Origin: Streptomyces erythrochromogenes
Lineage (GTDB): Bacteria; Actinomycetota; Actinomycetes; Streptomycetales; Streptomycetaceae
Direction of reading: 5' to 3'
DNA length: 64,000 bases
NCBI RefSeq assembly: GCF_036170895.1
Contig: NZ_CP108036.1
Location: 6,359,501 to 6,423,500, forward strand
In this document: positions 1-64,000 of the stretch, piece by piece
Layout: every line of letters begins with the position of its first letter
Numbering within the stretch: the stretch's first letter is position 1
Notes under the pieces: generated by a model
Seen by the model: only the letters and a program-made list of their open reading frames with translations
Told to the model about the DNA's origin: nothing
The model's database searches: none
Position numbers and translations under genes: made by a program

Positions 1-73
1 TGCCGCCCTTGTACGAGTAGAAGGTGACGATGCGCCCGTCACGGCCGTCCCTGGTGTCACGACTCGCTGTCAT
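1..73 (-). CDS. fxsT: FxsT, TPR/P-loop protein of the FxSxx-COOH system (5' end only)
   Basis: Only the first 24 codons lie in the window; the gene runs off the left edge. The ATG at 73 sits about 5 nt behind a GGGGGA ribosome site and overlaps the end of fxsC by 17 bp. The peptide reads MTASRDTRDGRDGRIVTFYS followed by YKGG. The IVTFYSYKGG stretch is the beginning of a ParA/MinD-like P-loop (KGGxGRT), which opens the large tetratricopeptide protein FxsT in Streptomyces fxs clusters. Its position directly after fxsC fits that assignment. Its role in those clusters is unknown. The call rests on the short peptide plus gene order. Confidence 0.72.
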   Translation of the reverse strand, partial: MTASRDTRDGRDGRIVTFYSYKGG

Positions 74-1469
74 CCGCGTCCCCCCGGTCGGTGTCGTTGC
101 TGTCGTTGCCGTCGTTGTGGCCGCCGAACGTGTCGGGCGGGAAGGGCGCCCGCGGCGGGGCCGGAGGCCCGCTCATCCCCATCGGCCCGAGCAGCCGCGG
201 GCGTTCGGTGTGGGTGTTGCCGGCCGGCAGGTACACCTGGGCGTGTCTGAGGAACTGCTGCGCCGCGGCCTCGACCACCTGCGGCAGGATCTGTCCGAGG
301 GTCTCCATGTTGGCCACCCCGTTGGCGGCGGCCCGGCAGGCGGCCCGGCCCTGGCCCATCTTGACGGGAAGGGTCTCCTCCAGCCGCCGCGCCAGCTCGA
401 TCTCCTTCGCGCGGCTCTGGTGGTCGTAGCGGTTCCACGGCACCACGACGTTGACCCACGGGCGGGACTCCTGGTCGAAGGCGGCCAGTCGCTGGCGGCG
501 GTGCTCGTCCTCCACCACCCAGCGGTCGACGATCAGGATCTCCGGCCGGGTCGGCGGCTGCTTGCTGTCGTAGTGCCCGGCCTCGTCGTCGAAGGAGCCG
601 ATGCTGGTCTGGTAGTTGAGGTTCTTGACCAGGTCCTCGGCGACGTAGGCGATGGGCCGCTGGGCCACCGGGTGGTACGGGTTCCACTCCAGCGCGTTGT
701 CCCCGTAGTACTCGGGGCTGCGCCCGTCCGGCAGGTCGTGCCGGGAGGCGGCGGCCACGGTCACGTGCAGGGTGCGGGCGGGGCTGCTGCCCGTGGGGCC
801 GAAGGCGCTCGGCACCCCGCGGTAGTCCAGCGGGCGGACGGGTTCGAGGCGGACGGTCTCGGCGACCCGGACGATGCGCTTGGCGAGCTCGTACACCGCC
901 CGCTCGTACTGCTCGGCGTAACCGCGCAGTTTGATCAGCCCGTACAGCCCGTCGGTGACGTAGCGCTCGCCGAAGGTGTTGTGGTTGAACTGCAACCGCT
1001 CCGCGGGTCCGGGCAGTTGCGATGGCGGGACCGGCACCCATAACGCGGGCACGATGGCCTCGGCCGGCTGGTTGCTCAGGGCCCCCTGGTGGATCGCCCG
1101 CTGCGCGAAGGCGTACCACTCCTTGCCGCACATCTCACTGGCGAAGTACCGCGGTGAGAACAACGGGACGAAGACCCGGCAGGTGGCGAGCGCCGCCCCG
1201 AGCCGCTCCGACCAGCCCTCGCCGCTGCGTATCTCCCGGTCCATGAAGCCGGCCTCGGCTCCGGCGGGCAGATCCGTCAGCGCCATGACATGACTGCAGA
1301 GATCGCGGAACAGGCGCTCCACCCACATGTCGGGATCGGGCCCCCCGGCCCCGAACCTCGGTGTATGCGCATAACTGAGAAAAAAATACGGCTGCACTGA
1401 TGCGGGCACACGCCCCCCGTCCCGAAGATGCGAGCGAAGAAACATCATTCCGGAGCTGCTTCGCCACAT
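57..1469 (-). CDS. fxsC: FxsC, TIR-like protein of the FxSxx-COOH system
   Basis: A 470-residue soluble protein. Its N-terminus has the TIR-like signature PYFFLSYA (about residues 27-34), followed by GFMDREIRSGEGW and SPRYFASEMCGKEW near residue 117. The Glu in GKEW is where TIR enzymes carry their catalytic glutamate, but NADase activity is inference only. The middle contains the FxsC-type region, with RPEILIVDRWVVED and VVVPWNRYD segments; the C-terminus is Pro/Gly/Asp-rich and probably disordered. The ATG at 1469 has GAGGGG abutting it; a GTG at 1409, six codons before PYFF, is an equally plausible start. The first codons are unusually AT-rich (runs of TTT). It overlaps fxsT and lies 20 bp after the AAC(3)-like gene, so it is probably cotranscribed with the maturase. 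Confidence 0.85.
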   Translation of the reverse strand: MWRSSSGMMFLRSHLRDGGRVPASVQPYFFLSYAHTPRFGAGGPDPDMWVERLFRDLCSHVMALTDLPAGAEAGFMDREIRSGEGWSERLGAALATCRVFVPLFSPRYFASEMCGKEWYAFAQRAIHQGALSNQPAEAIVPALWVPVPPSQLPGPAERLQFNHNTFGERYVTDGLYGLIKLRGYAEQYERAVYELAKRIVRVAETVRLEPVRPLDYRGVPSAFGPTGSSPARTLHVTVAAASRHDLPDGRSPEYYGDNALEWNPYHPVAQRPIAYVAEDLVKNLNYQTSIGSFDDEAGHYDSKQPPTRPEILIVDRWVVEDEHRRQRLAAFDQESRPWVNVVVPWNRYDHQSRAKEIELARRLEETLPVKMGQGRAACRAAANGVANMETLGQILPQVVEAAAQQFLRHAQVYLPAGNTHTERPRLLGPMGMSGPPAPPRAPFPPDTFGGHNDGNDSNDTDRGDADDSES

Positions 1470-1488
1470 CCCCTCATCGTTCAGTCAA

Positions 1489-2349
1489 TCAACATCGGTT
1501 TTCGGTCATCCACTCAAGGGCGTGGTCGACGGCTTCCGGGACGGAGAAGAGCATGGTCGACGCCCCTCCGACCCGCCCCCTGCGCACCCGCGAATCCGGA
1601 AACGCCCTGCCGATCTCCGCGAAATCGCCGTCATCCAGCGTGACGTCCTCGTATGCGGTCCACTCCCCCTCCTGGCGGGACCCCTGGTGCCCCTCCGGAA
1701 GGTTCACCTTCACCACACACTCGTACATGCGCAAGGGGGGCTTCGGAATTCGATACTCCGCGAGATGGAAAGCGGTGCAGACGGAAAACCCCACATTGAT
1801 CATGAGTACCTGTCCGCCCTCCCAGCACAGCTTTCCCAGGGGCGACTCCTCACCCAGGTGGCTTTCGAGGCGGTGCCCGCTGCAGAGCCGCTCCGCGTCC
1901 GCGCCGAGCGCGGCGAAGGAGGTCTGCGGATGGGAGCTGCGCGCGGCGCCCGGCGCGGTGCGGACGGCCTCCGCCAGGGAGCCCATGCCCTGGCTGGGGG
2001 TGCTCGCCGGGTCGAAGGCGGGCATCCGGTCGCGGAAGGCCCGCACCTCGGCCTCGTCCATACCGGCGATCCGCTCCAGATGGGCGCTGGAGGTCCTGGA
2101 GTTCTCCGGGGTGAACGCGGGCACCACCAGGGTGCCGCGCGGGCCCAGGACGCCCGTCAGGGCGTCGCGCAGCTGCTCCGCGCGCAGCCCGGTCCCGCGC
2201 AGGGAGGCGTGCACCATGAGCCGCATCCCCGGCCGTACGCCGAGCAACCGCAGCTGCACCGCGAGCTGGAGGGTGCCGGCGGCGCGGCGGCCCCGGCCCG
2301 GGCCCGCCGGTGAAGGGGCCGGGGCGGGGGAGTGGGAGTGGGCGCTCAC
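1489..2349 (-). CDS. AAC(3)-family N-acetyltransferase in the fxs cluster
   Basis: A 286-residue protein of the aminoglycoside 3-N-acetyltransferase fold. LVHASLRGTGL-type sequence near residue 40 (here LMVHASLRGTGL), TLVVPAFTPENS, the FDPASTPSQGMGSLAEA block, and SSHPQTSFAALG are typical of the antibiotic_NAT family. GTG at 2349 overlaps the fxsB stop as GTGA, giving tight translational coupling, so it belongs to the RiPP operon. The family transfers acetyl from acetyl-CoA to an amine. Within an fxs operon the natural guess is acetylation of the modified peptide, or self-protection, rather than aminoglycoside resistance; neither can be read from sequence. The His- and Pro-rich first 20 residues (SAHSHSPAPAPSPAGPGRG) look unstructured. 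Confidence 0.85.
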   Translation of the reverse strand: MSAHSHSPAPAPSPAGPGRGRRAAGTLQLAVQLRLLGVRPGMRLMVHASLRGTGLRAEQLRDALTGVLGPRGTLVVPAFTPENSRTSSAHLERIAGMDEAEVRAFRDRMPAFDPASTPSQGMGSLAEAVRTAPGAARSSHPQTSFAALGADAERLCSGHRLESHLGEESPLGKLCWEGGQVLMINVGFSVCTAFHLAEYRIPKPPLRMYECVVKVNLPEGHQGSRQEGEWTAYEDVTLDDGDFAEIGRAFPDSRVRRGRVGGASTMLFSVPEAVDHALEWMTENRC

Positions 2350-4598
2350 GCGTCGACCGCCTTCAGTTCGTAGCGCAGCTCCGCCACCAGCCGCTTGCCG
2401 GTGACCGTCAGCTCGGCCGCGGCCGAGAGCCGCTCCAGGGCCTCGTGGATGCGGTCCGAGCCGCCCGGCTCGGGGCCCGCCGTCGCCCGCCGGTACGCCT
2501 CCACCGCCACCCGCTCGTGCACGTCGGCCAGCAGCCGCGACACGGGCACCGGGCGGGACCGCCACGGCGACCGGTGCTGCCACTCCCCGTCCAGCGCGTA
2601 CAGGTCGGTCACCTCGGTCAGGGCCCGCAGCCGGGTCCGCCGCCGCCCGGTCAGCAGCGCGAGCGCGGTCTCCCGAACGCCCGCCGCGTACGGCACCCCG
2701 AGCGCCCCCGGGCCGTGCCGGCCCGCCTCGCCCCAGCCGCCGGCCCGCGGGCCGCCCGCGAGCGGGGTCAGCGTGGTCAGCCCGGTCGCCGCCGCCCGGG
2801 CGAACCCGGGCACCGCCTTGTGCAGCAGCGCCCAGGCCCGGTCGAGCCGGCCCCGCCACTCCTCGGTCTCGCCGGAGCCGAGCCGGAGCCTGGGCGGGCG
2901 GGGGAAGCAGTTGCGGTACGGGTCGAGGTCCTCCAGCGCCACCGGCGCCGCGTCCGGGCCGGGCGACCAGGTGCGTACGGGCTGCCAGCGGGCGTCGCCC
3001 GCCGCCGGCCCGAAGCGGTGCTCGGAGCGGCCGTCCCGGGCGACGTAGCCGTCGTCGGTGACGTGCAGGGAGGCCCGGCCCTCCGTACCCGGCTCCCCGA
3101 GCCGCAGCAGTCCGAGCGTCGGCAGGTACACCTCACCGTCCCGGTAGGCCACCTCGGCCGGCAGGTCCAGCCCGCCGCGCAGCACGGCCGCGGCGGCCAG
3201 CGCGGTGAGCCTGCGGGCCGCCTCCGCACCCCCGGGCAGGCCTTCGCGCGCGGCGTCCAGGGCGGCCAGCACCCAGGTCCGGGTGAACGGGTGGTCCAGT
3301 ACGGCGTCCAGAGCGTCGGCGCCCGCCTGCCCGGCCCGCTCCACGGCGGCCACCAGCTCCCAGGCGTGCGCCCAGTCGGGGTCGCCGGCCAGGTCCGCGT
3401 TCAGCCGGGCCAGCAGGATCCGGGTCAGCTCCTCCTGGGAGCGGGCCAGTTCGGCCGGGTCGGACAGCTGTGGAGCGGTCTCCCGGGACGCCGTGCGGCC
3501 CTCGACCCCGTCCACCAGTTCGCGCAGGTCGGTGCAGTACACGGAGGGGTTGTCGAAGCCGTTGCGGTCTCGGTAGCGGTGGGTGTAGAGCCCGCCCCCG
3601 CACGAGCGTACGACGGGGCAGCGGCGGCACGAGTCGCTGACGCCGGCCAGGCCCAGCTGCCGGGCGCGGACCCCGGGATGGGCGGCGACCCGGTCGAATG
3701 CGTGGTCGAAGACGTTGAACCCGGTGGCCGCCGCCCCCTCGAAGGCGCTCTTGAGGGAGTCCACCTGCTCCAGGGTGCCGTCGGTCTCGACGACGACGAG
3801 GTCGGTGGGCGCGAGGCCGAGCGATTCGGTGAGGCTGGGTCCGCCGCGCAGCGTGGACAGGACGGACTCGAAGAGCCGTACGGGTACCGGGCGGCCCAGC
3901 CGCTCCCAGTGGTCGAAGATCCTCAGGAGCCAGCGGGCGTACGCGTCCGGGGCGTCGTCGGGCCGGACGGGCGGCGTCTCCCAGGTGGCGTGCGGGAGGA
4001 GGAAGTCCACGCGCGGGGGCTCTAGTTCGACGAGGGCGTCGAGCACGGCGACGGGGTCGTTGGCCACGTCCACGGTGCAGAGCAGACCCTGGTAGAGGTG
4101 GCGGTAGGGCGCGGAGCGCAGCAGCGCGACGGCCGCGAGGACCAGCGGATGGCTCGTACGGCCGTCCGCGAAGCGGCGGTGGCGGTCGTTGGCGGCGCGG
4201 TCCCCGTCGAGGGAGATGCCGACCCGGACGCCGAACTCGGCGAAGAGGTCGAGGTAACGCGTGCTGAGCTGGAGCCCGTTGGTGTGGATCCGCAGGTCGA
4301 GGGTGGCGATCCCGGTGAGCGCCCGGCTGAACTCCTCGCAGACGAGTCGGAGCCGGGCCGTGCCCGCCAACAGGGGTTCCCCTCCGTGGAGAATCACCGT
4401 GACGGAGGGGAGTGCATGGTCACGGGCATGTTCGGCGAGCCTGGACGCGGTCTGTGAAATAACCTCGGGGGAGATCACTTTCGGCCGGGCTCGCCAGCTC
4501 TGATCTGCATGTTCGTAGACGTAGCAATGATCACAAGCAAGATCGCATCTGCTGTGAACTTTCAGGACGATCTCGCGAAATGCGATCAGGCCGGTCAT
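2346..4598 (-). CDS. fxsB: FxsB, radical SAM/SPASM cyclophane-forming peptide maturase
   Basis: A 750-residue maturase. The radical SAM cluster motif CDLACDHC (Cys18, 22, 25) is followed by HGGEPLL. A SPASM-type region around residue 330 reads CRRCPVVRSCGGG. FxsB enzymes join the Phe ring of the FxS motif to a beta carbon in the precursor (established for the family). The C-terminal half resembles the HExxH metallohydrolase/beta-hydroxylase extension fused to such enzymes, ending in YRRA...LVAELRYELKA. Where HExxH would sit this protein reads LLTGRRRTRL (residues 648-657), so the extension is probably non-catalytic, as in the 'inactivated extension' FxsB form. ATG at 4598 has GGCGGA just upstream and lies 28 bp after fxsA; the 3' end overlaps the acetyltransferase start. 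Confidence 0.92.
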   Translation of the reverse strand: MTGLIAFREIVLKVHSRCDLACDHCYVYEHADQSWRARPKVISPEVISQTASRLAEHARDHALPSVTVILHGGEPLLAGTARLRLVCEEFSRALTGIATLDLRIHTNGLQLSTRYLDLFAEFGVRVGISLDGDRAANDRHRRFADGRTSHPLVLAAVALLRSAPYRHLYQGLLCTVDVANDPVAVLDALVELEPPRVDFLLPHATWETPPVRPDDAPDAYARWLLRIFDHWERLGRPVPVRLFESVLSTLRGGPSLTESLGLAPTDLVVVETDGTLEQVDSLKSAFEGAAATGFNVFDHAFDRVAAHPGVRARQLGLAGVSDSCRRCPVVRSCGGGLYTHRYRDRNGFDNPSVYCTDLRELVDGVEGRTASRETAPQLSDPAELARSQEELTRILLARLNADLAGDPDWAHAWELVAAVERAGQAGADALDAVLDHPFTRTWVLAALDAAREGLPGGAEAARRLTALAAAAVLRGGLDLPAEVAYRDGEVYLPTLGLLRLGEPGTEGRASLHVTDDGYVARDGRSEHRFGPAAGDARWQPVRTWSPGPDAAPVALEDLDPYRNCFPRPPRLRLGSGETEEWRGRLDRAWALLHKAVPGFARAAATGLTTLTPLAGGPRAGGWGEAGRHGPGALGVPYAAGVRETALALLTGRRRTRLRALTEVTDLYALDGEWQHRSPWRSRPVPVSRLLADVHERVAVEAYRRATAGPEPGGSDRIHEALERLSAAAELTVTGKRLVAELRYELKAVDA

Positions 4599-4626
4599 TC
4601 CGCCAGTCTAGAGCTCTCGCTCCGCC

Positions 4627-4827
4627 TCAGAGTGCGGAGTTGAAGATCGGTGCCTGAACCGGACGGCCGGATTCAGTCGGGAGCACGCGACCGAGCGTCG
4701 CGGCCGCGGACGCGGTTTCGACGTCGATCTTGGTGAGGGGGACCCGGCGGGCCTTGACCGTGCTGGTCGCGGGGGTTGCGGAAGTGTTCACGACACCGTC
4801 CTCGGGGAAGCCATATGGAATGGGCAT
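4627..4827 (-). CDS. fxsA: FxsA, FxSxx-COOH RiPP precursor peptide
   Basis: A 66-residue peptide that ends PIFNSAL. The terminal five residues FNSAL match the defining F-x-S-x-x-COOH core exactly. The preceding part (VPLTKIDVETASAAATLGRV and on through LPTESGRPVQA) is the expected leader. It is immediately followed by the radical SAM maturase fxsB, the normal arrangement. By analogy with characterised Fxs systems the Phe is cross-linked within the F-N-S tripeptide to a strained three-residue cyclophane; whether a fragment is then released is not known from sequence. No clear Shine-Dalgarno precedes ATG 4827, so the transcript may have a very short leader, or the annotated start may be slightly off. 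Short ORF, but context makes it secure. Confidence 0.9.
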   Translation of the reverse strand: MPIPYGFPEDGVVNTSATPATSTVKARRVPLTKIDVETASAAATLGRVLPTESGRPVQAPIFNSAL

Positions 4828-5158
4828 GTGAATGACAACAGCGACGCGCTGCCGTCAAGCGTGGACTTTACTCGGCCACACCCCATTGGCAACCGAGACA
4901 TGACGCCTGGTCAACCGTTCTATAGCGAGCGCGGCGTATTTCCCGAGGTGGCTTATTCGGCCGTTCGCCGGACGGCAAGATCCATTTCTCCCGGCGTCGC
5001 CCCGGACGCGCTGCCGGGGCCGCGCCGGGGGCGGTCCAGGGGCGGCCGGGGGACGGTCCGGCCGGACGGGACGGCCGCTGCCCCGGAGACCGGCCCGCGC
5101 CCCTGGCCGGGATGCTCTCCGACGCTCGCCGAGGGGGCTCCGGGAGCCTGAACGGCCG
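4828..5158. other. Gene-free 331-bp upstream region of the fxs operon
   Basis: No convincing gene is present. Bases 4840-4985 are noticeably AT-richer than the surroundings, as expected for the fxsA promoter. The half next to the alpha/beta hydrolase end (5000-5110) is extremely GC-rich with short palindromes such as TCCGGCCGGA, and may act as a transcription barrier between the hydrolase and the fxs operon. No operator could be recognised. Confidence 0.5.
4865..4892 (-). promoter_or_regulatory. Candidate promoter of fxsA
   Basis: Read on the minus strand, TTGCCA (4892-4887) and TAAAGT (4870-4865) are separated by 16 nt. They would be the -35 and -10 boxes of a housekeeping promoter, with a start about 30 nt before the fxsA ATG. 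Each box matches the consensus at four of six positions and the DNA here is AT-richer than average. Prediction only. Confidence 0.35.
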
Positions 5159-6061
5159 CTACGCGGGCTGCTGTTCGCTGAGCGGCGGCGTCGGGAGGTC
5201 GCGCAGCAGCCAGTTCAGCACGTCGGGCAGCGCGCGCAGGGCCGCGAAGTGGGCGGCGGCCGGCTCGATCGTGGTGGTGGCCCCCGGGATCCGGCGCGCG
5301 AGCCAGCGGGAGTGGCCCACGGGGGAGAACACGTCGAGCTCCCCGTGCCAGATCAGCACCGGGCAGCGGATGTCGGCCGGGTCGAAGCCCCAGGGGCGGC
5401 TGAAGGCGAGGACGTCGTCGATCCAGCCGTAGGCCGAATGGCGCAGCCCCTCGCGGTAGTTCCGCAGCAGCATCGACCGCAGCCCGGCGTCCGAGACGAT
5501 CATGCGGTCGTTGGCGGTCAGTTCCCGGCGCAGCTCGTCCAGCAGCCGCCCCGGGTCCTTGCGGATGCCGGCGGCGCGCGGGATCAGCCGGGCGGCCAGT
5601 TCCTCGGGGTCGGTGGAGGCGGTGGTGTACTCCCGGACGTTCGACGCGGCCATTCCGGCGAACCAGTCCAGGTCCTCCGCGTCCCGGGGGGCCAGTCCGA
5701 CCATCGCCGCGGTGCGGCTGACCCGATCCGGCAGCAGGGCGGCGCAGGCCAGGGCGCCGGCGGCGCCTCCGGAACGGCCCGCCACCGCGAACCTGTCCAG
5801 ACCGAGGGAGTCGGCCACGGCGGCCACGTCGTGGGCCACGTCGGCGACGGTGCGGCCCGGGTGCCGGTCGGAGCCGCCGTAGCCGGGTCTGTCGTAGGCG
5901 ATGAGCTGCATCCGGCGCTGGTAGAGGACCATGCCCCGGGGGGCCGGGCCCAGGCGGCTGCCGGGCATGCCGTGGAGCAGGAAGACGGGCTTGCCGTCCG
6001 GATCGCCCCAGCGCTCCACGGTCAGAGCGCGCCCGTCCGCTGTGCGCACCTGATGGCGCAC
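5159..6061 (-). CDS. Alpha/beta hydrolase
   Basis: A 300-residue cytoplasmic alpha/beta-hydrolase fold protein. Strand and oxyanion sequence KPVFLLHGMPGSR is near residue 28. The nucleophile elbow GRSGGAAG carries the catalytic Ser, the acid is the Asp of WHGELD, and the His is in PAAAHFAAL, so the triad is complete. YDRPGYGGSD is typical of proline-iminopeptidase/haloperoxidase-like members. Substrate is unknown. GTG at 6061 follows GGGAGG with good spacing. It stands alone between the fxs operon and a TetR gene. No signal peptide. Confidence 0.85.
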   Translation of the reverse strand: MRHQVRTADGRALTVERWGDPDGKPVFLLHGMPGSRLGPAPRGMVLYQRRMQLIAYDRPGYGGSDRHPGRTVADVAHDVAAVADSLGLDRFAVAGRSGGAAGALACAALLPDRVSRTAAMVGLAPRDAEDLDWFAGMAASNVREYTTASTDPEELAARLIPRAAGIRKDPGRLLDELRRELTANDRMIVSDAGLRSMLLRNYREGLRHSAYGWIDDVLAFSRPWGFDPADIRCPVLIWHGELDVFSPVGHSRWLARRIPGATTTIEPAAAHFAALRALPDVLNWLLRDLPTPPLSEQQPA

Positions 6062-6234
6062 GCGCTCCCTCCCTCACGATCGGTGTGGGTCGTCACGGCG
6101 ATTGTGCTCGCTGGGGGAGGAGTGCGGTAGGGCGCACTTCGGGGGCAATTCTCGTGAAGGCGCCCGCAAGCGCGCGCCGCCGACCGGTGTGGCCCGGGAT
6201 GCGCGAGTGCCGTGACCGCAGGGGCGGGGCCGGC

Positions 6235-6837
6235 TCAGAGGTGTTCGATCAGCAGGGCCGTCGCCGAGCGCGCCCGCTCCAGCGCCCGCACCCGGTCCGC
6301 GTCGCGCTGGCCCAGCACCACCCGGGTGCTCAGCCCGTCCAGCAGCGCGAGCAGCTCCGAGGCCCGGTCGGCCGTGTCCGTCGGGGCGAACCGGCCCTGC
6401 TCGACGCCCTTCGCCAGCAGCGCCCGCAGGTCCTCGTACCAGCCGGCGTCGATCTCCTCCTGGGCCGCGCGCAGGTCCTCGTTGGACGGCGTACGGGCCC
6501 ACAGCTCGATCCACAGGGTCCAGCGCGGGTCGCGCGGGCCGCGCGGCAGGTACAGCTCCAGGAAGAGCTCCAGCTTGCGGGCGGCCGTGACGCGACGGCG
6601 CAGCAGGGCCGCGCGCTCGACGGCGAGCTGCTCCTCGCTCCAGCGCAGCGCCTCCAGCAGCAGCCGGTCCTTGCTGCCGAAGTAGTACAGGATGTGGCCG
6701 CCGCTGGTGCCGAGCCGGTCGGCGAGCTTGGACATGGTCAGCGCCGCGAGCCCGTCCTCGGCGATCGCCGCCATGGCCTCTTCCAGCATCCGCTCCTGGG
6801 CGACCTGCCCGTCGCGCCGCCGTGCCGCTCCTGCCAC
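6235..6837 (-). CDS. TetR-family regulator of the adjacent permease/amidohydrolase genes
   Basis: A 200-residue TetR-type repressor. The N-terminal helix-turn-helix is in LTMSKLADRLGTSGGHILYYFGSKD; the YYFGSKDRLL motif is diagnostic. The rest is a helical ligand-binding domain (WTLWIELWARTPSNEDLRA). I chose the GTG at 6837, which follows GGGAGG by 8 nt; an upstream start at 6906 would run into the operator region. It is divergent from the NCS1 permease. The 132-bp gap holds two copies of an inverted-repeat operator, so it most likely represses the permease/amidohydrolase operon and itself. The ligand is presumably a substrate of that pathway. Confidence 0.85.
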   Translation of the reverse strand: MAGAARRRDGQVAQERMLEEAMAAIAEDGLAALTMSKLADRLGTSGGHILYYFGSKDRLLLEALRWSEEQLAVERAALLRRRVTAARKLELFLELYLPRGPRDPRWTLWIELWARTPSNEDLRAAQEEIDAGWYEDLRALLAKGVEQGRFAPTDTADRASELLALLDGLSTRVVLGQRDADRVRALERARSATALLIEHL

Positions 6838-6913
6838 CGCTGCCGCCTCCCGATCTTCGTGGGCCGACCTTATCCCGGACAGGGTCTTGACGGGGGTCCG
6901 GTCCACCCTTCAT

Positions 6914-6950
6914 CTTGAATGCCATTCAAGAACTTAGAACGCCATTCAAG
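6914..6950. promoter_or_regulatory. Tandem operator for the divergent TetR/permease promoters
   Basis: A perfect 7-bp inverted repeat, CTTGAAT-GCC-ATTCAAG (6914-6930), is followed exactly 20 bp later by a second, degraded copy whose right half GCCATTCAAG (6941-6950) is identical. Two turns of helix apart, this is the usual layout for a TetR dimer pair. A possible -35 TTGACG lies at 6887. The site is 20-55 bp before the permease ATG. Confidence 0.7.
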
Positions 6951-6969
6951 ATCAAGGGTGCGTGCAGCG

Positions 6970-8352
6970 ATGAGTGACGAGATCTTCAGAGTCGAGACGC
7001 GCGGCATCGATCCGATCCCGGACAGCGAGCGGCACGGCAGGGCGCGCGACCTCTTCTGGCTCTGGTTCGGCTCCAACCTGACCTTCACCTACGTGATCAA
7101 CGGAGCCCTGGCCGTCGCCTTCGGCCTCACCTTCTGGCAGGCCACCGCCGTGGTCGTGGTCAGCGGACTGGCCTTCTTCGCCATCAGCGCCGCCGGACTG
7201 TCCGGCATCCGCACCGGCACCGCCACCCTGGTCATCTCCCGGGCCGCCTTCGGCGTCCGCGGCAACCTGCCCGCCGGAGTCCTCAACTGGCTCGTCGGCA
7301 TCGGCTACACCATCCTCAACACCGTCGTCGGCACCCTCGCCCTCGAGGTCTTCCTCGAAGAACTGGGCCTCCTGCACGGCACCCCGGCCCGGGCCGCCGC
7401 CCTCTTCGCCACCCTCGCCCTGACCTTCGTCGTCGCCATGTGGGGTCACGCCACCGTCCAGTTCGCCGAACGCTGGATGGCCTACGTCCTCGCCGTCGGC
7501 TTCGCCGCCCTGCTCGCCTTCCTGCTGCCCGGCGCCGACACCGCCGCCCCCGCGACCGGCGTGCCCGGCGCCTCCGGCTGGAGCCTGGCCTTCGTGATCA
7601 TGCTGGCCGCCCCCTTCTCGTACCTGCCGATGCCCGCCGACTACACCCGCTACCTGCCCCGCACCACCTCGCTGAAGTCGATCACCTGGTACGGCGCCCT
7701 CGGCGGCTTCCTCTCCTCCGTCGCCCTCGGCATCGCGGGCGTCGCCGCGGCCACCCGCACCGACATGACCGACGCCGTCGCCGGCACCGAGAGCCTGCTG
7801 CCCGGCTGGTTCCAGCCCGTCTTCCTGGCCCTGGTCCTCGGCGGCTCCGTCACCAACTCGATCATCACCCTCTACTCCTCCAGCCTGAACCTCCAGGTCC
7901 TCGGCATCCCGTGGAGCCGCTCCCGGGCCATCGTCGTCAGCGCCGCCATCACCGGCCTCGGCTCCCTCGCCGCGCTCTTCCTCACCGACTTCACGAGCGC
8001 GCTGACCTCCTTCCTCTCCCTCCTGATCATCGTGTTCGCGCCCTGGGGCGGGGTCTTCCTCGCCGACATGCTGCTGCGCCGCTGCCGCTACGACGGCCAC
8101 GCCCTGCACACCACCGGCCCCGACGGCGCCTACTGGTACCGCTCCGGCTACCACCCGGCCGGCCTGGCCGCACTCCTCGCCGGCATCACCTTCGCCGCCC
8201 TGACCTGCGACTCCGAGCTGTGGACCGGCCCGCTCGTGGCACCCCTCGGCGGCGCCGACCTCACCCTGCTCGGCGCGGTCGTCTCCGGCCTCGTCTACAC
8301 GGCGCTGTACCGCAGGACCCCCAGATCCGCCGCCGTCCCGGCCGCCGCCTGA
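6970..8352 (+). CDS. NCS1-family (purine/cytosine-type) permease
   Basis: A 460-residue integral membrane protein with about 12 hydrophobic segments. Typical nucleobase:cation symporter-1 features are the N-terminal RHGRARDLFWLWFGSNLT stretch before helix 1, SRAAFGVRGN after helix 3, and PADYTRYLPRTTS in the middle. Such proteins import purines, cytosine, hydantoins or related N-heterocycles. ATG 6970 is preferred because it starts the conserved N-terminus; the upstream in-frame start at 6919 lies in the operator. The gene ends 32 bp before an amidohydrolase, so uptake and hydrolysis of one substrate are probably coupled. Control is likely by the divergent TetR protein. Confidence 0.88.
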   Translation: MSDEIFRVETRGIDPIPDSERHGRARDLFWLWFGSNLTFTYVINGALAVAFGLTFWQATAVVVVSGLAFFAISAAGLSGIRTGTATLVISRAAFGVRGNLPAGVLNWLVGIGYTILNTVVGTLALEVFLEELGLLHGTPARAAALFATLALTFVVAMWGHATVQFAERWMAYVLAVGFAALLAFLLPGADTAAPATGVPGASGWSLAFVIMLAAPFSYLPMPADYTRYLPRTTSLKSITWYGALGGFLSSVALGIAGVAAATRTDMTDAVAGTESLLPGWFQPVFLALVLGGSVTNSIITLYSSSLNLQVLGIPWSRSRAIVVSAAITGLGSLAALFLTDFTSALTSFLSLLIIVFAPWGGVFLADMLLRRCRYDGHALHTTGPDGAYWYRSGYHPAGLAALLAGITFAALTCDSELWTGPLVAPLGGADLTLLGAVVSGLVYTALYRRTPRSAAVPAAA

Positions 8353-8384
8353 CCCCTCCCACCACCGCAACAGGAGCACCACCC

Positions 8385-10034
8385 ATGAACCACCCCGCCG
8401 ACCTGCTGCTCACCGGCGCCCGCATCCACACCGTGGACCCGGACCTGCCCGAGGCAGAGGCCCTCGCCGTGCGCGACGGCCGCATCGTGTGGATCGGCCC
8501 CGACGACGAGGCCGCCGCCTGGGCCGGACCGGACACCGAACGCATCGACGCCGCCGGCCGCCTCGTGCTCCCCGGCTTCATCGACGCGCACAACCACGTC
8601 CGCCTCGGCTCGGACGACGCCTGTGTCCAGCTCGCCGGCGTGACGACCCTGGAGGGCATCCACGAGCGGATCCTCGCCCGGCGGGAGGCCGACCCGGACG
8701 CCGAGTGGATCGAGGCCGAGGCCTTCGACTACTCCGCGATCCCCGACGGGCGGATGCCGTGCGCCGCGGACCTCGACCCCGTCACCGGGGACACCCCGGC
8801 GATCGTGCTCTCGTACGACGTGCACACGGCCTGGCTCAACACGGCCGCCATGCACCGGCTCGGCGTCACCCGGGACCGCACCGACCTCCCCTTCGGCACG
8901 GCGGCCCTGGACCCCGACACCGGCGAACCCACCGGATTCGTCAAGGACTTCGCCGTCAAGGGCCTCTCCCGCGAAGGCCACCGGGCCCTGCGCCACCTCG
9001 GCGTCCCGTGGGCCTCCCCTGACCGGCAGTACGGCCGGCTCGCCAAGAGCCTCGACGACGCCATCGGCTACGGCATCACCACCGTCGTGGAACCGCAGAA
9101 CTCCCTCGACGACCTCGCCCTCTACGAGCGGGCCAGGGCGGAGGGCCGCCTGCGCTCGCGGATCGTCGCCGCCCTCTTCCACCCGCGCGGCACCACGCCG
9201 CAGGACCTCGACGACTTCGAGGCGGCCGCCCGTTCCTACTCGGGGGACCGGCTGCGCGTCGGCCCCCTCAAGCTCTACATCGACGACGTCGTGGAACCGC
9301 GCACGGCCGCGCTGCTGGAGCCGTACACCGGATGCGGCGCGCACCGCGGCGAGACCTTCTACCCGGCCGAGGAGTTCGCGGAACTGCTGGCCGGCCTGGA
9401 CGCGCGCGGCTTCCAGTGCTTCGTGCACGCCACCGGCGACCGGGGCATCCGCACCGTCCTGGACGCCGTCGAGCACGCGCGGGCGGTGAACGGCCCGCGC
9501 GACGCCCGCCACCAGGTGGTCCACGTGGAGTGCCTGGATCCGGCGGACGTACCGCGCTTCGAGGAGCTCGGCGTGGTCGCCTGCATGCAGCCCAGGCACT
9601 GCGCGCCGGAGATCGCCGGTCCGGGCAAGGACTGGGCGGAGAACGTCGGCGAGGACCGCTGGCACAAGGCCTGGCCCATGCGCAGCCTGCACGAGGCGGG
9701 AGCGGTACTGGCGTTCTCCAGCGACTGGAACGTGGCGGAGATGGACCCGATGATCGGCATCTACACGGCCGTGACGCGCCGCTCGCTCTCCGGCGACGGC
9801 CCGGCCTGGCAGCCGGCCGAGACGGTCGACGTCGCCACCGCCGTGCACGGCTACACGATGGGCTCCGCCCACGCCAACTTCCTGGAGCAGGAACGCGGTT
9901 CGCTGACCGTGGGCAAGGCGGCGGACTTCGTGGTCCTGTCCCGCGACATCCTCGCCGTCCCGGTGGACGAGATCCCGGGCACGGTGGCCGAAACCGTGGT
10001 GGTGGCGGGCGAGATCGTCCACCGGGCGCCCTGA
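8385..10034 (+). CDS. YtcJ-like metal-dependent amidohydrolase
   Basis: A 549-residue member of the amidohydrolase superfamily (Amidohydro_3/YtcJ group). It has an N-terminal beta sandwich (LLLTGARIHTVDP), the metal motif GFIDAHNHVRLG, a second-half FVHATGDRGIRTVLDAVEHA, VVHVECLDPADV, and FSSDWNVAEMDP with the metal-binding Asp. The C-terminus GSLTVGKAADFVVLSRD closes the sandwich. Members hydrolyse N-substituted formamides, hydantoin-like rings or other amides; the exact substrate is not evident. The ATG at 8385 follows CAGGAG. It is the second gene of an operon with an NCS1 permease, pointing to catabolism of an imported N-containing compound. Confidence 0.88.
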   Translation: MNHPADLLLTGARIHTVDPDLPEAEALAVRDGRIVWIGPDDEAAAWAGPDTERIDAAGRLVLPGFIDAHNHVRLGSDDACVQLAGVTTLEGIHERILARREADPDAEWIEAEAFDYSAIPDGRMPCAADLDPVTGDTPAIVLSYDVHTAWLNTAAMHRLGVTRDRTDLPFGTAALDPDTGEPTGFVKDFAVKGLSREGHRALRHLGVPWASPDRQYGRLAKSLDDAIGYGITTVVEPQNSLDDLALYERARAEGRLRSRIVAALFHPRGTTPQDLDDFEAAARSYSGDRLRVGPLKLYIDDVVEPRTAALLEPYTGCGAHRGETFYPAEEFAELLAGLDARGFQCFVHATGDRGIRTVLDAVEHARAVNGPRDARHQVVHVECLDPADVPRFEELGVVACMQPRHCAPEIAGPGKDWAENVGEDRWHKAWPMRSLHEAGAVLAFSSDWNVAEMDPMIGIYTAVTRRSLSGDGPAWQPAETVDVATAVHGYTMGSAHANFLEQERGSLTVGKAADFVVLSRDILAVPVDEIPGTVAETVVVAGEIVHRAP

Positions 10035-10126
10035 CGCCCGGTTCGGCTGCGGCCGGTGTTCCCGGAGCTCCGCCCCAGACCCCGCGCATCAACATCCCCC
10101 GGCCACCGCTGGGAGGCCCCTGGGCG

Positions 10127-10200
10127 GGGCTCGGTGGTGCGGGGCGGTGCCCCGCCGGAGTGTCTCCTCGGCGGCACCGCGGACCGCCCGCACCGAGCCC
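10127..10200. terminator. Long GC hairpin between convergent genes; copy of a dispersed repeat
   Basis: Nested inverted repeats GGGCTCGGTG (10127-10136) with CACCGAGCCC (10191-10200), and GCGGTGCC (10144) with GGCACCGC (10173-10180), form a 74-nt imperfect hairpin between the convergent amidohydrolase and ATPase genes. It is a plausible bidirectional terminator. Bases 10141-10172 recur exactly at 11806-11837. Confidence 0.6.
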
Positions 10201-10245
10201 GGATCCCCGGTCCGCAGGGAAGCGGGCGGGTGACCGGGCGGGGGT

Positions 10246-11430
10246 TCAGCGCTTGGGCCAGTACCAGAGGGGCTCGTCGAGGGGACCCTCACGGCCGGCC
10301 ACCTCGGTCCGGCCGAAATCCTTGACCAGCTCGACCGTGCGCAGGTCCACCCGGTGCCGGCGGGTGCCGGCCGCCAAGGCCTCGGCCAAGGGCTCCGCGT
10401 GGGTGACGACCACCGTCTGGGTGTCCCGGGCGGCGGTCAGGATCAGGTCCGCGAGCGGGGCCAGCAGGTCCGGGTGGAGGCTGGTCTCCGGCTCGTTGAG
10501 GACCATCAGCGCCGGCGGGCGCGGGGTCAGCAGGGCCGCCGTCCAGAGCAGGTAGCGCAGGGTCCCGTCGGACAGCTCGGCCGCGCCCAGCGGACGCAGC
10601 AGGCCGTGCTGGTGCAGCTCCAGCGCGAAGCGGCCGTCCTGTTCGGTGACGGAGATCCGGCTGCCGGGGAAGGCCGCGGACACCGCCTCGTCCAGCGCCG
10701 CCCCGTCCCCGGTCTCGCGGATCGTCTGGAGCGCGGCGGGCAGGTCGGAGCCGTCTGCGCCGAGTACCGGCGTACGGGTGCCGATCCGCGGGGTGCGGGC
10801 CGGGGCGGCGGCGTCGGTGCGGACGTGGTCGTAGAACCGCCAGGACCGCATCAGCTCGCGCAGGGCGAGGAGGTCGGGGGCCAGCTGGGGGTCGGCGAGC
10901 TCGCTGAGCATGGAGTCGTAGGGGCGCAGGGCGTTCTGCGTACGGTGCCAGCCGCCGTCCGCGGTGCGGGTCCGTACGGCGGGTCCCGAACGGTCGGACA
11001 GGATCGCCGCCGGGCGCAGGACCGGCCCCGACCAGGTGCACTCGCGCTTGATCTCGGGGTCGAGGGAGAAGAGGGAGTTCGCGACCGGCACCGGGTGCCC
11101 GAAGTCCACCGCGTAGCCGAACTCGTCGCCCGCGAAGCCGAGGCGGAGGCTGACCGGTTCGGTGCGGACCGTGCCCTGGAGGGGGTGGTGCCCTTCGCGC
11201 ACCGCCCGCCCCAGCTTCTCCGGGCCCGCCCACAGGGTGGAGGGGAGCCCGCCCTCCCGGGCCAGGGCGGCGATCGCGCCGCCGCGGGCGGAGTCGGCGA
11301 GGAGGCGCAGGGAGCGGTAGAGGCTGGACTTGCCCGTGCCGTTGGCTCCGGTCACGACGGTGAGCCGGCCGAGGGGGACGACCAGGTGGCGGAGGGAGCG
11401 GTAGTTCTCGACGGCGAGGGTGGTGATCAC
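10246..11430 (-). CDS. AAA-family ATPase (OLD/RecF-like, AAA_21)
   Basis: A 394-residue SMC/RecF-like ATPase. It opens ITTLAVENYRSLRHLVVPLG, then Walker A GANGTGKSS (about residues 29-37). The C-terminal half has LGAAELSDGTLRYLLWTAAL (signature) and the Walker B-like LMVLNEPETSLHPD, then VVVTHAEPLAEAL. The Walker B first acidic residue is Asn, leaving the catalytic Glu. Related stand-alone proteins occur widely in actinomycetes and are often annotated only as AAA ATPases; no nuclease partner is next to it. The GTG at 11430 is chosen because the family starts at this beta strand. The longer open frame upstream runs into repetitive DNA and is not protein-like. Confidence 0.85.
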   Translation of the reverse strand: MITTLAVENYRSLRHLVVPLGRLTVVTGANGTGKSSLYRSLRLLADSARGGAIAALAREGGLPSTLWAGPEKLGRAVREGHHPLQGTVRTEPVSLRLGFAGDEFGYAVDFGHPVPVANSLFSLDPEIKRECTWSGPVLRPAAILSDRSGPAVRTRTADGGWHRTQNALRPYDSMLSELADPQLAPDLLALRELMRSWRFYDHVRTDAAAPARTPRIGTRTPVLGADGSDLPAALQTIRETGDGAALDEAVSAAFPGSRISVTEQDGRFALELHQHGLLRPLGAAELSDGTLRYLLWTAALLTPRPPALMVLNEPETSLHPDLLAPLADLILTAARDTQTVVVTHAEPLAEALAAGTRRHRVDLRTVELVKDFGRTEVAGREGPLDEPLWYWPKR

Positions 11431-11470
11431 ACCCCGATCATGCCGGGTCGCTGCGCGGCTCGGCGGAACG

Positions 11471-11817
11471 GTCTGGCTCCCGCCGGGGTTGCGGGTTTCC
11501 GCGGGGCGGCTTCGGTCCTTCGGCCCTTCGGCTCCCGCCGGGGTGGGCGGTTTCCGTGGGGCGGGATGGATGGGGTGGGGCGGTGCCGCTTGGCTCCCGC
11601 CGGGGTTGCGGGTTGTCGCGGGGCGGCTTCGGTCCTTCGGCTCTGGCTTCCGCCGGGGTGGGCGGTTTCCGTGGGGCGGGATGGATGGGGTGGGGCGGTG
11701 CCGCTTGGCTCCCGCCGGGGTTGCGGGTTGTCGCGGGGCGGCTTCGGTCCTTCGGCTCTGGCTTCCGCCGGGGTTGCGGTTTGCGTGGGGCGGGGTGGGT
11801 CGGGTGGGGCGGTGCCC
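11471..11817 (+). repeat. Roughly 115-bp tandem direct repeats (about three copies)
   Basis: A G-rich unit beginning TGGCTCCCGCCGGGGTTGCG recurs at about 11474, 11591 and 11706. The later two copies are 115 bp apart and almost identical over their whole length; the first is more diverged and the last is truncated near 11817. Both strands have long open frames here, but these reflect GC bias. No gene is supported. This is the first part of a 927-bp gene-free block (11431-12357). Confidence 0.85.
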
Positions 11818-11824
11818 CGCCGGA

Positions 11825-12068
11825 GTGTCTCCTCGGCTCGGCGCGTGCGGGGTGTCTCGGCGAGGCGGCCTGGGTCGCGCGCTCGTCCTGCGGGGACACT
11901 CCACCGTGTCCCCACCCCACGCCATGACTTCGCCCGGCCAAGACCACGTCTCCCGGAACCGGGCTCGTACGGCTGGAGCGGGGACGGGGAGGGGTGTCCC
12001 CGCAGGACGAGCGCGCAACCACCGGGTACAGCCGAGACATGCCCGCACGCGCCGAGCCGAGGAGACAC
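11825..12068. repeat. 244-bp interrupted inverted repeat with perfect 27- and 23-bp arms
   Basis: Bases 11825-11851 are the exact reverse complement of 12042-12068 (27 bp), and 11877-11899 of 11994-12016 (23 bp). The 25-nt segments between them (11852-11876 and 12017-12041) also pair in part. The 94-nt centre contains no recognisable gene. The left flank (11806-11837) repeats the loop side of the hairpin at 10.1 kb. It could form a large cruciform or RNA stem, and may be a dispersed Streptomyces intergenic element rather than a coding feature. Confidence 0.85.
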
Positions 12069-12357
12069 CCCTCCGCGGCACCGCGACCCGCCCGCACGGG
12101 GAATGGACTCCGCCCGTACTGCGATGCCACGGCCCTGCCCGGATCCGCCCGCCCCCCGGGAGGGGAACGGCACCGCGACCCGCCCGCACGGGGCATGGAT
12201 TCCGCCGGTACTGCGATGCCACGGCCCGGCCACACCGCGCCCGGATCCGCCCGCCCCGGGAGGGGAACGGCACCGCGCCCGGATCCCGCCGGCACTGCGA
12301 TGCCACGGCCCGGCCCGGATCCGCCCGCCCCCCGCCAGGGGAACGGGCCCGCAGGGG
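12069..12357 (+). repeat. Degenerate 84-92 bp direct repeats
   Basis: Three copies of a C-rich unit are marked by ACTGCGATGCCACGGCC at 12118, 12210 and 12294, each followed by CGGATC, CCGCCCGCCCC and GGGGAACGG. Spacing is 92 and 84 bp, too irregular and diverged for CRISPR. No reading frame has protein character. The block ends at the stop codon of the DUF3533 gene. Confidence 0.75.
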
Positions 12358-13386
12358 TCAGTCGGCGGGCACCACCGGGCGGTCGTGGCGGAGGGTTGCG
12401 CAGGCCAGGGTGACCGCCGCGCCGACCAGGGCCCAGGCGGAGAGCACCAGCATCGGCCCCCCGGCGCCGTTGCCGTTGAAGTACGTGATGGAGCGCGCGG
12501 CGTACGTACCGGCGCCCGGCGGCAGGGCCGGCCCGATGGTGCTCCAGAACGGCGGCAGCAGCGGGTAGGGGTAGGCGCCGCCCGCGCTCGGGTTGCCGAG
12601 GACCACGACCAGCAGGATCGCGAGGCCGATGCCGATCACCCCCGCCAGCCCCTGGAAGGCGAGGGTGATCGCGCCCACCGCGAAGACGACCAGGGTGCCC
12701 AGCCCCCACAGGCCCATGATGCTGCCGGGCAGCGCGTCCAGGACCGGCCCGGCGATGACCGCGCCGAGCAGCCCGGTGGCGATGGCGTACACGAGCAGCG
12801 CGCCGAGCCGGATGACGGCGCGGTGCGGGTTGGCGGGCCGCGCGCCGGCGCTGATCGCGAGGATCGCGGCGCACAGGTAGCCGCCCACGCACCAGCCGAT
12901 GACGAGGTAGAAGGAGCTCAGGCCGCGGCTGTCGCCCTTGGCGGCCGGGGCCACGTCGGTGACCCGCACGGTCCGTCCCTGGGCCCGTTCGGCGGCGCCC
13001 ACGACCTCCTCCAGGGCCTGGGACAGCGAGGCTCCGGCGCCCGAGGCGACCAGCAGCCGGTCGGTCCGGCCGGCCGGGTCGATGATCAGCGCGCCGTCGA
13101 CGTCCCGGTCCCGTACCTGCGCGAGCGCCGCGGCCTCGCCCTCGACGACACGGGGGTCGAGCGGGTCTCCGGGCAGGGCGCCGAGCTGCTGCGCGGACCG
13201 CTCGGCCACCTGCGCGGCGGGCGCGGTCACGGCGATCGGGATCTCGCTGGGCTTCGGATGGTGGAAGGCCCCGATGTACGAGGTGATGAAGGCGAGCTGG
13301 AGCACCAGCACCCCCAGGACGAGCAGCGCCGCCCGGGTGGTCACGGCGTCCTTGATCTCGGCGAGGAAACCTTGGGACGGGGTCAT
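12358..13386 (-). CDS. DUF3533 membrane protein (YhgE/ABC-2 permease-like)
   Basis: A 342-residue membrane protein. One helix near residues 18-40 (ALLVLGVLVLQLAFITSYIGAF) is followed by an extracytoplasmic domain of about 130 residues (PSEIPIAVTAPAAQVAERSA onward). Then come five or so helices from residue about 170, beginning SSFYLVIGWCVGGYLCAAIL. This topology and the HHPKPSEIPIAV start of the outer domain match the DUF3533 group related to YhgE/Pip and ABC-2 permeases. Function is unknown; no ATPase partner is adjacent. The ATG at 13386 has no strong ribosome site. It is divergent from dnaE2, with 163 bp between starts. Confidence 0.78.
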   Translation of the reverse strand: MTPSQGFLAEIKDAVTTRAALLVLGVLVLQLAFITSYIGAFHHPKPSEIPIAVTAPAAQVAERSAQQLGALPGDPLDPRVVEGEAAALAQVRDRDVDGALIIDPAGRTDRLLVASGAGASLSQALEEVVGAAERAQGRTVRVTDVAPAAKGDSRGLSSFYLVIGWCVGGYLCAAILAISAGARPANPHRAVIRLGALLVYAIATGLLGAVIAGPVLDALPGSIMGLWGLGTLVVFAVGAITLAFQGLAGVIGIGLAILLVVVLGNPSAGGAYPYPLLPPFWSTIGPALPPGAGTYAARSITYFNGNGAGGPMLVLSAWALVGAAVTLACATLRHDRPVVPAD

Positions 13387-13463
13387 GTTTCACACGCTCG
13401 GCGTGCGGGGGGCGGGCCGCAGCAGGGGCGGGCCGAACGGATGACCCGTCCCCGCTCGGGTGA

Positions 13464-13479
13464 TCGAACAAGTGTTTCG
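13464..13479. promoter_or_regulatory. LexA-type SOS box upstream of dnaE2
   Basis: TCGAAC-AAGT-GTTTCG matches the actinobacterial LexA operator CGAAC-N4-GTTCG at nine of ten core positions. It lies 71-86 bp before the dnaE2 GTG start. Such boxes control dnaE2 and imuB in other actinobacteria, so damage-inducible expression is expected. Confidence 0.65.
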
Positions 13480-13549
13480 CACGGGTATTCGAATTGCTCT
13501 ATGGTGGAGAGCGGGGGTGGTGTTCTACGAGCGAAGCAGGAGGCCGCGG

Positions 13550-16500
13550 GTGCCTGGTTTTACGCATCTGCACACCGTTTCGGGGTTCTCCATGCGCTAC
13601 GGAGGCTCGCACCCGGAACGGCTGGCGGAGCGTGCCGCCGAGCGGGGCATGGACGCCCTCGCCCTGACCGACCGCGACACCCTGGCGGGCGCGGTCCGGT
13701 TCGCGAAGGCGTGTGCCGGAGCGGGCATCCGGCCGCTGTTCGGTGCGGACATGGCGGTCTCTCCCGCCGGGTCTCCCGCGGCGGGATCGGCCGGGCCGGG
13801 GGGCTCGACCGCGTCCGCCGCGGGCGGCGGTCCGGGCGAGGCCTCGTACCGGCGGCGCACTCCCGTCAAGGGAGGGGCCTTCCTGGACGAGTCCGCCGCC
13901 CGGGCCGTCTTCCTGGCCCGGGACGGGGCCGCCGGCTGGGCGGAGCTGTGCCGGATGGTCACCGCCGCCCACGCGACGGCCGCCGAGGTCCCGCTCGTGC
14001 CCTGGGACGCCCTGCGCGGAGAGGGCGTCTTCGTCCTCCTCGGGCCCGGCTCCGAGGTGGGGCGGGCGCTCGCGGCGGGCCGCCCCGACCGGGCCGCCCG
14101 GCTGCTCGCACCCTGGCGGGAGGTCTACGGCGACTCCCTGCGCCTGGAGGCCGTCCACCACGGCCGCACCGGCACCGGCCCCGGCTCGCTGCGGCTGGCC
14201 GCCCGTACCGTCGGCTTCGCCGCCGAGCAGGGCGTCCCGGCCGTGCTCACGAACGCCGTCCGCTACGCCGACCCCGGCCAGGGCCCGGTCGCCGACATCC
14301 TCGACGCGGCCCGCCGCCTGGTCCCCATCGACCGCCGCGGCCCCCTCGACACCGGAGAGCGCTGGCTCAAGGCCCCCGCCGCCATGGCCGAGGCCGCCGA
14401 CCTGATCGCCCGGGCGGCCGGCCTCGGCCCCGCCGACGCCAGGCGCCTGCTCGCGCAGACCCGGCACACCGCCGAGGCCTGCTCCGTGGACCCCGAGGAC
14501 GACCTCGGCATCGGCTCCGTGCACTTCCCCGAGGCCCGGCTCGTCGGCGCGGCCCACCGCAGCGCCCAGCGGGTCCTCGCCTCCAGGGCCTCCGCCGGCA
14601 TGGTGCTGCGCGGCTACGCGGGCGATCCCGCCTACTGGGAGCGGATGCACCACGAGCTCGACATCATCGCCCACCACGGCTTCGCCTCGTACTTCCTGAC
14701 GGTCGCCCAGGTGGTGGACGACGTACGGGAGATGGGCATCCGGGTGGCGGCCCGCGGCTCCGGCGCCGGCTCCCTCGTCAACCACCTGCTCGGGATCGCG
14801 CACGCCGACCCCGTCGAGCACGGCCTGCTGATGGAGCGCTTCCTGTCCAAGCGCCGGCGTGTCCTGCCCGACATCGACATCGACGTGGAGTCCGCCCGCA
14901 GGCTGGAGGTCTACCGGCGGATCATCGACCGGTTCGGCGCCGAGCGCGTCGCCACCGTCTCCATGCCCGAGACCTACCGGGTCCGCCACGCCGTCCGCGA
15001 CGTCGGCGCCGCCCTGTCCATGGACCCGGCCGTCGTCGACCGGCTGGCCAAGGCCTTCCCGCACATCCGGGCCCGCGACGCCCGCGCCGCGCTGGAGGAG
15101 CTGCCCGAACTGCGGGACGTGCGCGGGGAGTCGTACGGGCGGCTGTGGGAGTTCGTCGAATCGCTGGACGCGCTGCCGCGCGGGACCGCCATGCACCCGT
15201 GCGGGGTGCTGCTCTCCGACGCCTCGCTGCTCGCCCGTACGCCGGTGGTCCCCACCAGCGGCGAGGGCTTCCCCATGTCCCAGTTCGACAAGGACGACGT
15301 GGAGGAGCTCGGGCTGCTCAAGCTGGACGTGCTGGGCGTGCGGATGCAGTCCGCGATGGCGCACGCGGTCGCGGAGATCCGGCGCGGCACGGGGGAGGAG
15401 CTCGACCTGGACGACCCGGCGCAGGTGCCGCCGGGCGACCGGGCCACGTACGAGCTGATCCGTTCGGCCGAGACGCTGGGCTGCTTCCAGATCGAATCGC
15501 CGGGCCAGCGGGACCTGGTGGGGCGGCTCCAGCCGGCCACCTTCCACGACCTGGTCGTCGACATCTCGCTGTTCCGGCCGGGGCCGGTGGCCGCCGACAT
15601 GGTGCGGCCCTTCATCGAGGCCCGGCACGGGCGGGCGCCGGTGCGCTTCCCGCACCCGGACCTGGCCGACGCGCTGCGCGAGACGTACGGGGTGGTCGTC
15701 TTCCACGAGCAGATCATCGAGATCGTGGACGTCATGACCGGCTGCGGGCGGGACGAGGCGGACCGCGTGCGGCGCGGGCTGTCCGACCCGCCGTCGCAGG
15801 CGCGGATCAAGGTCTGGTTCGCGGCCCAGGCGGCCGAGCGGGGCTATCCGGTGGAAGTGATCGCCCGTACCTGGGAGATCGTGGAGGCCTTCGGGTCGTA
15901 CGGCTTCTGCAAGGCGCACGCGGTGGCCTTCGCCGTGCCCACCTACCAGTCGGCCTGGCTGAAGGCGCACCACCCGGCGGCCTTCTACGCCGGGCTGCTG
16001 ACCCACGATCCGGGGATGTACCCGAAGCGGCTGCTGCTGGCGGACGCGCGGCGGCGGGGAGTGCCGGTGCTGCCGCTGGACGTGAACCGGTCGGCGGCCG
16101 CCCACCGTATCGAACTGGTGTCCGATGCGGGTGGTGTGTGGGGGCTGCGGCTGGGGCTCGCCGACGTCCACGGCATCAGCGGGGCCGAAGCGGCCCGGAT
16201 CGAGTCCGGACAGCCCTACGCCTCCCTGCGCGACTTCTGGGACCGGGCGCATCCGGGGCGCCCGGTCGCCGAACGGCTCGCCCAGGTGGGCGCCTTGGAC
16301 TCGTTCGGCGCCAACCGGCGCGACCTGCTGCTGCACCTGACCGAACTGCACGGCGCGCAGCGGGCGGCGGGCGTACGGGGCCCGCAACTGCCGCTGGAGG
16401 GCGGCCGGTCCACGGCGTCCGTCGGGCTGCCCGACCTGACCGACGCGGAACGGCTCAGCGCCGAGCTGGGCGTCCTCGGCATGGACGCCTCACGGCACCT

Positions 16501-17098
16501 GATGGGTGACCACCACGCCTTCCTGGCCGAGCTGGGAGTGATCCCGGCGCGCCGGCTGCGCGGCACCGAGCACGGGCAGACCGTGCTCGTCGCGGGAGCC
16601 AAGGCAGCCACCCAGACCCCGCCGATCCGGTCCGGGAAGCGGGTCATCTTCACGACGCTGGACGACGGCACGGGCCTGGTCGACCTGGCCTTCTTCGACG
16701 ACAGCCACGAGCGGTGCGCGCACACCGTCTTCCACTCCTTCCTGCTGCTGGTACGCGGTGTCGTGCAGCGCAGGGGCCCGCAGAGCCTGAGTGTGGTCGG
16801 GGCGGCGGCGTGGAACCTGGCGGAGCTGGTGGAACTGCGGGCGGCGGGCGGCCTGGACGCGGTCGCGGCCCGCCTCGCCGAGCCGGCCGGCAACGCCTCC
16901 GGCAACGCCTCCGGCGACGGCGACGGCGACGCGTCCGGCGACGCGGCCGACGGGGAGCCGGCCGCGAAGGGGCCGGGGCGCACGATCCGCATGTCCACGG
17001 GGTACGAGATGAACCCCTGGGCCGATCTCCAGCCGCCCGGCACCGGCCCCGCCACCGGCCGCAAACTGTGGCACTCCAGCCCGGGGAGCGCGGGATGA
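13550..17098 (+). CDS. dnaE2: DnaE2, error-prone DNA polymerase III alpha subunit
   Basis: A 1182-residue C-family polymerase of the ImuC/DnaE2 type. The PHP domain begins at once (FTHLHTVSGFSMRYGGSHPE, ALTDRDTLAGAV). The polymerase core carries RGSGAGSLVNHLLGI and the catalytic PDIDIDVESARR. Further on are CFQIESPGQRDLV, HEQIIEIVDVMTGC and a C-terminal OB fold (VLVAGAKAATQTPP...FTTLDDGTGLVDLAFFD). The length is normal, except for a Gly/Asn/Ala/Asp-rich low-complexity insert at about residues 1118-1140. The GTG at 13550 has a textbook AGGAGG six bases upstream. It makes mutagenic translesion synthesis possible with a catalytically dead Y-family partner; the next gene overlaps it by 4 bp and looks like that partner. 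An SOS box precedes it. Confidence 0.95.
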   Translation: MPGFTHLHTVSGFSMRYGGSHPERLAERAAERGMDALALTDRDTLAGAVRFAKACAGAGIRPLFGADMAVSPAGSPAAGSAGPGGSTASAAGGGPGEASYRRRTPVKGGAFLDESAARAVFLARDGAAGWAELCRMVTAAHATAAEVPLVPWDALRGEGVFVLLGPGSEVGRALAAGRPDRAARLLAPWREVYGDSLRLEAVHHGRTGTGPGSLRLAARTVGFAAEQGVPAVLTNAVRYADPGQGPVADILDAARRLVPIDRRGPLDTGERWLKAPAAMAEAADLIARAAGLGPADARRLLAQTRHTAEACSVDPEDDLGIGSVHFPEARLVGAAHRSAQRVLASRASAGMVLRGYAGDPAYWERMHHELDIIAHHGFASYFLTVAQVVDDVREMGIRVAARGSGAGSLVNHLLGIAHADPVEHGLLMERFLSKRRRVLPDIDIDVESARRLEVYRRIIDRFGAERVATVSMPETYRVRHAVRDVGAALSMDPAVVDRLAKAFPHIRARDARAALEELPELRDVRGESYGRLWEFVESLDALPRGTAMHPCGVLLSDASLLARTPVVPTSGEGFPMSQFDKDDVEELGLLKLDVLGVRMQSAMAHAVAEIRRGTGEELDLDDPAQVPPGDRATYELIRSAETLGCFQIESPGQRDLVGRLQPATFHDLVVDISLFRPGPVAADMVRPFIEARHGRAPVRFPHPDLADALRETYGVVVFHEQIIEIVDVMTGCGRDEADRVRRGLSDPPSQARIKVWFAAQAAERGYPVEVIARTWEIVEAFGSYGFCKAHAVAFAVPTYQSAWLKAHHPAAFYAGLLTHDPGMYPKRLLLADARRRGVPVLPLDVNRSAAAHRIELVSDAGGVWGLRLGLADVHGISGAEAARIESGQPYASLRDFWDRAHPGRPVAERLAQVGALDSFGANRRDLLLHLTELHGAQRAAGVRGPQLPLEGGRSTASVGLPDLTDAERLSAELGVLGMDASRHLMGDHHAFLAELGVIPARRLRGTEHGQTVLVAGAKAATQTPPIRSGKRVIFTTLDDGTGLVDLAFFDDSHERCAHTVFHSFLLLVRGVVQRRGPQSLSVVGAAAWNLAELVELRAAGGLDAVAARLAEPAGNASGNASGDGDGDASGDAADGEPAAKGPGRTIRMSTGYEMNPWADLQPPGTGPATGRKLWHSSPGSAG

Positions 17099-18099
17099 GC
17101 GCCACCGGGAAGGCCGTGATGTGCCTGCGGCTGCACCCCGCCGGCGGAGGACCGCTCGGGGCGCGGGAGTACGCCGGGGTGCTCGCGCTGCTCGGCGGGA
17201 TCACCCCGGCCGTGCAGGCCCTGCCGCCGGACGCCGCCCTCGCCGACGTCCGGGGCGCGCTGCGCTACTTCGGCTGCGACGCCCGCCGGCTGGCCGCCGT
17301 GATCCGGGTCCGGGCCCTCGCCCTGTACGGCGTGGACGCCGCCGTCGGCGTGGCCGGCAACCCCATGCTGGCCCGGGCGGCGGCCCGCGAGGCCCGGCCC
17401 GGCGGGACCCTGGTGCTCCCCGAAGACCCCGCAGCCGTAAGGGACTTCCTGGCGGACAAGCCGGTCACCGCACTCGACGGAATCGGCGCCAAGGCCGCCC
17501 GCACCCTGTGCTCCTACGGCCTCGACTCCGTCGGCCGGGTCGCCGCCGCCCCGCCCGCCGCCCTGCGCCGGATCCTCGGCGCCCGGCTCGGCCGCGAGGT
17601 GCACGAGCGCGCCCTCGGGATCGACCGGACCCCCGTCCGGCCGGGCGCCGCCGCCCGCGCCCTCGCCGCCGAGCGGCTCTTCGACCGGGACGAGCTGGAT
17701 CCCGTACGGCACCGGCGGGCCCTGCTCTCGCTGACGGAGGAGCTCGGCGCGAAGCTTCGTACACAAGAGGGCGGGCGGGTGTGCCGCGTCCTGACGCTCA
17801 CCGTCCGCTGCGCCGACCGCACCACGCTCACCCGGACCCGCACCCTGGCCGAACCCACCGCGCACTCGGCGGCCCTGACCGCCACGGCCTACGCCCTGTA
17901 CGACGGCCTCGGCCTGCAGCGGGCCCGGGTCCGCGCACTGTCCCTGCGGGCCGAGGAGCTGATCCCGGCCGAACGGGCCGTGCGGCAGCTCAGTTTCGAC
18001 CCCGAGGACGAGAAGGCCCGCCGCCTGGAGGCCGTCACGGACCGGGTCCGTTCGCGCTTCGGTCCGCACGCCATAGCCCGTGGCACGCTGGCCGCCTGA
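17095..18099 (+). CDS. ImuB-like Y-family polymerase homologue (apparently non-catalytic)
   Basis: A 334-residue protein. The helix-hairpin-helix region ALDGIGAKAARTLCSYGLDS (about residues 126-145) and the following little-finger-like part (LTEELGAKLRTQEGGRVCRVLTL) place it with Y-family polymerases of the DinB/ImuB type. The N-terminal palm is shortened, and the expected metal-binding D-x-D and S-x-D-E motifs are absent: the chain starts MCLRLHPAGGGPLGAREYAG and has PPDAALADVRGALRYFG instead. As in ImuB it is probably an adaptor that brings DnaE2 to the beta clamp. ATG 17095 overlaps the dnaE2 stop (ATGA), so the two are coupled. No imuA'/recA-like gene is in this operon. Confidence 0.8.
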   Translation: MSATGKAVMCLRLHPAGGGPLGAREYAGVLALLGGITPAVQALPPDAALADVRGALRYFGCDARRLAAVIRVRALALYGVDAAVGVAGNPMLARAAAREARPGGTLVLPEDPAAVRDFLADKPVTALDGIGAKAARTLCSYGLDSVGRVAAAPPAALRRILGARLGREVHERALGIDRTPVRPGAAARALAAERLFDRDELDPVRHRRALLSLTEELGAKLRTQEGGRVCRVLTLTVRCADRTTLTRTRTLAEPTAHSAALTATAYALYDGLGLQRARVRALSLRAEELIPAERAVRQLSFDPEDEKARRLEAVTDRVRSRFGPHAIARGTLAA

Positions 18100-18189
18100 C
18101 GGACGGTCGGACGACACGCGAGTTTTTACCGACGCGTAACTTCCCTGTGTTGCTACTCACACGTAATTTAGCGGCAGCAGCGCCCCCTT

Positions 18190-18203
18190 GTGATCCGGAT
18201 CAC
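18190..18203. promoter_or_regulatory. Perfect 14-bp palindrome before the lipase gene
   Basis: GTGATCCGGATCAC is a perfect palindrome 53 bp ahead of the lipase ATG, in an AT-richer promoter region (ACGTAATTTAGC at about 18163). It resembles Crp/FNR-type sites (TGTGA-N6-TCAC). The regulator is not identified. Confidence 0.45.
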
Positions 18204-18255
18204 GGGACGAATCCCCACGCTCATCCCCTTGAGTCGACCGCAAGGAGATCACACG

Positions 18256-19116
18256 ATGCTGCCCTGGAGACGCCTGCTCCGCCCGCTGGCCGTCCTCATC
18301 CTCACCGCCGCCGCACTCGTCGCCCCCACCGGCGCAGCGCAGGCCGCATCCGCCCCCAGCAGCGGCTGGAACAACTGGTCCTGCAAGCCGTCCGCCGCCC
18401 ACCCGCGCCCCGTCGTCCTCGTCCACGGAACCTTCGGCAACTCCTGGGACAACTGGCTCGGCCTCGCCCCGTACCTCGTCCACCGCGGGTACTGCGTCTA
18501 CTCGCTCGACTACGGCCAGCTGCCCGGCGTGCCCTTCTTCAACGGGCTCGGCCCCATCGACAAGTCCGCCGAACAGCTCGACGTCTTCGTCGACAAGGTG
18601 CTCGCCTCGACCGGCGCGTCCAAGACCGACATCATCGGGCACTCCCAGGGCGGCATGATGCCGCGCTACTACCTGAAGTTCCTCGGGGGCGCGGAGAAGG
18701 TGAACGCGCTGGTCGGGCTCGCTCCCGACAACCACGGCACCACTCTGCTCGGGTTCACCAAGCTCCTCCCGTACTTCCCCGGGGCCGAGGACCTGATCAG
18801 CACCGCGACCCCCGGCCTCGCCGACCAGATCGCCGGCTCCGCCTTCCTGCAGAAGCTCAACGCGGGCGGGGACACCGTGCCCGGGGTGAAGTACACGGTG
18901 ATCGCCACCAAGTACGACGAGGTGGTGACGCCGTACCGGAGCGGCTTCCTGGAGGGGCCGAACGTGCGCAACGTCGTGCTCCAGGACCTGTGCTTCCTGG
19001 ACCTCTCGGAGCACGTGACCATCGGGCTCACCGACCGGATCGCCTGGCACGAGGCGGTCAACGCCCTCGACCCGGCCAACGCCGAACGAACCACCTGCGC
19101 CTCGGTGTTCGACTGA
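18256..19116 (+). CDS. Secreted triacylglycerol lipase/esterase (lipase class 2)
   Basis: A 286-residue exported lipase. The signal peptide has RRLLRPL, then a hydrophobic core and AQAASAP (cleavage near residue 33). The mature part has the oxyanion loop VVLVHGTFGNSWDNW, nucleophile elbow IGHSQGGMMPRYYLKFLGG and a late His in DLSEHVTIG, with a probable Asp in KYDEVVTPY. This matches the actinomycete class 2 lipases that hydrolyse triacylglycerols outside the cell. AAGGAGAT lies 7 nt before ATG 18256. Convergent with the LPMO gene. A GTGATCCGGATCAC palindrome in the promoter may control it. Confidence 0.9.
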   Translation: MLPWRRLLRPLAVLILTAAALVAPTGAAQAASAPSSGWNNWSCKPSAAHPRPVVLVHGTFGNSWDNWLGLAPYLVHRGYCVYSLDYGQLPGVPFFNGLGPIDKSAEQLDVFVDKVLASTGASKTDIIGHSQGGMMPRYYLKFLGGAEKVNALVGLAPDNHGTTLLGFTKLLPYFPGAEDLISTATPGLADQIAGSAFLQKLNAGGDTVPGVKYTVIATKYDEVVTPYRSGFLEGPNVRNVVLQDLCFLDLSEHVTIGLTDRIAWHEAVNALDPANAERTTCASVFD

Positions 19117-19152
19117 CACCAGGCGCGGGCGGTCCGCTCGGCGAGACACCCC

Positions 19153-20235
19153 TCAGCGGCCGTGGCGGCCCGCCACCGAACGGCGGCGGGCCACCGCGAA
19201 CAGCACGGCCGCGCCGACGGCCAGGGCGCCGGCCCCGGCGATCGCGATGGAGGGGGTGGCGCTGTTGCCGCCGGTCTCCGCGAGGTTGCCGCCCGCCGAG
19301 GAGCCCGAGCCCGCCGGGTTCGCGGAGGCGGGCGAGGACTGGGACGGGAGGGGGGCGCCGGTCGCGCCGTTCGTCTTCGGGTCGTTGTCGCCGTGGCCGT
19401 TGTGCTCCACCGAGGACTTGCCGGCGCCGTCGGCGATCTGCTGGTCGGTCGGGGCGGAGGGCTTGTCCGACGGCTTCGACCCGTTCCCGTTCCCGGACCC
19501 GCTGTCGTTGCCGCTGCTGGGCTTGGTGCTCGGCGAGGCCCCCGTACCGCCGTTCCCTGCAGTGCCCCCGTTGCCCCCACTACCGCCGTTGTCCTTGCCG
19601 AAGACCACGTCCGAGCAGGTGTAGAAGGCCTCCGGGCTGTCGGAGCGCTGCCAGATGCTGTAGATCAGGTGGCGGCCGGACTTGTTCGGGACGGTCCCCG
19701 AGAACACGTAGTCGCCGTTCTGCATGCCCGGGTCGGTGGCCTTCGCGAACGGCGCGGGCTCCAGGTCGGACCACTTCAGAGGCTTCGACGGGTCGTAGCC
19801 GTCCTTCGTCACGTACAGCTCGAAGGAGCCCTTGTGCGGGGCCGTGCCCTTGTAGCGGAAGGTGTGCGGGCCGGCGGACATCGGGCCGGCCGGCCAGTCG
19901 CCGCGGGCCAGGTCCAGGCCCTGGTACTTGTCGTTGCCGGCCGAGCACAGCTGGCCGTTCGGGATCAGCGCCCGGTGGTTCCCGGCGGCGTTGGCGATGT
20001 TGACGGCGTTCCAGTCGTAGAACGCCTGGGCCCCGCTCGCGGCGACCGCCGCCTTGCACGCCGCCGACTTCGGCGACTCCGGTCCCTCCGCGTAGCACGC
20101 CGCGACCCGGCTGACCGGGTCCGTCATCGAGCCGTGTGCGGCAGCGGGGACGGCGGCGTACGCGGCCAGCGCGAGCGGGGCGAGACCGGCGGCGGCGATT
20201 CGGATCGGCGTCACGGTACGGCGGCGTGCGGGCAT
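19153..20235 (-). CDS. AA10 lytic polysaccharide monooxygenase with LAETG sortase anchor
   Basis: A 360-residue secreted copper enzyme. After the signal peptide (LAPLALAAYAAVPAAA) the mature chain starts with His of HGSMTDPVSR, the first ligand of the histidine brace. The catalytic domain extends to about residue 190 (GRHLIYSIWQRSDSPEAFYTCSDVVF). A Gly/Ser/Asn/Pro-rich linker follows, then LAETGG, a membrane helix (IAIAGAGALAVGAAVLFAVA) and RRR-rich tail. That is a class E-type cell-wall sorting signal, so the enzyme is probably anchored to peptidoglycan rather than released. It oxidatively cleaves chitin or cellulose. ATG 20235 follows GAAGGAG. No carbohydrate-binding module is seen. Confidence 0.92.
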   Translation of the reverse strand: MPARRRTVTPIRIAAAGLAPLALAAYAAVPAAAHGSMTDPVSRVAACYAEGPESPKSAACKAAVAASGAQAFYDWNAVNIANAAGNHRALIPNGQLCSAGNDKYQGLDLARGDWPAGPMSAGPHTFRYKGTAPHKGSFELYVTKDGYDPSKPLKWSDLEPAPFAKATDPGMQNGDYVFSGTVPNKSGRHLIYSIWQRSDSPEAFYTCSDVVFGKDNGGSGGNGGTAGNGGTGASPSTKPSSGNDSGSGNGNGSKPSDKPSAPTDQQIADGAGKSSVEHNGHGDNDPKTNGATGAPLPSQSSPASANPAGSGSSAGGNLAETGGNSATPSIAIAGAGALAVGAAVLFAVARRRSVAGRHGR

Positions 20236-20465
20236 GAGTGGATCTCCTTCGGGCAAGGCGGGGGCGCGCCTGCGGAAGCGGGCTCGGCGGCGCCGCCCCC
20301 CGGCGGCGCCACGACCGGCCCTTCCTGTCCTGGCCCCGCCAAGCTAGCCCCCGGACCACGCCTTTTCGCCGCACAGACCCCCCAGGAGAGGATCCTTAGG
20401 GTCCGCTTAAGGAGGGGGAAAGCGAGGCATCAGGAACCGCCCCCGGCCCACGGGGGAACGGCGCT

Positions 20466-20948
20466 CTACCGCAGGAGCGCGGCCAGGCCGGACTCGGAAC
20501 GGGCCTGGTCGTCCAGGGCGTCCAGGGCGCGGACGGCCTGGGCCGCCGCCTCCGGGTCGCTCGTCGTGAGCCCGCTCTCGGCGAACTCGTCCTCGTCCAG
20601 CCGCAGTACGGACGTCCCGTCCGCCGAGACCCACAGGTCGAGGTCCAGGTCCTCCACGAGGATCTCCCCGCTCTGGACGTGCACCGGACGCGTCACGTCG
20701 CAGTACCAGCCCTTCAGGACGCCGTCGCCCGTGCGCACCTCCTTGACCGCGTACCAGCGGGTCCGCCAGAAGTGCTCGACGAACACGTCGCCCGGCTCGA
20801 AGCGGACGAAGCCGAAGTCCCGCACGTCCTCCGCGGCCCACGGGGCCCGTACGGAGATGCGGTCGCCGTCGTCGGCGACCCGCGTCGCCGGGTAGCGGAT
20901 CTTGGTCCGGCCGGCCTTGGTCAGGACGACGGTCAGCTGCTCGGTCAC
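20466..20948 (-). CDS. DUF402 protein (FomD/Ntdp-like nucleotide diphosphatase fold)
   Basis: A 160-residue DUF402 protein. VEHFWRTRWYAVKEVR, GVLKGWYCDVTRPV and VEDLDLDLWVSADG are the family landmarks; the last bears the acidic cluster that binds divalent metal in nucleoside tri/diphosphatases of this fold. Activity here is inferred from the family. The GTG start at 20948 overlaps the stop of the GNAT gene upstream (GTGA), so the pair is cotranscribed. The ORF could be read further upstream, but only inside the GNAT gene. Confidence 0.85.
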   Translation of the reverse strand: MTEQLTVVLTKAGRTKIRYPATRVADDGDRISVRAPWAAEDVRDFGFVRFEPGDVFVEHFWRTRWYAVKEVRTGDGVLKGWYCDVTRPVHVQSGEILVEDLDLDLWVSADGTSVLRLDEDEFAESGLTTSDPEAAAQAVRALDALDDQARSESGLAALLR

Positions 20949-21886
20949 TGTGTCCCCAGCTTCCTCGTGTAGCGCGTCTCGGTCGCGCAGATCTCGTACC
21001 CGAACCACCGGTTGATGGCGAGCATCGGGTCGTTGCCGGAGTCGTTGCCGGTGAACGCCTGCGTGTATCCGGCCGCGCGGGCCCGGTGGAGGGAGGTGTT
21101 CTTGGCGAGCTTGGCCAGGCCGCGGCCGCGGAAGGCGCGCAGCGTGCCGGTCATCGCCGAGCCGTAGCGGGTGGCGCCGTCGGTCCGGGCGGCGCTGAAG
21201 GCCACGGCCTTCCCGTCGACCAGGGCGACGGTCGTCAGCTCCTTGTCGAGGGAGGGGTTGTGCCAGGTGTCGGCCATCCAGTGCTCGTAGTCGTCGAACT
21301 CGGCCGCCACGTCACCCGGCTCGTCCGCCGTCGTCTCGGCGTCGATAGCGAACAGGGGGCGCGGGTCCGCGGCGAAGGCGGTCGCGGGCAGCAGCTCCAC
21401 CCCGGCCGGGAGGGCGTCCGGGAGCGCGGGCAGCGCGGCCTCGGTCAGGTCCAGGCGCAGGAAGTGCGCCGAGCGGCCCGGCCGGTAGCCGTGCCGCTCC
21501 GCGAAGGCGCGGTGCGCGGGCTCGTCGAGGACCCAGGCGTACGAGTCCACCGCGCCCCGTGCGGCGAGGTGCTCCTCGGCCGCGCGCAGCAGGAGCCGGC
21601 CGGCGCCGAGGCCGCGGCGGGCCGGGTCGACGTACGCGTTGACGTACCCCTGGCCGGGGCGCGGGCTGTAGGGGGCGATGCCGGCCTGGGCGCTGCCGAC
21701 GACCTCGCCGCCGGGGGTCTCGGCGACGAGTACGCGATGGTGCCTGTCGGGGTGGGCGCCGGCGAGCTCGTGGGCCACGTCCCTGGCACTGGTGATCAGG
21801 AACGGCAGGGCCGCGCGGCGTACCCGCACCACCGATTCCACGTCCCGGAGGTCGTCCGGACGCAGATCGCGGATCAGAACAGTCAT
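20945..21886 (-). CDS. GNAT N-acetyltransferase with two acetyltransferase-like domains
   Basis: A 313-residue protein. The first GNAT domain has VGSAQAGIAPYSPRPGQGYV and the acetyl-CoA loop VDPARRGLGAGRLLLRAAEEH (about residues 87-107). A second domain follows, with VDGKAVAFSAARTDG, FRGRGLAKLAKNTSLHRA (a second R/Q-x-x-G-x-A-like loop) and a C-terminal GNDPMLAINRWFGYEI. This is the mycothiol-synthase-like double GNAT layout, though it need not be MshD. ATG at 21886 is the start of the conserved TVLIRDLRPDDL. Downstream DUF402 is translationally coupled. Divergent from a GntR gene, with 71 bp between starts. Confidence 0.88.
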   Translation of the reverse strand: MTVLIRDLRPDDLRDVESVVRVRRAALPFLITSARDVAHELAGAHPDRHHRVLVAETPGGEVVGSAQAGIAPYSPRPGQGYVNAYVDPARRGLGAGRLLLRAAEEHLAARGAVDSYAWVLDEPAHRAFAERHGYRPGRSAHFLRLDLTEAALPALPDALPAGVELLPATAFAADPRPLFAIDAETTADEPGDVAAEFDDYEHWMADTWHNPSLDKELTTVALVDGKAVAFSAARTDGATRYGSAMTGTLRAFRGRGLAKLAKNTSLHRARAAGYTQAFTGNDSGNDPMLAINRWFGYEICATETRYTRKLGTQ

Positions 21887-21957
21887 GCGGCAGACGCTAT
21901 GCGCGCCCGCGCGCCCGGCGCCTCCCAATTAACCGCCGATGGTGGACAATCACCCCC

Positions 21958-22347
21958 GTGAGCTCGACGAACCTGAAGATCACCATCGACGGCTCGGCCG
22001 GCTCGGCCGCCCCGTACGAACAGCTGCGCGCGCAGATCGCCGCCCGTGCCCGGTCCGGGAAGCTGCCGGCCGGCTTCAAACTGCCGACCGTACGGGGGCT
22101 GGCGGAGGACCTGGGGCTGGCCGCCAACACCGTCGCGAAGGCCTACCGGGCGCTGGAGGCCGACGGGGTGATCGAGACGCGGGGCCGCAACGGGACCTTC
22201 GTCGCCGCGGCGGGGGAGGGCGCGGCGCGCGAGGCCGCGTCGGCCGCGCAGGCGTTCGCGGAGCGGGTGCACCGGCTGGGGCTGACGGAGGCCGAGGCGG
22301 TCTCCGCCGCCACCGAAGCCCTCCGGGCCAGGTACGCCGCGAAGTAA
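21958..22347 (+). CDS. Small GntR-family (YtrA-type) regulator
   Basis: A 129-residue regulator consisting of a GntR winged helix (PYEQLRAQIAARARSGKLPA, KLPTVRGLAEDLGLAANTVAKAYRALEADGVIETRGRNGTFV in two blocks) and a short C-terminal helical tail of about 45 residues. That is the YtrA subfamily layout, with no ligand-binding domain. The GTG at 21958 starts immediately before the conserved domain. It is divergent from the GNAT/DUF402 operon and may control it; no operator palindrome was evident in the 71-bp gap. Confidence 0.85.
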   Translation: MSSTNLKITIDGSAGSAAPYEQLRAQIAARARSGKLPAGFKLPTVRGLAEDLGLAANTVAKAYRALEADGVIETRGRNGTFVAAAGEGAAREAASAAQAFAERVHRLGLTEAEAVSAATEALRARYAAK

Positions 22348-22475
22348 CCGGCCCGCGGCCCGGCCTGCGGGGGAAGCCCGCCCGGCCTGCCGCGGCCCGG
22401 CCCGGCCCGCGGGCTCCGCACCCCCGCACCCCGCACCCCGCACCCCCGCGCCTCAGAGCGCCGGCGGGGCTGTCC

Positions 22476-23579
22476 CTAGAGGTAGAGGCCCGCCTCCGAG
22501 TGGGGCTGCGGGGGCAGGATCGCCGCCGGGCCCGTGCCGCGGCGCAGGGCGAAGAGTTCGGCCAGGGTGGCGCCCTCCCGGGGGACGCCCTCGTCGGTGC
22601 CCAGCCAGTCCACCGCCTCGCGGTGGGTGAGCCGGCCGACCTCGATGCGGGCCAGGCAGCGCCCGGGGCGGACCACCGCGGGGTGGAGCCGTTCCAGGTC
22701 CTCGTTGGTCGTCACGCCGACCAGGACGTTGCGGCCCTGCCCGAGCAGGCCGTCCGTCAGGTTCAGCAGCCGCGACAGCGCCTGGCCGGCGGTGTGCCGG
22801 GCCTCGCCGCGGATGAGTTCGTCGCAGTCCTCCAGCAGCAGGAGCCGCCAGCGGCCCTTCGCCGTGCCCTCGTCCTCGCCGATCGCGATGTCCATCAGGT
22901 AGCCGACGTCGTTGAACAGCCGCTCCGGGTCCAGGACGCAGTCCACCTGGCACCAGTCCCGCCAGGACCGGGCCAGCGTGCGCAGGGCGGAGGTCTTGCC
23001 CGTGCCAGGCGGCCCGTGCAGCAGGAGCAGCCGGCCCGCGATGTCGTCCGGGGTCACCTTCATCAGCCGGTCCATCGCCCCGGCGACCGGCGCGGTGTAG
23101 TTGGGCCGCACCTCCGCCCAGGTCCCGGCGGCGATCTGGCGGGTCGTCCGGTACGGGCCGCGGCGCGGGGAGACGTACCAGAAGCCCATCGTGACGTTCT
23201 CCGGCTGCGGTTCCGGCTCGTCCTGCACGCCCTCGGTGGCCTTGCCGAGCACACCGGCGGCGAGTTCGTCGCTGACGGCCGTCACGGTGACGTCCGCGCC
23301 CCGGCTCCAGCGGGAGACGAGCATGGTCCAGCCCTCGCCCTCGGCGAGGGTGGCGCTGCGGTCGCTGTCGCGCGCCGAGCGCAACACCGTGGCCTCCGGG
23401 GGCAGGAGGGTCGCCTCCGCCTTGACCCGCTCGATCGACACGCTGTGCGAGTAGGGCTGCTCGCCCGAGGCGAACCGGCCGAGGAACAGCGCGTCGACGA
23501 CGTCCGACGGCGAATCGCTGTCGTCGACGTTGAGCCGGATCGGCAGCGCGTCATGCGGGTTGGCTGGCATGGCGCCCAT
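22476..23579 (-). CDS. DUF5925-type AAA ATPase
   Basis: A 367-residue protein. The N-terminal 170 residues (DDSDSPSDVVDALFLGRFASG, GFWYVSPRRGPYRTTRQIA) belong to the DUF5925 type. The rest is an AAA+ module with Walker A LLHGPPGTGKTS, Walker B LLLLEDCDELI, sensor VGVTTNEDLERLHPAVVRPGRC and a short lid. Members are common in Streptomyces; the substrate is unknown. Two starts nine bases apart are possible (23579 and 23570); neither has a strong ribosome site. It stands alone, divergent from the SGNH lipase gene. Confidence 0.82.
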   Translation of the reverse strand: MGAMPANPHDALPIRLNVDDSDSPSDVVDALFLGRFASGEQPYSHSVSIERVKAEATLLPPEATVLRSARDSDRSATLAEGEGWTMLVSRWSRGADVTVTAVSDELAAGVLGKATEGVQDEPEPQPENVTMGFWYVSPRRGPYRTTRQIAAGTWAEVRPNYTAPVAGAMDRLMKVTPDDIAGRLLLLHGPPGTGKTSALRTLARSWRDWCQVDCVLDPERLFNDVGYLMDIAIGEDEGTAKGRWRLLLLEDCDELIRGEARHTAGQALSRLLNLTDGLLGQGRNVLVGVTTNEDLERLHPAVVRPGRCLARIEVGRLTHREAVDWLGTDEGVPREGATLAELFALRRGTGPAAILPPQPHSEAGLYL

Positions 23580-23769
23580 GATCCGGCACGAGGTGCCCTC
23601 GTGCACCCGTGTTTCGCCGGATCGGGTGCCAAGTTCCCTCTTCAAACGCAGGGCGGGTGAAGATTCGGGCCGCAACTCTGCCCCGAACATTCTTGGCATG
23701 GACACTTCCAGCAACCCTCGGCTGCTTGTACCACGGACTCAGGAGTAACCCCCACAAGGAGCCGCACAC

Positions 23770-24579
23770 ATGAGCATCAGAATGTCGCGCTTCGCTGCCC
23801 TGACCTCCTCCCTCTTACTCGCCGCGACCGCCGCACTGTTCGGCGCCGGCCAGGCGGCCGCCGCCCAGGCCGACTTCGGCTACGTCGCCCTCGGCGACTC
23901 GTACTCCTCCGGCCTCGGCGCCGGCAACTACGACGGTGCGAGCGGCAACTGCAAGCGCACCACCCGCGCCTACCCCGCCCTCTGGGCCGCGGCCCACTCC
24001 CCGCAGACCTTCGCCTTCACAGCCTGCTCCGGCGCCCGTACGGGTGACGTGCTCTCGGGCCAGCTCGCCCCCCTCAACTCCGGGACCGACCTGGTCAGCA
24101 TCACCATCGGCGGCAACGACGCCGGATTCTCCGACGTCATGACGACCTGTGTGCTCCAGTCCGAATCCACGTGCGTCAACCGCGTGAACCAGGCCAAGGC
24201 CTACGTGGACTCCACCCTCCCCGGGCTGCTCGACCAGGTCTACAACGCCATCGACAGCCGGGCGCCCGCCGCCCGAGTCGTCGTCCTCGGCTATCCCCGC
24301 TTCTACAAGCTGAACGGCACCTGCACGACCGGTCTGAGCGAGGGCGAGCGCGCCGCCATCAACGGCGCCGCCGACCACCTCAACGCCGCCATCGCCAAAC
24401 GCGCCGCGAACCACGGCTTCACCTTCGCCTCGGTCGCCGGCTCCTTCACGGGCCACGAGATCTGCTCCGGCAGCCCCTGGCTGCACAGCGTCAACTGGCT
24501 CAACATCGCCGAGTCCTACCACCCGACCGCCGCCGGACAGTCCGGCGGCTACCTGCCCGTCCTCACCAACGCCGCCTGA
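23770..24579 (+). CDS. Secreted SGNH/GDSL lipase/esterase with a TTA codon
   Basis: A 269-residue exported hydrolase. Signal peptide MSIRMSRF plus a hydrophobic core to AQAAAAQA (about residue 34). Block I is ALGDSYSSGLGAG (nucleophile Ser), block III TIGGNDAGF, block V ESYHPTAAGQSG with the catalytic His; six Cys likely form disulfides. It resembles the Streptomyces extracellular GDSL lipases. AAGGAG precedes ATG 23770. Codon 16 (23815-23817) is TTA, the rare leucine codon read by the bldA tRNA, so production may depend on development. Its 3' end overlaps the convergent kinase gene by 31 bp. Confidence 0.92.
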   Translation: MSIRMSRFAALTSSLLLAATAALFGAGQAAAAQADFGYVALGDSYSSGLGAGNYDGASGNCKRTTRAYPALWAAAHSPQTFAFTACSGARTGDVLSGQLAPLNSGTDLVSITIGGNDAGFSDVMTTCVLQSESTCVNRVNQAKAYVDSTLPGLLDQVYNAIDSRAPAARVVVLGYPRFYKLNGTCTTGLSEGERAAINGAADHLNAAIAKRAANHGFTFASVAGSFTGHEICSGSPWLHSVNWLNIAESYHPTAAGQSGGYLPVLTNAA

Positions 24580-26249
24580 TCCTCCCCGCCGGCCTCCGGG
24601 GTCGCCCCGGCGCTCGCCGTCGGCGACCCCGGGGACGGGCTCGCGCCGGGGGAGGAGGCCCCGCCCGACGGGGTCGCCCTCTCGCACGTCACGGAGGTCG
24701 CCACCCACTCGGTGGCGACCTCCGCAGGTCCCCGCACCTCCAGCCGGACCGCGTCCTCGAAGACCTCGCCGGGTACGTGCGTGAGCTCGGTGTGCTCCAG
24801 CCGCCGGCTCTTCGGTCCGGCCGCCTCGTACGTGACGGACTGCCAGCCGGGCCCGGACGTCCGGCCGCTCCGCGTGGCCCAGCGGTACTCCAGCACCACC
24901 GGGATCCGCTCCACCTCGACGGTCGCGCTGAAGGCGGGCGCGTGCCCGGCGGGCGGCGGACAGCTCCCGGAGTACTTGGTGCGCACCGCGTCGACGTACA
25001 CCGAGACGTGCGGGCCCGTGCTCGGCGAGGCCGGGGCCGAGGGCGATGCGGGCGCGGACGCCGGTGCGGTGGCCGTGGGAGCCGTCGTGGGGGCCGGGGC
25101 GGTGGCCGAGCCCGTCGGGGCACCCCCGTTCCCGCCGCGGCCGTCCTCGTCCCCGAAGTCCTTGAGCAGCACCCAGCCCAGCGCGGCCAGGGCGAGCAGC
25201 AGTACGGCGATCCCGGCGACCAGCACCGGCCCGGCCGCGCCCCCGCCCGCACCTCCGCCCCCGCTCTCCCCGGGCGCGCCCGCCGGCACCGGCCCGGGTG
25301 CGGGAGCCGGCGGCGCCTGCGGCCCGTACGCCCCGCCGCCGCCCCGCGGTTCGTGCCCGAGGCGGCCCGTCGGCGTCGGCGTTCCCGCTCCCGACACCGG
25401 CCCGCCGGAGGCCCGTACGGCTCCGCCCGCGCCCACCAGCCGCAGCATCCGGGCCGCCTCCGCCGCGTCCAGCCGCTCCGCGGGGTCCTTGCGCAGCAGC
25501 CCCGTCAGTACGGGCTCCAGCGGACCGGCCCGGCGCGCCGGGGGCGGCTCCTCGTCCACCACGGCCCGCAGCGTGTCCAGCGCGGTGGCCTGCCGGAAGG
25601 GCGTGACCCCCTCGACGCAGGCGTAGAGCATGACCCCGAGCGACCACAGGTCCGAACCGGGGCCGGGTTCGCGTCCCAACGCCCGCTCGGGCGCCAGGAA
25701 TTCGGGGGAGCCGACCACCTCGCCGGTCATGGTGATGGCGGAGGAGCCCTCCAGGCTCGCGATCCCGAAGTCGCTGAGCACCACCCGGCCGTCGTTGGCG
25801 ATGAGCACGTTGGCCGGCTTCACGTCCCGGTGCAGCACCCCCGAATCGTGCGCGGAGCGCAGCGCGGCCAGGACCTGCTCGCCGATGTGCGCGGCGCGCT
25901 GCGGGGTCATCGGCCCCTCCGCCTCCAGCACGTCGGCCAGCGAGAGCCCGCGCACCAGCTCCATCACGATCCAGGGCCGGCCGTCCTCGGAGGCCACGTC
26001 GTAGACCGTGACCACCCCGCGGTGGGAGACCCGGGCGGCGGCCCAGGCCTCCCGCTCCAGGCGCCGGTACATGCGCTGGAGTTCGGCGGTGTCCAGCCCG
26101 GCCGGTGCGCGTACCTCCTTGACGGCCACGTCGCGGGCCAGCACCTCGTCCCGGGCCCGCCACACCACGCCCATCCCGCCGCGGCCGATCTGCTCCAGCA
26201 ACCGGTAGCGGCCCGAGACGACACGATCGGAGTTGGATTCCTCACTCAC
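24549..26249 (-). CDS. Transmembrane Ser/Thr protein kinase (PknB-like)
   Basis: A 566-residue Hanks-type kinase. Gly loop IGRGGMGVVW, Lys in VAVKEV, catalytic loop LHRDVKPANVL and SDFGIAS are intact, followed by GSPEFLAPERA. A Gly/Pro-rich linker leads to one membrane helix (VLVAGIAVLLLALAALGWVLL, about residues 340-362). The outside part is a Pro/Ala/Thr spacer and a 110-residue domain (VSVYVDAVRTKYSGSCPPP, WQSVTYEAAGPKS) with two Cys, not a PASTA repeat; it may be a sensor. GTG start at 26249. The last 31 bp run into the convergent lipase gene. Targets are unknown. Confidence 0.92.
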   Translation of the reverse strand: MSEESNSDRVVSGRYRLLEQIGRGGMGVVWRARDEVLARDVAVKEVRAPAGLDTAELQRMYRRLEREAWAAARVSHRGVVTVYDVASEDGRPWIVMELVRGLSLADVLEAEGPMTPQRAAHIGEQVLAALRSAHDSGVLHRDVKPANVLIANDGRVVLSDFGIASLEGSSAITMTGEVVGSPEFLAPERALGREPGPGSDLWSLGVMLYACVEGVTPFRQATALDTLRAVVDEEPPPARRAGPLEPVLTGLLRKDPAERLDAAEAARMLRLVGAGGAVRASGGPVSGAGTPTPTGRLGHEPRGGGGAYGPQAPPAPAPGPVPAGAPGESGGGGAGGGAAGPVLVAGIAVLLLALAALGWVLLKDFGDEDGRGGNGGAPTGSATAPAPTTAPTATAPASAPASPSAPASPSTGPHVSVYVDAVRTKYSGSCPPPAGHAPAFSATVEVERIPVVLEYRWATRSGRTSGPGWQSVTYEAAGPKSRRLEHTELTHVPGEVFEDAVRLEVRGPAEVATEWVATSVTCERATPSGGASSPGASPSPGSPTASAGATPEAGGEDQAALVRTGR

Positions 26250-26373
26250 GCGAGCCCCCCGAATGCTTCTGTGCGCCCATGTGTCATCGTCCCGTCACTC
26301 CAAGTTAGCGCAGCGAGCGCCGAGCGGCCCCTGTCGTGACGAGACTCGGGCCGAGCTCTTCCGGAGCGTGATT

Positions 26374-26395
26374 TCCGCACCCGCTTCTGTGCGGA
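26374..26395. promoter_or_regulatory. Inverted repeat in the kinase/hypothetical gene divergent region
   Basis: TCCGCAC-N8-GTGCGGA is a perfect 7-bp inverted repeat in the 290-bp divergent gap between the kinase gene and the small gene at 26540. The gap is otherwise AT-richer than average and has no gene. Operator or weak hairpin; regulator unknown. Confidence 0.35.
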
Positions 26396-26539
26396 GAGTA
26401 ACGGGTGACTCCGCTGAGTAATCGTCAACTCCCCGTCGCCACAGGGGTAATTCACACCACCGGGATACCCGCGGGCAACGCGGGGGCGATAGGGTTAACC
26501 TGCCCGGGCCGGGTGCCCTCGTACGGGTGGGGAGAGATC

Positions 26540-26809
26540 ATGGAACAGATAGCAATGCGCAGCAGGCCGCCTCGCGTGCCTGCCATCACCTGCGGCAGCA
26601 GTGCGACCAGCTCGCGCCTCGACCGCCACCTCGCCGTGCTGGGCGGACCCGCCGTCCCGCACCGGGAGACCGCGGAGGCGACGCTGCTGATGCGCGAGCT
26701 CACCTCCCGCGACCACACGCACCGTCTGCGGAGCCGGAGTGCGCGCGTCTCGCTCTTCGCGCCGCTGCGCCGTCTGCGTCGCACGCTCTTCGGCAGCCGC
26801 CGCTCGTAA
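26540..26809 (+). CDS. Small basic hypothetical protein
   Basis: An 89-residue, Arg-rich protein with no recognised domain. ATG 26540 has GGGGAGAG 5 nt upstream. The middle LDRHLAVLGGPAVPHRETAE and the basic C-terminus RSRSARVSLFAPLRRLRRTLFGSRRS could form an amphipathic, membrane- or nucleic-acid-associating tail. No signal peptide. Codon bias and a good ribosome site support a real gene. Function not inferred. Confidence 0.6.
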   Translation: MEQIAMRSRPPRVPAITCGSSATSSRLDRHLAVLGGPAVPHRETAEATLLMRELTSRDHTHRLRSRSARVSLFAPLRRLRRTLFGSRRS

Positions 26810-26860
26810 CAGACCCCGCACCCGCGGCCGTTCGCCCTCCCGGCCTGCGGCCACCCGGCC

Positions 26861-28057
26861 CTAAGCGATCACACCGTCCCGGCGCAGTTCCGAGATCTGT
26901 GCGCCCGCCATCCCCAGGGCGCGCAAGAGGTCATCGGTGTGCTCACCCAGCGCGGGCACCGCACCCATGTGCGGTGCCGCGCCGCCCGGCAGCCCGATCG
27001 GCGGCAGCAGGGCCCGCAGCGGACCGACCGGCGATCCCACCTCCCGCCACCGGTCCCGGGCCGCGAGCTGCGGATGTCCGGCCAGTTGGGCCACCGAGTT
27101 CAGTCGCGCGCAGGCGATGCCCGCCGCCTCCAGCCGCCCGATCGCCTCGTCGGCGTCCAACCGTCCCAGCGCCCGGGCCACGACCGCGTCTGTCTTCTCC
27201 CGGTTCCCGGTCCGGGCCGTGTTCGTCGCGTACGCCGGATCCTCGGCCAACTCGGGCCGCTGCAGCACCTGTTGTGCGAGCCGCCGCCACTCGCGGTCGT
27301 TCTGCACCGACAGCAGCACCCGGTCCCCGTCCGCCGTCGCGTAGGCGTCGTACGGGGCGATCACCGCGTGCGCGAGCCCCGTACGCACGGGCTGCTCCCC
27401 GCCGTGCATCGTGTGGTGCAGCGGGTGCCCCATCCATTCGGCGAGCGCGTCCAGCATGGACACCTCCACCCGGCCGCCGCGCCCGGTGACACCGCGGCGC
27501 AGCAGCGCGGCCAGTACCCCCGAGAAGGCGTACATGGCCGCCGCGATGTCGGCCGCCGGGATCCCCGCCTTGACGGGCTGCTCCGGGGTTCCGGTCACCG
27601 ACACCAGCCCCGCCTCGCACTGCACGAGCATGTCGTAGGCGCGCTTGTGGGCGTACGGGCCCTCCGGGCCGTAGCCGGACACGTCCACCGCGACCAGCCG
27701 CGGGTAGCGGCCACACAGCGCGGCCGAGTCGAGCCCGAGGCGGGCGGCGGCCCCCTGGGCGAGGTTCTGCACGAAGACGTCCGCGCCGGCCAGCAGGCCG
27801 TGCAGCACCGCGCGGCCGCGCGGGTCCTTCAGGTCGAGCGCGATCGACTCCTTGCCCCGGTTCGCCCACACGAAGTGCGAGGCGAGGCCGTGCGCGGCGG
27901 TGTCGTAGCCACGGGCGAAGTCGCCGCCGTCGGGACGCTCGACCTTGATCACCCTGGCGCCGAGGTCGGCGAGCTGGCGGGTGGCGAAGGGCGCCGAGAC
28001 GGCCTGTTCGACGGCGACGACGGTGATGCCGTCCAGGGGCAGCGGTTCGGTGGTCAT
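26861..28057 (-). CDS. CaiB/BaiF CoA-transferase family protein
   Basis: A 398-residue class III CoA transferase. It begins LDGITVVAVEQAVSAPFATRQLADLGARVIKVE, the usual first strand and helix, with ANRGKESIALDLK and the AYDMLVQCEAGL segment bearing the Asp that forms the acyl-enzyme anhydride. GRGGRVEVSMLDALAEWM and the C-terminal interlocked-ring domain are present, so length is normal. It moves CoA between carboxylic acids; which acids is unknown. ATG 28057. No linked acyl-CoA genes are immediately adjacent; its 3' neighbour is convergent. Confidence 0.88.
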   Translation of the reverse strand: MTTEPLPLDGITVVAVEQAVSAPFATRQLADLGARVIKVERPDGGDFARGYDTAAHGLASHFVWANRGKESIALDLKDPRGRAVLHGLLAGADVFVQNLAQGAAARLGLDSAALCGRYPRLVAVDVSGYGPEGPYAHKRAYDMLVQCEAGLVSVTGTPEQPVKAGIPAADIAAAMYAFSGVLAALLRRGVTGRGGRVEVSMLDALAEWMGHPLHHTMHGGEQPVRTGLAHAVIAPYDAYATADGDRVLLSVQNDREWRRLAQQVLQRPELAEDPAYATNTARTGNREKTDAVVARALGRLDADEAIGRLEAAGIACARLNSVAQLAGHPQLAARDRWREVGSPVGPLRALLPPIGLPGGAAPHMGAVPALGEHTDDLLRALGMAGAQISELRRDGVIA

Positions 28058-28140
28058 GAAGCCCTGCCTACCGGGTCCGACAGGGGTCTGTCACCACTCG
28101 GCGGACGATATGCGCCGTTGATCGCCTATGAGGACCGGTG

Positions 28141-28929
28141 TCAGGCCCCGCCACGGGCGAACCTGCGGGTGGCCAGGGGTGCGAACACGGCGAGGAGCAG
28201 CACCGACCACAGCAGCGCGGCGGCCACCGGGTGCGCGGCGGGCCAGGCGGCGTCCGCCCCGGCCTGCGCCCCGGCGTTTCCGCACAGCTCGCGCACGGCG
28301 GTGGCGACGGCGCTGATCGGGTTCCACTCGGCGACCGTGCGCAGCCACCCCGGCAGGCCGGCGGTCGGCAGGTACGCGCCGGAGAGCATCGGCAGCACGA
28401 AGGTGGCGCTGCCCAGCTGGCCCGCCGCCTCCTCGCTGCGGCTCAGCAGGCCCAGGTACGTGCCCACTCAGGCGGTGGCGAAGCGGAAGAGCAGCAGCAC
28501 GCCCAGGGCCCCCAGCGCGCCGGGCAGGCCGTTCTCCGTCCGCCAGCCCATCGCCAGCCCCACCAGCATCAGCGGCACCATCGATGCGGCCGTGGTGAGC
28601 AGGTCGGCCGCGGCCTGCCCGCGCGGCACGGCGCTGCGGCTCATCGGCAGGGTCCGGAAGCGGTCCGTCACCCCGCGGTGGGCGTCCTGCGCGGCCGTGA
28701 ACATGCCGGTCATCAGGCCGTTCGCGGCCGTGGCGGCGAGCAGCCCCGGCACCAGGAACTCCCGGTACTCGGCGCCCGGCATGGCGAGCGCGCTGCCGAA
28801 GACGTAGCCGAAGAAGAGCAGCATCGTGATCGGCATGGTCTGGGTGAGGACCAGCAGCGCCGGTGCGTGCCGGGCCTTCTGGAGCTGGCGGGTCAGGACG
28901 GCTCCGCCGTCGGACAGCAGCGTGCTCAT
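28141..28929 (-). pseudogene. ABC-2 type exporter permease, broken by an in-frame TGA
   Basis: The reading frame from ATG 28929 encodes an ABC-2 permease (STLLSDGGAVLTRQLQKARH, then helices LLVLTQTMPITMLLFFGYVF and following). It meets TGA at 28468-28470 and continues in the same frame to 28141 (VGTYLGLLSRSEEAAGQLGS to the end). At this point homologues usually have Trp (FRFAxxWVGxYLGLL), so TGG to TGA is the likely change. Without the stop the protein would be about 262 residues. The start overlaps the ATPase stop (ATGA). With the damaged ATPase upstream, this is probably a decaying transporter, although a sequencing error at one base cannot be excluded. Confidence 0.8.
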
Positions 28930-29813
28930 GCGGCGGCCTCCTGCTCCTGGCCGGCGGTGTCCGCCGTGGTGCGTACGCGGGTGAGGCGGAGGAACACCTC
29001 GTCGAGGGTGGGCGGGCGCAGGCGCGCGTCGGTCACCGGGACGCCCGCGGTGTCGAGCTCGCGGATGATGCGCGGCAGGGTGATCCCGGCGTCGAGGACG
29101 GTCGCGCCGACGGTCAGCCGTTCCTCGTCGAGCACGGGCCGGCCGCCGGTGAGCCGGTCGAGTACGGCGGCTGCGCCCGCGAGTTCCTCCCGCGCGGTGA
29201 CGGCCACCTCGGCCCGGGACCCGATCCGGGCCTTGAGCCGGGCCGGGGTGCCGCAGGCGAGGACCCGGCCCTCGGAGACGACCACGACGTCGTCGGCCAA
29301 CCGGTCCGCCTCCTCCAGGTACTGGGTGGTGAGCAGCACCGTGGTGCCCTCTTCCGAGAGCGCGCGCACCGCCGTCCGGATCTGCTCGCGGGCGGCCGGG
29401 TCCAGGCCGGTGGTCGGCTCGTCGAGGAAGAGCCCCCGGGGGCGGGTGACGAGTCCGGCGGCCAGGTCCAGGCGCCGCCGCATACCGCCGGACCAGGTGG
29501 AGGCCACCCGGTCGGCGACCCCGCCCAGCCCGCAGCGCTGCAGCAGCTCGTCGGCGCGGGAGCGGCCGGCGGAGTCCCGCAGTCCGGCGAGGCGCGCGAA
29601 GAGCCGGAGGTTCTCGCGGCCCGTCAGATCCCCGTCCACACAGGCGTACTGGCCGGTCACGCCGATGGCGCGGCGGACGGCAGCCGGGTCGCGGGTGACG
29701 TCGTGGCCGGCGACGAGGGCGCGGCCGCCGGTGGGCGGCGGTGCGGGCCGAGCGGCAGGTGCGGGCGGGGCGGGCGGTGTGGGCGGTGCGGGCGGTGTGG
29801 GCGGCGCGGGTGG
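28926..29813 (-). pseudogene. ABC exporter ATP-binding protein lacking Walker A (N-terminal deletion)
   Basis: The frame from 29660 down has the signature STWSGGMRRRLDLA, Walker B LFLDEPTTGLDP, H-loop-like VLLTTQYLEEAD and a C-terminal DrrA-like domain (LRPPTLDEVFLRLT), but no Walker A. Upstream the same frame continues PTGGRALVAGHDVTRDPAAV into a Pro/Ala repeat encoded by GC-rich 9/18-bp repeats, up to the TGA of the neighbouring gene at 29814. Normally about 40 residues with GxNGAGKTT precede this point. So the first part has been deleted and replaced by repeats. The only start codon left is GTG 29660. The drug-exporter permease downstream is broken too. Confidence 0.75.
29740..29813 (+). 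repeat. GC-rich 9/18-bp tandem repeats at the ATPase deletion junction
   Basis: GGGCGGTGTGGGCGGTGC-like 18-bp units (GCGGGCGGT and GTGGGCGGT alternating) fill the space between the type ISP-like gene and the truncated ATPase. They sit exactly where the Walker A-encoding part of the ATPase should be, suggesting repeat-mediated deletion. Confidence 0.65.
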
Positions 29814-30983
29814 TCACAGCAGGGCGAACTGGCCCCCCGGGCCCTCCTCCTGGTGGTCCAGCACCGAGGCCGGGCGTCGGCTCCAGGCCGGCGGCGGCAG
29901 CACCCCCGCCGCGCGCAGCTCCGCGGCCGGAAGGCCCGGACCCGGCTCGAACGCGGCCCGCTCCGGAGCCAGTTCGGCCAGCAGAGCCAGCGTCGTCACC
30001 AGCGCGAGCAGTTCCGAGGTCCAGCTCTGCGGCCACTCGGCGGGCCCCAGCGCCGCCAGACCGTCGGCCTCCGGTCCGCGGTGCGCCGTGCGGGCGGCGA
30101 ACCAGCTCTCCAGTACGCGCGCGCCCTGCACCTCGTACTCCCACGCCCCGGCCGGCACGGGGGAGACCGTCCCGCTCCCCAGTCCGAGCGTCTCCGTCTC
30201 CCCGTCGTACGAGAGCTCGCGCGGCCATACCCCGACCGCGGAGCGGACGTACGGGCGGCGCCCGCCGGGCAGCCGGGGCGCCTCCCCGCCGCGCGCCCCG
30301 CGCAGCTGGACGGTGAGCAGCCGGTGCCCCAGTTCCAGTCCGGCCCGCCAGCGCCCGGGGTCGGCCGCGAGCGGGACCTCGTACCCGCGCGGGCCGGGGC
30401 GGCCGGCCGCCAGGATCCAGCACAGGACGTCCTCGGGGGTCACCCAGCCGCCGTGGCGCTCGCCCAGCAGCGGCAGCAGGCCGGGGGCGAGGTTCGGCTC
30501 GGCGCCGCCCGGGCGCCGGTGCAGCGGGCGGATCCGGCCGAGCCGGCCGGCCGGGAGGTGCGCGGTGACCAGCGGCTCCGGGGTCTCGACGAGGAACAGC
30601 TGGTGCTCGTCGAGGACCCGCCAGAGCTCCGGCCGGGCGGTGTCGATGAGCCGCTGGTCGGGCAGGAGCCACTGCTCGTCGAACGGCTCGCGCAGGATCC
30701 GTACGGGGTCGGGGCAGGGCCCGGGGGCGTCGGCGAACCGGGCCGTGGCCGCCGAGCGCTGACCGGGCAGCGCGGCCGCCGAGGCGGTGGGCGTACGGCT
30801 GCGGCTCGGGCGGAACAGCCGGTCCCGCTCGGCGCCTGCGGAGCCCGCCAGGACGGCCCAGCGGGTGCGCAGGGCCGCCGGATCGGGTGCGGCCACCCAG
30901 TCCCGGCCCAGGCGCAGGCCGCCCACGGTCCAGGGCATCAGATCGTCCAGCAGCGGGTCCGGCTGCGGTGTGTCAGCGCTCAC
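29814..30983 (-). CDS. Type ISP restriction/modification-like protein (LlaBIII C-terminal domain type)
   Basis: A 389-residue soluble protein. FDEQWLLPDQRLIDTARPELW, the RRPGGAEPNLAPGLL block, LPGGRRPYVRSAVGVWP and PAEWPQSWTSELLALVTTLALL match what I recall of actinomycete proteins named after the C-terminal specificity domain of the single-chain type ISP enzyme LlaBIII. No helicase, nuclease or methyltransferase motif is present, and no such partner lies nearby, so it is an orphan specificity-like protein. GTG 30983 start. It ends next to the decayed ABC ATPase. Whether it binds DNA is unknown. Confidence 0.6.
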   Translation of the reverse strand: MSADTPQPDPLLDDLMPWTVGGLRLGRDWVAAPDPAALRTRWAVLAGSAGAERDRLFRPSRSRTPTASAAALPGQRSAATARFADAPGPCPDPVRILREPFDEQWLLPDQRLIDTARPELWRVLDEHQLFLVETPEPLVTAHLPAGRLGRIRPLHRRPGGAEPNLAPGLLPLLGERHGGWVTPEDVLCWILAAGRPGPRGYEVPLAADPGRWRAGLELGHRLLTVQLRGARGGEAPRLPGGRRPYVRSAVGVWPRELSYDGETETLGLGSGTVSPVPAGAWEYEVQGARVLESWFAARTAHRGPEADGLAALGPAEWPQSWTSELLALVTTLALLAELAPERAAFEPGPGLPAAELRAAGVLPPPAWSRRPASVLDHQEEGPGGQFALL

Positions 30984-31086
30984 GCCGCCGATGGTAGCGA
31001 CGGGCTCCGATGGCCGGGCTGCTTCCAGGCCGAGGAGCTACGCTCCTTATGTATGGATACGTACGGTATCGACCGAGGAGACGGTC

Positions 31087-31248
31087 ATGAGCCAGTACGA
31101 CGAATACTCGACTCCGTCCCAGGCCGAGGGTGAACGCCTCGACGAGGACATGGACGAGGCGCAGCGCAAGGAGCGACACCCCCAGACGATGCGCACCACG
31201 CCGTCCCAGGCGGAGGGCGAGCGCACCGCCGACGACGAGAAGAAGTGA
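31087..31248 (+). CDS. Small acidic protein with duplicated TPSQAEGER motif
   Basis: A 53-residue, highly charged protein without Cys or Trp. TPSQAEGER occurs twice, at residues 9-17 and 38-46, separated by an acidic/basic helix-prone stretch (LDEDMDEAQRKERH). GAGGAGA precedes ATG 31087. It looks intrinsically disordered and is separately transcribed from its neighbours. Function unknown; hydrophilic stress proteins are similar in composition, but that is only resemblance. Confidence 0.65.
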   Translation: MSQYDEYSTPSQAEGERLDEDMDEAQRKERHPQTMRTTPSQAEGERTADDEKK

Positions 31249-31286
31249 CGACGAGCGGCGGCGGTGCGGGGAAGTGACGCCCCCGG

Positions 31287-32036
31287 TCAGTGCGCGTCGA
31301 CCGTCACCGTGAAGGAGAACCGGTCGCCCCGGTAGCGGATCCGCGCCACGTCCACCACCCGCCCGTCCTCGGCGTAGGTCACGCCCGTGTAGTGCAGGAT
31401 CGGGCTGAGCAGCGGGACCTGGAGCAGTTCGGCCGTCTCCGGGTCCGCGAGCCGGGCCTCCACGGTGTCCGTGATCCGGCTGATGCGCACCCCCACGACG
31501 TCCCGCAGCACCTTCGTCATCGGCCAGCGCTCCAGATCGGTCACGTCGACGGCCTCCGCGAACTCCGGCAGGACCGCGTTCTCCGCCCAGTTGGTCGGCT
31601 CGCCGCTCTCGCGGTCGCGCCGCAGCCGCCGGTACGTGACCACCTCGGAGGTGTCCGGGAAGTGGTCCAGCAGCTCCCCGGCCACGGGAGTGCGCCCGTG
31701 GCCGAGGACGGTGGTGCGCTCGCCCGACTGCTGGGCCACGATCGCGTCGACCGAGCCCAGCAGCCGGACCGGGGTGCTGCGCAGCGCGCCCGGCTCGATG
31801 AAGGTGCCGCGCCGCCGGTGCCGGCTGATCAGGCCCTCGCCCTCGAGTTCCTTGAGCGCCTGCCGCATGGTCAGCACGCTCACCCCGTAGTGCTCGGCCA
31901 GCTGCTCCTCGGTGGGCAGGCGCAGCGAGGCGTCCGGGGTGCGCCCCAGTATCGAGGCGCGCAGTGACTGCGAGACCTGATACCAGAGCGGGAGCTTCCG
32001 GTTCAGGACCAGCGAGTCGGGGGCGAAGGCGGTCAC
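31287..32036 (-). CDS. GntR-family (HutC/UTRA) transcriptional regulator
   Basis: A 249-residue regulator: GntR winged helix (LWYQVSQSLRASILGR, LPTEEQLAEHYGVSVLTMRQALKELEGEGLI) and a UTRA effector domain (EVVTYRRLRRD to YTGVTYAEDGRVVDVARIRYRGD). GTG 32036 is 7 nt after GGAGAT. It lies 68 bp downstream of hmgA on the same strand, so the two are probably cotranscribed and it may regulate homogentisate breakdown. The long palindrome before hmgA is a candidate binding site, but no direct evidence links them. Confidence 0.9.
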   Translation of the reverse strand: MTAFAPDSLVLNRKLPLWYQVSQSLRASILGRTPDASLRLPTEEQLAEHYGVSVLTMRQALKELEGEGLISRHRRRGTFIEPGALRSTPVRLLGSVDAIVAQQSGERTTVLGHGRTPVAGELLDHFPDTSEVVTYRRLRRDRESGEPTNWAENAVLPEFAEAVDVTDLERWPMTKVLRDVVGVRISRITDTVEARLADPETAELLQVPLLSPILHYTGVTYAEDGRVVDVARIRYRGDRFSFTVTVDAH

Positions 32037-32104
32037 GGGTGGATCTCCGAACGGCTGGACGGGGCTGACGTGCGGCGGCGCATGCGCAGGGTATGCAGTG
32101 CAGG

Positions 32105-33433
32105 TCAGGCGCGGAAGTGGCGCTGCAGACCCTGCCACACGTCGTCGTACCCGCGCTGGAGGTGGTCCGCGGCGGCCGCCTGGGCGGTGGCGGTGATCGG
32201 CCAGCGGGTCTCGAACATGAAAGCCAGGCCGTCGTCGATCTTCTGCGGCTTCAGCTCGGCGGCGCTGGCCTTGTCGAAGGTCTCGTGGTCGGGGCCGTGC
32301 GCGGACATCATGTTGTGGAGCGAGCCGCCGCCGGGGACGAAGCCCTCCGCCTTGGCGTCGTAGGCGCCCTCGATCAGGCCCATGTACTCGCTCATCACGT
32401 TGCGGTGGAAGTACGGCGGGCGGAAGGTGTCCTCGCCGACCAGCCAGCGCGGCGCGAAGACGACGAAGTCCACGCCCGCCAGGCCCGGGGTGTCCGAGGG
32501 CGAGGTCAGGACGGTGAAGATCGACGGGTCCGGGTGGTCGTAGCTGATCGTGCCCAGGACGTTGAAGCGGCGCAGGTCGTAGACGTAGGGGACGTGCGTG
32601 CCGTACCAGGCGACCACGTCGAGCGGGGAGTGGCCGTAGGTGGCCGACCAGAGGTTCCCGCAGAACTTGTTGATCACCTCGGTGGGGCGCTCGACGTCCT
32701 CGTACGCGGCCACCGGGGCCCGGAAGTCGCGGGCGGCGGCGAGGCCGTTGGCGCCGATGGGGCCGAGGTCCGGCAGGACGAAGGGCTGGCCGTAGTTCTC
32801 GCAGACGTAGCCGCGGGCGTCGGTGTCCAGCAGCTCGACGCGGAAGCGGACGCCGCGCGGGATGATCGCCACGTCGCCCGGGCGGGCGGCGAGCAGGCCC
32901 AGCTCGGTGCGCAGGAGCAGGCCGCCGCGCTCGGGGACGATCAGCAGCTCGCCGTCGGAGTCGCTGAACACCCGGTCCGTCATGGACGCGTTGGCGGCGT
33001 AGAGGTGGACGGCCATGCCGGTGCGCTGGGTCGCGTCGCCGTTGCCGCCGAGGGTCCACAGGCCGGCCAGGAAGTCGGTGCCGGGGGCCGGGTCGGGCAG
33101 CGGATTCCAGCGCAGCCGGTTCGGGTCCGCGGACGCCTCGGTGAAGGGGGCGGTGCGCAGGGCGCCGTTGTCGATCCGGGTGAAGGGCGGGTGCGCGGCC
33201 GAGGGGCGGATCCGGTAGAGCCAGGAGCGGCGGTTGTGGCTGCGGGGTTCGGTGAAGGCGCTGCCGCTGAGCTGCTCGGCGTAGAGGCCGAGGGGGGCGC
33301 GCTGGGGCGAGTTCCGGCCGAGCGGCAGTGCGCCGGGGACGGCCTCGGAGCTGTGTTCGTTGCCGAAGCCGGTGAGGTACTCCAATGCCTCGGCCGTCTT
33401 CCGGGCCTGCTCGCTGCCGGCCTGCTCGCTCAT
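32105..33433 (-). CDS. hmgA: Homogentisate 1,2-dioxygenase
   Basis: A 442-residue Fe(II) ring-cleavage dioxygenase. It opens homogentisate to maleylacetoacetate in tyrosine/phenylalanine catabolism. [13 protein letters not shown] near the start and the iron-ligand region [16 protein letters not shown] (His and Glu) with [20 protein letters not shown] are family hallmarks; the length is normal. ATG 33433 begins an Ala/Glu-rich leader before YLTGFGNE. A 28-bp palindromic site lies 23 bp upstream. The maleylacetoacetate isomerase and fumarylacetoacetase genes are not in the window. Confidence 0.96.
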
Positions 33434-33455
33434 GTGCTGCTCCCGCTCCGTCGAA

Positions 33456-33483
33456 GGAATCCTATGGTCGACAGTAGGATTCC
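33456..33483. promoter_or_regulatory. 28-bp palindromic operator candidate upstream of hmgA
   Basis: GGAATCCTA-N10-TAGGATTCC has perfect 9-bp arms; the centre contains GTCGAC, making CTA-N2-GTCGAC-N2-TAG symmetric too. It ends 23 bp before the hmgA start, overlapping its probable promoter, and is AT-rich for this genome. A homogentisate/tyrosine regulator (the downstream GntR protein or an IclR-type protein) is the likely ligand. Confidence 0.7.
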
Positions 33484-33650
33484 GCGGCCCGTGCGTCAAC
33501 GGCGCCCTGGCGGTGTCCGTGGTGGGTCCGGGGGCGGGGCGGGAGGAAACGGCAGGATCCGGGAGGAAGGCCCGTAGGGCGGCCGGGCGGGGATGCGGAT
33601 TCGCTCCCGGGGGGATCACAAAAGATGAACATTGCTCTACTCTCACGCGC

Positions 33651-35921
33651 ATGTCGTGGACCCGCAGGTTCCCTGCCGTGCCGGGGGCGCTCCTCGCCGC
33701 CCTCCTCGCCCTCCTGTCCCTCTTCGCCGCCGCGCCCGCAGCCCGCGCGCACGAAGAGCGCCCGGTCACCTTCCCGGACGGCTCCGGATCCGTGCCGGAG
33801 TACCGCAAGGCCGACCCCGACCTCATCGTCTGCAAGACGGACCGGCCGGCCTTCGAACGCCGGATATCCGCCTTCCCCGAGGAGCTCAAGGCCCGCAACC
33901 TCGCCCTGTACGAGCGGTGCGAGAAGAGCGGCTACCGCCACCTCCAGGAAGCCGTCGACGCCGTGGACCGGCCCGGGATGAACATCGCGGTCCTCCCCGG
34001 CCTCTACGAGGAAGAGCCCTCACTGCCCAAGCCGACGGGGGAGTGCGCCGCGCTCAAGGCGCCCGACTCCGCGCTCGGCTACCAGATCCTGTCGTACGAG
34101 CAGCAGGTGCGGTGCCGGCACAACCAGAACCTCGTCGCCGTCCTCGGCAAGAAGAACCTGCAGATCGAGGGCACCGGCGCGTCCCGCCTGGACGTGGTCT
34201 TCGACGCCAAGTACCAGAAGCTGAACGCCATCCGCGCCGACAAGTCCGACGGCGTCTACTTCCGCAACTTCACCGCCCAGCGCACCACCTTCAACTCGCT
34301 GTACGTCCTCGCCGCCGACGGCTTCGTCATCGACGACGTGCTCACCCGCTGGAACGACGAGTACGGCTTCCTGACCTTCGCCAGCGACCACGGGCTCTAC
34401 AAGAACTGCGAGTCCTACGGGAACGGCGACTCGGGCATCTACCCCGGCAGCGCCTCCAACATCAACGACGGCCGCGGCTACGAGGTCCCCCGCTACTCCA
34501 TCGAGATCACCGGCTGCCGCAGCCACCACAACATGGTCGGCTACTCCGGTACCGCGGGCGACTCGGTGTGGGTGCACGACAACGAGTTCGACCAGAACAT
34601 GGGCGGTGCCTCGATGGACAGCGCCTTCCCCGGCCACCCCGGACTCCCGCAGAACCACGCCAAGTTCGAGCGGAACCTGATCCACGACAACAACCAGGAC
34701 TACTACCGCCACGTCGCCGACGGAACCTGCGCCAAACCGCCGATCGAGCGCGGCTACGAGCGCGGCGTCGTCTGCCCCCAGATCTCCATGCCGCCGGGCA
34801 CCGGCATCATCACCGCGGGCGGCAACTGGAACCTCTACGAGGGCAACTGGGTGTACGGGCACGAGCGCGCGGGCTTCTTCCTCAGCGCGGTCCCCGCCTT
34901 CATCCGCGGCGAGGAGGCCTGGTCGAAGCAGACGGACACCTCCCACCACAACCGCTACGCGGGCAACGTCCTCGGCAAGGACCGGTCCGGCGCATCCCGC
35001 CCCAACGGCATGGACGTCTGGTGGGACGGCCAGGGCAGCGGGAACTGCTGGCAGGACGGCCCCGACGGGTCCACCCCCGGCACGGTCCCGCGGTGCGGCG
35101 AGCGGCGGGGCGACGTCACGGGGGCGTCGGCCCGCCTGGTCGGCGAGCCGGTCAAGCTGGTCCAGCTCCTCGTCTGCGCGGACTACAACGTCCAGGCACG
35201 CAAACTCCCGGCCGGCTGCGACTGGTACGGCGCGCGCGGACTGGAGCGGGTGGAGACCCAGCTCGCGCTGGCCGTGGCCGCCGTGCTGCTGCTGGTCGGC
35301 GGAGTCCTGTGGTGGCGCCGCCTGCGCGGCTCCCGCCTGGGCACGGCCGCCACGCTGCTGGGCCTGGCCGGTCTGGCCCTCGACGTGGCCGGCTCCACCA
35401 CGGCGCTGACCGCGACCTTCGTTCCCGCCCTCGCCCTCCTGCTGCTCGGCCTGTGGTGGACGGGAGCCGGCCTGGTGCTGCGTCCCACCCGCCCCTGGCT
35501 GGCCCGCCTGACCCTGCTGCTGGCCGGGCTCACCCTGCTGGACGCCTTCGACAAGGCGGTCCTGATGGTCCCGTGGACCCCGCTGAGCCCCGCCTGGGTG
35601 CGGGCCCTGGTAGCGGTGGTCTGGGTCCTGTGGGCGGTCGTCGCCTCGGCCCGGCCGGGCGCCGCCCCGGCCCGCCCCGCCGGCCCGGGCGACGACCCCG
35701 AGGGCGACCGTGCCCCGGCCCCGCCCGGCCCCGCCCCGACCCTGCACGAGGCCGGGACGGCAGGGACGGCAGGGACAACCGAAGCCGCCGAGTCGGCTCC
35801 GGGAGCCGGGGCGACCGCGGCGGCCGGGACCACCAAGGCAGCCGAGGCACCCGCAGCGGCTCCGGGGGCCCGGGGCGCCGGGCAAGCCCGGGCGCCCCGG
35901 GTGGCGGGAGGCCAGTCGTGA
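33651..35921 (+). CDS. Secreted right-handed beta-helix protein with membrane C-terminus
   Basis: A 756-residue protein. An N-terminal signal ([20 protein letters not shown], cleavage near 33) is followed by a conserved domain ([33 protein letters not shown]). Then comes a parallel beta-helix region of about residues 180-470 ([59 protein letters not shown]) as in NosD-type proteins. From residue about 540 there are five hydrophobic segments and a Pro/Ala/Gly-rich tail. So the helix faces outward on a membrane anchor. It overlaps the next gene by GTGA. Ligand unknown; the neighbouring cupredoxin-like lipoprotein suggests copper or redox. Confidence 0.8.
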
Positions 35922-36913
35922 CCGACCGGCCCGACGACCGGCCGGGCGGCCGGACCCCCTGCGACGACTGCGGTACGCCGCCCCGCGCGGCCGGTGCAAC
36001 CCGGGCGGCGCGCGGGCACCGGCGAACCGCTCGCACCGCCCGATCGGCCCGCACCGCGGCCCTGATCGCCCTCGCCCTGCTCCTCACGGGCGGCGCGGCG
36101 ACGGGCTGCGGCGGGCGGGCCACCACCCACCACAAGCCCGGCACCAGCCACGAGCAGGCCTCCGGCAGCGTCGGCACCCTGCTCGCCACCGCCGACGCGG
36201 CCGGCCACAAGCTCCGCGAGGTCCCGGCCGAGGGCGCCCCGGAGGTCCGACTGGCCCTCCGCCCGGACTCCGAGGACGGCTGGAACCTCCAGCTGAGCGT
36301 GAAGAACTTCCGCTTCACCCCCGACAGCACCGGCGGCGCCGCCCTCCCGGGCGCCGGCCACGCCCACCTGGAACTCGACGGACGCAAGATCGCCAGGCTG
36401 TACGGCCCCTGGTTCCACCTGCCCGCGGCGCAGGTCCCCGAAGGCGCGCACACCCTGACCGTCCGCCTCTACGCGGATGACCACACCGCCTGGGCGGTCT
36501 CCGGCAAACCCGTCGAGGGCGCGGCGCAGCTCACCGCTCCCGCGCCGGGCACGCCCGGCGGCCACAGCCACGGCGAAGCCCCTTCGCAGTCGCCCCAGCC
36601 GCCCCAGTCACCCCAGTCGCCCCAGTCGCCGGCCCCGGGCCAGGGGCAGGCGGACCGCACGGTCACCATCACCGTCCGGGACGGCAAGGTCAGCCCCGCC
36701 CCGGCCCGCACCGAACTGCGGCGCGGCGAACGCGTTGCCCTGCGCGTCACCAGCGACCGCGCGGACACCCTGCACGTCCACGGCTACGACAAGGAACTCG
36801 CCCTGCCGGCAGGCCAGGAGGCCACCCTGATCCTGACGACCGACCGCACGGGACTCTTCGAGGTAGAGACCCACGGGTCCAGCCTCGTCCTGACCCAACT
36901 CCTCGTCCGATGA
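35918..36913 (+). CDS. Cupredoxin-like lipoprotein
   Basis: A 331-residue exported protein. An Arg-rich N-terminus is followed by ALIALALLLTGGAATGCGG, a lipobox with Cys at about residue 62. The outer part has two beta-sandwich-like regions: residues about 100-200 (WNLQLSVKNFRFTPDSTGG, ARLYGPWFHLPAAQVPEGAH), a His-rich linker (GGHSHGEAP), and a C-terminal cupredoxin-like unit (TVTITVRDGKVSPAPARTEL, LHVHGYDKELALPAGQEATL). Copper ligands are plausible but not complete. GTG 35918 overlaps the beta-helix gene stop. The three genes 33651-38402 form an operon with unknown joint function, perhaps metal handling at the membrane. Confidence 0.7.
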   Translation: MTDRPDDRPGGRTPCDDCGTPPRAAGATRAARGHRRTARTARSARTAALIALALLLTGGAATGCGGRATTHHKPGTSHEQASGSVGTLLATADAAGHKLREVPAEGAPEVRLALRPDSEDGWNLQLSVKNFRFTPDSTGGAALPGAGHAHLELDGRKIARLYGPWFHLPAAQVPEGAHTLTVRLYADDHTAWAVSGKPVEGAAQLTAPAPGTPGGHSHGEAPSQSPQPPQSPQSPQSPAPGQGQADRTVTITVRDGKVSPAPARTELRRGERVALRVTSDRADTLHVHGYDKELALPAGQEATLILTTDRTGLFEVETHGSSLVLTQLLVR

Positions 36914-37043
36914 CCGCCCGCCACGCCACACGCGCCGCCGACGCTCCGCCCGCCACCGACGCCCCGGCCCGGCCGCCCGGGCTCGGGCCCGAGCCCGGGA
37001 CGCAAGGCCGATCCGTCGGCGGCACGCGGTGCTCGGCGGTCCG

Positions 37044-38402
37044 ATGGTGAGCCCGAGCCCCCTCGGCCCCGGTCACGGACACGGTCACGGCCAGGGCGTG
37101 GTCCTTCACCCGGCCGAACCGTTCACCGCGCTCGCGCACGGCATCGGATCCCAGCACGATCTGCCGATCTCTCCCTTCTACGCGTTCGCCGGAGCCTTCG
37201 CCGCGCTGTTCGTCTCCTTCCTCGCACTCGGCCTGCTCTGGTCCACCTCCCGCTTCCGCGGAGAGCACTCGGGCCTCGCCCTGCCCGCCGCCCTCCAGCG
37301 GGCGGCCGACGCGCCGGCCACCCGAACCACCCTGCGCGGACTCGGACTCGCCGCCGCGCTCGTCGTCCTGCTGTACCTCCTCCTCGGTCCCGACGACCCC
37401 GCGCACAACCCCGCTCCCGGTGCCGTCTACGTCCTCCTCTGGGTCGGACTCGTGCCCGCCTCCCTCCTCCTCGGCCCCGTCTGGCGCCTGCTCAACCCGC
37501 TGCGCACCCTGCACCGCCTGCTCTCCAGGGCCCTGCACCGCCCCGGTACCGGCCACCACCCCCTTCCCGCCCGGCTGGGGCTGTGGCCCGCCGCCGCCGG
37601 ACTGTTCGGCTTCACCTGGCTGGAACTCGTCTCTCCCGATCCCGCATCCACCACCACCCTCCTCATCGCGCTCGCCGCCTACACCACCGCCCAGCTGCTG
37701 CTCGCCGCCCGTTACGGCGAGAGCTGGTTCGCCGACGGGGACGCCTTCGAGGCGTACTCCGCCCTCCTCGCCCGCCTCTCCCCCCTCGGCCGCCGCAGCG
37801 ACGGCCGCCTCGTACTCCGCAACCCCTTCCACGGACTCGACGCGACGCCCGAGCGGCCCGGACTCGTCGCCACCGTCTGCGTCCTCCTCGGATCCACCGC
37901 CTACGACGGCTTCTCCGACAACCCCTCGTGGATCAACACCCTCCAGACCTCCCCCCTCGGCCGCACCCCCACGGCCACCCTCGGACTGCTCGGTTCCATC
38001 GCCCTCGTCGCCGCCCTCTACTGCCTGTGCGCCGCGGCCACCCGCCTCGTCAGCGGCCCGCACCCCGGCCCGCTGACCGCCTTCGCGCACTCACTCGTCC
38101 CGATCGCCCTCGGTTATCTCATCGCCCACTACTTCTCCCTCCTGGTAGTCGAAGGACCACGCACAGTAATGGTGGCATTCGGCACTGACAACGCCCCCGA
38201 ACCCGCTCCACCACTGGGCCCCGGCGGCCTCGCCGCCCTCCAGGTCATCGCCGTCGTCACCGGCCACGTCCTCGGAGTCGTCGCCGCCCACGACCGCTCC
38301 GTACGCCTCTTCCCGCCCGCGAAAGCGGTGGCCGGGCAACTGCCGCTGCTCACCCTGATGATCATTTACACGATCGGGGGCCTCAGCCTCCTCCTGAACT
38401 GA
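37044..38402 (+). CDS. Polytopic membrane protein of unknown function
   Basis: A 452-residue integral membrane protein with about ten hydrophobic segments, beginning ISPFYAFAGAFAALFVSFLALG. The N-terminus has HGHGHGQG, which could bind metal. WFADGDAFEAYSALLARLSPLGR and YDGFSDNPSWI are conserved-looking loops. The last cytoplasmic/outside parts include VVAAHDRSVRLFPPAKAVAG. I do not recognise a named family. ATG 37044 is preferred over GTG 37029; neither has a good ribosome site. It follows the cupredoxin-like gene by about 130 bp on the same strand and is probably part of that operon. Confidence 0.72.
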   Translation: MVSPSPLGPGHGHGHGQGVVLHPAEPFTALAHGIGSQHDLPISPFYAFAGAFAALFVSFLALGLLWSTSRFRGEHSGLALPAALQRAADAPATRTTLRGLGLAAALVVLLYLLLGPDDPAHNPAPGAVYVLLWVGLVPASLLLGPVWRLLNPLRTLHRLLSRALHRPGTGHHPLPARLGLWPAAAGLFGFTWLELVSPDPASTTTLLIALAAYTTAQLLLAARYGESWFADGDAFEAYSALLARLSPLGRRSDGRLVLRNPFHGLDATPERPGLVATVCVLLGSTAYDGFSDNPSWINTLQTSPLGRTPTATLGLLGSIALVAALYCLCAAATRLVSGPHPGPLTAFAHSLVPIALGYLIAHYFSLLVVEGPRTVMVAFGTDNAPEPAPPLGPGGLAALQVIAVVTGHVLGVVAAHDRSVRLFPPAKAVAGQLPLLTLMIIYTIGGLSLLLN

Positions 38403-38434
38403 GGCCCCCGCCGGACCCGGAAGCGAGGAGCGGC

Positions 38435-39058
38435 ATGATGGACCCCGTGCCTCCCGCCCACTCCCTGCGCCGTACGCCGATCCAGCAGCGCAGCGCCGAC
38501 CGGCTCGCCCGGATCCTCGACGCCTGTGCCGAACTGCTGGACGAGACCGGGTACGAGAACCTCAGCACCCGCGCCGTCGCCCTGCGCGCCGGCGTGCCGA
38601 TCGGATCCGTCTACCGCTTCTTCGGCAACAAACGGGCCATGGCCATCGCCCTCGCCCACCGCAACCTGGACCGCTACGTCGACGGCATCGCGGACCGCCT
38701 CGAAGGCCTCCCCGCCACGCACTGGCGACCGGTCGTGGACGCCGTACTGGACGAGTACCTGGCTATGAAGCGCAGCGTGCCCGGCTTCGCGCTGGTCGAC
38801 TTCGGCGTGCCCGCGCCGCCGGCCGGGGACGCCGAGGGCGACCCCAACCACCAGGTGGCGGCCCGCCTGACGGAGCTGCTCTCCGCGCACCTCGGCCTGA
38901 CCCCCGACGCCACGCTGGAGCGAGCGGTACTCGTCGCCGTCGAGGCCACCGACGCGCTCATCCAACTGGCCTTCCGGACCGACCCGGCCGGGGACCCCGG
39001 CATCGTCGCCGAGACCCGCGCGATGATGCACGCCTACCTGGCCCGCGTACTGGACTGA
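38435..39058 (+). CDS. TetR-family regulator
   Basis: A 207-residue TetR protein. The helix-turn-helix is LSTRAVALRAGVPIGSVYRFFGNKRAMAIAL in the first third (VYRFFGNKRAM replaces the usual LYYHFxSK). The ligand domain ends LIQLAFRTDPAGDPGIVAET. GAGGAG precedes ATG 38435; only 32 bp separate it from the membrane gene, so it may be cotranscribed with that operon. No palindrome is evident directly before it. An ATACCGAC-type site lies 115 bp past its end and could be its target, though that motif also occurs elsewhere in the window. Confidence 0.85.
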   Translation: MMDPVPPAHSLRRTPIQQRSADRLARILDACAELLDETGYENLSTRAVALRAGVPIGSVYRFFGNKRAMAIALAHRNLDRYVDGIADRLEGLPATHWRPVVDAVLDEYLAMKRSVPGFALVDFGVPAPPAGDAEGDPNHQVAARLTELLSAHLGLTPDATLERAVLVAVEATDALIQLAFRTDPAGDPGIVAETRAMMHAYLARVLD

Positions 39059-39172
39059 GCCACCTCCCCGTTCCTCCCGGCCGCTCCCTCTTCCTCCCGG
39101 CCCCGCCGCCCGTATCCCGCTCGGCCCGCCCGCGTTTCGTGACGACCGGCGCCGTGTACTCCCTCGCCACCG

Positions 39173-39190
39173 TGCCTACCGGTCGGTATG
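39173..39190 (-). promoter_or_regulatory. ATACCGACYGGT-type operator before the Mo oxidoreductase
   Basis: Read on the minus strand the 18 bases are ATACCGACCGGTAGGCAC. They match the sites at 60025-60042 (16 of 18) and 53964-53981, and lie 51 bp before the molybdopterin oxidoreductase ATG. Likely bound by a TetR protein, either that at 38435 or that at 56662. Confidence 0.55.
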
Positions 39191-39240
39191 CTCGGTGCTC
39201 CCCGCGTGCCCGTGCCGCAGCCTGCCGCCCTGGAGGGCCC

Positions 39241-41439
39241 ATGCCCCGCACCGCCCTGCGCATCTGCCCCCTCTGCGAAGCCACCTGCGGCCTCACCCTC
39301 ACCATCGAAGGCACCGCGGTCACCGGCGCCCGCGGTGACCGCGACGACGTCTTCAGCCGCGGCTTCATCTGCCCAAAGGGCGCCGCCTTCGGGCAGATCG
39401 ACGCCGACCCCGACCGCCTGCGCACCCCCCTCGTCCGCCGCGACGGACGACTGCAGGAGGCCACCTGGGAGGAGGCCTACGACGCCATCGCCGCCGCCGT
39501 GCCCGGCCTCGTCGCGGAGCACGGAGCCCAGTCCGCAGGCGTGGTCCTCGGCAACCCGAACGTGCACACCATGGCGGGCGCCCTCTACCCGCCGCTGCTC
39601 CTCAAGACCCTCGGCACCCGCAACCTGTTCACCGCCAGCACGCTCGACCAGATGCCCAAGCACGTCTCCAGCGGATTCCTCTTCGGAGACCCCCTGGCCA
39701 TCCCGGTCCCCGACCTCGACCGGACGGACTTCCTGCTGCTCCTGGGCGCCAACCCGGTGGAGTCCAACGGCTCCCTCTGCACGGCCCCCGACTTCCCCGG
39801 CCGGCTCAAAGCCCTGCGCGCCCGCGGCGGCACCCTCGTCGTCGTCGACCCGCGCCGCACCCGGACCGCCGCACTCGCCGACCGCCACCTCGCACCGCGC
39901 CCCGGCAGCGACGCACTCCTGCTCGCCGCCCTCGCGCACACCCTCCTCGCCGAGAAGCTCGCCGCCCCCGGGACGCTGGAGGAACACGCCGAAGGGCTCG
40001 GGGAACTCGGCGCCGCCCTCGGGAGTTTCACACCTGAGGCCGTCGCACCCGCCTGCGACCTCACGGCCGACGAGATCCGCAGCCTCGCCCGCGAGCTCGC
40101 CGCCGCACCCACCGCCGCCGTCTACGGACGGATCGGCAGCTGCACCGTCGAGCACGGCACGCTCGCCAGCTGGCTCGTCGACGTACTGAACATCCTCACC
40201 GGCAACCTCGACCGGCCCGGCGGAGCCCTCTTCCCGCTCTCCGCCACCGACCGCACGCCCCGGCCGGCCGGTCCCGGCAGGGGCTTCACGGTCGGCCGCT
40301 GGCACAGCCGGGTCAGCGGCCACGCCGAGGCCAAGAGCGAACTGCCCATCGCAGCCCTGGCCGAGGAGATCGAGACGCCGGGGGAGGGGCGGATCCGCAC
40401 CCTGATCGCCATCGCCGCCAATCCCGTCCTCTCCGCACCCGACGGCGACCGCCTCGACCGGGCGCTGGCCGGCCTCGACTTCATGGTCTCGGTCGACCCG
40501 TACCTGAACGAGACCTCCCGTCATGCCCACGTGGTGCTGCCGCCGCCACCGCCCGCACAGAGCGCGCACTTCGACTTCGCGTTCAACGCCTTCGCCGTAC
40601 GCAACCAGGCCCGCTACTCGCCACCCGCCATTCCCCTGGAGGAGGGGCGGCTGGACGAGTGCGAGATCCACGCGCGCCTGATCCTCGCCGTGTCAGGGCT
40701 GCACGGAGCCCCGCCCGAGGCCGTCGACGAACGCGTCATCGCCGACACCCTCGCCCGGGCCGCCGCCGACGCGCACTCGCCGCTCCACGGCACTGACCCG
40801 TCCGAGCAGGCCCGCCGGCTGACGGGGCGCACGGGCCCGGAGAGGCGGCTGGACATGATGCTGCGCCTCGGGCCGTACGAGCTGGTCCTCGACGACCTGC
40901 TGGAGGCGCCGCACGGCATCGACCTGGGCCCGCTGCGGCCCCGGCTCCCGGAGGTACTGAAGACGCGCAGCGGCCGGATCGAGCTGCTCCCTGACCCGAT
41001 CGCGGCCGAGCTCCCCAGGCTGCGCGCGACGCTCGCCGACCGCCCCACCGCCCTGGTGCTCGTGGGCCGCCGCCATCTGCGGTCCAACAACAGCTGGTTG
41101 CACAACATCCCGGCCCTCACCGGAGGTTCCAACCGCTGCACCCTCCAGGTCCACCCGCAGGACGCGGCCCGGCTGGGCCTCACCGACGGCGGACGGGCCA
41201 GGGTCGCCGCCGACGGCGGGAGCCTGGAGGTCCCCGTCGAGGTCACCGAAGCCGTCCGCACGGGAGTGGTGAGCCTCCCGCACGGCTGGGGCCACGACCG
41301 CGCCGGCGCCCGCCTGGGCGTCGCCTCCGCCACGCCCGGCGCCAACGTCAACCAGCTGCTCGACGGCACCCGGATCGACCGGCTCTCCGGCACGGCCGTG
41401 CTCAACGCCTTCCCCGTCGAGCTGACACCCCTGCCCTGA
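39241..41439 (+). CDS. Molybdopterin-dependent oxidoreductase (formate dehydrogenase/nitrate reductase superfamily)
   Basis: A 732-residue member of the DMSO-reductase superfamily. The N-terminal Fe-S motif is ICPLCEATC then GFICPKG (Cys8, 11, 15 and about 43), binding one 4Fe-4S cluster. MPKHVSSGFLFGDP, LLLLGANPVESNGSL and VDPRRTRTAALADRHL are the pterin-binding folds; the C-terminal pterin-cap domain has LQVHPQDAARLGLTDGGRARV. No Tat signal, so it acts in the cytoplasm. Electron partner and substrate are unknown. The first ATG of the conserved motif (39241) is used; a longer frame from 39139 crosses an operator-like site. It resembles Streptomyces orphan oxidoreductases of this type. Confidence 0.92.
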   Translation: MPRTALRICPLCEATCGLTLTIEGTAVTGARGDRDDVFSRGFICPKGAAFGQIDADPDRLRTPLVRRDGRLQEATWEEAYDAIAAAVPGLVAEHGAQSAGVVLGNPNVHTMAGALYPPLLLKTLGTRNLFTASTLDQMPKHVSSGFLFGDPLAIPVPDLDRTDFLLLLGANPVESNGSLCTAPDFPGRLKALRARGGTLVVVDPRRTRTAALADRHLAPRPGSDALLLAALAHTLLAEKLAAPGTLEEHAEGLGELGAALGSFTPEAVAPACDLTADEIRSLARELAAAPTAAVYGRIGSCTVEHGTLASWLVDVLNILTGNLDRPGGALFPLSATDRTPRPAGPGRGFTVGRWHSRVSGHAEAKSELPIAALAEEIETPGEGRIRTLIAIAANPVLSAPDGDRLDRALAGLDFMVSVDPYLNETSRHAHVVLPPPPPAQSAHFDFAFNAFAVRNQARYSPPAIPLEEGRLDECEIHARLILAVSGLHGAPPEAVDERVIADTLARAAADAHSPLHGTDPSEQARRLTGRTGPERRLDMMLRLGPYELVLDDLLEAPHGIDLGPLRPRLPEVLKTRSGRIELLPDPIAAELPRLRATLADRPTALVLVGRRHLRSNNSWLHNIPALTGGSNRCTLQVHPQDAARLGLTDGGRARVAADGGSLEVPVEVTEAVRTGVVSLPHGWGHDRAGARLGVASATPGANVNQLLDGTRIDRLSGTAVLNAFPVELTPLP

Positions 41440-41512
41440 GCTGGGGTTTTGCTCGTATTGCTCACGCGCCGACGTCTTGTTGGCGAAAGGAGGCGGCACC
41501 TACCTTCCCCCC

Positions 41513-43000
41513 ATGCTGACCTTCCTCGGCTTCGCCATGATCGCGACCTTCCTGGTCCTGATCATGATGAAGAAAATGTCGCCCATCGCGGCGCTCGTCC
41601 TCATCCCCGCACTGTTCTGCGTGTTCGCAGGAAAGGGCGCACACCTCGGCGACTACGTCATCGAAGGCGTCGGCAAGCTCGCACCGACCGCCGCCATGCT
41701 GATGTTCGCCATCGTCTACTTCGGCCTGATGATCGACGTCGGCCTCTTCGACCCGATAGTCCGGGGCATCCTGCGCTTCTGCAAGGCCGACCCGATGCGC
41801 GTCGTGGTCGGCACGGCGGTCCTCGCCGCGATCGTCTCGCTCGACGGCGACGGATCGACCACCTTCATGATCACGGTCTCGGCCATGTACCCGCTCTACA
41901 AGCGACTCGGTCTCAGCCTGGTGGTGATGACGGGCGTCGCGGCCACGGCCAACGGCGTCATGAACACCCTGCCCTGGGGCGGTCCCACGGCCCGTGCCGC
42001 CACAGCCCTCAAGCTGGACGCCGCCGACATCTTCGTCCCGATGATCCCGGCCCTCGCGGTGGGCCTGCTCTTCGTGTTCGCCCTGGCGTACGTCCTCGGC
42101 CTGAGGGAACGCCGTCGCGTCGGAGTTCTGGCCCTCCCCGGCCAGAAGGCGCCCGAGGACGTCGAGGACGTCGAGGGCGTCGAGGGCGTCCGGGAGGACA
42201 TGGCCGGGGCCGCCACCGGAGGCACCGCCCAGACGGCCTCCGCCGGGCCCGTGGTGTCGGGCCCGTCCACCGGGCCGGCCCCCGCCGAGACCTCCGCCTC
42301 CATCTCCCCCTCCCCCTCCACTTCCGACACGGGCTCCGGCCCCGACCCCGAGGACGGGTTCCAGGGCCTCGACCCCGACCGGCCCACCCTGCGCCCCCGC
42401 CTCTACTGGTTCAACGCAGGCCTCACCGTCGCCCTCCTCACCGCGATGATCATGGAGTGGCTGCCCATCCCGGTGCTGTTCCTGCTCGGCGCGGCCCTCG
42501 CCCTCACCGTCAACTTCCCGCACATGCCCGACCAGAAGGCCCGGATCGCCGCCCACGCCGACAACGTCCTGAACGTCGCCGGCATGGTCTTCGCCGCCGC
42601 CGTCTTCACCGGGGTCCTCACCGGCACCGGCATGGTCAAGGACATGGCCGACTGGCTGGTCGGCGCCATCCCCGAGGGCATGGGTCCGCACATGGCGCTG
42701 GTCACCGGCCTGCTCAGCCTGCCGCTCACCTACTTCATGTCCAACGACGGCTTCTACTTCGGGGTCCTGCCCGTCCTCGCCGAGGCAGGCGCCGCCCACG
42801 GGGTCTCCCCGCTGGAGATCGCCCGCGCCTCCCTCGTCGGCCAGGCGCTGCACATGTCGAGCCCGCTGGTTCCGGCCGTCTACGTCCTGGTCGGCATGGC
42901 CAAGGTCGAGTTCGGGGACCACACCCGATTCACCGTGAAATGGGCGGCCCTCACCTCTCTCGTCGTCCTCGCGGCAGGGATGATTTTCGGCATCATCTGA
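41513..43000 (+). CDS. CitMHS-family Mg2+-citrate transporter
   Basis: A 495-residue membrane carrier that imports divalent metal-citrate complexes. FLVLIMMKKMSPIAALVLIPAL, SLDGDGSTTFMITVSAMYPLY and the mirrored LTYFMSNDGFYFGVLPVLAE with HMSSPLVPAVYVLVG are the two half-repeats of the family. A long acidic and Ser/Pro-rich linker (about residues 210-300, with DVEDVEGVEGV tandem units) separates the halves, longer than usual. ATG 41513 starts the conserved N-terminus; AAAGGAGG lies 19 nt ahead, rather far. It stands alone between the Mo oxidoreductase and the aldehyde dehydrogenase regulon. Confidence 0.92.
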   Translation: MLTFLGFAMIATFLVLIMMKKMSPIAALVLIPALFCVFAGKGAHLGDYVIEGVGKLAPTAAMLMFAIVYFGLMIDVGLFDPIVRGILRFCKADPMRVVVGTAVLAAIVSLDGDGSTTFMITVSAMYPLYKRLGLSLVVMTGVAATANGVMNTLPWGGPTARAATALKLDAADIFVPMIPALAVGLLFVFALAYVLGLRERRRVGVLALPGQKAPEDVEDVEGVEGVREDMAGAATGGTAQTASAGPVVSGPSTGPAPAETSASISPSPSTSDTGSGPDPEDGFQGLDPDRPTLRPRLYWFNAGLTVALLTAMIMEWLPIPVLFLLGAALALTVNFPHMPDQKARIAAHADNVLNVAGMVFAAAVFTGVLTGTGMVKDMADWLVGAIPEGMGPHMALVTGLLSLPLTYFMSNDGFYFGVLPVLAEAGAAHGVSPLEIARASLVGQALHMSSPLVPAVYVLVGMAKVEFGDHTRFTVKWAALTSLVVLAAGMIFGII

Positions 43001-43023
43001 CCCCTGCCACCCCTGGCCGACAA

Positions 43024-43042
43024 AAACTACCGGCGCTAGTTT
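43024..43042. promoter_or_regulatory. TetR operator (AAACTA-N7-TAGTTT) before the aldehyde dehydrogenase
   Basis: AAACTA-CCGGCGC-TAGTTT is a perfect 6-bp inverted repeat 55 bp before ATG 43097. Almost the same 17-mer (AACTACCGGTGCTAGTT) lies in the TetR/acyl-CoA dehydrogenase divergent promoter at 46511. This ties the two operons to the TetR protein at 45829. Confidence 0.7.
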
Positions 43043-43096
43043 GTAGGGTGACGGGCAGGTGGATCCACGCGCACGTGCGCACTCGGGAGGAATGCC

Positions 43097-44509
43097 ATGA
43101 AGGCCCAGGACGGGATGTACATCGACGGCGCGTGGCGGCCCGCCGTCGGAACCGGCCGGATCGAGGTCGTCAACCCGGCCGACGGCCAGATCATCGCCCA
43201 GGTGCCGGCCGGCACCGAAGAGGACGTGGACGCCGCCGTACGCGCGGCCCGTGCGGCCCTGCCCGGCTGGTCGGCCACGCCCCCGGCCGAGCGGGCCGCC
43301 CTGATCGGCGCGCTCCGCGACGCGCTCCAGGCCCGCAAGGACGAGTTGACCGAGACCGTCACCGCCGAACTCGGAGCCCCGCTCCCCTTCGCCAAGGCGG
43401 TCCACGTCGGCTCGTCGATCGCCGTGGTCTCCACCTACGTCGAGCTCGCCGCCTCGTACGCCTTCGAGGAGCGCATCGGGAACTCCACCGTCCTGCTGGA
43501 GCCGGTCGGTGTGGTCGGGGCCATCACGCCCTGGAACTACCCGCTGTACCAGGTCGTTGCAAAGGTGGCACCCGCTCTCGCCGCCGGCTGCACCCTCGTC
43601 CTCAAGCCGGCGGAGGACACCCCGCTGACCGCACAGCTCTTCGCCGAAGCCGTGCACGAGGCGGGGATCCCGGCCGGAGTCTTCAACCTGGTGACCGGTA
43701 CGGGCCCGGTCGCCGGCCAGGCACTGGCCGCCCACGAGGGAGTCGACTTCGTCTCCTTCACCGGCTCGACCGCCGTCGGCAAGCAGGTCGGCGCCACGGC
43801 CGGCGCCGCCGTCAAGCGCGTCGCCCTCGAACTGGGCGGCAAGTCGGCGAACGTCATCCTGCCCGGGGCCGACCTGCCCAAGGCCGTCGCGGCGGGTGTC
43901 GGCCACGTCATGAACAACACCGGCCAGAGCTGCAACGCACTCACCCGGATGCTCGTCCACCGGGACCAGTACGAGGAGGCCGTCTCACTCGCGGTCGCCG
44001 CCGTCGCCGACCACCCCGTCGGCGACCCCCGCACGGCGGGCACCCGTGTCGGCCCCGTCGTCAACGCCAAGCAGCACGAGCGCGTCCGCGGCTTCATCGC
44101 CAAGGGCGTGGAGGAGGGCGCGCGCCTGGTCGCCGGCGGACCGGACGCGCCGTACGAGCAGGGGTACTTCGTCGCCCCGACCGTGTTCGCCGACGTGACC
44201 CCCGACATGACCATCGCCCAGGAGGAGATCTTCGGCCCGGTCCTGTCCATCCTCGCGTACGAGGACGAGGATGAGGCCCTGCGCATCGCCAACGGCACCG
44301 TCTACGGCCTGGGCGGCGCCGTCTGGGCCGCGGACGAGGAGACGGCCGCAGCCTTCGCGCGCCGCATGGACACCGGGCAGGTGGACATCAACGGCGGCCG
44401 CTACAACATCCTCGCGCCCTTCGGCGGCCACAAGCAGTCGGGCGTCGGCCGCGAGCTGGGCCCGCACGGCCTGGCCGAGTACCTCCAGACCAAGTCCCTG
44501 CAGTTCTGA
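43097..44509 (+). CDS. NAD(P)-dependent aldehyde dehydrogenase
   Basis: A 470-residue aldehyde dehydrogenase that oxidises an aldehyde to its acid. Catalytic Cys is in NNTGQSCNALTRM (near residue 280), Glu in ALELGGKSANVIL, and the cofactor loop FTGSTAVGKQVG. PWNYPLYQVVAKVAPALAAG and QEEIFGPVLSILAY are standard landmarks. Full length. ATG 43097 has GGGAGGA ahead. It is preceded by an operator shared with the acyl-CoA dehydrogenase and followed by an alcohol dehydrogenase, so the genes may oxidise an alcohol via aldehyde to an acyl compound. Confidence 0.95.
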   Translation: MKAQDGMYIDGAWRPAVGTGRIEVVNPADGQIIAQVPAGTEEDVDAAVRAARAALPGWSATPPAERAALIGALRDALQARKDELTETVTAELGAPLPFAKAVHVGSSIAVVSTYVELAASYAFEERIGNSTVLLEPVGVVGAITPWNYPLYQVVAKVAPALAAGCTLVLKPAEDTPLTAQLFAEAVHEAGIPAGVFNLVTGTGPVAGQALAAHEGVDFVSFTGSTAVGKQVGATAGAAVKRVALELGGKSANVILPGADLPKAVAAGVGHVMNNTGQSCNALTRMLVHRDQYEEAVSLAVAAVADHPVGDPRTAGTRVGPVVNAKQHERVRGFIAKGVEEGARLVAGGPDAPYEQGYFVAPTVFADVTPDMTIAQEEIFGPVLSILAYEDEDEALRIANGTVYGLGGAVWAADEETAAAFARRMDTGQVDINGGRYNILAPFGGHKQSGVGRELGPHGLAEYLQTKSLQF

Positions 44510-44636
44510 GCCGCAGCACCTGCATCATCTGCAGCTCCCGCAGTACCCGCAACGTCCACCACCCGCCCGGCAGCCGCAGGCTCCCGCAGCCCCGCACCCG
44601 CACCCGCCCCCGCACCGGAAAGTCGAGACGACGCCC
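44510..44636 (+). repeat. C-rich low-complexity spacer (CCGCA-type repeats)
   Basis: The 127-bp gap between the two dehydrogenase genes consists of imperfect CCCGCA/CTGCAG-like hexamers on one strand, with few G/T. It shows no promoter or operator; the only translation signal is a weak GTCGAGACG before the next ATG. Genes on both sides may still be one transcript. Confidence 0.45.
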
Positions 44637-45716
44637 ATGGTCCGCGCCGCCATCCTGCCCGCCGTCGGAGCACCGCTGGAGATAAGGGAGATCGTGCTGC
44701 CCGACCCCGGCCCCGGGCAGGTCCGCGTCAGGCTGGCCGCGGCCGGCGTCTGCCACTCCGACCTGTCCCTCACCGACGGCACCATGCGGGTTCCCGTGCC
44801 CGCCGTCCTCGGCCACGAGGGCGCGGGCACGGTCCTCGCCGTCGGGGAGGGCATCACCCACGTCGCCCCCGGCGACGGCGTCGTGCTCAACTGGGCTCCG
44901 TCCTGCGGGAAGTGCCACCACTGCACCATCGGCGAGGTCTGGCTCTGCGCGACCGCCCTCGCCGGGGTCGGGAACGTCTACGCGCACGACGCCCGGGGCA
45001 CCGCGCTGCACCCCGGGCTGAACGTGGCCGCGTTCGCCGAGGAGACCGTCGTCGCGGCCAACTGCGTGCTGCCCGCGCCCGCCGGCATTCCGCTCGCCGA
45101 GGCCGCCCTGCTTGGCTGCGCCGTCCTCACCGGCTACGGGGCCGTCCACCACAGCGCCCAGGTCCGCCCGGGCGAGTCGGTGGCCGTCTTCGGCGTCGGC
45201 GGGGTCGGCCTGGCCGCGCTCCAGGCCGCCCGGATCGCGCAGGCGGGCCCGGTCGTCGCCGTCGACGTGTCACCGGCCAAGGAGGAACTGGCGCGCGCGG
45301 CCGGAGCCACCGAGTTCGTGCTCGCCTCCGACACCACCGCCAAGCAGATCCGTGCGCTCACCGGCGGGCAGGGCGCGGACGTCGCCGTCGAATGCGTCGG
45401 CCGCGCCGAGACCATCCGCGGCGCCTGGGAGTCGACCCGCCGCGGCGGCCGCACCACGGTCGTCGGCATCGGCGGCAAGGAACAGCAGGTCACCTTCCAC
45501 GCCCTGGAGATCTTCCACTTCGCCCGCACCCTCACCGGCTGCGTCTACGGCAACAGCGACCCCGCCCGCGACCTCCCGGTGATCGCCGAGCACGTCCGGG
45601 CGGGCCGCCTCGACCTGGGCGCCCTGGTGACCGACCGGATCACCCTCGACGACATCCCGGCGGCGTTCGAGGCCATGCTCGCGGGCAAGGGCGGCCGCTC
45701 CCTCGTCGTCTTCTAG
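44637..45716 (+). CDS. Zinc-dependent alcohol dehydrogenase (MDR family)
   Basis: A 359-residue medium-chain dehydrogenase. Catalytic zinc ligands are in AGVCHSDLS and LGHEGAG; the structural zinc site is CGKCHHCTIGEVWLC. The nucleotide fold is FGVGGVGLAALQAARIA with VAVDVSP. LLGCAVLTGYGAVHHSA and TFHALEIFHFARTLTGCVYGN resemble the class III-type or aryl/acyl alcohol enzymes. It acts before the aldehyde dehydrogenase encoded just upstream. ATG 44637 is the start of the conserved region; no strong ribosome site. Convergent with TetR, separated by repeats and a terminator. Confidence 0.92.
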   Translation: MVRAAILPAVGAPLEIREIVLPDPGPGQVRVRLAAAGVCHSDLSLTDGTMRVPVPAVLGHEGAGTVLAVGEGITHVAPGDGVVLNWAPSCGKCHHCTIGEVWLCATALAGVGNVYAHDARGTALHPGLNVAAFAEETVVAANCVLPAPAGIPLAEAALLGCAVLTGYGAVHHSAQVRPGESVAVFGVGGVGLAALQAARIAQAGPVVAVDVSPAKEELARAAGATEFVLASDTTAKQIRALTGGQGADVAVECVGRAETIRGAWESTRRGGRTTVVGIGGKEQQVTFHALEIFHFARTLTGCVYGNSDPARDLPVIAEHVRAGRLDLGALVTDRITLDDIPAAFEAMLAGKGGRSLVVF

Positions 45717-45717
45717 T

Positions 45718-45789
45718 CCCGGTCGCTGGCCCGGTCGCTGGCCCGGTCGCTAGCCCGGTCCCTGGCCCGGTCCCTGGCCCGGTCCCTGG
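45718..45789 (+). repeat. Six to seven 12-bp tandem repeats (CCCGGTCGCTGG/CCCGGTCCCTGG)
   Basis: Immediately after the alcohol dehydrogenase stop, 12-bp units occur in a row: three with GTCGCT(G/A)G, then three with GTCCCTGG, leading into the terminator stem. The gradual shift in sequence suggests slippage. No gene. Possible polymorphic marker. Confidence 0.8.
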
Positions 45790-45818
45790 CCCGGCACCGG
45801 ACCAGATCCGGTGCCGGG
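45790..45818. terminator. Bidirectional terminator hairpin between convergent genes
   Basis: A perfect 12-bp stem CCCGGCACCGGA / TCCGGTGCCGGG with a five-base loop (CCAGA) lies between the alcohol dehydrogenase stop and the convergent TetR stop. There is no U tract, as is common in this phylum. Confidence 0.75.
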
Positions 45819-45828
45819 GGTGCGCGCC

Positions 45829-46482
45829 TCAGCCGCCGGCCCGGTTCGGGCGCGTCAGCGCCTCGTACTGGAGGGCCAGTCCGTCCAGCAGCGCCTCCAG
45901 GCCCGTCTCGAACGCGCCCTCGTCCACCTCGCGCTGCCGCTCGGCCAGCAGGTGGGCCTGGCCCAGGTGCGGGTAGTCCGCCGGGTCGTAGGCCGCGCGG
46001 TCGTCCACGAAGCCCCGGGCGAAGGAACCCACCGCCGAGCCCAGGATGAAGTACCGCATCAGCGCGCCGATCCGGGTCGCCTGCGCCGCCGGCCACCCGG
46101 CCTCCGTCATCGCGCCGAACACCGCGTCCGCCACCCGCAGCCCCGCCGGACGGCGCCCGGGCCCGCGCGCCAGCACCGGCACGATGTTGGGATGGTCCGC
46201 GAGGGCGTCCCGGTACGAGTGAGCCCACGCCTGCAGCGCTCCCCGCCAGTCCTGACCGCCCTCGAACATCGACAGGTCGACCCGCGAGCTCACCGCGTCC
46301 GCCACCGCGTCCAGGATCTCGTCCTTGGTGCGGAAGTGGTTGTAGAGCGAGGGCCCGCTGACCCCGAGCGCGGCCGCCAGCCGCCGGGTCGACACCGCCT
46401 CCAGCCCCTCCGCGTCGACCAGAACCCCGGCCGCCTCGACGATCCGGTCCCGGCTGAGAAGGGGCTTGCGCGGTCTGGCCAT
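45829..46482 (-). CDS. TetR-family regulator of the aldehyde/acyl-CoA dehydrogenase genes
   Basis: A 217-residue TetR regulator. HTH: VSTRRLAAALGVSGPSLYNHFRTKDEILDAV, with the PSLYNHFRTKDE signature. The effector domain (TetR_C type) includes ALMRYFILGSAVGSFARGF. ATG 46482 (or 46491). The divergent gap to the acyl-CoA dehydrogenase carries AAACTACCGGTGCTAGTTA, overlapping its own probable -10 (TACTAT), and the same motif precedes the aldehyde dehydrogenase 3.5 kb away. It thus probably represses itself and both operons, with an acyl-CoA or aldehyde as inducer. Confidence 0.9.
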   Translation of the reverse strand: MARPRKPLLSRDRIVEAAGVLVDAEGLEAVSTRRLAAALGVSGPSLYNHFRTKDEILDAVADAVSSRVDLSMFEGGQDWRGALQAWAHSYRDALADHPNIVPVLARGPGRRPAGLRVADAVFGAMTEAGWPAAQATRIGALMRYFILGSAVGSFARGFVDDRAAYDPADYPHLGQAHLLAERQREVDEGAFETGLEALLDGLALQYEALTRPNRAGG

Positions 46483-46510
46483 GCGCCACATAGTAAAGCC
46501 TGCCCACCAA

Positions 46511-46529
46511 AAACTACCGGTGCTAGTTA
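46511..46529. promoter_or_regulatory. TetR operator in the TetR/acyl-CoA dehydrogenase divergent promoter
   Basis: AAACTA-CCGGTGC-TAGTTA: same inverted repeat as at 43024-43042, one base different in the spacer and one in the outer arm. It sits between the two divergent starts, 46 bp before the acyl-CoA dehydrogenase GTG. Confidence 0.7.
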
Positions 46530-46574
46530 AAACGGCGCCGGCCGCCACCCGCCACCCGCCTGGAGGAGGTCCCG

Positions 46575-47726
46575 GTGAATCTGGAGCTGAGCGAGGAGCA
46601 GAGCGCCGTGCGCCGGCTCGCCCGTGAGTTCGCCGAGCGCGAGATCGTCCCGTACGCGGCCGAGTGGGACCGGGCCGAGAGCGTGGACCGGGCCATCGTG
46701 AAGAAGCTGGGCGCCCTCGGATTCCTCGGCCTGACCGTCCCCGAGGAGTACGGCGGCTCCGGCGGCGACCACCTCTCCTACGTCCTCGTCACCGAGGAGC
46801 TCGGCCGCGGCGACTCCGCCGTGCGCGGCATCGTCTCCGTCTCCCTCGGCCTGGTCGCCAAGACCGTCGCCGCCTGGGGGACCGAGGAGCACAAGCGCAC
46901 CTGGCTGCCCCGCCTGTGCTCCGGCGACGCGCTCGGCTGCTTCGGCCTGACCGAGCCCGGCACCGGCTCCGACGCCGCGAACCTCACCACCCGCGCCGCG
47001 CGCGAGGGGGACTCGTACGTCCTCCACGGGACCAAGACCTTCATCAGCAACGGCACCTGGGCCGACGTCGTGCTGCTCTTCGCCCGCACCGGAGAAGAGC
47101 CGGGCCACCGCGGCGTCTCCGCCTTCCTCGTCCCCACCGACACCCCCGGCCTCACCCGCCGCGAGATCCACGGCAAGCTCGGCCTGCGCGGCCAGGCCAC
47201 CTCCGAACTCGTCCTCGACGGCGTCCGCGTGCCCGCCTCCGCGATGCTCGGCCCGGCGGGCAAGGGCTTCTCGGTGGCCATGTCCGCACTCGCCAAGGGC
47301 CGCATGTCGGTCGCCGCCGGCTGCGTCGGCATCGCGCAGGCCGCCCTGGACGCAGCCGTCTCGTACGCCGCCCACCGCGAGCAGTTCGGCAAGCCGATCG
47401 CCCACCACCAGCTGGTCCAGGAGCTCATCGCCGACATCTCGGTCGACGTGGACGCGGCCCGGCTGCTGACCTGGCGCGTCGCGGACCTCATCGACCGCGG
47501 ACGGCCCTTCGCCACCGAGTCCTCCACCGCCAAGCTCTTCGCCTCCGAGGCCGCCGTGCGCGCCGCGAGCAACGCCCTCCAGGTGCACGGCGGTTACGGG
47601 TACATCGACGAGTACCCGACCGGGAAGCTGCTCCGCGACGCCCGCGTGGCGACCCTGTACGAGGGCACCAGCCAGATCCAGAAGCTCCTCATCGGCCGTG
47701 CCCTCACCGGGGTTTCCGCCTTCTGA
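46575..47726 (+). CDS. Acyl-CoA dehydrogenase
   Basis: A 383-residue FAD enzyme that introduces the alpha-beta double bond in acyl-CoA. FGLTEPGTGSDAANLTTRA and TKTFISNGTWADVVLLFAR are the FAD/substrate motifs; the C-terminal domain has QVHGGYGYIDEYPTGKLLRDARV with the region of the catalytic Glu, and LYEGTSQIQKLLIGRAL. Full length. GTG 46575 follows GGAGGAGG. It is under the TetR operator shared with the aldehyde dehydrogenase, so an alcohol-to-acyl-CoA degradation route is likely. Acyl preference cannot be told. Confidence 0.93.
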   Translation: MNLELSEEQSAVRRLAREFAEREIVPYAAEWDRAESVDRAIVKKLGALGFLGLTVPEEYGGSGGDHLSYVLVTEELGRGDSAVRGIVSVSLGLVAKTVAAWGTEEHKRTWLPRLCSGDALGCFGLTEPGTGSDAANLTTRAAREGDSYVLHGTKTFISNGTWADVVLLFARTGEEPGHRGVSAFLVPTDTPGLTRREIHGKLGLRGQATSELVLDGVRVPASAMLGPAGKGFSVAMSALAKGRMSVAAGCVGIAQAALDAAVSYAAHREQFGKPIAHHQLVQELIADISVDVDAARLLTWRVADLIDRGRPFATESSTAKLFASEAAVRAASNALQVHGGYGYIDEYPTGKLLRDARVATLYEGTSQIQKLLIGRALTGVSAF

Positions 47727-47785
47727 GTACCGCTATGAGTACGTGCGCGGATGTGCTCTCCCGTCGCCCGCCCGATGCTCGACGC

Positions 47786-48073
47786 ATGAACGAGACACCG
47801 GTCAAGCAGCAGAACACGGGGGCGTACTACGGACAGGCCGTCGCCTCCTTCGCCATCGCCCTCGTGGCCGTGGCCGTCGGGATCTATCGTCTGGAGGCCG
47901 ACGGCTGGGTCCGCGCCTTCCTTGGGATCGCGGTCCTCTACCTCACCACCTCGGCCTTCACCCTCGCCAAGGTGATCCGTGACCGCCAGGAGGTCACGCA
48001 GATCGTCAGCCGCGTGGACCAGGCCAGAATGGAGAAGATCATGGCCGAGTACGACCCCTTCGCGCCGAAGTAG
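47786..48073 (+). CDS. YiaA/YiaB-type two-helix membrane protein
   Basis: A 95-residue protein with two membrane helices (VASFAIALVAVAVGIYRLEA, AFLGIAVLYLTTSAFTLAKVIRD) and a soluble C-terminal helix. Matches the YiaA/YiaB two-helix domain. Function unknown. ATG 47786 lies 60 bp after the acyl-CoA dehydrogenase; no clear ribosome site. It probably has a separate role and could be transcribed with the gene before it. Confidence 0.8.
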   Translation: MNETPVKQQNTGAYYGQAVASFAIALVAVAVGIYRLEADGWVRAFLGIAVLYLTTSAFTLAKVIRDRQEVTQIVSRVDQARMEKIMAEYDPFAPK

Positions 48074-48106
48074 CCGCACGGGCCGGAGCGGCCGGCTCGA
48101 GAATGC

Positions 48107-48120
48107 TAAGCGCTTGCTCA
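48107..48120 (+). promoter_or_regulatory. TetR operator copy TAAGCGCTTGCTCA before the TetR gene
   Basis: TAAGCGCTTGCTCA, with AAGCGCTT palindromic at its centre, lies 50 bp before ATG 48170. The identical 14-mer precedes the MaoC gene at 49296. Together these are likely autoregulatory and target sites. Confidence 0.65.
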
Positions 48121-48169
48121 CCCTCCATGTAGGGTGTTCACTCCCGAACGGTGAAGAGGTGAGTGAGCG

Positions 48170-48805
48170 ATGGACAGCGCGGAGGACACGGCCGACGGCT
48201 ACCGGCCGTGGTCCGAGGTCACCCCGGACGCCGCACGGCGGCTGCTCGTCGCCGCCGTCGACGCCTTCGCCGAGCGCGGCTACCACGCCACCACCACCCG
48301 TGACATCGCGGGCCGCGCCGGCATGAGCCCGGCCGCGCTCTACATCCACTACAAGACCAAGGAAGAGCTGCTCCACCGGATCAGCCGGATCGGGCACGAC
48401 AAGGCGCTGGAGATCCTCACCACCGCCGCCGACGGCCCCGGCTGCGCCGCCGAGCGCCTCGACGCCGCCGTGCGGTCCTTCGTACGGTGGCACGCCGCGC
48501 ACCACACCACCGCGCGCGTGGTCCAGTACGAGCTCGACGCCCTCGCCCCCGGGCACCGCTCCGAGATCGTGACGCTGCGCCGGCAGAGCGACGCCGCCGT
48601 GCGCCGCATCCTCGCCGACGGGGTCGCTGCGGGAGAGTTCGACGTCCCCGACGTGCCGGGCACCACCCTCGCCGTGCTGTCGCTGTGCATCGACGTGGCC
48701 CGCTGGTTCAGCGTGGCCGGACAGCGCACGCCCGACGAGGTCGGCGCGCTCTACGCCGACCTCGTGCTCCGCATGGTGGGCGCGCGGCCGCGCCCTCAGA
48801 AGTAG
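48170..48805 (+). CDS. TetR-family regulator linked to MaoC dehydratase
   Basis: A 211-residue TetR protein of the KstR2/fatty-acid type. HTH is TTTRDIAGRAGMSPAALYIHYKTKEELLHRI (YIHYKTKEELL). The effector region has LDAAVRSFVRWHAAHHTTARVV and LSLCIDVARWFSVAGQRTPDEV, which is typical of acyl-CoA-responsive members. GAGGTGAGTGAGCG precedes ATG 48170. A 14-bp operator copy is upstream, and the same 14-mer lies before the convergent maoC gene whose end overlaps this one by 10 bp. It probably represses itself and maoC. Confidence 0.88.
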   Translation: MDSAEDTADGYRPWSEVTPDAARRLLVAAVDAFAERGYHATTTRDIAGRAGMSPAALYIHYKTKEELLHRISRIGHDKALEILTTAADGPGCAAERLDAAVRSFVRWHAAHHTTARVVQYELDALAPGHRSEIVTLRRQSDAAVRRILADGVAAGEFDVPDVPGTTLAVLSLCIDVARWFSVAGQRTPDEVGALYADLVLRMVGARPRPQK

Positions 48806-49257
48806 TAGCGGGACACCGACTCCGCCACGCACACCGGCTTCTCGCCGCCCTCGCGTTCGACCGTCACCGTCGCGGTGACCTGTACGCCGCCGCCCGCCTC
48901 CGCGACCTCCGTGATCACGGCGGTGGCGCGCAGGCGTGAACCGACCGGCACCGTCGCCGGGAAACGCACCTTGTTCGTGCCGTAGTTGAGGCCCATCCGC
49001 ATACCCTCGACCCGCATGACCTGCGGCACCAGGCTGGGCAGCAGCGACAGCGTCAGATAGCCGTGCGCGATGGTGGAACCGAAGGGTCCGGTCGCGGCGC
49101 GCTCCGGGTCCACGTGGATCCACTGGTGGTCGCCGGTCGCGTCCGCGAAGAGGTCGATCCGCTTCTGGTCCACCTCCAGCCAACCGCTCGGGCCGAGCGG
49201 TTCGCCGATCCCGGCGTGCAGCTCCTCGGCGGACGTGAAGACCCTCGGCTCGGCCAT
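48796..49257 (-). CDS. MaoC-like hot-dog dehydratase
   Basis: A 153-residue single hot-dog domain of the R-hydratase/MaoC group. DLFADATGDHQWIHVDPERA has the catalytic Asp/His pair (D...H), and GPFGSTIAHGYLTLSLLPSL the Ser/His-rich second motif. It hydrates trans-2-enoyl-CoA to (R)-3-hydroxyacyl-CoA. ATG 49257 begins the domain; the TAAGCGCTTGCTCA operator is 39 bp ahead. Convergent with, and 10 bp overlapping, the TetR gene. Supports a fatty-acid or polyester role for this part of the window. Confidence 0.93.
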   Translation of the reverse strand: MAEPRVFTSAEELHAGIGEPLGPSGWLEVDQKRIDLFADATGDHQWIHVDPERAATGPFGSTIAHGYLTLSLLPSLVPQVMRVEGMRMGLNYGTNKVRFPATVPVGSRLRATAVITEVAEAGGGVQVTATVTVEREGGEKPVCVAESVSRYYF

Positions 49258-49295
49258 GCCTGTTCCTGTCTCTCGCGGGACCACTGACGGACGAA

Positions 49296-49309
49296 TAAGC
49301 GCTTGCTCA
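49296..49309 (-). promoter_or_regulatory. TetR operator copy TAAGCGCTTGCTCA before maoC
   Basis: The exact 14-mer seen at 48107 recurs 39-52 bp ahead of the maoC start, between maoC and soxR. AAGCGCTT is its palindromic core. It may also influence soxR, which is divergent. Confidence 0.65.
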
Positions 49310-49362
49310 GCATGCTGGGACCGTATGTGTATGTCAACGGACCTCCGACTACCCTCGGCCGG

Positions 49363-49806
49363 GTGCCGCAGATTCCCGAGAAAGTCCACGAACTCACCGT
49401 CGGCCAGCTGTCCGCCCGCAGCGGCGCCGCCGTCTCCGCGCTCCACTTCTACGAGGCCAAGGGCCTGATCAGCAGCCGCCGCACGTCCGGCAACCAGCGC
49501 CGCTACACCCGTGACGCGCTGCGCCGGGTGGCCTTCGTGCGCGCGGCCCAGCGGGTGGGCATCCCGCTCGCCAGCATCCGAGAGGCACTGGCCCAGCTCC
49601 CCGAGGAGCGCACGCCGAACCGCGAGGACTGGGCCCGCCTGTCCGAGGCCTGGCGAACCGAGCTCGACGAACGGATCAGCCGACTCGCCCGCCTGCGCGA
49701 CCATCTGACGGACTGCATCGGCTGCGGCTGCCTCTCGATGGAGACCTGCGCCCTGTCCAACCCCGACGACGTCTTCGGCGAACGGCTCACCGGCTCGCGG
49801 CTCTGA
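49363..49806 (+). CDS. soxR: SoxR redox-sensing MerR-family activator
   Basis: A 147-residue MerR-type protein with HTH LTVGQLSARSGAAVSALHFYEAKGLISSRRTSGNQRRY. The C-terminus has the 2Fe-2S motif CIGCGCLSMETC (C-x2-C-x-C-x5-C) of SoxR. In Streptomyces SoxR senses redox-active pigments and superoxide-like stress. GTG 49363 is taken as the start to fit the usual length; other start codons lie upstream in frame. Its last 20 bp overlap the end of the convergent BKACE-like gene. The normal two-part SoxR box was not found near it. Confidence 0.95.
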   Translation: MPQIPEKVHELTVGQLSARSGAAVSALHFYEAKGLISSRRTSGNQRRYTRDALRRVAFVRAAQRVGIPLASIREALAQLPEERTPNREDWARLSEAWRTELDERISRLARLRDHLTDCIGCGCLSMETCALSNPDDVFGERLTGSRL

Positions 49807-50548
49807 CGGCCCTCTGCGCGGGCAGCAGTTCCCGGGCCGCCGCGACCAGTTCGGCGTTCGACCGCGCCGGGCGCCCGTCCGGCAGGTGCAGCACGTCTCC
49901 TACGCCGGTGCGCGCGGCCGTGCCGCACCGGGCGGCCAGCCGCAGCACCGGCCAGGAGGCCCCGTCCCGCCCGAACAGCAGCACCGCTCGCGGCAGCAGC
50001 CCGCGCAGACCGGCCGGCAGGGTCGGCCCGGTCACCCGTTCGTCCACCGGCCCCGCCGCGATCTCGGCCACCACCCGGACCCCGCCGCGGCCGCCGCCCG
50101 GGCTCCGTACCAGCCAGGACCGCAGCCGCTCCAGCGGCTCCGGCCCGGCCGGGCCGCCCAGCGGAGCCACCGCGTCCACCGGCACTCCCCGCTCCAGCAG
50201 CGCCTCGGCGAGCCCGGCCGCCCCCGGCTCGGCGAAATGCACCACCGCCCGGTCCGGCAGCACCGTCCACGCGCCCACCCGCGCCAGCCGCTGCGCCGGA
50301 TCCGGCTCGGCCCCGATGTCCGCCGGCACCGCCAGCGGTACGCCCACCCCCGCGCCCCGCAGCGCCTCCAGCAGGGGCCCGACCACCCGCGGCGAGAGGC
50401 TCTCCCGCCCGCACGGGGTCCGCGGGTGCACGAGCACCTCACCCGCCCCGGCGGCGACCGCCCGCACCGCGGACTCCGCCAGGTCCCGCGGTGACATGGG
50501 CACGGCAGGCCCGTCGGCGGCGCAGCGCGAACCGTTGACCGACACCAC
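49787..50548 (-). CDS. BKACE-like (DUF849, 3-keto-5-aminohexanoate cleavage) protein
   Basis: A 253-residue TIM-barrel-like protein. VPMSPRDLAESAVRAVAAGAGEVLVHPRTPCGRESL resembles the first metal-binding part of beta-keto acid cleavage enzymes (HPR here for the usual HxH). Later parts (AVVHFAEPGAAGLAEALLER, GVRVVAEIAAG) fit the barrel. It is shorter than typical BKACE (about 270-310), and one metal ligand may be missing, so catalysis is uncertain. GTG 50548 or 50545 follows the upstream gene by about 20 bp. The overlap with soxR is only 20 bp. Confidence 0.6.
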   Translation of the reverse strand: MVSVNGSRCAADGPAVPMSPRDLAESAVRAVAAGAGEVLVHPRTPCGRESLSPRVVGPLLEALRGAGVGVPLAVPADIGAEPDPAQRLARVGAWTVLPDRAVVHFAEPGAAGLAEALLERGVPVDAVAPLGGPAGPEPLERLRSWLVRSPGGGRGGVRVVAEIAAGPVDERVTGPTLPAGLRGLLPRAVLLFGRDGASWPVLRLAARCGTAARTGVGDVLHLPDGRPARSNAELVAAARELLPAQRAVRAASR

Positions 50549-50568
50549 GGCCGGCCCGCCCGCAGCTC

Positions 50569-51150
50569 TCACGCCGCGTCCGTCGAAGGGAAGTCCGCCA
50601 GGGCCGGTCTCGGCACCACGATCCCGCAGCCCGCGCACACCGGCCCGTCCCAGGCCGGCGCCCCCTCCCAGAGGCCCAGCGGAGCCACCTCCGGCCACCG
50701 CAGCTCCGTGTCCCCGCAGACCGGGCACGCCGTCCCCGGCTCCGACTCCAGCGCCCGGACCAGCCGCCGCAGCACCTCGCCCAGCGCCCCCTCGGGCCGC
50801 ACCCCCGGATCCGCGCAGCGCACCACCGCGTCCCCGCTCCCGCCCCAGGCCCACTCCGGCCGGCGCAGCCCGTGGTGCTTCTCCCTCCGGCGCCGTTCCG
50901 CGAACTGGCGCTCGTACTCCAGCCAGACCGTCCGCGCGTCCTCCAGCTCCTCCAGCGCGGCCACCAGCCGCAGCGGGTCCGCCCCCCGGTCCTCGGGGGC
51001 GATCCCGTGCCGGTCGCACAGGTGCCACCAGGTGGCCCGGTGCCCGTAGGGCGCGAACCGCTCCAGGCAGCGGCGCAGCGAGTGGCGCCGCAGGGCCCGG
51101 TCATTGCGCGCGTCGCGCACCTGGTAGGCCAGACTCCGGAATCCCGCCAT
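50569..51150 (-). CDS. Hypothetical protein with C-terminal zinc ribbon
   Basis: A 193-residue Arg-rich protein. The N-terminal half (MAGFRSLAYQVRDARNDRAL, YGHRATWWHLCDRHGI) is helical and unfamiliar. The C-terminal part has CPVCGDTELRWPEV and CAGCGIVVPRP, four cysteines as a zinc ribbon. No other domain is recognised. ATG 51150. It is followed by the BKACE-like gene at 20 bp and they may form an operon. Possibly nucleic acid or protein binding; function not assigned. Confidence 0.65.
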   Translation of the reverse strand: MAGFRSLAYQVRDARNDRALRRHSLRRCLERFAPYGHRATWWHLCDRHGIAPEDRGADPLRLVAALEELEDARTVWLEYERQFAERRRREKHHGLRRPEWAWGGSGDAVVRCADPGVRPEGALGEVLRRLVRALESEPGTACPVCGDTELRWPEVAPLGLWEGAPAWDGPVCAGCGIVVPRPALADFPSTDAA

Positions 51151-51245
51151 CACACCATCACCTCCGCCGATGTGCCCAACATGCCCGGTCGGGTGCGGGC
51201 GCATGCGGGGGCGGACGAGGCGTGCAGGTGGCACATGGCCGGAAC

Positions 51246-52559
51246 TCAGCGCCCCATGCGCCCCGCGGACACCACGACCCGGGCCAGTTCCTCGTGGCAG
51301 ATGTCGCTGTGCGCCCCCGAGGGGGCGCCGCCGCGCCGCACCACGGAGCCCGCGTCCACACTGACGCATCCGGCCGTGGGCACCCCCTCGCGCAGGGCGG
51401 TGTCGAGGCTCAGACGGGGCGCTCCCGGCACCGCCCGGACCCCGTCGTGCCCGATCGCGCCCCACCGCTCGTCGAAGCCGAGCAGACCGGCCGAATCACC
51501 TGCCATCCGGGACGCCAGCGGGTAGAAGACCTTGAGCGCCGAGTCGTGCGGGGAGTGGCAGGCCACCACCGGTCCGTCGACCTTGCGGTGGAGGCCGCGC
51601 AGGGCGCCGCCGCGACCCCTGTCGTGCGGCAGCCGGTCGGCGAACGCGTAGTGGGAGAACGCTCCCTGGAGCAGGGTCACGGACCTGACGTACCGGGCCC
51701 CGTCCGGCACCGCGCGCAGCGAGAAGGACACCACGCGGGCCCCGAAGCTGTGCCCGATCAGATGGAACCGCAGGGCCGGGCGGCCCGCCGCCAGCTCCGC
51801 CAGGACCGGGCCCAGCCCCCGCTCGCCGACCACACCCGCCCTCTTCTTCATCTTGTAGTACGTAGCCTGTCGCAGCAGTTCCTTGGCGCCGCCCCACAGG
51901 CCGCGCAGGCCGCCGCCGACCGTGAGCCCCGGCCCCTCGGTGCCGGCGGCCGCGGCGCCGGCCCTGGCCAGGGCGAGCGAGAGGGCCCGGCAGACCTCCA
52001 GCACGTCCTCCGCGAAGATCGCGGGTACCGCCGGCGCCGCCACCGCGTGCACCGCGTCCAGGCCGGCCAGCTCCCTGACGAGCGCGCCGAACTCGATGAA
52101 CGCGGCCGCCGACTCGGGCTGCTCCGCCAGCAGTTCCGCCAGCCGGTCCAGCTCCGCGCGCCGTCCGGGCCAGAACTCCCCGAGCGCCTGCCGGGTCAGG
52201 GGGTCGAGCGCGCAGCCGCGGCCCGGTTCCGCGAGTGCCCCGGGCGCCTCGAAGTCGGGTATCGGCTCGTCGGAGAACCGCATCGACGGCCACACCACAC
52301 CCACGTACCCCAGCCGCACCCCCGACCCCACCAGTGCGGGGAAGGGCGCGAAGAAGCGGTCGTAGAGCCGGTTCGCCGTGGACCGGTCGCTGTTCCAGCC
52401 GTGCGCGAAGACGAGCACGTCCGTCGCCTCCATCCGGGACACCGCCCCCTGCGAGGCGCGGTCCACGTCCCCTTCGGAGTCGAAGGTCAGCTCCGCGTAC
52501 GGGCCCACCCCGATCCCGCTCCCCGTCGCGAAGCCGAATCCGCCACCGACGTCCGCCAT
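51246..52559 (-). CDS. Serine hydrolase-like alpha/beta protein
   Basis: A 437-residue protein with an alpha/beta hydrolase look: VLVFAHGWNSDRSTANRLYD (oxyanion turn) and LRFHLIGHSFGARVVSFSL (nucleophile elbow GHSFG). Long Ala/Glu helical inserts separate them. A His near ACHSPHDSALKVFYP may complete the triad. It resembles lipase-like proteins of unknown substrate in actinomycetes. ATG 52559 follows GGGGGACG by 4 nt. No signal peptide. It is followed on the same strand by the small zinc-ribbon gene after a 95-bp gap. Confidence 0.72.
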   Translation of the reverse strand: MADVGGGFGFATGSGIGVGPYAELTFDSEGDVDRASQGAVSRMEATDVLVFAHGWNSDRSTANRLYDRFFAPFPALVGSGVRLGYVGVVWPSMRFSDEPIPDFEAPGALAEPGRGCALDPLTRQALGEFWPGRRAELDRLAELLAEQPESAAAFIEFGALVRELAGLDAVHAVAAPAVPAIFAEDVLEVCRALSLALARAGAAAAGTEGPGLTVGGGLRGLWGGAKELLRQATYYKMKKRAGVVGERGLGPVLAELAAGRPALRFHLIGHSFGARVVSFSLRAVPDGARYVRSVTLLQGAFSHYAFADRLPHDRGRGGALRGLHRKVDGPVVACHSPHDSALKVFYPLASRMAGDSAGLLGFDERWGAIGHDGVRAVPGAPRLSLDTALREGVPTAGCVSVDAGSVVRRGGAPSGAHSDICHEELARVVVSAGRMGR

Positions 52560-52642
52560 GACGTCCCCCTTCACGCCGTGCCTCCGGTGCAGTCAGCATC
52601 CTGCTGCGGCGCCCGCCCGACCAGCCCCCCGGCGCGGCCGGC

Positions 52643-53926
52643 TCAGGAGTAGAGCAGGTACTGCGCGCGCACCGCATCGAAGCGGGCCAGCCCCGCCGCC
52701 CAGTCGCCCGCGACCTCCTCCACCCCGGCGCCCGCGTCCACCAGCGTGCGCACCCGGTCCGAGCCGGTCAGCCGGTCGATCCAGTGGTCCGCGCGCCAGC
52801 CGAAGCCGCTCCACACCCGTCGGGCGGTGACCAGCAGCCCGATGCCGGCCCGTACCGGGTCAAAGGCCTCCCGGTCGTGCACGATCAGCCGCACCCCGCC
52901 GCACACCTTCCCCACGTGCTTGGAGAAGGTCGGCGTGAAGTACGCCTCCCGGAACCACACCCCGGGCAGCCCCAGCCCGTTCGCCGCCTCCGCCCACCGC
53001 CGGTCGATCCCCTCGGCCCCCAGCACCTCGAAGGGCGTGGTCGTCCCGCGCCCCTCGGAGAGGTTCGTCCCCTCGAACAGGCAGGTCCCGGCGTACGCGA
53101 GGGCCGTGTCCGGCGTCGGCATGTTCGGGCTCGGCGGCACCCAGGGCAGCCCGGTCTCCCCGAAGAAGGCCCCGCGGCGCCACCCGGACATGGACACCGT
53201 GGTCAGCCTCACCGGACCGGCGGCCAGGAACTCGCCGTTGAACAGCCGGGCCAGCTCGGCCGCCGTCATCCCGTGCGCGAGCGCGATCGGCTCCCGGCCC
53301 ACGAAGCTGGCGTACGGCCGCTCCAGCACCGGGCCCGCCGCCCGCCGGCCGCCCACCGGGTTCGGCCGGTCCAGCACCACCACCGCCTTGCCGGCGAGGG
53401 CGGCCGCGCGCATGCAGTCGTAGAGGGTCCAGATGTAGGTGTAGAAGCGGGCCCCGACGTCCTGGATGTCGAAGACGACGGTGTCGATCCCGGCCGCCGT
53501 GAACACGTCGGCGAGCCGCTGCCCGCTCTTGTCGTACGTGTCGTACACGGGCAGCCCGGTCGCCGGGTCCCGCGAGGCCCCCTCGGAGTCTCCGGCCTGC
53601 GCCGTACCGCGGAACCCGTGCTCGGGCCCGAACACCGCGACGAGGTCGACCCGTTCGTCCGCGTGGAGCACGTCCACCAGGTGCCGGGCATCGGCGGTGA
53701 TCCCCGTGGGGTTGGTGACCACCCCGACCTTCTGTCCGGCCAGGACGGCGTACCCGTCCGCCGCGAGCCGCTCGAAGCCGGTACGCACCCGGCCCGCCGC
53801 CCGCGGCGCGCCGGTCCCGGCAGCCGGGGCAGCCCCGGCGGTACCCGCCGCACCCAGGGCGCCCACCGCACCCGCCGATCCCACGGCCCCCGCCAGCCCC
53901 AGCACCCCGCGTCGCGACAGCGTCAT
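52643..53926 (-). CDS. Secreted DUF1343 protein (NamZ-like exo-beta-N-acetylmuramidase)
   Basis: A 427-residue exported protein with a Tat-like signal (SRRGVLGLAGAVGS). KVGVVTNPTGITADARH, FGPEHGFRGTAQAGD, TVVFDIQDVGARFYTYIWTL and VLDRPNPVGG are DUF1343 landmarks; these enzymes remove terminal MurNAc from peptidoglycan fragments, with the GPEHG and DxQDxGxR acidic residues at the site. The C-terminal domain GFGWRADHWIDRLTG is present. Full length. It likely serves cell-wall recycling outside the membrane. Divergent from the SDR gene, sharing the interval that has the ATACCGAC operator. Confidence 0.9.
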   Translation of the reverse strand: MTLSRRGVLGLAGAVGSAGAVGALGAAGTAGAAPAAGTGAPRAAGRVRTGFERLAADGYAVLAGQKVGVVTNPTGITADARHLVDVLHADERVDLVAVFGPEHGFRGTAQAGDSEGASRDPATGLPVYDTYDKSGQRLADVFTAAGIDTVVFDIQDVGARFYTYIWTLYDCMRAAALAGKAVVVLDRPNPVGGRRAAGPVLERPYASFVGREPIALAHGMTAAELARLFNGEFLAAGPVRLTTVSMSGWRRGAFFGETGLPWVPPSPNMPTPDTALAYAGTCLFEGTNLSEGRGTTTPFEVLGAEGIDRRWAEAANGLGLPGVWFREAYFTPTFSKHVGKVCGGVRLIVHDREAFDPVRAGIGLLVTARRVWSGFGWRADHWIDRLTGSDRVRTLVDAGAGVEEVAGDWAAGLARFDAVRAQYLLYS

Positions 53927-53963
53927 CCCGACACGCTAAGAGACGAGCCCCTTCCGCCCCGAC

Positions 53964-53981
53964 ATACCGACTGGTTAGTCT
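53964..53981 (+). promoter_or_regulatory. ATACCGACYGGT-type operator before the SDR operon
   Basis: ATACCGACTGGTTAGTCT, 40 bp before the SDR start; the first 12 bases match the site at 60042-60025 exactly, the right half less well. The TetR protein encoded by the third gene of the operon (56662) is the probable binder. Confidence 0.65.
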
Positions 53982-54020
53982 GCCCGCATCCGCAACCCGC
54001 CGTACGAGAGGTGTGATCCC

Positions 54021-54785
54021 GTGAGCGCGTACCAGGACCAGCGAGTCGTCGTCACCGGCGCGGGCGGCGGCATCGGCGCCGCGCTCGCCCACCGCTTCGC
54101 GGCCGAGGGCGCCACGGTGGTCGTCAACGACCTCGACCCCGCCAGGGCCGCCGCGGTCGCGGGCGCCATCGGCGCCCGGGCGATCCCGGTGCCGGGCGAC
54201 GCCTCGCAGATCGTGGCCGAGGCCCGCGAGGCCCTCGGCGGGACGGTCGACGTCTACTGCGCCAACGCCGGACTCGCCTCGGGCGGTGACGCCGGCGCCG
54301 ACGAGGCCGTCTGGGAAGCCGCCTGGAACGTCAACGTCATGGCCCACGTCCGCGCCGCACGGCTGCTGCTGCCCGACTGGCTGGAGCGGGGGAGCGGCCG
54401 CTTCGTCTCCACCGTCTCGGCCGCGGGACTGCTCAGCATGATCGGGGCCGCCCCGTACAGTGTCACCAAGCACGGTGCGCTCGCCTTCGCGGAATGGCTC
54501 TCGCTGACCTACCGGCACCGCGGTGTCCAGGTCCACGCCGTCTGCCCGCAAGGGGTGCGCACCGACATGCTGACCGCCGCGGGCTCGGCGGGCGAACTCG
54601 TCCTCGCACCGACCGCGATCGAGCCGGAAGCGGTCGCGGACGCGCTGTTCGACGGCATGGAGAAGGGCCGCTTCTTGATCCTCCCGCACCCCGAGGTCGC
54701 CGACTACTACGCGGTCCGCGCCACCGACCCGGACCGCTGGCTGAGCGGCATGAACCATCTCCAGCAGACATGGGAGACCCGGTGA
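54021..54785 (+). CDS. Short-chain dehydrogenase/reductase
   Basis: A 254-residue classical SDR: VVVTGAGGGIGAALAHRF (cofactor loop), CANAGLASGG, STVSAAGLLSMIGAAPYSVTKHG with Ser/Tyr/Lys. ND-like residue VVNDLDPARA after the second strand favours NAD. It probably oxidises a hydroxyacyl or ring alcohol in the neighbouring acyl-CoA pathway. GTG 54021; GTGA overlap with the AMP-ligase shows coupling. The operator 40 bp upstream links it to the TetR gene. Confidence 0.92.
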   Translation: MSAYQDQRVVVTGAGGGIGAALAHRFAAEGATVVVNDLDPARAAAVAGAIGARAIPVPGDASQIVAEAREALGGTVDVYCANAGLASGGDAGADEAVWEAAWNVNVMAHVRAARLLLPDWLERGSGRFVSTVSAAGLLSMIGAAPYSVTKHGALAFAEWLSLTYRHRGVQVHAVCPQGVRTDMLTAAGSAGELVLAPTAIEPEAVADALFDGMEKGRFLILPHPEVADYYAVRATDPDRWLSGMNHLQQTWETR

Positions 54786-56593
54786 CCCCCGCCTCCGGAT
54801 CCGCCTCCGCCCCTACCTCCGCCTCGACCTCCGGCTATGCCGCCCGGCCGTGGCGCGGACTGCTCTCCCCGGTCCAGCTGGCGCCCGTCGCGCCGCCGCC
54901 CACCGTCCTGCACGCCTTCCGCGAGGCAGTCGCCCGCGCCCCCGAACGCACCGCGCTCGCCTACTTCGACGGCCGGATCGGCTATGCCGAGGCCGACGCG
55001 CTCTCCGACTCCGTCGCCGGCCACCTCGCGGCGCGGGGCGTCCGCCGCGGCGACCGGGTCGCGGTCATGCTCCAGAACACCCCGCACTTCGTGCTCGCCG
55101 TCCTCGGCGCCTGGAAGGCCGGGGCCGTCGTCGTTCCCCTCAACCCCATGTACAAGTCCGGCGAGGTCGGCCACGTCCTGCGCGACTCGGGGGCCGCCGC
55201 GCTCGTGTGCGACGGCCGCGCCTGGACGGCGTACCTGCGTCAGGCGGTGCGGGGCAGCACCGTGCGGACCGTGCTGACCGCATCGGACCGGGACTTCCAG
55301 ACCCGCAACGACCCGCGCGTCTTCGGCGCGGCACCGGCACCGGACCCGGACCCGGCCACGGCCCCCGACCGTCCGCTCGTGCCCGCGCAGGCGGTCGCGC
55401 CGGAAGCGGTGCCCGGCCGGGAGCAGCCGGCCGACTCGGACCCCGCCGATGCCGTCACCGCGGACCTGTTCACCGCCGACCTGTCCACCGTGGCCCGCGG
55501 CGGGCGGCCCGCCCCGCAGGGCCCGGACCTCACCGCCGCCGACACCGCCCTCATCAGCTACACCTCCGGCACCAGCGGCACTCCCAAGGGCGCGATGAAC
55601 CCGCACGGCGCGCTCACCTACAACGCCGTACGGCAGGTCACCTCCCACCCCATCGCCGAGGGCGCCGGCTACTTCGCCCTCGCACCCCTCTTCCACATCA
55701 CCGGCATGGTCTGCGAACTCGCCGCCTGCTTCGTCAACGCCGGCACCCTCGTCCTCGCCCACCGCTTCGACGCCGGCGCCGTGCTCGACGCCTTCCTGGA
55801 ACACCGCCCCGCCTACACCGTCGGCCCGGCCACCGCCTTCATGGCCCTCGCCGCGCACCCCGCCGCCACCCCGGACCACTTCGCCTCCTTCCAGGTGCTC
55901 TCCTCCGGCGGCGCCCCGCTCCCGCCCGCCCTCGTCGACCGCCTGCGCGCGGCCTTCGGCTTCTACCTCCGCAACGGCTACGGCCTCACCGAGTGCACCG
56001 CCCCCTGCGCCAGCGTGCCCGTACACCTCGAAGCCCCCGTCGACCCCGCCTCCGGCACCCTCTCCGTCGGCCTGCCCGGCGCCGACACCCTCGTCCGCAT
56101 CCTCGACGAGGAGGGGGCCGAGCTGCCCATCGGCGAGACCGGCGAGATCGCGGTGCGCGGCCCCCAGGTCGTGCCCGGCTATTGGGGCCTGCCCGCCGAG
56201 ACCGCCGAGGCCTTCCCGGACGGCGAACTGCGCACCGGGGACGTCGGCTTCATGGACCCGGACGGCTGGCTCTACGTCGTCGACCGCAAGAAGGACATGA
56301 TCAACGCGTCCGGCTTCAAGGTCTGGCCGCGCGAGGTCGAGGACGTGCTCTACACCCACCCCGCCGTCCGCGAGGCCGCCGTGGTCGGCGTCCCCGACCC
56401 GTACCGCGGGGAGAGCGTCAAGGCGTACGTGAGCCTGCGCCCCGGCACCTCGGCCGGGCCGGAGGAGCTCTCCGCCTACTGCGCCGAGCGCATAGCCGCG
56501 TACAAGTACCCGCGCCAGGTCGAGATCCTGCCTGTCCTTCCGAAGACGACCAGTGGCAAGATCCTGCGACGGGAACTGCGCGATCGCGGCTGA
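54782..56593 (+). CDS. Acyl-CoA synthetase (AMP-forming, class I adenylating)
   Basis: A 603-residue adenylate-forming ligase. P-loop-like YTSGTSGTPKGAMNPHG, A5-type NGYGLTECTAP, and hinge/C-terminal KKDMINASGFKVWPREVE with the final KTTSGKILRREL Lys are all present. It activates a carboxylic acid as its CoA ester. A Pro/Ala/Asp-rich insert (about residues 185-255) is unusual and probably a loop. GTG 54782 overlaps the SDR stop. Part of the SDR-ligase-TetR operon. Substrate unknown. Confidence 0.93.
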   Translation: MTPASGSASAPTSASTSGYAARPWRGLLSPVQLAPVAPPPTVLHAFREAVARAPERTALAYFDGRIGYAEADALSDSVAGHLAARGVRRGDRVAVMLQNTPHFVLAVLGAWKAGAVVVPLNPMYKSGEVGHVLRDSGAAALVCDGRAWTAYLRQAVRGSTVRTVLTASDRDFQTRNDPRVFGAAPAPDPDPATAPDRPLVPAQAVAPEAVPGREQPADSDPADAVTADLFTADLSTVARGGRPAPQGPDLTAADTALISYTSGTSGTPKGAMNPHGALTYNAVRQVTSHPIAEGAGYFALAPLFHITGMVCELAACFVNAGTLVLAHRFDAGAVLDAFLEHRPAYTVGPATAFMALAAHPAATPDHFASFQVLSSGGAPLPPALVDRLRAAFGFYLRNGYGLTECTAPCASVPVHLEAPVDPASGTLSVGLPGADTLVRILDEEGAELPIGETGEIAVRGPQVVPGYWGLPAETAEAFPDGELRTGDVGFMDPDGWLYVVDRKKDMINASGFKVWPREVEDVLYTHPAVREAAVVGVPDPYRGESVKAYVSLRPGTSAGPEELSAYCAERIAAYKYPRQVEILPVLPKTTSGKILRRELRDRG

Positions 56594-56615
56594 AAACAGT
56601 CGGACGGTCGTACAG

Positions 56616-56632
56616 CTGGTCGCACCGACCAG
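56616..56632. promoter_or_regulatory. Inverted repeat before the operon TetR gene
   Basis: CTGGTCG-CAC-CGACCAG is a perfect 7-bp inverted repeat 30 bp before the TetR ATG. Its halves share CGACYGG with the ATACCGACYGGT sites but in opposite arrangement. It may be a secondary autoregulatory site. Confidence 0.4.
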
Positions 56633-56661
56633 GCAGGAACGAGAAAGGGAGGGTCGGCACC

Positions 56662-57267
56662 ATGGCGGCCAGGACCACGGAACCCGCAGGCACGCACGAG
56701 GCCCCGGTACCGCAGCGGCTGCTGGCCGTCGCCACCCGGCTGTTCGCCGAGCGCGGCTACGACCGCACGTCCGTCCAGGAGATCGTCGAGGCGGCCGGGG
56801 TCACCAAGGGCGCGCTCTACCACTACTTCGGGTCCAAGGACGACCTGCTGCACGAGGTGTACGCGCGCATGCTGCGCCTCCAGCAACAGCGCCTCGACGC
56901 GGTGGCCGCCTCCGACGCCCCCGTCGAGGAACGCCTGCGGGCCGCTGCCGCCGACGTGGTCGTCACCACCATCGAGAACCTCGACGACGCCATGATCTTC
57001 TTCCGGTCGATGCACCAGCTCAGCCCGGAGAAGTTCAAGCAGGTACGGGCGGAGCGCCGGCGCTACCACGAGCGTTTCCGGGCGCTGATCGAGGAGGGTC
57101 AGCGGACCGGCGTGTTCTCCACCGCCACCCCCGCCGACCTTGTGGTGGACTACCACTTCGGGTCCGTGCACCACCTGTCGACCTGGTACCGGGCAGACGG
57201 CCCGCTCACACCGCAGCAGGTCGCCGACCACCTCGCGGACCTCCTGCTGAGGGCGCTGCGGCCCTGA
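56662..57267 (+). CDS. TetR-family regulator of the acyl-CoA genes
   Basis: A 201-residue TetR repressor. HTH: TSVQEIVEAAGVTKGALYHYFGSKDDLLHEV, ending in the classical LYHYFGSKDDLL. The TetR_C part is VEERLRAAAADVVVTTIENL and following. ATG 56662 with GGGAGGG ahead. It is the third gene after SDR and the acyl-CoA synthetase. The ATACCGACYGGT sites before this operon, before the phosphotransferase/acyl-CoA dehydrogenase operon and before the Mo oxidoreductase are its candidate targets. Confidence 0.9.
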   Translation: MAARTTEPAGTHEAPVPQRLLAVATRLFAERGYDRTSVQEIVEAAGVTKGALYHYFGSKDDLLHEVYARMLRLQQQRLDAVAASDAPVEERLRAAAADVVVTTIENLDDAMIFFRSMHQLSPEKFKQVRAERRRYHERFRALIEEGQRTGVFSTATPADLVVDYHFGSVHHLSTWYRADGPLTPQQVADHLADLLLRALRP

Positions 57268-57628
57268 TCCCCGAGGCGTCCAGCACGGGGTGGTCGGTGT
57301 AGCCCTCCGCGCCCTGGACGTACATCAGGAACTCCGGCCGGACCTCGTTGAGCGGCGCGCCCGTGCGCAGCCGTTCCACGAGGTCGGGGTTGGCGGGGAA
57401 GCCCGGGCCCAGCGCGATCAGGTCGGCGCCCGCGGCCGGCAGCCGCTCGCCGCTGCGCATGCCGCCGTCGGCCGCCACCTCCTCGCGGGTCAGTGCCGGG
57501 TCGGCGATCAGCGTCCCGGGCCAGGCCCTGCGGATCCCGGAGTAGAGGGGCAGGTCCGGGTCGGCGTACACCTGGGTCAGGTGGACCGGCCCGAGGCGCG
57601 CCGGCGCCTGTGCGGCGACGGGCCGCAC
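57206..57628 (-). pseudogene. Remnant of an old yellow enzyme-type flavin oxidoreductase
   Basis: The frame (about 140 codons) encodes only the C-terminal third of an OYE-like barrel: IRRAWPGTLIADPALTREE, ADGGMRSGERLPAAGADLIA, LGPGFPANPDLVERLRTGAP and EGYTDHP. No N-terminal FMN/substrate part exists, because the acyl-CoA dehydrogenase ends at 57661. Its 3' end extends into the TetR gene. LGPGFPANPDL instead of the usual LGRxFxANPDL loses the phosphate-binding Arg. A decayed fragment; not functional. Confidence 0.75.
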
Positions 57629-57660
57629 AGGCGCTCCTTGAACGCCCGCGCCCGCCCCGG

Positions 57661-58893
57661 CTACATGTAGCGCTTCAGCTCACGACGGGCCAGGGAGCGC
57701 TGGTGCACCTCGTCCGGACCGTCGGCCAGCCGCAGGGTCCGGGCCGCCGCCCACAGCTCGGCCAGCGGGAAGTCCTGGCTCACCCCGCCCGCGCCGTGCA
57801 GCTGCACCGCGTCGTCCAGGATCTGCACCACCGCCCGCGGGGTCGCGATCTTGATGGCCTGGATCTCGGTGTGCGCGCCCCGGTTCCCGACCGTGTCCAT
57901 CAGCCAGGCCGTCTTGAGCACCAGCAGCCGCAACTGCTCCACCGTGACCCGGGCGTCGGCGATCCAGTTCTGTACGACGCCCTGCGCGGCCAGCGGCTTG
58001 CCGAAGGCCGTACGCTCCACCGCGCGCCGGCACATCAGCTCGATGGCCCGCTCCGCCATGCCGATGAGCCGCATGCAGTGGTGGATGCGGCCCGGGCCGA
58101 GCCGCGCCTGGGCGATGGCGAAGCCGCCGCCCTCCTCGCCGATCAGGTTCGCCGCCGGGACCCGCACCCCGTCGAAGACCACCTCGGCGTGGCCGCCGTG
58201 GTCGTGGTCCTCGTACCCGTACACCGTCATGGCCCGCCGCACCTCGACCCCCGGGGTGTCCCGCGGGACCAGGACCATCGACTGCTGACGGCGCGGATCG
58301 GCGCCCTCCGGGTCGGTCTTGCCCATCACGATGAAGACCTTGCAGTCCGGGTTCATGGCACCGGAGATGAACCACTTGCGGCCCGTGACCACGTACTCGT
58401 CACCCGCCCGCTCGATCCGGGTCTCGATGTTCGTCGCGTCCGAGGAGGCCACCTCGGGCTCCGTCATCGCGAACGCGGAGCGGATCTCGCCGTTCAGCAG
58501 CGGCTCCAGCCACTGCTTCTTCTGCTCCTCGCTCCCGAACTGGGCCAGCAGCTCCATGTTCCCGGTGTCCGGGGCCGCGCAGTTGGTCGCCGTGGGCGCC
58601 AGGTGCGGGCTGCGGCCGGTGATCTCGGCGAGCGGCGCGTACTGGAGGTTGGTCAGCCCCGCGCCGTACTCCGGGTCGGGCAGGCTGTGCTGGTCTACGA
58701 AGAAGAGGTTCCACAGACCCTGGCGGCGTGCCTCGGCCTTCAGTTCACCGAAGACGGCCGGGGTGTCCCAGGGCGAGGCCAGCCGTGCGCGCTGCTCGGC
58801 GGCGACGGGCTCCGCCGGGTAGACGTACTCCTCCATGAACGCGAGCAGCCGTTCGCGGAGTTCCTCGGTCCGGGCGTCGAATGCGAAGTCCAT
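57661..58893 (-). CDS. Acyl-CoA dehydrogenase (FadE-like)
   Basis: A 410-residue acyl-CoA dehydrogenase. AFAMTEPEVASSDATNIETR and GRKWFISGAMNPDCKVFIVMG form the FAD pocket; QILDDAVQLHGAGGVSQDFPLAELWAAARTLRLADGPDEVH is the C-terminal part. This VxSSDATN-type group works with the phosphotransferase encoded before it, as in ACAD10/11-like pairs. ATG 58893; 10-bp gap from the phosphotransferase, so it is an operon. Controlled by the ATACCGACYGGT site at 60025. Next to it is an OYE fragment. Confidence 0.94.
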   Translation of the reverse strand: MDFAFDARTEELRERLLAFMEEYVYPAEPVAAEQRARLASPWDTPAVFGELKAEARRQGLWNLFFVDQHSLPDPEYGAGLTNLQYAPLAEITGRSPHLAPTATNCAAPDTGNMELLAQFGSEEQKKQWLEPLLNGEIRSAFAMTEPEVASSDATNIETRIERAGDEYVVTGRKWFISGAMNPDCKVFIVMGKTDPEGADPRRQQSMVLVPRDTPGVEVRRAMTVYGYEDHDHGGHAEVVFDGVRVPAANLIGEEGGGFAIAQARLGPGRIHHCMRLIGMAERAIELMCRRAVERTAFGKPLAAQGVVQNWIADARVTVEQLRLLVLKTAWLMDTVGNRGAHTEIQAIKIATPRAVVQILDDAVQLHGAGGVSQDFPLAELWAAARTLRLADGPDEVHQRSLARRELKRYM

Positions 58894-58903
58894 GCTGGGT
58901 GCC

Positions 58904-59953
58904 TCAGCCTTCCTGCAGTTCCTGGAGGGTGGTCAGTCCGTGCTCGATGAAGACCGGAACCAGCTCGCCGATCCGGTCGAAGCCCGCACCGACGGTCTGC
59001 CCGAGCGTGTAGCGGTAGTGGATGCCCTCGAGGATCACCGCGAGCTTGAACCAGGCGAAGGCCGTGTACCAGGCGATGGCCCCGGTGTCCCGCCCGGAGC
59101 GGGCGGCGTACCGCTCGACCAGCTCGGCGGGCGCCGGATGGCCGGGAGCCCGGCTCGTCGTGCCGACCGGGGACGCGGGCAGGCCCAGGTCGGAGCTGTA
59201 CATCACCAGCAGCCCGAGGTCGGTCAGCGGATCACCGAGCGTGGACATCTCCCAGTCCAGCACCGCCCGGATCGTGTCGGTGCCGGACGGGGACGCGCCG
59301 ATGAGCACGTTGTCGAGCCGGTAGTCGCCGTGCACCACGGTCGGGGCGGGGGAGTCGGGCAGCCTGCGGCCCAGGGCGCCGTGCAGCTCGTCGATCCCGG
59401 CGAGCTCACGCCCCCGGGAAGCGGCGAGCTGCTTGCCCCAGCGCCGCAGCTGCCGGTCGAGGAAGCCCTCCGGCCGGCCGAAGTCGCCCAGGCCCACCGC
59501 CTCCGGGTCCACCGCGTGCAACTCGACCAGGGTGTCCACCAGCCCCAGCACGGCCTGCCGGGTGCGCTGCGGGCCGATCGCGGCGAGCTCTCCGGCCGTG
59601 CGGTACGGCACCCCGTCCACGTACTCCATGACGTAGAACGGCGCCCCGAGCACCTCCTCGTCCTCGCACAGCAGCACCGGCTCCGGAACCGGCACGGCCG
59701 TCCCGTGCAGCGCCGCGATGACCCGGTGCTCGCGGCGCATGTCGTGGGCGGTGGCCAGTACGTGGCCGAGCGGCGGCCGGCGCACCACCCAGCGGGCGGT
59801 CCCGTCGGTGATCTCGTACGTGAGATTCGACCGGCCGCCCTCGATCAGCCGGCCGCGCAGCGCACCGGCCACGAGTCCCGGCCGGGCCCGGTCGAGATGA
59901 CCGCGCAGCCGCTCCAGATCCAGGCCTCGCGGGTCGGCCGGGGCTGAGGTCAT
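58904..59953 (-). CDS. APH-like phosphotransferase family protein (ACAD10/11 kinase type)
   Basis: A 349-residue aminoglycoside-phosphotransferase-fold protein. GGRSNLTYEITDGTARWVVRR is the nucleotide-binding strand, VMEYVDGVPYR the hinge, VVHGDYRLDNVLIG the catalytic loop (HGD...N) and VLDWEMSTLGDPLTDLG the DxD metal motif. It is not a resistance enzyme; next to an acyl-CoA dehydrogenase it matches the ACAD10/11-like kinases that phosphorylate hydroxyacyl-CoA for breakdown. ATG 59953 follows GGAGG by 8 nt. The operator is about 70 bp upstream. Confidence 0.88.
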   Translation of the reverse strand: MTSAPADPRGLDLERLRGHLDRARPGLVAGALRGRLIEGGRSNLTYEITDGTARWVVRRPPLGHVLATAHDMRREHRVIAALHGTAVPVPEPVLLCEDEEVLGAPFYVMEYVDGVPYRTAGELAAIGPQRTRQAVLGLVDTLVELHAVDPEAVGLGDFGRPEGFLDRQLRRWGKQLAASRGRELAGIDELHGALGRRLPDSPAPTVVHGDYRLDNVLIGASPSGTDTIRAVLDWEMSTLGDPLTDLGLLVMYSSDLGLPASPVGTTSRAPGHPAPAELVERYAARSGRDTGAIAWYTAFAWFKLAVILEGIHYRYTLGQTVGAGFDRIGELVPVFIEHGLTTLQELQEG

Positions 59954-60024
59954 GGTGCGCACCTCCGTGCGGAGAGTCGATGAAGGACGAACGGCGGTGC
60001 GTCGGCGCACCACCGCACGTAATC

Positions 60025-60042
60025 ATGCCGACCAGTCGGTAT
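60025..60042 (-). promoter_or_regulatory. ATACCGACYGGT-type operator before the phosphotransferase operon
   Basis: On the minus strand ATACCGAC-TG-GTCGGCAT, arms matching at seven of eight pairs. It lies 72-89 bp ahead of the phosphotransferase start. It is the most symmetric of three sites of this kind in the window. Confidence 0.7.
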
Positions 60043-60087
60043 GCCGTCCAGAGGGCGGGCCGAAAGAACACCTCCGGCCCGCCGGGC

Positions 60088-60999
60088 TCACGCGTGGCAG
60101 AGGATCGGCGTACCGCCGTTCATCACCGTCATGTCCGTGAGGACCGCCAGTATGTCGAGCGGCGCACCCTCCGGCTCCCCGGCCAGCTCCGCGTACGCCC
60201 GGTGCACGTTCGCCACCAGCCGCTCGCTCTCCCGCCACGCCGCGAACTCGCCGAGGTCGGCCTGCCGGGCCACCTCCAGGGGGGTCAGCCCCTTGGCCCG
60301 CCCCTCCCGGGCGAGCTCGGCCACGTACCGCAGGTAGCGCTCGGTGGAATCGTAGGCCGACGGGTCGGTCAGCGGTCCGTGGCCCGGTACGACGGTCTCC
60401 GCGTCCAGCGACCGCAGCAGCTCCAGTGCCCGCAGGGAGCCGGCCAGCGAGCCCATCGCCAGGAACGGCGTGCCCCCGGCGAAGACCAGGTCCCCGGTGA
60501 AGACCACCCGCTGCCGGGGCAGCCACACGACCGAGTCCCCGGTGGTGTGCGCGACGCCCGGGTGGACGACCTGCACCTCGGTCCCGCCCACGTGCACGGT
60601 CGCCCGGTCGCTGTAGGTGAGGTCGGGCGCGGTGATGGCTATGGCCCCGAAGTCCGTCGCGGGCCAGATCATCTCCAGCTGGTGGCCGGCGGCGAGCTGC
60701 TCGGTCCGCGCGTTGTCGTGCCCGAGGATCAGTGCCTCGGGGGTGAAGACGGAGTTGCCGTAGGTGTGGTCGCCGTGGTGGTGGGTGTTCACCACGGTCC
60801 GCGGGAGCGGCACCCCGGCCGCGACGACCGCCTCGCGCAGTGCCAGGGCCCGCCGCTCGGTGGCGGCCGTGTCGACGAGCAGGGTCCGGCCGCCGTCGCT
60901 CACGAAGCCGGCGTTGTTCAGGCACCAGCCGCCGTCGGGCTGGACGTAGGCGTACACCCCCGGCGCCGGCTGGACGAGGTACGGGTCGTCGACGGGCAT
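60088..60999 (-). CDS. MBL-fold metallo-hydrolase
   Basis: A 303-residue metallo-beta-lactamase-fold protein: TVVNTHHHGDHTYGN (HxHxDH), HTTGDSVVWLPRQRVVFTGDLVF (His/Asp ligands) and VVPGHGPLTD. Two-zinc hydrolase of unknown substrate, perhaps a thioester or lactone given the neighbours. GGGGAGAG is 6 nt ahead of ATG 60999. No signal peptide. On the same strand as the phosphotransferase/acyl-CoA dehydrogenase operon but separated from it by the operator and about 130 bp. Confidence 0.9.
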   Translation of the reverse strand: MPVDDPYLVQPAPGVYAYVQPDGGWCLNNAGFVSDGGRTLLVDTAATERRALALREAVVAAGVPLPRTVVNTHHHGDHTYGNSVFTPEALILGHDNARTEQLAAGHQLEMIWPATDFGAIAITAPDLTYSDRATVHVGGTEVQVVHPGVAHTTGDSVVWLPRQRVVFTGDLVFAGGTPFLAMGSLAGSLRALELLRSLDAETVVPGHGPLTDPSAYDSTERYLRYVAELAREGRAKGLTPLEVARQADLGEFAAWRESERLVANVHRAYAELAGEPEGAPLDILAVLTDMTVMNGGTPILCHA

Positions 61000-61145
61000 C
61001 TGCGCTCTCCCCGGGTCGCTGTGACGGGCGGTCAGCATCCTGTCAGCCGTCGTCGCGCCGGGGGAGAGCGGGTGCCGGACCCCGGCCGGCCGGGCAGCCC
61101 GTGCGGGGCCGGTGAAGGAGAGCCGGTCAGGGGCGGCGGCGCCGG

Positions 61146-61442
61146 TCAGTGGTCGTCGTAGTGTCCGTCGTGCGCGGCGTGGCGGTGTCCGTCGTGCAGG
61201 TAGTCGACGTGGTCGCCGTGCCGGACGGTGTCGTGCCCGCAGTCCGTGCCGTGCGCGTGGGCGTGGCCCTCGTGAGTGGTGTGCCCGGCCGGCTCGCACT
61301 CGTCCCAGTGCCCCGAGTGCTCCCGGTGCAGGTGGCCGTCGTGCGCGTAGTCGACGTGGTCGCCGTGCGGGACCGCCTGGTGGCCGCAGTCCGCGCCGTG
61401 GGCGTGCTGGTGCGTGGGGTGTTCGTGGTGGAGGGTCGTCAT
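61146..61442 (-). CDS. Histidine-rich duplicated putative metal-binding protein
   Basis: A 98-residue protein with 28 His, three Cys (residues 19, 49, 68) and many Asp. The sequence repeats with a 49-residue period: HAHGADCGHQAVPHGDHVDY at residues 13-32 and HAHGTDCGHDTVRHGDHVDY at 62-81, each followed by HDGHxHxxHxGH. No signal or membrane segment; cytoplasmic. The composition suggests binding of several Zn, Ni or Co ions, as storage or buffer. ATG 61442 has no strong ribosome site and no Zur or Nur box was recognised. Reported as a metal protein by inference only. Confidence 0.75.
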   Translation of the reverse strand: MTTLHHEHPTHQHAHGADCGHQAVPHGDHVDYAHDGHLHREHSGHWDECEPAGHTTHEGHAHAHGTDCGHDTVRHGDHVDYLHDGHRHAAHDGHYDDH

Positions 61443-61504
61443 GGCGCCGAGACTAGTGCGAATGGTCGGCTATCGCCCGTTGTGTCCCGTTATTCGGGGA
61501 GAAG

Positions 61505-61579
61505 TGGGATGATCGGTCAGGCGGCCCAGCCCCAGGCCCAGCCCCAGCCCCAGGCCCACGTACAGGCTCAGGACCAGGC
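61505..61579 (+). repeat. CCCAGG-type hexanucleotide repeats
   Basis: Imperfect tandem CCCAGG/CCCAGC hexamers fill the space after the DUF202 genes, on the sequence AGCCCCAGGCCCAGCCCC and on. No gene is supported. A short slippage-prone low-complexity tract. Confidence 0.6.
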
Positions 61580-61897
61580 TCAGAGGATGACCGCCACCGC
61601 GAACGCCGCCAGCGCCACCGTGCACGCGACCACGGCCAGCGCCGACCCGGCCCCCAGCACCCGCGGCCGGCCGGTCGCCAGCGCCCGGATCCGGCGGTGC
61701 GCCACCCCCAGGAACGCCAGCCAGACCAGCACGATCACCGCCGCCCCGGCCACCTCCGCCGACGACCCGGACCCGCGCAGCGCCTGCCGCAGCGCCAGCA
61801 CCGCCACCACCGAGGACGCCAGGGTCGTACGCCGCCACGCGAGCCGGGTCCGCTCCGGCTGGAGCCCGGCGTCGCGGTCCGTCCCCGGAACGCTCAC
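61580..61897 (-). CDS. DUF202 membrane protein (second of pair)
   Basis: A 105-residue protein with three hydrophobic segments. PERTRLAWRRTTLASSVVAV is the DUF202 N-terminal motif (R-T-x-L-A-W-x-R-T). The GTG at 61897 overlaps the stop of the first DUF202 gene (GTGA), so they are coupled and probably form one complex. Function of the family is not known. The open frame extends upstream but only inside the other gene. Confidence 0.85.
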   Translation of the reverse strand: MSVPGTDRDAGLQPERTRLAWRRTTLASSVVAVLALRQALRGSGSSAEVAGAAVIVLVWLAFLGVAHRRIRALATGRPRVLGAGSALAVVACTVALAAFAVAVIL

Positions 61898-62292
61898 CGC
61901 CCCGACGTCCAGCCCAGCAGTACGACCACCACCATCGCCACCGCGACCAGCCCCACCCCCAGGCTCAGCACCACCGGGAACCGCGACAGCGGAAGGTCCT
62001 CGTGCCGCCGCATCGCCCGCTCGCAGCGCACCCAGTGGTTCACCGCCCGCAGCGCGCAGGCCGCACCCACCACGAGCAGCGCGAGGGCCATGCCCACCCG
62101 CACGCCCCAGCGCAGGTCGGGCAGGAACTGGTCGACGGCGAAACCGCCGCCGACCAGGGCCAGGGCGGTCCGGATCCAGGCGAGGAACGTACGCTCGTTG
62201 GCCAGCGAGAAGCGGTAGTCGGGGGTGTCGCCCTCGTCCTTCAGCCGCGACGGCGCGAACCACAGGCGTACGTCCTTGACGAAGTCGATCAC
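61894..62292 (-). CDS. DUF202 (YidH-type) membrane protein (first of pair)
   Basis: A 132-residue protein. YRFSLANERTFLAWIRTALALVGGGFAVDQFLP is the YidH/DUF202 signature; three hydrophobic segments follow the charged start FVKDVRLWFAPSRLKDEG. Its ATG at 62292 has no strong ribosome site. It is coupled to the second DUF202 gene. In many actinomycetes such a pair occurs together; role unknown. Confidence 0.9.
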   Translation of the reverse strand: MIDFVKDVRLWFAPSRLKDEGDTPDYRFSLANERTFLAWIRTALALVGGGFAVDQFLPDLRWGVRVGMALALLVVGAACALRAVNHWVRCERAMRRHEDLPLSRFPVVLSLGVGLVAVAMVVVVLLGWTSGR

Positions 62293-62301
62293 CTGATCAA
62301 T

Positions 62302-62823
62302 CTACTGGCGGGAGTCCCGACGCGCGCGCAGCCGCCGGTAGGCCTCCAGCCCGTCCGGCACCCAGTCCCACTCCCCGTCCCCGACCCGCCGGTCCAGCTC
62401 CTCCCGCGTGAGGAAGGTGTGCCAGTCCACCTCCGAGACCTGCGGTGCCACCGGCAGCTCGCACCGCACCTCGTGCACATACGACCACCAGGCCCCGCCC
62501 GGGCCCTCGTACAGGAACTTGAACAGCGGCTCCGGCTGCGGCAGCCCCTGCACCCCGAGCTCCTCCTCGGCCTCCCGCAGCGCGGCCTCCCCGTAGCTCT
62601 CGCCGGCGCCCAGCACCCCGCCCACGAACATGTCGTAGTGCGAGGGGAAGACGAGCTTCGAGGCGGTCCGCCGGTGCACGAAGATCCGCTCCTGCGCGTC
62701 CCTGGCCAGCACGAACACACAGCGGTGGAGCAGCCCGCGGGCGTACACCTCGCCCCGCGGGGCCTGCCCGGTGACCCGGTCGTCCCGGTCCACCACGTCC
62801 AGTACTTCATCAGCGGCACTCAC
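62302..62823 (-). CDS. Nudix hydrolase (YfcD-like)
   Basis: A 173-residue Nudix protein: GAGESYGEAALREAEEELGV is the full Nudix box (G-x5-E-x7-R-E-x2-E-E-x-G). VDRDDRVTGQAPRGEVYARG, LLHRCVFVLARDAQERIFVHRRT resemble YfcD/IPP-isomerase-type members. It probably hydrolyses a nucleoside diphosphate-linked substrate. GTG 62823. The start is 84 bp from the divergent FAD dehydrogenase. Confidence 0.92.
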   Translation of the reverse strand: MSAADEVLDVVDRDDRVTGQAPRGEVYARGLLHRCVFVLARDAQERIFVHRRTASKLVFPSHYDMFVGGVLGAGESYGEAALREAEEELGVQGLPQPEPLFKFLYEGPGGAWWSYVHEVRCELPVAPQVSEVDWHTFLTREELDRRVGDGEWDWVPDGLEAYRRLRARRDSRQ

Positions 62824-62907
62824 GGGTTCATCCAACCACCGCTGTTGACTGGTTACCGCTCCGTAGCAAAGGATCTGCCCCACCATCGACGGAGGACGGG
62901 TATCCGC

Positions 62908-64000
62908 ATGACGTACGACGCAGACGTGATCGTGATCGGAGCCGGGCTCGCGGGGCTCGTGGCCACCGCCGAGCTCGTCGACGCCGGCCGCAAGGTCATC
63001 CTGCTCGACCAGGAGCCGGAACGGTCCATCGGGGGCCAGGCGCACTGGTCCTTCGGCGGGCTGTTCTTCGTGGACTCGCCCGAGCAGCGCCGGATGCGGA
63101 TCAAGGACAACCGGGACCTCGCCCTCCAGGACTGGCTGGGCACCGCCGGGTTCGACCGCGAGGAGGACGCCTGGCCGCGCCGCTGGGCCGAGGCCTACGT
63201 CGACTTCGCGGCCGGGGAGAAGCGCCCTTGGCTGCACTCCCGGGGCGTCCGCTTCTTCCCCGTCGTCGGCTGGGCCGAGCGCGGCGGCTACGACGCGGGC
63301 GGCCCCGGCAACTCCGTCCCCCGCTTCCACATCACCTGGGGCACCGGACCCGGCCTGGTGGAGCCGTTCGAACGACGGGTCAGGGAGGGCGTGGCCCGCG
63401 GCCTGGTCCGGCTGGCGTTCCGCCACCGGGTGACAGGACTGGCCGCCACCGCCGGCGCCGTGGACACCGTCACCGGCGAGATCCTGGAACCCTCCGACGC
63501 CGTACGGGGCACCGCCAGCAGCCGCGAGGCCACCGGGTCCTTCTCCCTGCGGGCCCAGGCCGTGATCGTCACCAGCGGCGGCATCGGCGGCAACCACGAC
63601 CTCGTGCGCGCGCAGTGGCCCGCCCGCCTCGGCACCCCGCCGCAGCGGATGCTCTCCGGGGTCCCCGCACACGTGGACGGCCTGATGCTGGGCATCGCGG
63701 AGGCGGCGGGCGCCAGCCACATCAACAAGGACCGGATGTGGCACTACACCGAGGGCATCCAGAACTGGGACCCGATCTGGTCCAAGCACGGGATCCGCAT
63801 CCTCCCCGGCCCGTCCCCGCTCTGGCTGGACGCCACGGGCAAGCGGCTGCCCGTCCCGCTCTTCCCCGGCTTCGACACCCTCGGCACGCTCGACCACATC
63901 ATGAAGACGGGCCACGACCACACCTGGTTCGTGCTCAACCAGCGCATCATCGGCAAGGAGTTCGCCCTCTCCGGCTCCGAGCAGAACCCGGACCTCACCG
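62908..64000 (+). CDS. FAD-binding dehydrogenase (ketosteroid-dehydrogenase/fumarate-reductase type), 3' truncated
   Basis: The frame is open to the right edge (364 codons, no stop). It begins YDADVIVIGAGLAGLVATAE, a dinucleotide-binding fold, then GGQAHWSFGGLFFVDSPEQRR, PRFHITWGTGPGLVEPFERR and AVIVTSGGIGGNHDLVRAQ. These fit the large FAD-binding dehydrogenase group related to KSTD and fumarate reductase flavoprotein. It inserts a double bond or reduces one; substrate unknown. GGAGGA is 11 nt before ATG 62908. The missing C-terminus would add about 180 residues. A partial half-site of the ATACCGAC type (GACTGGT) lies about 55 bp ahead. Confidence 0.88.
   Translation, partial: MTYDADVIVIGAGLAGLVATAELVDAGRKVILLDQEPERSIGGQAHWSFGGLFFVDSPEQRRMRIKDNRDLALQDWLGTAGFDREEDAWPRRWAEAYVDFAAGEKRPWLHSRGVRFFPVVGWAERGGYDAGGPGNSVPRFHITWGTGPGLVEPFERRVREGVARGLVRLAFRHRVTGLAATAGAVDTVTGEILEPSDAVRGTASSREATGSFSLRAQAVIVTSGGIGGNHDLVRAQWPARLGTPPQRMLSGVPAHVDGLMLGIAEAAGASHINKDRMWHYTEGIQNWDPIWSKHGIRILPGPSPLWLDATGKRLPVPLFPGFDTLGTLDHIMKTGHDHTWFVLNQRIIGKEFALSGSEQNPDLT

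Follow-up and report, generated by a model that had tools for sequence, protein, structure and literature searches.

The FxsABCT core is already known: NCBIfam names four families for it, and a 2020 eLife paper (PMC7159879) describes a peptide-processing conflict system, section 24 of which treats the FxSxx core as a stand-alone peptide-processing system. The VMAP-MoxR-vWA ternary systems of that paper and the TIR-SLATT pairs of firmicute phages (PMC9503650) are the other described systems with which a locus of this kind can be compared. In two papers that touch on SLATT proteins, these are predicted to be nucleotide- or ADPr-gated, pore-forming membrane effectors.

We analysed a locus at the left end of a 64,000-nucleotide stretch of Streptomyces erythrochromogenes DNA (henceforth the window). 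Reading frames, translations and curated HMMs gave the cassette order fxsA-fxsBH-AAC(3)-fxsC-fxsT-SLATT, with the following features:

4627..4791, minus strand: fxsA, 54 aa from GTG 4791 (66 aa from ATG 4827), product ending in FNSAL, TIGR04268
2346..4598, minus strand: fxsBH, 750 aa, above the cut-offs of TIGR04269 and NF040587
1489..2349, minus strand: AAC(3)-fold N-acetyltransferase, 286 aa, GTG start, PF02522
57..1469, minus strand: fxsC, TIR plus C-terminal alpha/beta domain, NF040588 and TIGR04276; the true start may be internal
1..73, minus strand (ATG at 73): first 24 codons of fxsT only, the remainder lying left of the window
L002:15572-19573, minus strand: the full fxsT gene, 1333 aa, with ParA-like (KGGTGR), TIR_2, NB-ARC, DUF7779 and TPR domains
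5159..6061, minus strand: alpha/beta hydrolase flanking the cassette site on the right, outside the cassette itself

All four core families (A, B, C and T) lie above curated NCBIfam cut-offs (TIGR04268, TIGR04269, NF040587, NF040588, TIGR04276 and NF040586), as in the described FxsABCT systems. The genes are closely packed, with gaps of 28 nt (fxsA-fxsBH) and 19 nt (AAC(3)-fxsC) and overlaps of 4 nt (fxsBH-AAC(3)) and 17 nt (fxsC-fxsT). The order fxsB-(AAC)-fxsC-fxsT was found in 76/76 loci, the count taking in only those of the 80 fetched loci with an fxsB radical SAM domain; such conservation is beyond chance. A preliminary description of the window had read these genes as a complete, tightly packed operon for a precursor ending in FNSAL, a radical SAM/SPASM maturase, an AAC(3) acetyltransferase, a TIR-like FxsC and a P-loop/TPR FxsT, and had proposed extending the locus leftward and comparing gene order in relatives. 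The genes are real and were correctly identified, their packing and order hold, and the leftward extension yielded a complete fxsT with ParA-like, TIR, NB-ARC and TPR domains. By contrast, the operon is not complete within the window, where fxsT contributes only 24 codons and the SLATT gene lies further left, and the AAC(3) label and the FxsA start had to be corrected as well.

For FxsA, the reading frame and the TIGR04268 score (29.3 bits against a cut-off of 28) agree, and the protein carries an FxSxx ending. Its start is more probably GTG 4791 than ATG 4827, because several relatives (L112, L113 and L118) have Met at the former position. Leu -36, Arg -20, Arg -12 and Leu -1 are invariant in 76/76 FxsA sequences; Phe -5 and Ser -3 belonged to the search pattern. 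Only 3/76 sequences have a Lys within the last 15 residues, which makes Lys acetylation of the tail unlikely. The modification is presumably a Phe-Ser cyclophane, a prediction that follows the names of the models.

The predicted maturase, FxsBH, scores 583 bits against TIGR04269 (cut-off 370) and 416 bits against NF040587 (cut-off 225), and the Cys residues of the radical SAM CxxxCxxC motif are kept in 113/113 FxsB proteins. We read FxsBH as a putative radical SAM/SPASM maturase of the cyclophane type, whose C-terminal part is an HExxH-hydroxylase-like domain. This domain holds no HExxH in its matched segment in any of 80/80 loci (a few of them partial), and the window protein has TGRRR in its place and thus lacks the metal motif of the aKG-HExxH beta-hydroxylases. 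The cassette differs here from the FxsABCT description in PMC7159879, in the relevant part of which a metallopeptidase-like gene is read as a peptidase, the NCBIfam model naming a beta-hydroxylase: in the window cassette, the HExxH domain is fused and its motif is lost.

The adjacent acetyltransferase belongs to PF02522 (Antibiotic_NAT; 233 bits, cut-off 25) but falls below every NCBIfam AAC(3) cut-off (152 bits, where the general AAC_3 model demands 270), so that AAC(3) is kept here as a fold name only and an aminoglycoside-resistance reading is rejected on scores. The best solved relative of the window protein is FrbF, with which it shares PF02522 and whose FHLAEYR motif is kept; His195 and Glu198 are present in 47/47 sequences. 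Most copies linked to fxs, however, cluster on a branch separate from the generic Streptomyces ones. The gene is missing from 45/80 operons. Where the operon lacks it, however, a related copy stands elsewhere in the genome in 39/40 cases, against 0/26 fxs-negative genomes; one genome without either copy and one with both are the exceptions to this cis-or-trans rule, and the exclusion comprises 3 independent contrasts (p 0.25), too few for significance. Judged by these sequence comparisons, the acetyltransferase seems to be a genuine partner of the fxs cassette, overlooked so far.

FxsC exceeds the cut-offs of both its models (237 against 130 bits for NF040588, 211 against 55 bits for TIGR04276). 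Glu117, within an SxxYxxSxxCxxE motif, is kept in 80/80, 41/41 and 121/121 when the best FxsC copy per locus is used; second tandem copies, counted apart, lack the Glu in 2/3 loci (Gln in L071, His in L044). The FxsC profile matches solved structures weakly (E 0.056 or worse), 16/18 of the matches being to TIR proteins as judged from names, and the weak alignment places Glu117 on the Glu of the plant TIR 'WCLDEL', the catalytic residue in plants. In the AlphaFold model the TIR half is poor (pLDDT about 60). FxsC thus appears to retain the putative catalytic Glu of TIR domains and is predicted to be an NAD enzyme. On two plasmids, the FxsC module is fused C-terminally to large proteins of the SAV_2336 type, next to VMAP and MoxR/AAA genes, recalling the VMAP-MoxR-vWA ternary systems, although neither Pfam nor NCBIfam gave a vWA match in these fusions. 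As far as a scan of its genes and 8 neighbouring frames reaches, the window cassette differs from those systems, with no match to VMAP, MoxR or vWA.

FxsT scores 1056 bits against NF040586 (cut-off 300) and, by its domain composition, is an NLR-like NB-ARC/TPR STAND protein. The Walker A Lys of the NB-ARC domain is present in 113/113 proteins, and the ParA-like domain has GR instead of GK in 113/113; the domains are as given in the FxSxx section of PMC7159879, including an inactive-looking ParA/MinD on an AP-ATPase. At the TIR position matching FxsC Glu117, FxsT has Glu in 1/113 proteins only (Val in 56, Leu in 34, Arg in 10), and the middle TIR domain is predicted to be catalytically degenerate. 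The preceding residue is Asp or Glu in 82/113, so the call rests on the alignment register, which hhalign backs, though by a short and weak match.

The gene that follows fxsT, left of the window, encodes a SLATT protein above the cut-offs of PF18184 (128 bits), PF18181 (127 bits), NF033610 (179 bits) and NF033634 (90 bits). It is present at 78/80 related loci, the two misses (L158 and L160) being contigs cut upstream. We surveyed a class sample of 394 genomes, 35 of them FxsC-positive; in these 35, each of the 15 SLATT_1 places has a gene above the FxsC cut-off within 10 kb (14 belong to fxs loci, 1 adjoins a TIR-NACHT gene). SLATT_1 and FxsC are associated within the same genus (12/2/3/23, Fisher p 6e-6), and 15/32 SLATT_1 places lie away from fxs. 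Since SLATT_1 is absent from 21/35 FxsC-positive genomes (2/14 in the genus of the window, 19/21 outside), it is lineage-specific or replaced elsewhere. The SLATT gene belongs to the Streptomyces cassette, its membrane-effector and pore function being predicted, and much of the fxs-SLATT linkage in Streptomyces is vertical inheritance at one locus. As in the firmicute phage pairs, a TIR adjoins a 2TM SLATT; unlike the pairs as described in PMC9503650, the window cassette also brings a RiPP-type peptide, the enzymes that go with it and a STAND switch. Section 24 of PMC7159879 ties neither SLATT nor an AAC(3)-like partner to FxSxx.

That SLATT and AAC(3) just travel with a conserved locus and stand outside the system would fit the absence of AAC(3) from so many operons and the inversion of the fxsA-T block between clades, in which SLATT kept its place beside the protease (it was thus not SLATT that moved). 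We nevertheless consider this highly improbable: in further families and gene arrangements, SLATT_1 is again close to fxsB or fxsC (G299, G095, G191, G199, G241 and G163), AAC(3) overlaps fxsB by 4 nt and has its trans copy, and SLATT and fxs-type AAC(3) are both absent from the 2 genomes with cassette-free sites.

Two such sites (L186 being left out of the count) hold neither fxs nor SLATT between the same flanks, and the fxs cassette is a discardable chromosomal module. A hydrolase homologue lies within the fetched stretch of 77/80 loci and a trypsin-like protease neighbours the cassette; both also stand at the cassette-free sites and are therefore non-members. A developmental or homeostatic regulator, by which the cassette would time programmed death or sporulation in Streptomyces, is rather unlikely. 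Most of the 80 relatives do share the same flanks, inheritance is mostly vertical, and no FxsC match was found among 50,697 phage records, but a patchy distribution (14/40 genomes of the genus above the FxsC cut-off), cassette-free sites and FxsC relatives on plasmids are observed here and are usual for conflict modules. More improbable still is a RiPP that is secreted as a signal or antibiotic and comes with immunity of its own, with FxsA exported, AAC(3) providing self-resistance or a cap, and FxsC and FxsT merely regulating. A RiPP-type maturase does accompany an acetyltransferase from a family holding resistance enzymes, and the neighbouring protease could process peptides, the invariant Arg -12 and -20 being possible cleavage sites. 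However, a scan of the operon genes found no transporter, protease and hydrolase are not specific to the cassette, the acetyltransferase lies under all resistance-family cut-offs, and the FxsC module is fused beside conflict genes.

Gene content, gene order, the Streptomyces SLATT linkage and the loss of HExxH are read directly from the sequences. Putative active-site residues are retained in FxsB, AAC(3), FxsC and the FxsT NB-ARC domain, and motifs are altered in the FxsT TIR and ParA domains. We favour, with a probability of about 0.55, a conflict system in which modified FxsA is read by FxsT and an NAD product of FxsC opens SLATT. The preliminary description had leaned toward signalling or conflict; the STAND architecture of FxsT, the FxsC Glu, SLATT and the FxsC fusions next to VMAP and MoxR/AAA genes support this lean at the level of sequence, although the core had already been described in PMC7159879 and the operon is incomplete in the window.

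In the proposed mechanism, FxsBH would cross-link Phe to Ser within the FNSAL tail, forming a cyclophane, and the AAC(3)-like enzyme would acetylate the peptide. Given the near absence of Lys from the tail, a freed alpha-amine is the likeliest site; no FxsA peptidase was found. As no operon gene is a transporter, the modified peptide would remain inside the cell, where FxsT would read it as lock or trigger. Active FxsT might then gather FxsC via its own degenerate TIR domain, FxsC would hydrolyse or cyclise NAD, and the NAD-derived product, or NAD loss, would open SLATT, leading to dormancy or death of the compartment. More tentatively, and with odds clearly against it, the ribosomal cyclophane FxsA, cross-linked by FxsBH and acetylated in cis or trans, could be a dedicated internal NLR ligand that arms or locks FxsT, which would act through its dead TIR on FxsC and an NAD-derived signal on SLATT. 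To our knowledge, this would be the first RiPP to serve as co-factor of an immune-type switch and not as a secreted product.

What looks new here, as far as sequences can tell, is SLATT as a member of the Streptomyces cassette, the acetyltransferase as a probable partner and the Glu contrast between FxsC and FxsT. If true, RiPP chemistry would be joined with NLR/TIR immunity, fields that seldom meet; the missing parts would be named, one of them a membrane effector, the other an acetyltransferase encoded in cis or trans; an enzyme TIR (FxsC) would be predicted as distinct from an adaptor TIR (FxsT); and the purpose of FxSxx peptides would become directly testable in Streptomyces.

Two candidate correlates of AAC(3) were dropped. 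The idea that AAC(3) is present because HExxH was lost is unsupported, as all four combinations occur, and a link of AAC(3) to a strict FNSAL ending (33/33 with AAC(3), 24/43 without) was abandoned on account of L039, which combines AAC(3) with FQSAL.

The preliminary description had read the leftmost genes of the window as an FxSxx-COOH peptide operon, and the scores of curated models bear out its gene identities, which we regard as certain.

G000:C1:6359501-6423500: the window, in a genome of 8.6 Mb
Window 1-4892, minus strand: four genes in full and the beginning of a fifth
FxsT, 1333 aa: KGGTGR ParA-like, TIR_2, NB-ARC, DUF7779 and TPR domains

FxsA, most likely starting at GTG 4791 and 54 aa long, ends in FNSAL and with 29.3 bits clears the 28-bit cut-off of the FxSxx-COOH model, FxsBH (FxsB fused to an HExxH-type domain) passes both the FxsB model and the lost-HExxH model, and FxsC passes both its domain models. 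The AAC(3)-like protein strongly matches Antibiotic_NAT, falls below the cut-off of every AAC(3) model scored and has FrbF as its best solved relative. The nearest named relatives by FxsC are Streptomyces yangpuensis, S. virginiae and S. amritsarensis (98-99% identity). Far from the operon, the same genome encodes a second FxsB-type maturase (G000:C1:2984182-2985276, 417 bits, 505-aa frame).

The fifth gene was expected to continue as fxsT beyond the left edge, and the neighbouring chromosome indeed completes it; its start overlaps fxsC by 17 nt and its product scores 1056 bits against NF040586. The predicted fxsB-(AAC(3))-fxsC order likewise recurs in relatives: among 80 named Streptomyces-type loci, the best 80 of 400 relatives fetched with the FxsC profile, 33 read fxsB-AAC(3)-fxsC-fxsT and 43 fxsB-fxsC-fxsT, and the four contigs without the fxsB radical SAM domain read AAC(3)-fxsC-fxsT (two) or fxsC-fxsT (two). 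Over a class sample of 394 genomes, FxsC exceeds its cut-off in 35, including 14 of 40 in the window's genus, which we take as Streptomyces; of the 45 such places, the window and 40 further loci account for 44. In 23 of the 40 further loci, fxsB precedes fxsC and fxsC precedes fxsT on one strand; fxsB is divergent in 11, two have fxsC-fxsT-fxsB forms and four have FxsC without fxsB. In another family, FxsC loci (L062:13985-19468) encode two additional proteins, one NB-ARC/TPR and one nSTAND1-TPR, both kept in 10 of 10 class loci compared.

The core fxs system is already known; new here are a SLATT effector and an acetyltransferase found in cis or in trans. A 302-aa protein with SLATT_3 and SLATT_1, 2TM effector domains by Pfam name, is encoded on the same strand as fxsT, 64 nt past its stop. 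Of the best 80 of 400 relatives, 78 have a SLATT homologue at their fxs locus, directly after fxsT in 25 and divergent upstream of fxsA in 53; the other two, L158 and L160, are contigs truncated on the upstream side. The fxsA-fxsT block is inverted between clades, a single change on the FxsT tree (88 rows), and SLATT keeps its position relative to the flanking protease and alpha/beta hydrolase. In the 35 FxsC-positive genomes of the class sample, all 15 SLATT_1 places have a gene scoring above the FxsC cut-off no more than 10 kb away. Fourteen of these places are fxs loci; the remaining one (L191, genome G182) adjoins a TIR-NACHT gene, the TIR of which itself passes the FxsC model. SLATT_1 exceeds its cut-off in 30 of the 394 genomes at 32 places, of which 17 have fxsC or fxsB no more than 15 kb away and 15 do not. 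By genome, the window's genus has 12 with FxsC and SLATT, two with FxsC only, three with SLATT only and 23 with neither (p 6e-6, kinship ignored), and the class has 14, 21, 16 and 343, respectively (p 7e-9, kinship again ignored). Linkage of SLATT to fxs is seen again in further families and with different gene arrangements (G299, G095, G241, G191, G199 and G163). Speaking against a general link, 21 FxsC-positive genomes of the class sample, 19 from outside the window's genus, lack SLATT_1 over cut-off. We conclude that SLATT belongs to the Streptomyces fxs cassette.

SLATT_1 genes also stand beside a ParA-TIR protein (L189:8811-12212) and beside the TIR-NACHT protein (L191:5050-7917); neither fetched stretch holds an fxsB match, and these are perhaps smaller TIR-STAND-SLATT cassettes. 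L187 (G163:C12) comes from a genome in which no FxsC reaches the cut-off; there SLATT_1 immediately follows a short FxsB, accompanied by STAND/TPR genes.

Cassette-free sites occur at L184 and L185, from two genomes of the genus that are FxsC-negative: the same protease and hydrolase adjoin with less than 1 kb between reading frames and the fetched stretches contain no fxs or SLATT match; therefore, the cassette is present or absent there as a unit. Five plasmid records have FxsC matches, two of which span 80% or more of the query, whereas 50,697 phage records give no match.

The AAC(3)-like gene (ACETYLTRANSFERASE) is present in 35 of the best 80 of 400 relatives. In all 33 of these loci that also have fxsB it separates fxsB from fxsC, as it does in 10 of the 11 class loci that carry it; in the eleventh, L059, it follows a displaced fxsB. 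His195 and Glu198 are kept in 47 of 47, and presence of the gene changes at least five times on the FxsT tree. When the operon lacks it, 39 of 40 fxs genomes have a copy elsewhere (213-254 bits), whereas a second copy of this kind is seen in only one of 10 with it in the operon; in a smaller set that overlaps in part with this one, the figures are 4/4 versus 0/5. Among 26 fxs-negative genomes of the genus no AAC(3)-like score exceeds 169 bits (12 have a distant match), and the two genomes with cassette-free sites have no match. The trans copies form one clade with most fxs-linked copies, apart from generic ones (support 96/91 with four trans rows; 88 with 22 trans rows, two dropped); two copies fall outside this branch, that of L059 (G199) and one in G191 located 15 kb from fxsC. 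The cis-trans comparison contains only three independent contrasts, of which an average of 2.9 point the expected way (median p 0.25). Our reading, a probable one, is that a needed AAC(3)-like enzyme is replaced in trans where it is missing from the operon.

All 76 of the 80 loci holding fxsB have an FxsA candidate, with invariant Leu at -36, Arg at -20 and -12 and Leu at -1; Phe -5 and Ser -3 were part of the search pattern. If FxsA is acetylated, a new alpha-amine would be a likelier site than Lys, because Lys occurs in the last 15 residues in only 3/76. The CxxxCxxC cysteines of FxsB are kept in 113/113. The matched segment of FxsBH lacks HExxH in all 80 loci (TGRRR in the window) and several divergent loci keep HEFQH at that place, so this domain has probably changed role.

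FxsC Glu117, within SPRYFASEMCGKEW, is kept in the best copy of every locus (80/80 GTDB loci, 41/41 for the 40 class loci and the window, 121/121 proteins). Tandem FxsC-like TIR genes occur at L044, L065 and L071, the weaker copy lacking the Glu in two of three (His in L044, Gln in L071, Glu kept in L065). Against solved structures the FxsC profile gives weak matches only (best E 0.056), and 16 of 18 are TIR proteins, by name in all cases but one unnamed chain that we take to be a TIR protein. In a weak match, the FxsC Glu aligns with the Glu of plant TIR 'WCLDEL', presumably the plant catalytic Glu. In the AlphaFold model of FxsC, confidence is limited to the C-terminal domain, a generic alpha/beta fold. 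At the corresponding FxsT position (n=113) stand Val (56), Leu (34), Arg (10), Ile (4) and Glu (1), and hhalign sets Glu117 on Val426 in a short match; register matters here, because the preceding position is Asp or Glu in 82/113. FxsT keeps the Walker A Lys and Walker B Asp of its NB-ARC in 113/113, and its ParA-like P-loop has GR in place of GK in 113/113. Since FxsC keeps the Glu and the FxsT TIR mostly lacks it, FxsC is a candidate enzyme and FxsT a candidate switch with an adaptor-like TIR; this possible division between the two TIRs is also new.

Also new is that the FxsC module is common to the fxs cassette and VMAP-type loci. On two plasmids, one from Streptomyces and typed mobilizable, the other from Kitasatospora, a large protein ends in the whole module (NF040588 and TIGR04276 over cut-off). 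Both proteins also have a SAV_2336 N-terminal-type domain, followed in the Streptomyces protein by FxsT-type TPRs ahead of the module. Each adjoins genes for a MoxR/AAA-type ATPase and for a VMAP-domain protein (over cut-off) that also has a caspase match below cut-off. By position, the fusions look like the vWA slot of VMAP-MoxR-vWA systems (PMC7159879); neither matches a vWA domain.

Section 24 of PMC7159879 already covers the processing of FxSxx peptides alongside an AP-ATPase-TPR and an inactive MinD/ParA domain, and the peptide is predicted there to be a toxin or signal; elsewhere that paper connects SLATT with GAP1 GTPase systems and predicts it to be a pore responsive to nucleotide signals. 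PMC9503650 reports TIR-SLATT neighbours in phages and a SLATT effector regulated by an ADPr derivative. None of the literature matches listed, a scope outside which most subscription journals fall, ties SLATT or AAC(3) to FxSxx. Judged from sequence, a conflict/NLR-like mechanism is probable for the cassette. Four FxsC proteins (P0054, P0056, P0058 and P0059) are 792-811 aa long; in P0054 a partial match of SAV_2336 type, scoring below cut-off, precedes the FxsC module.
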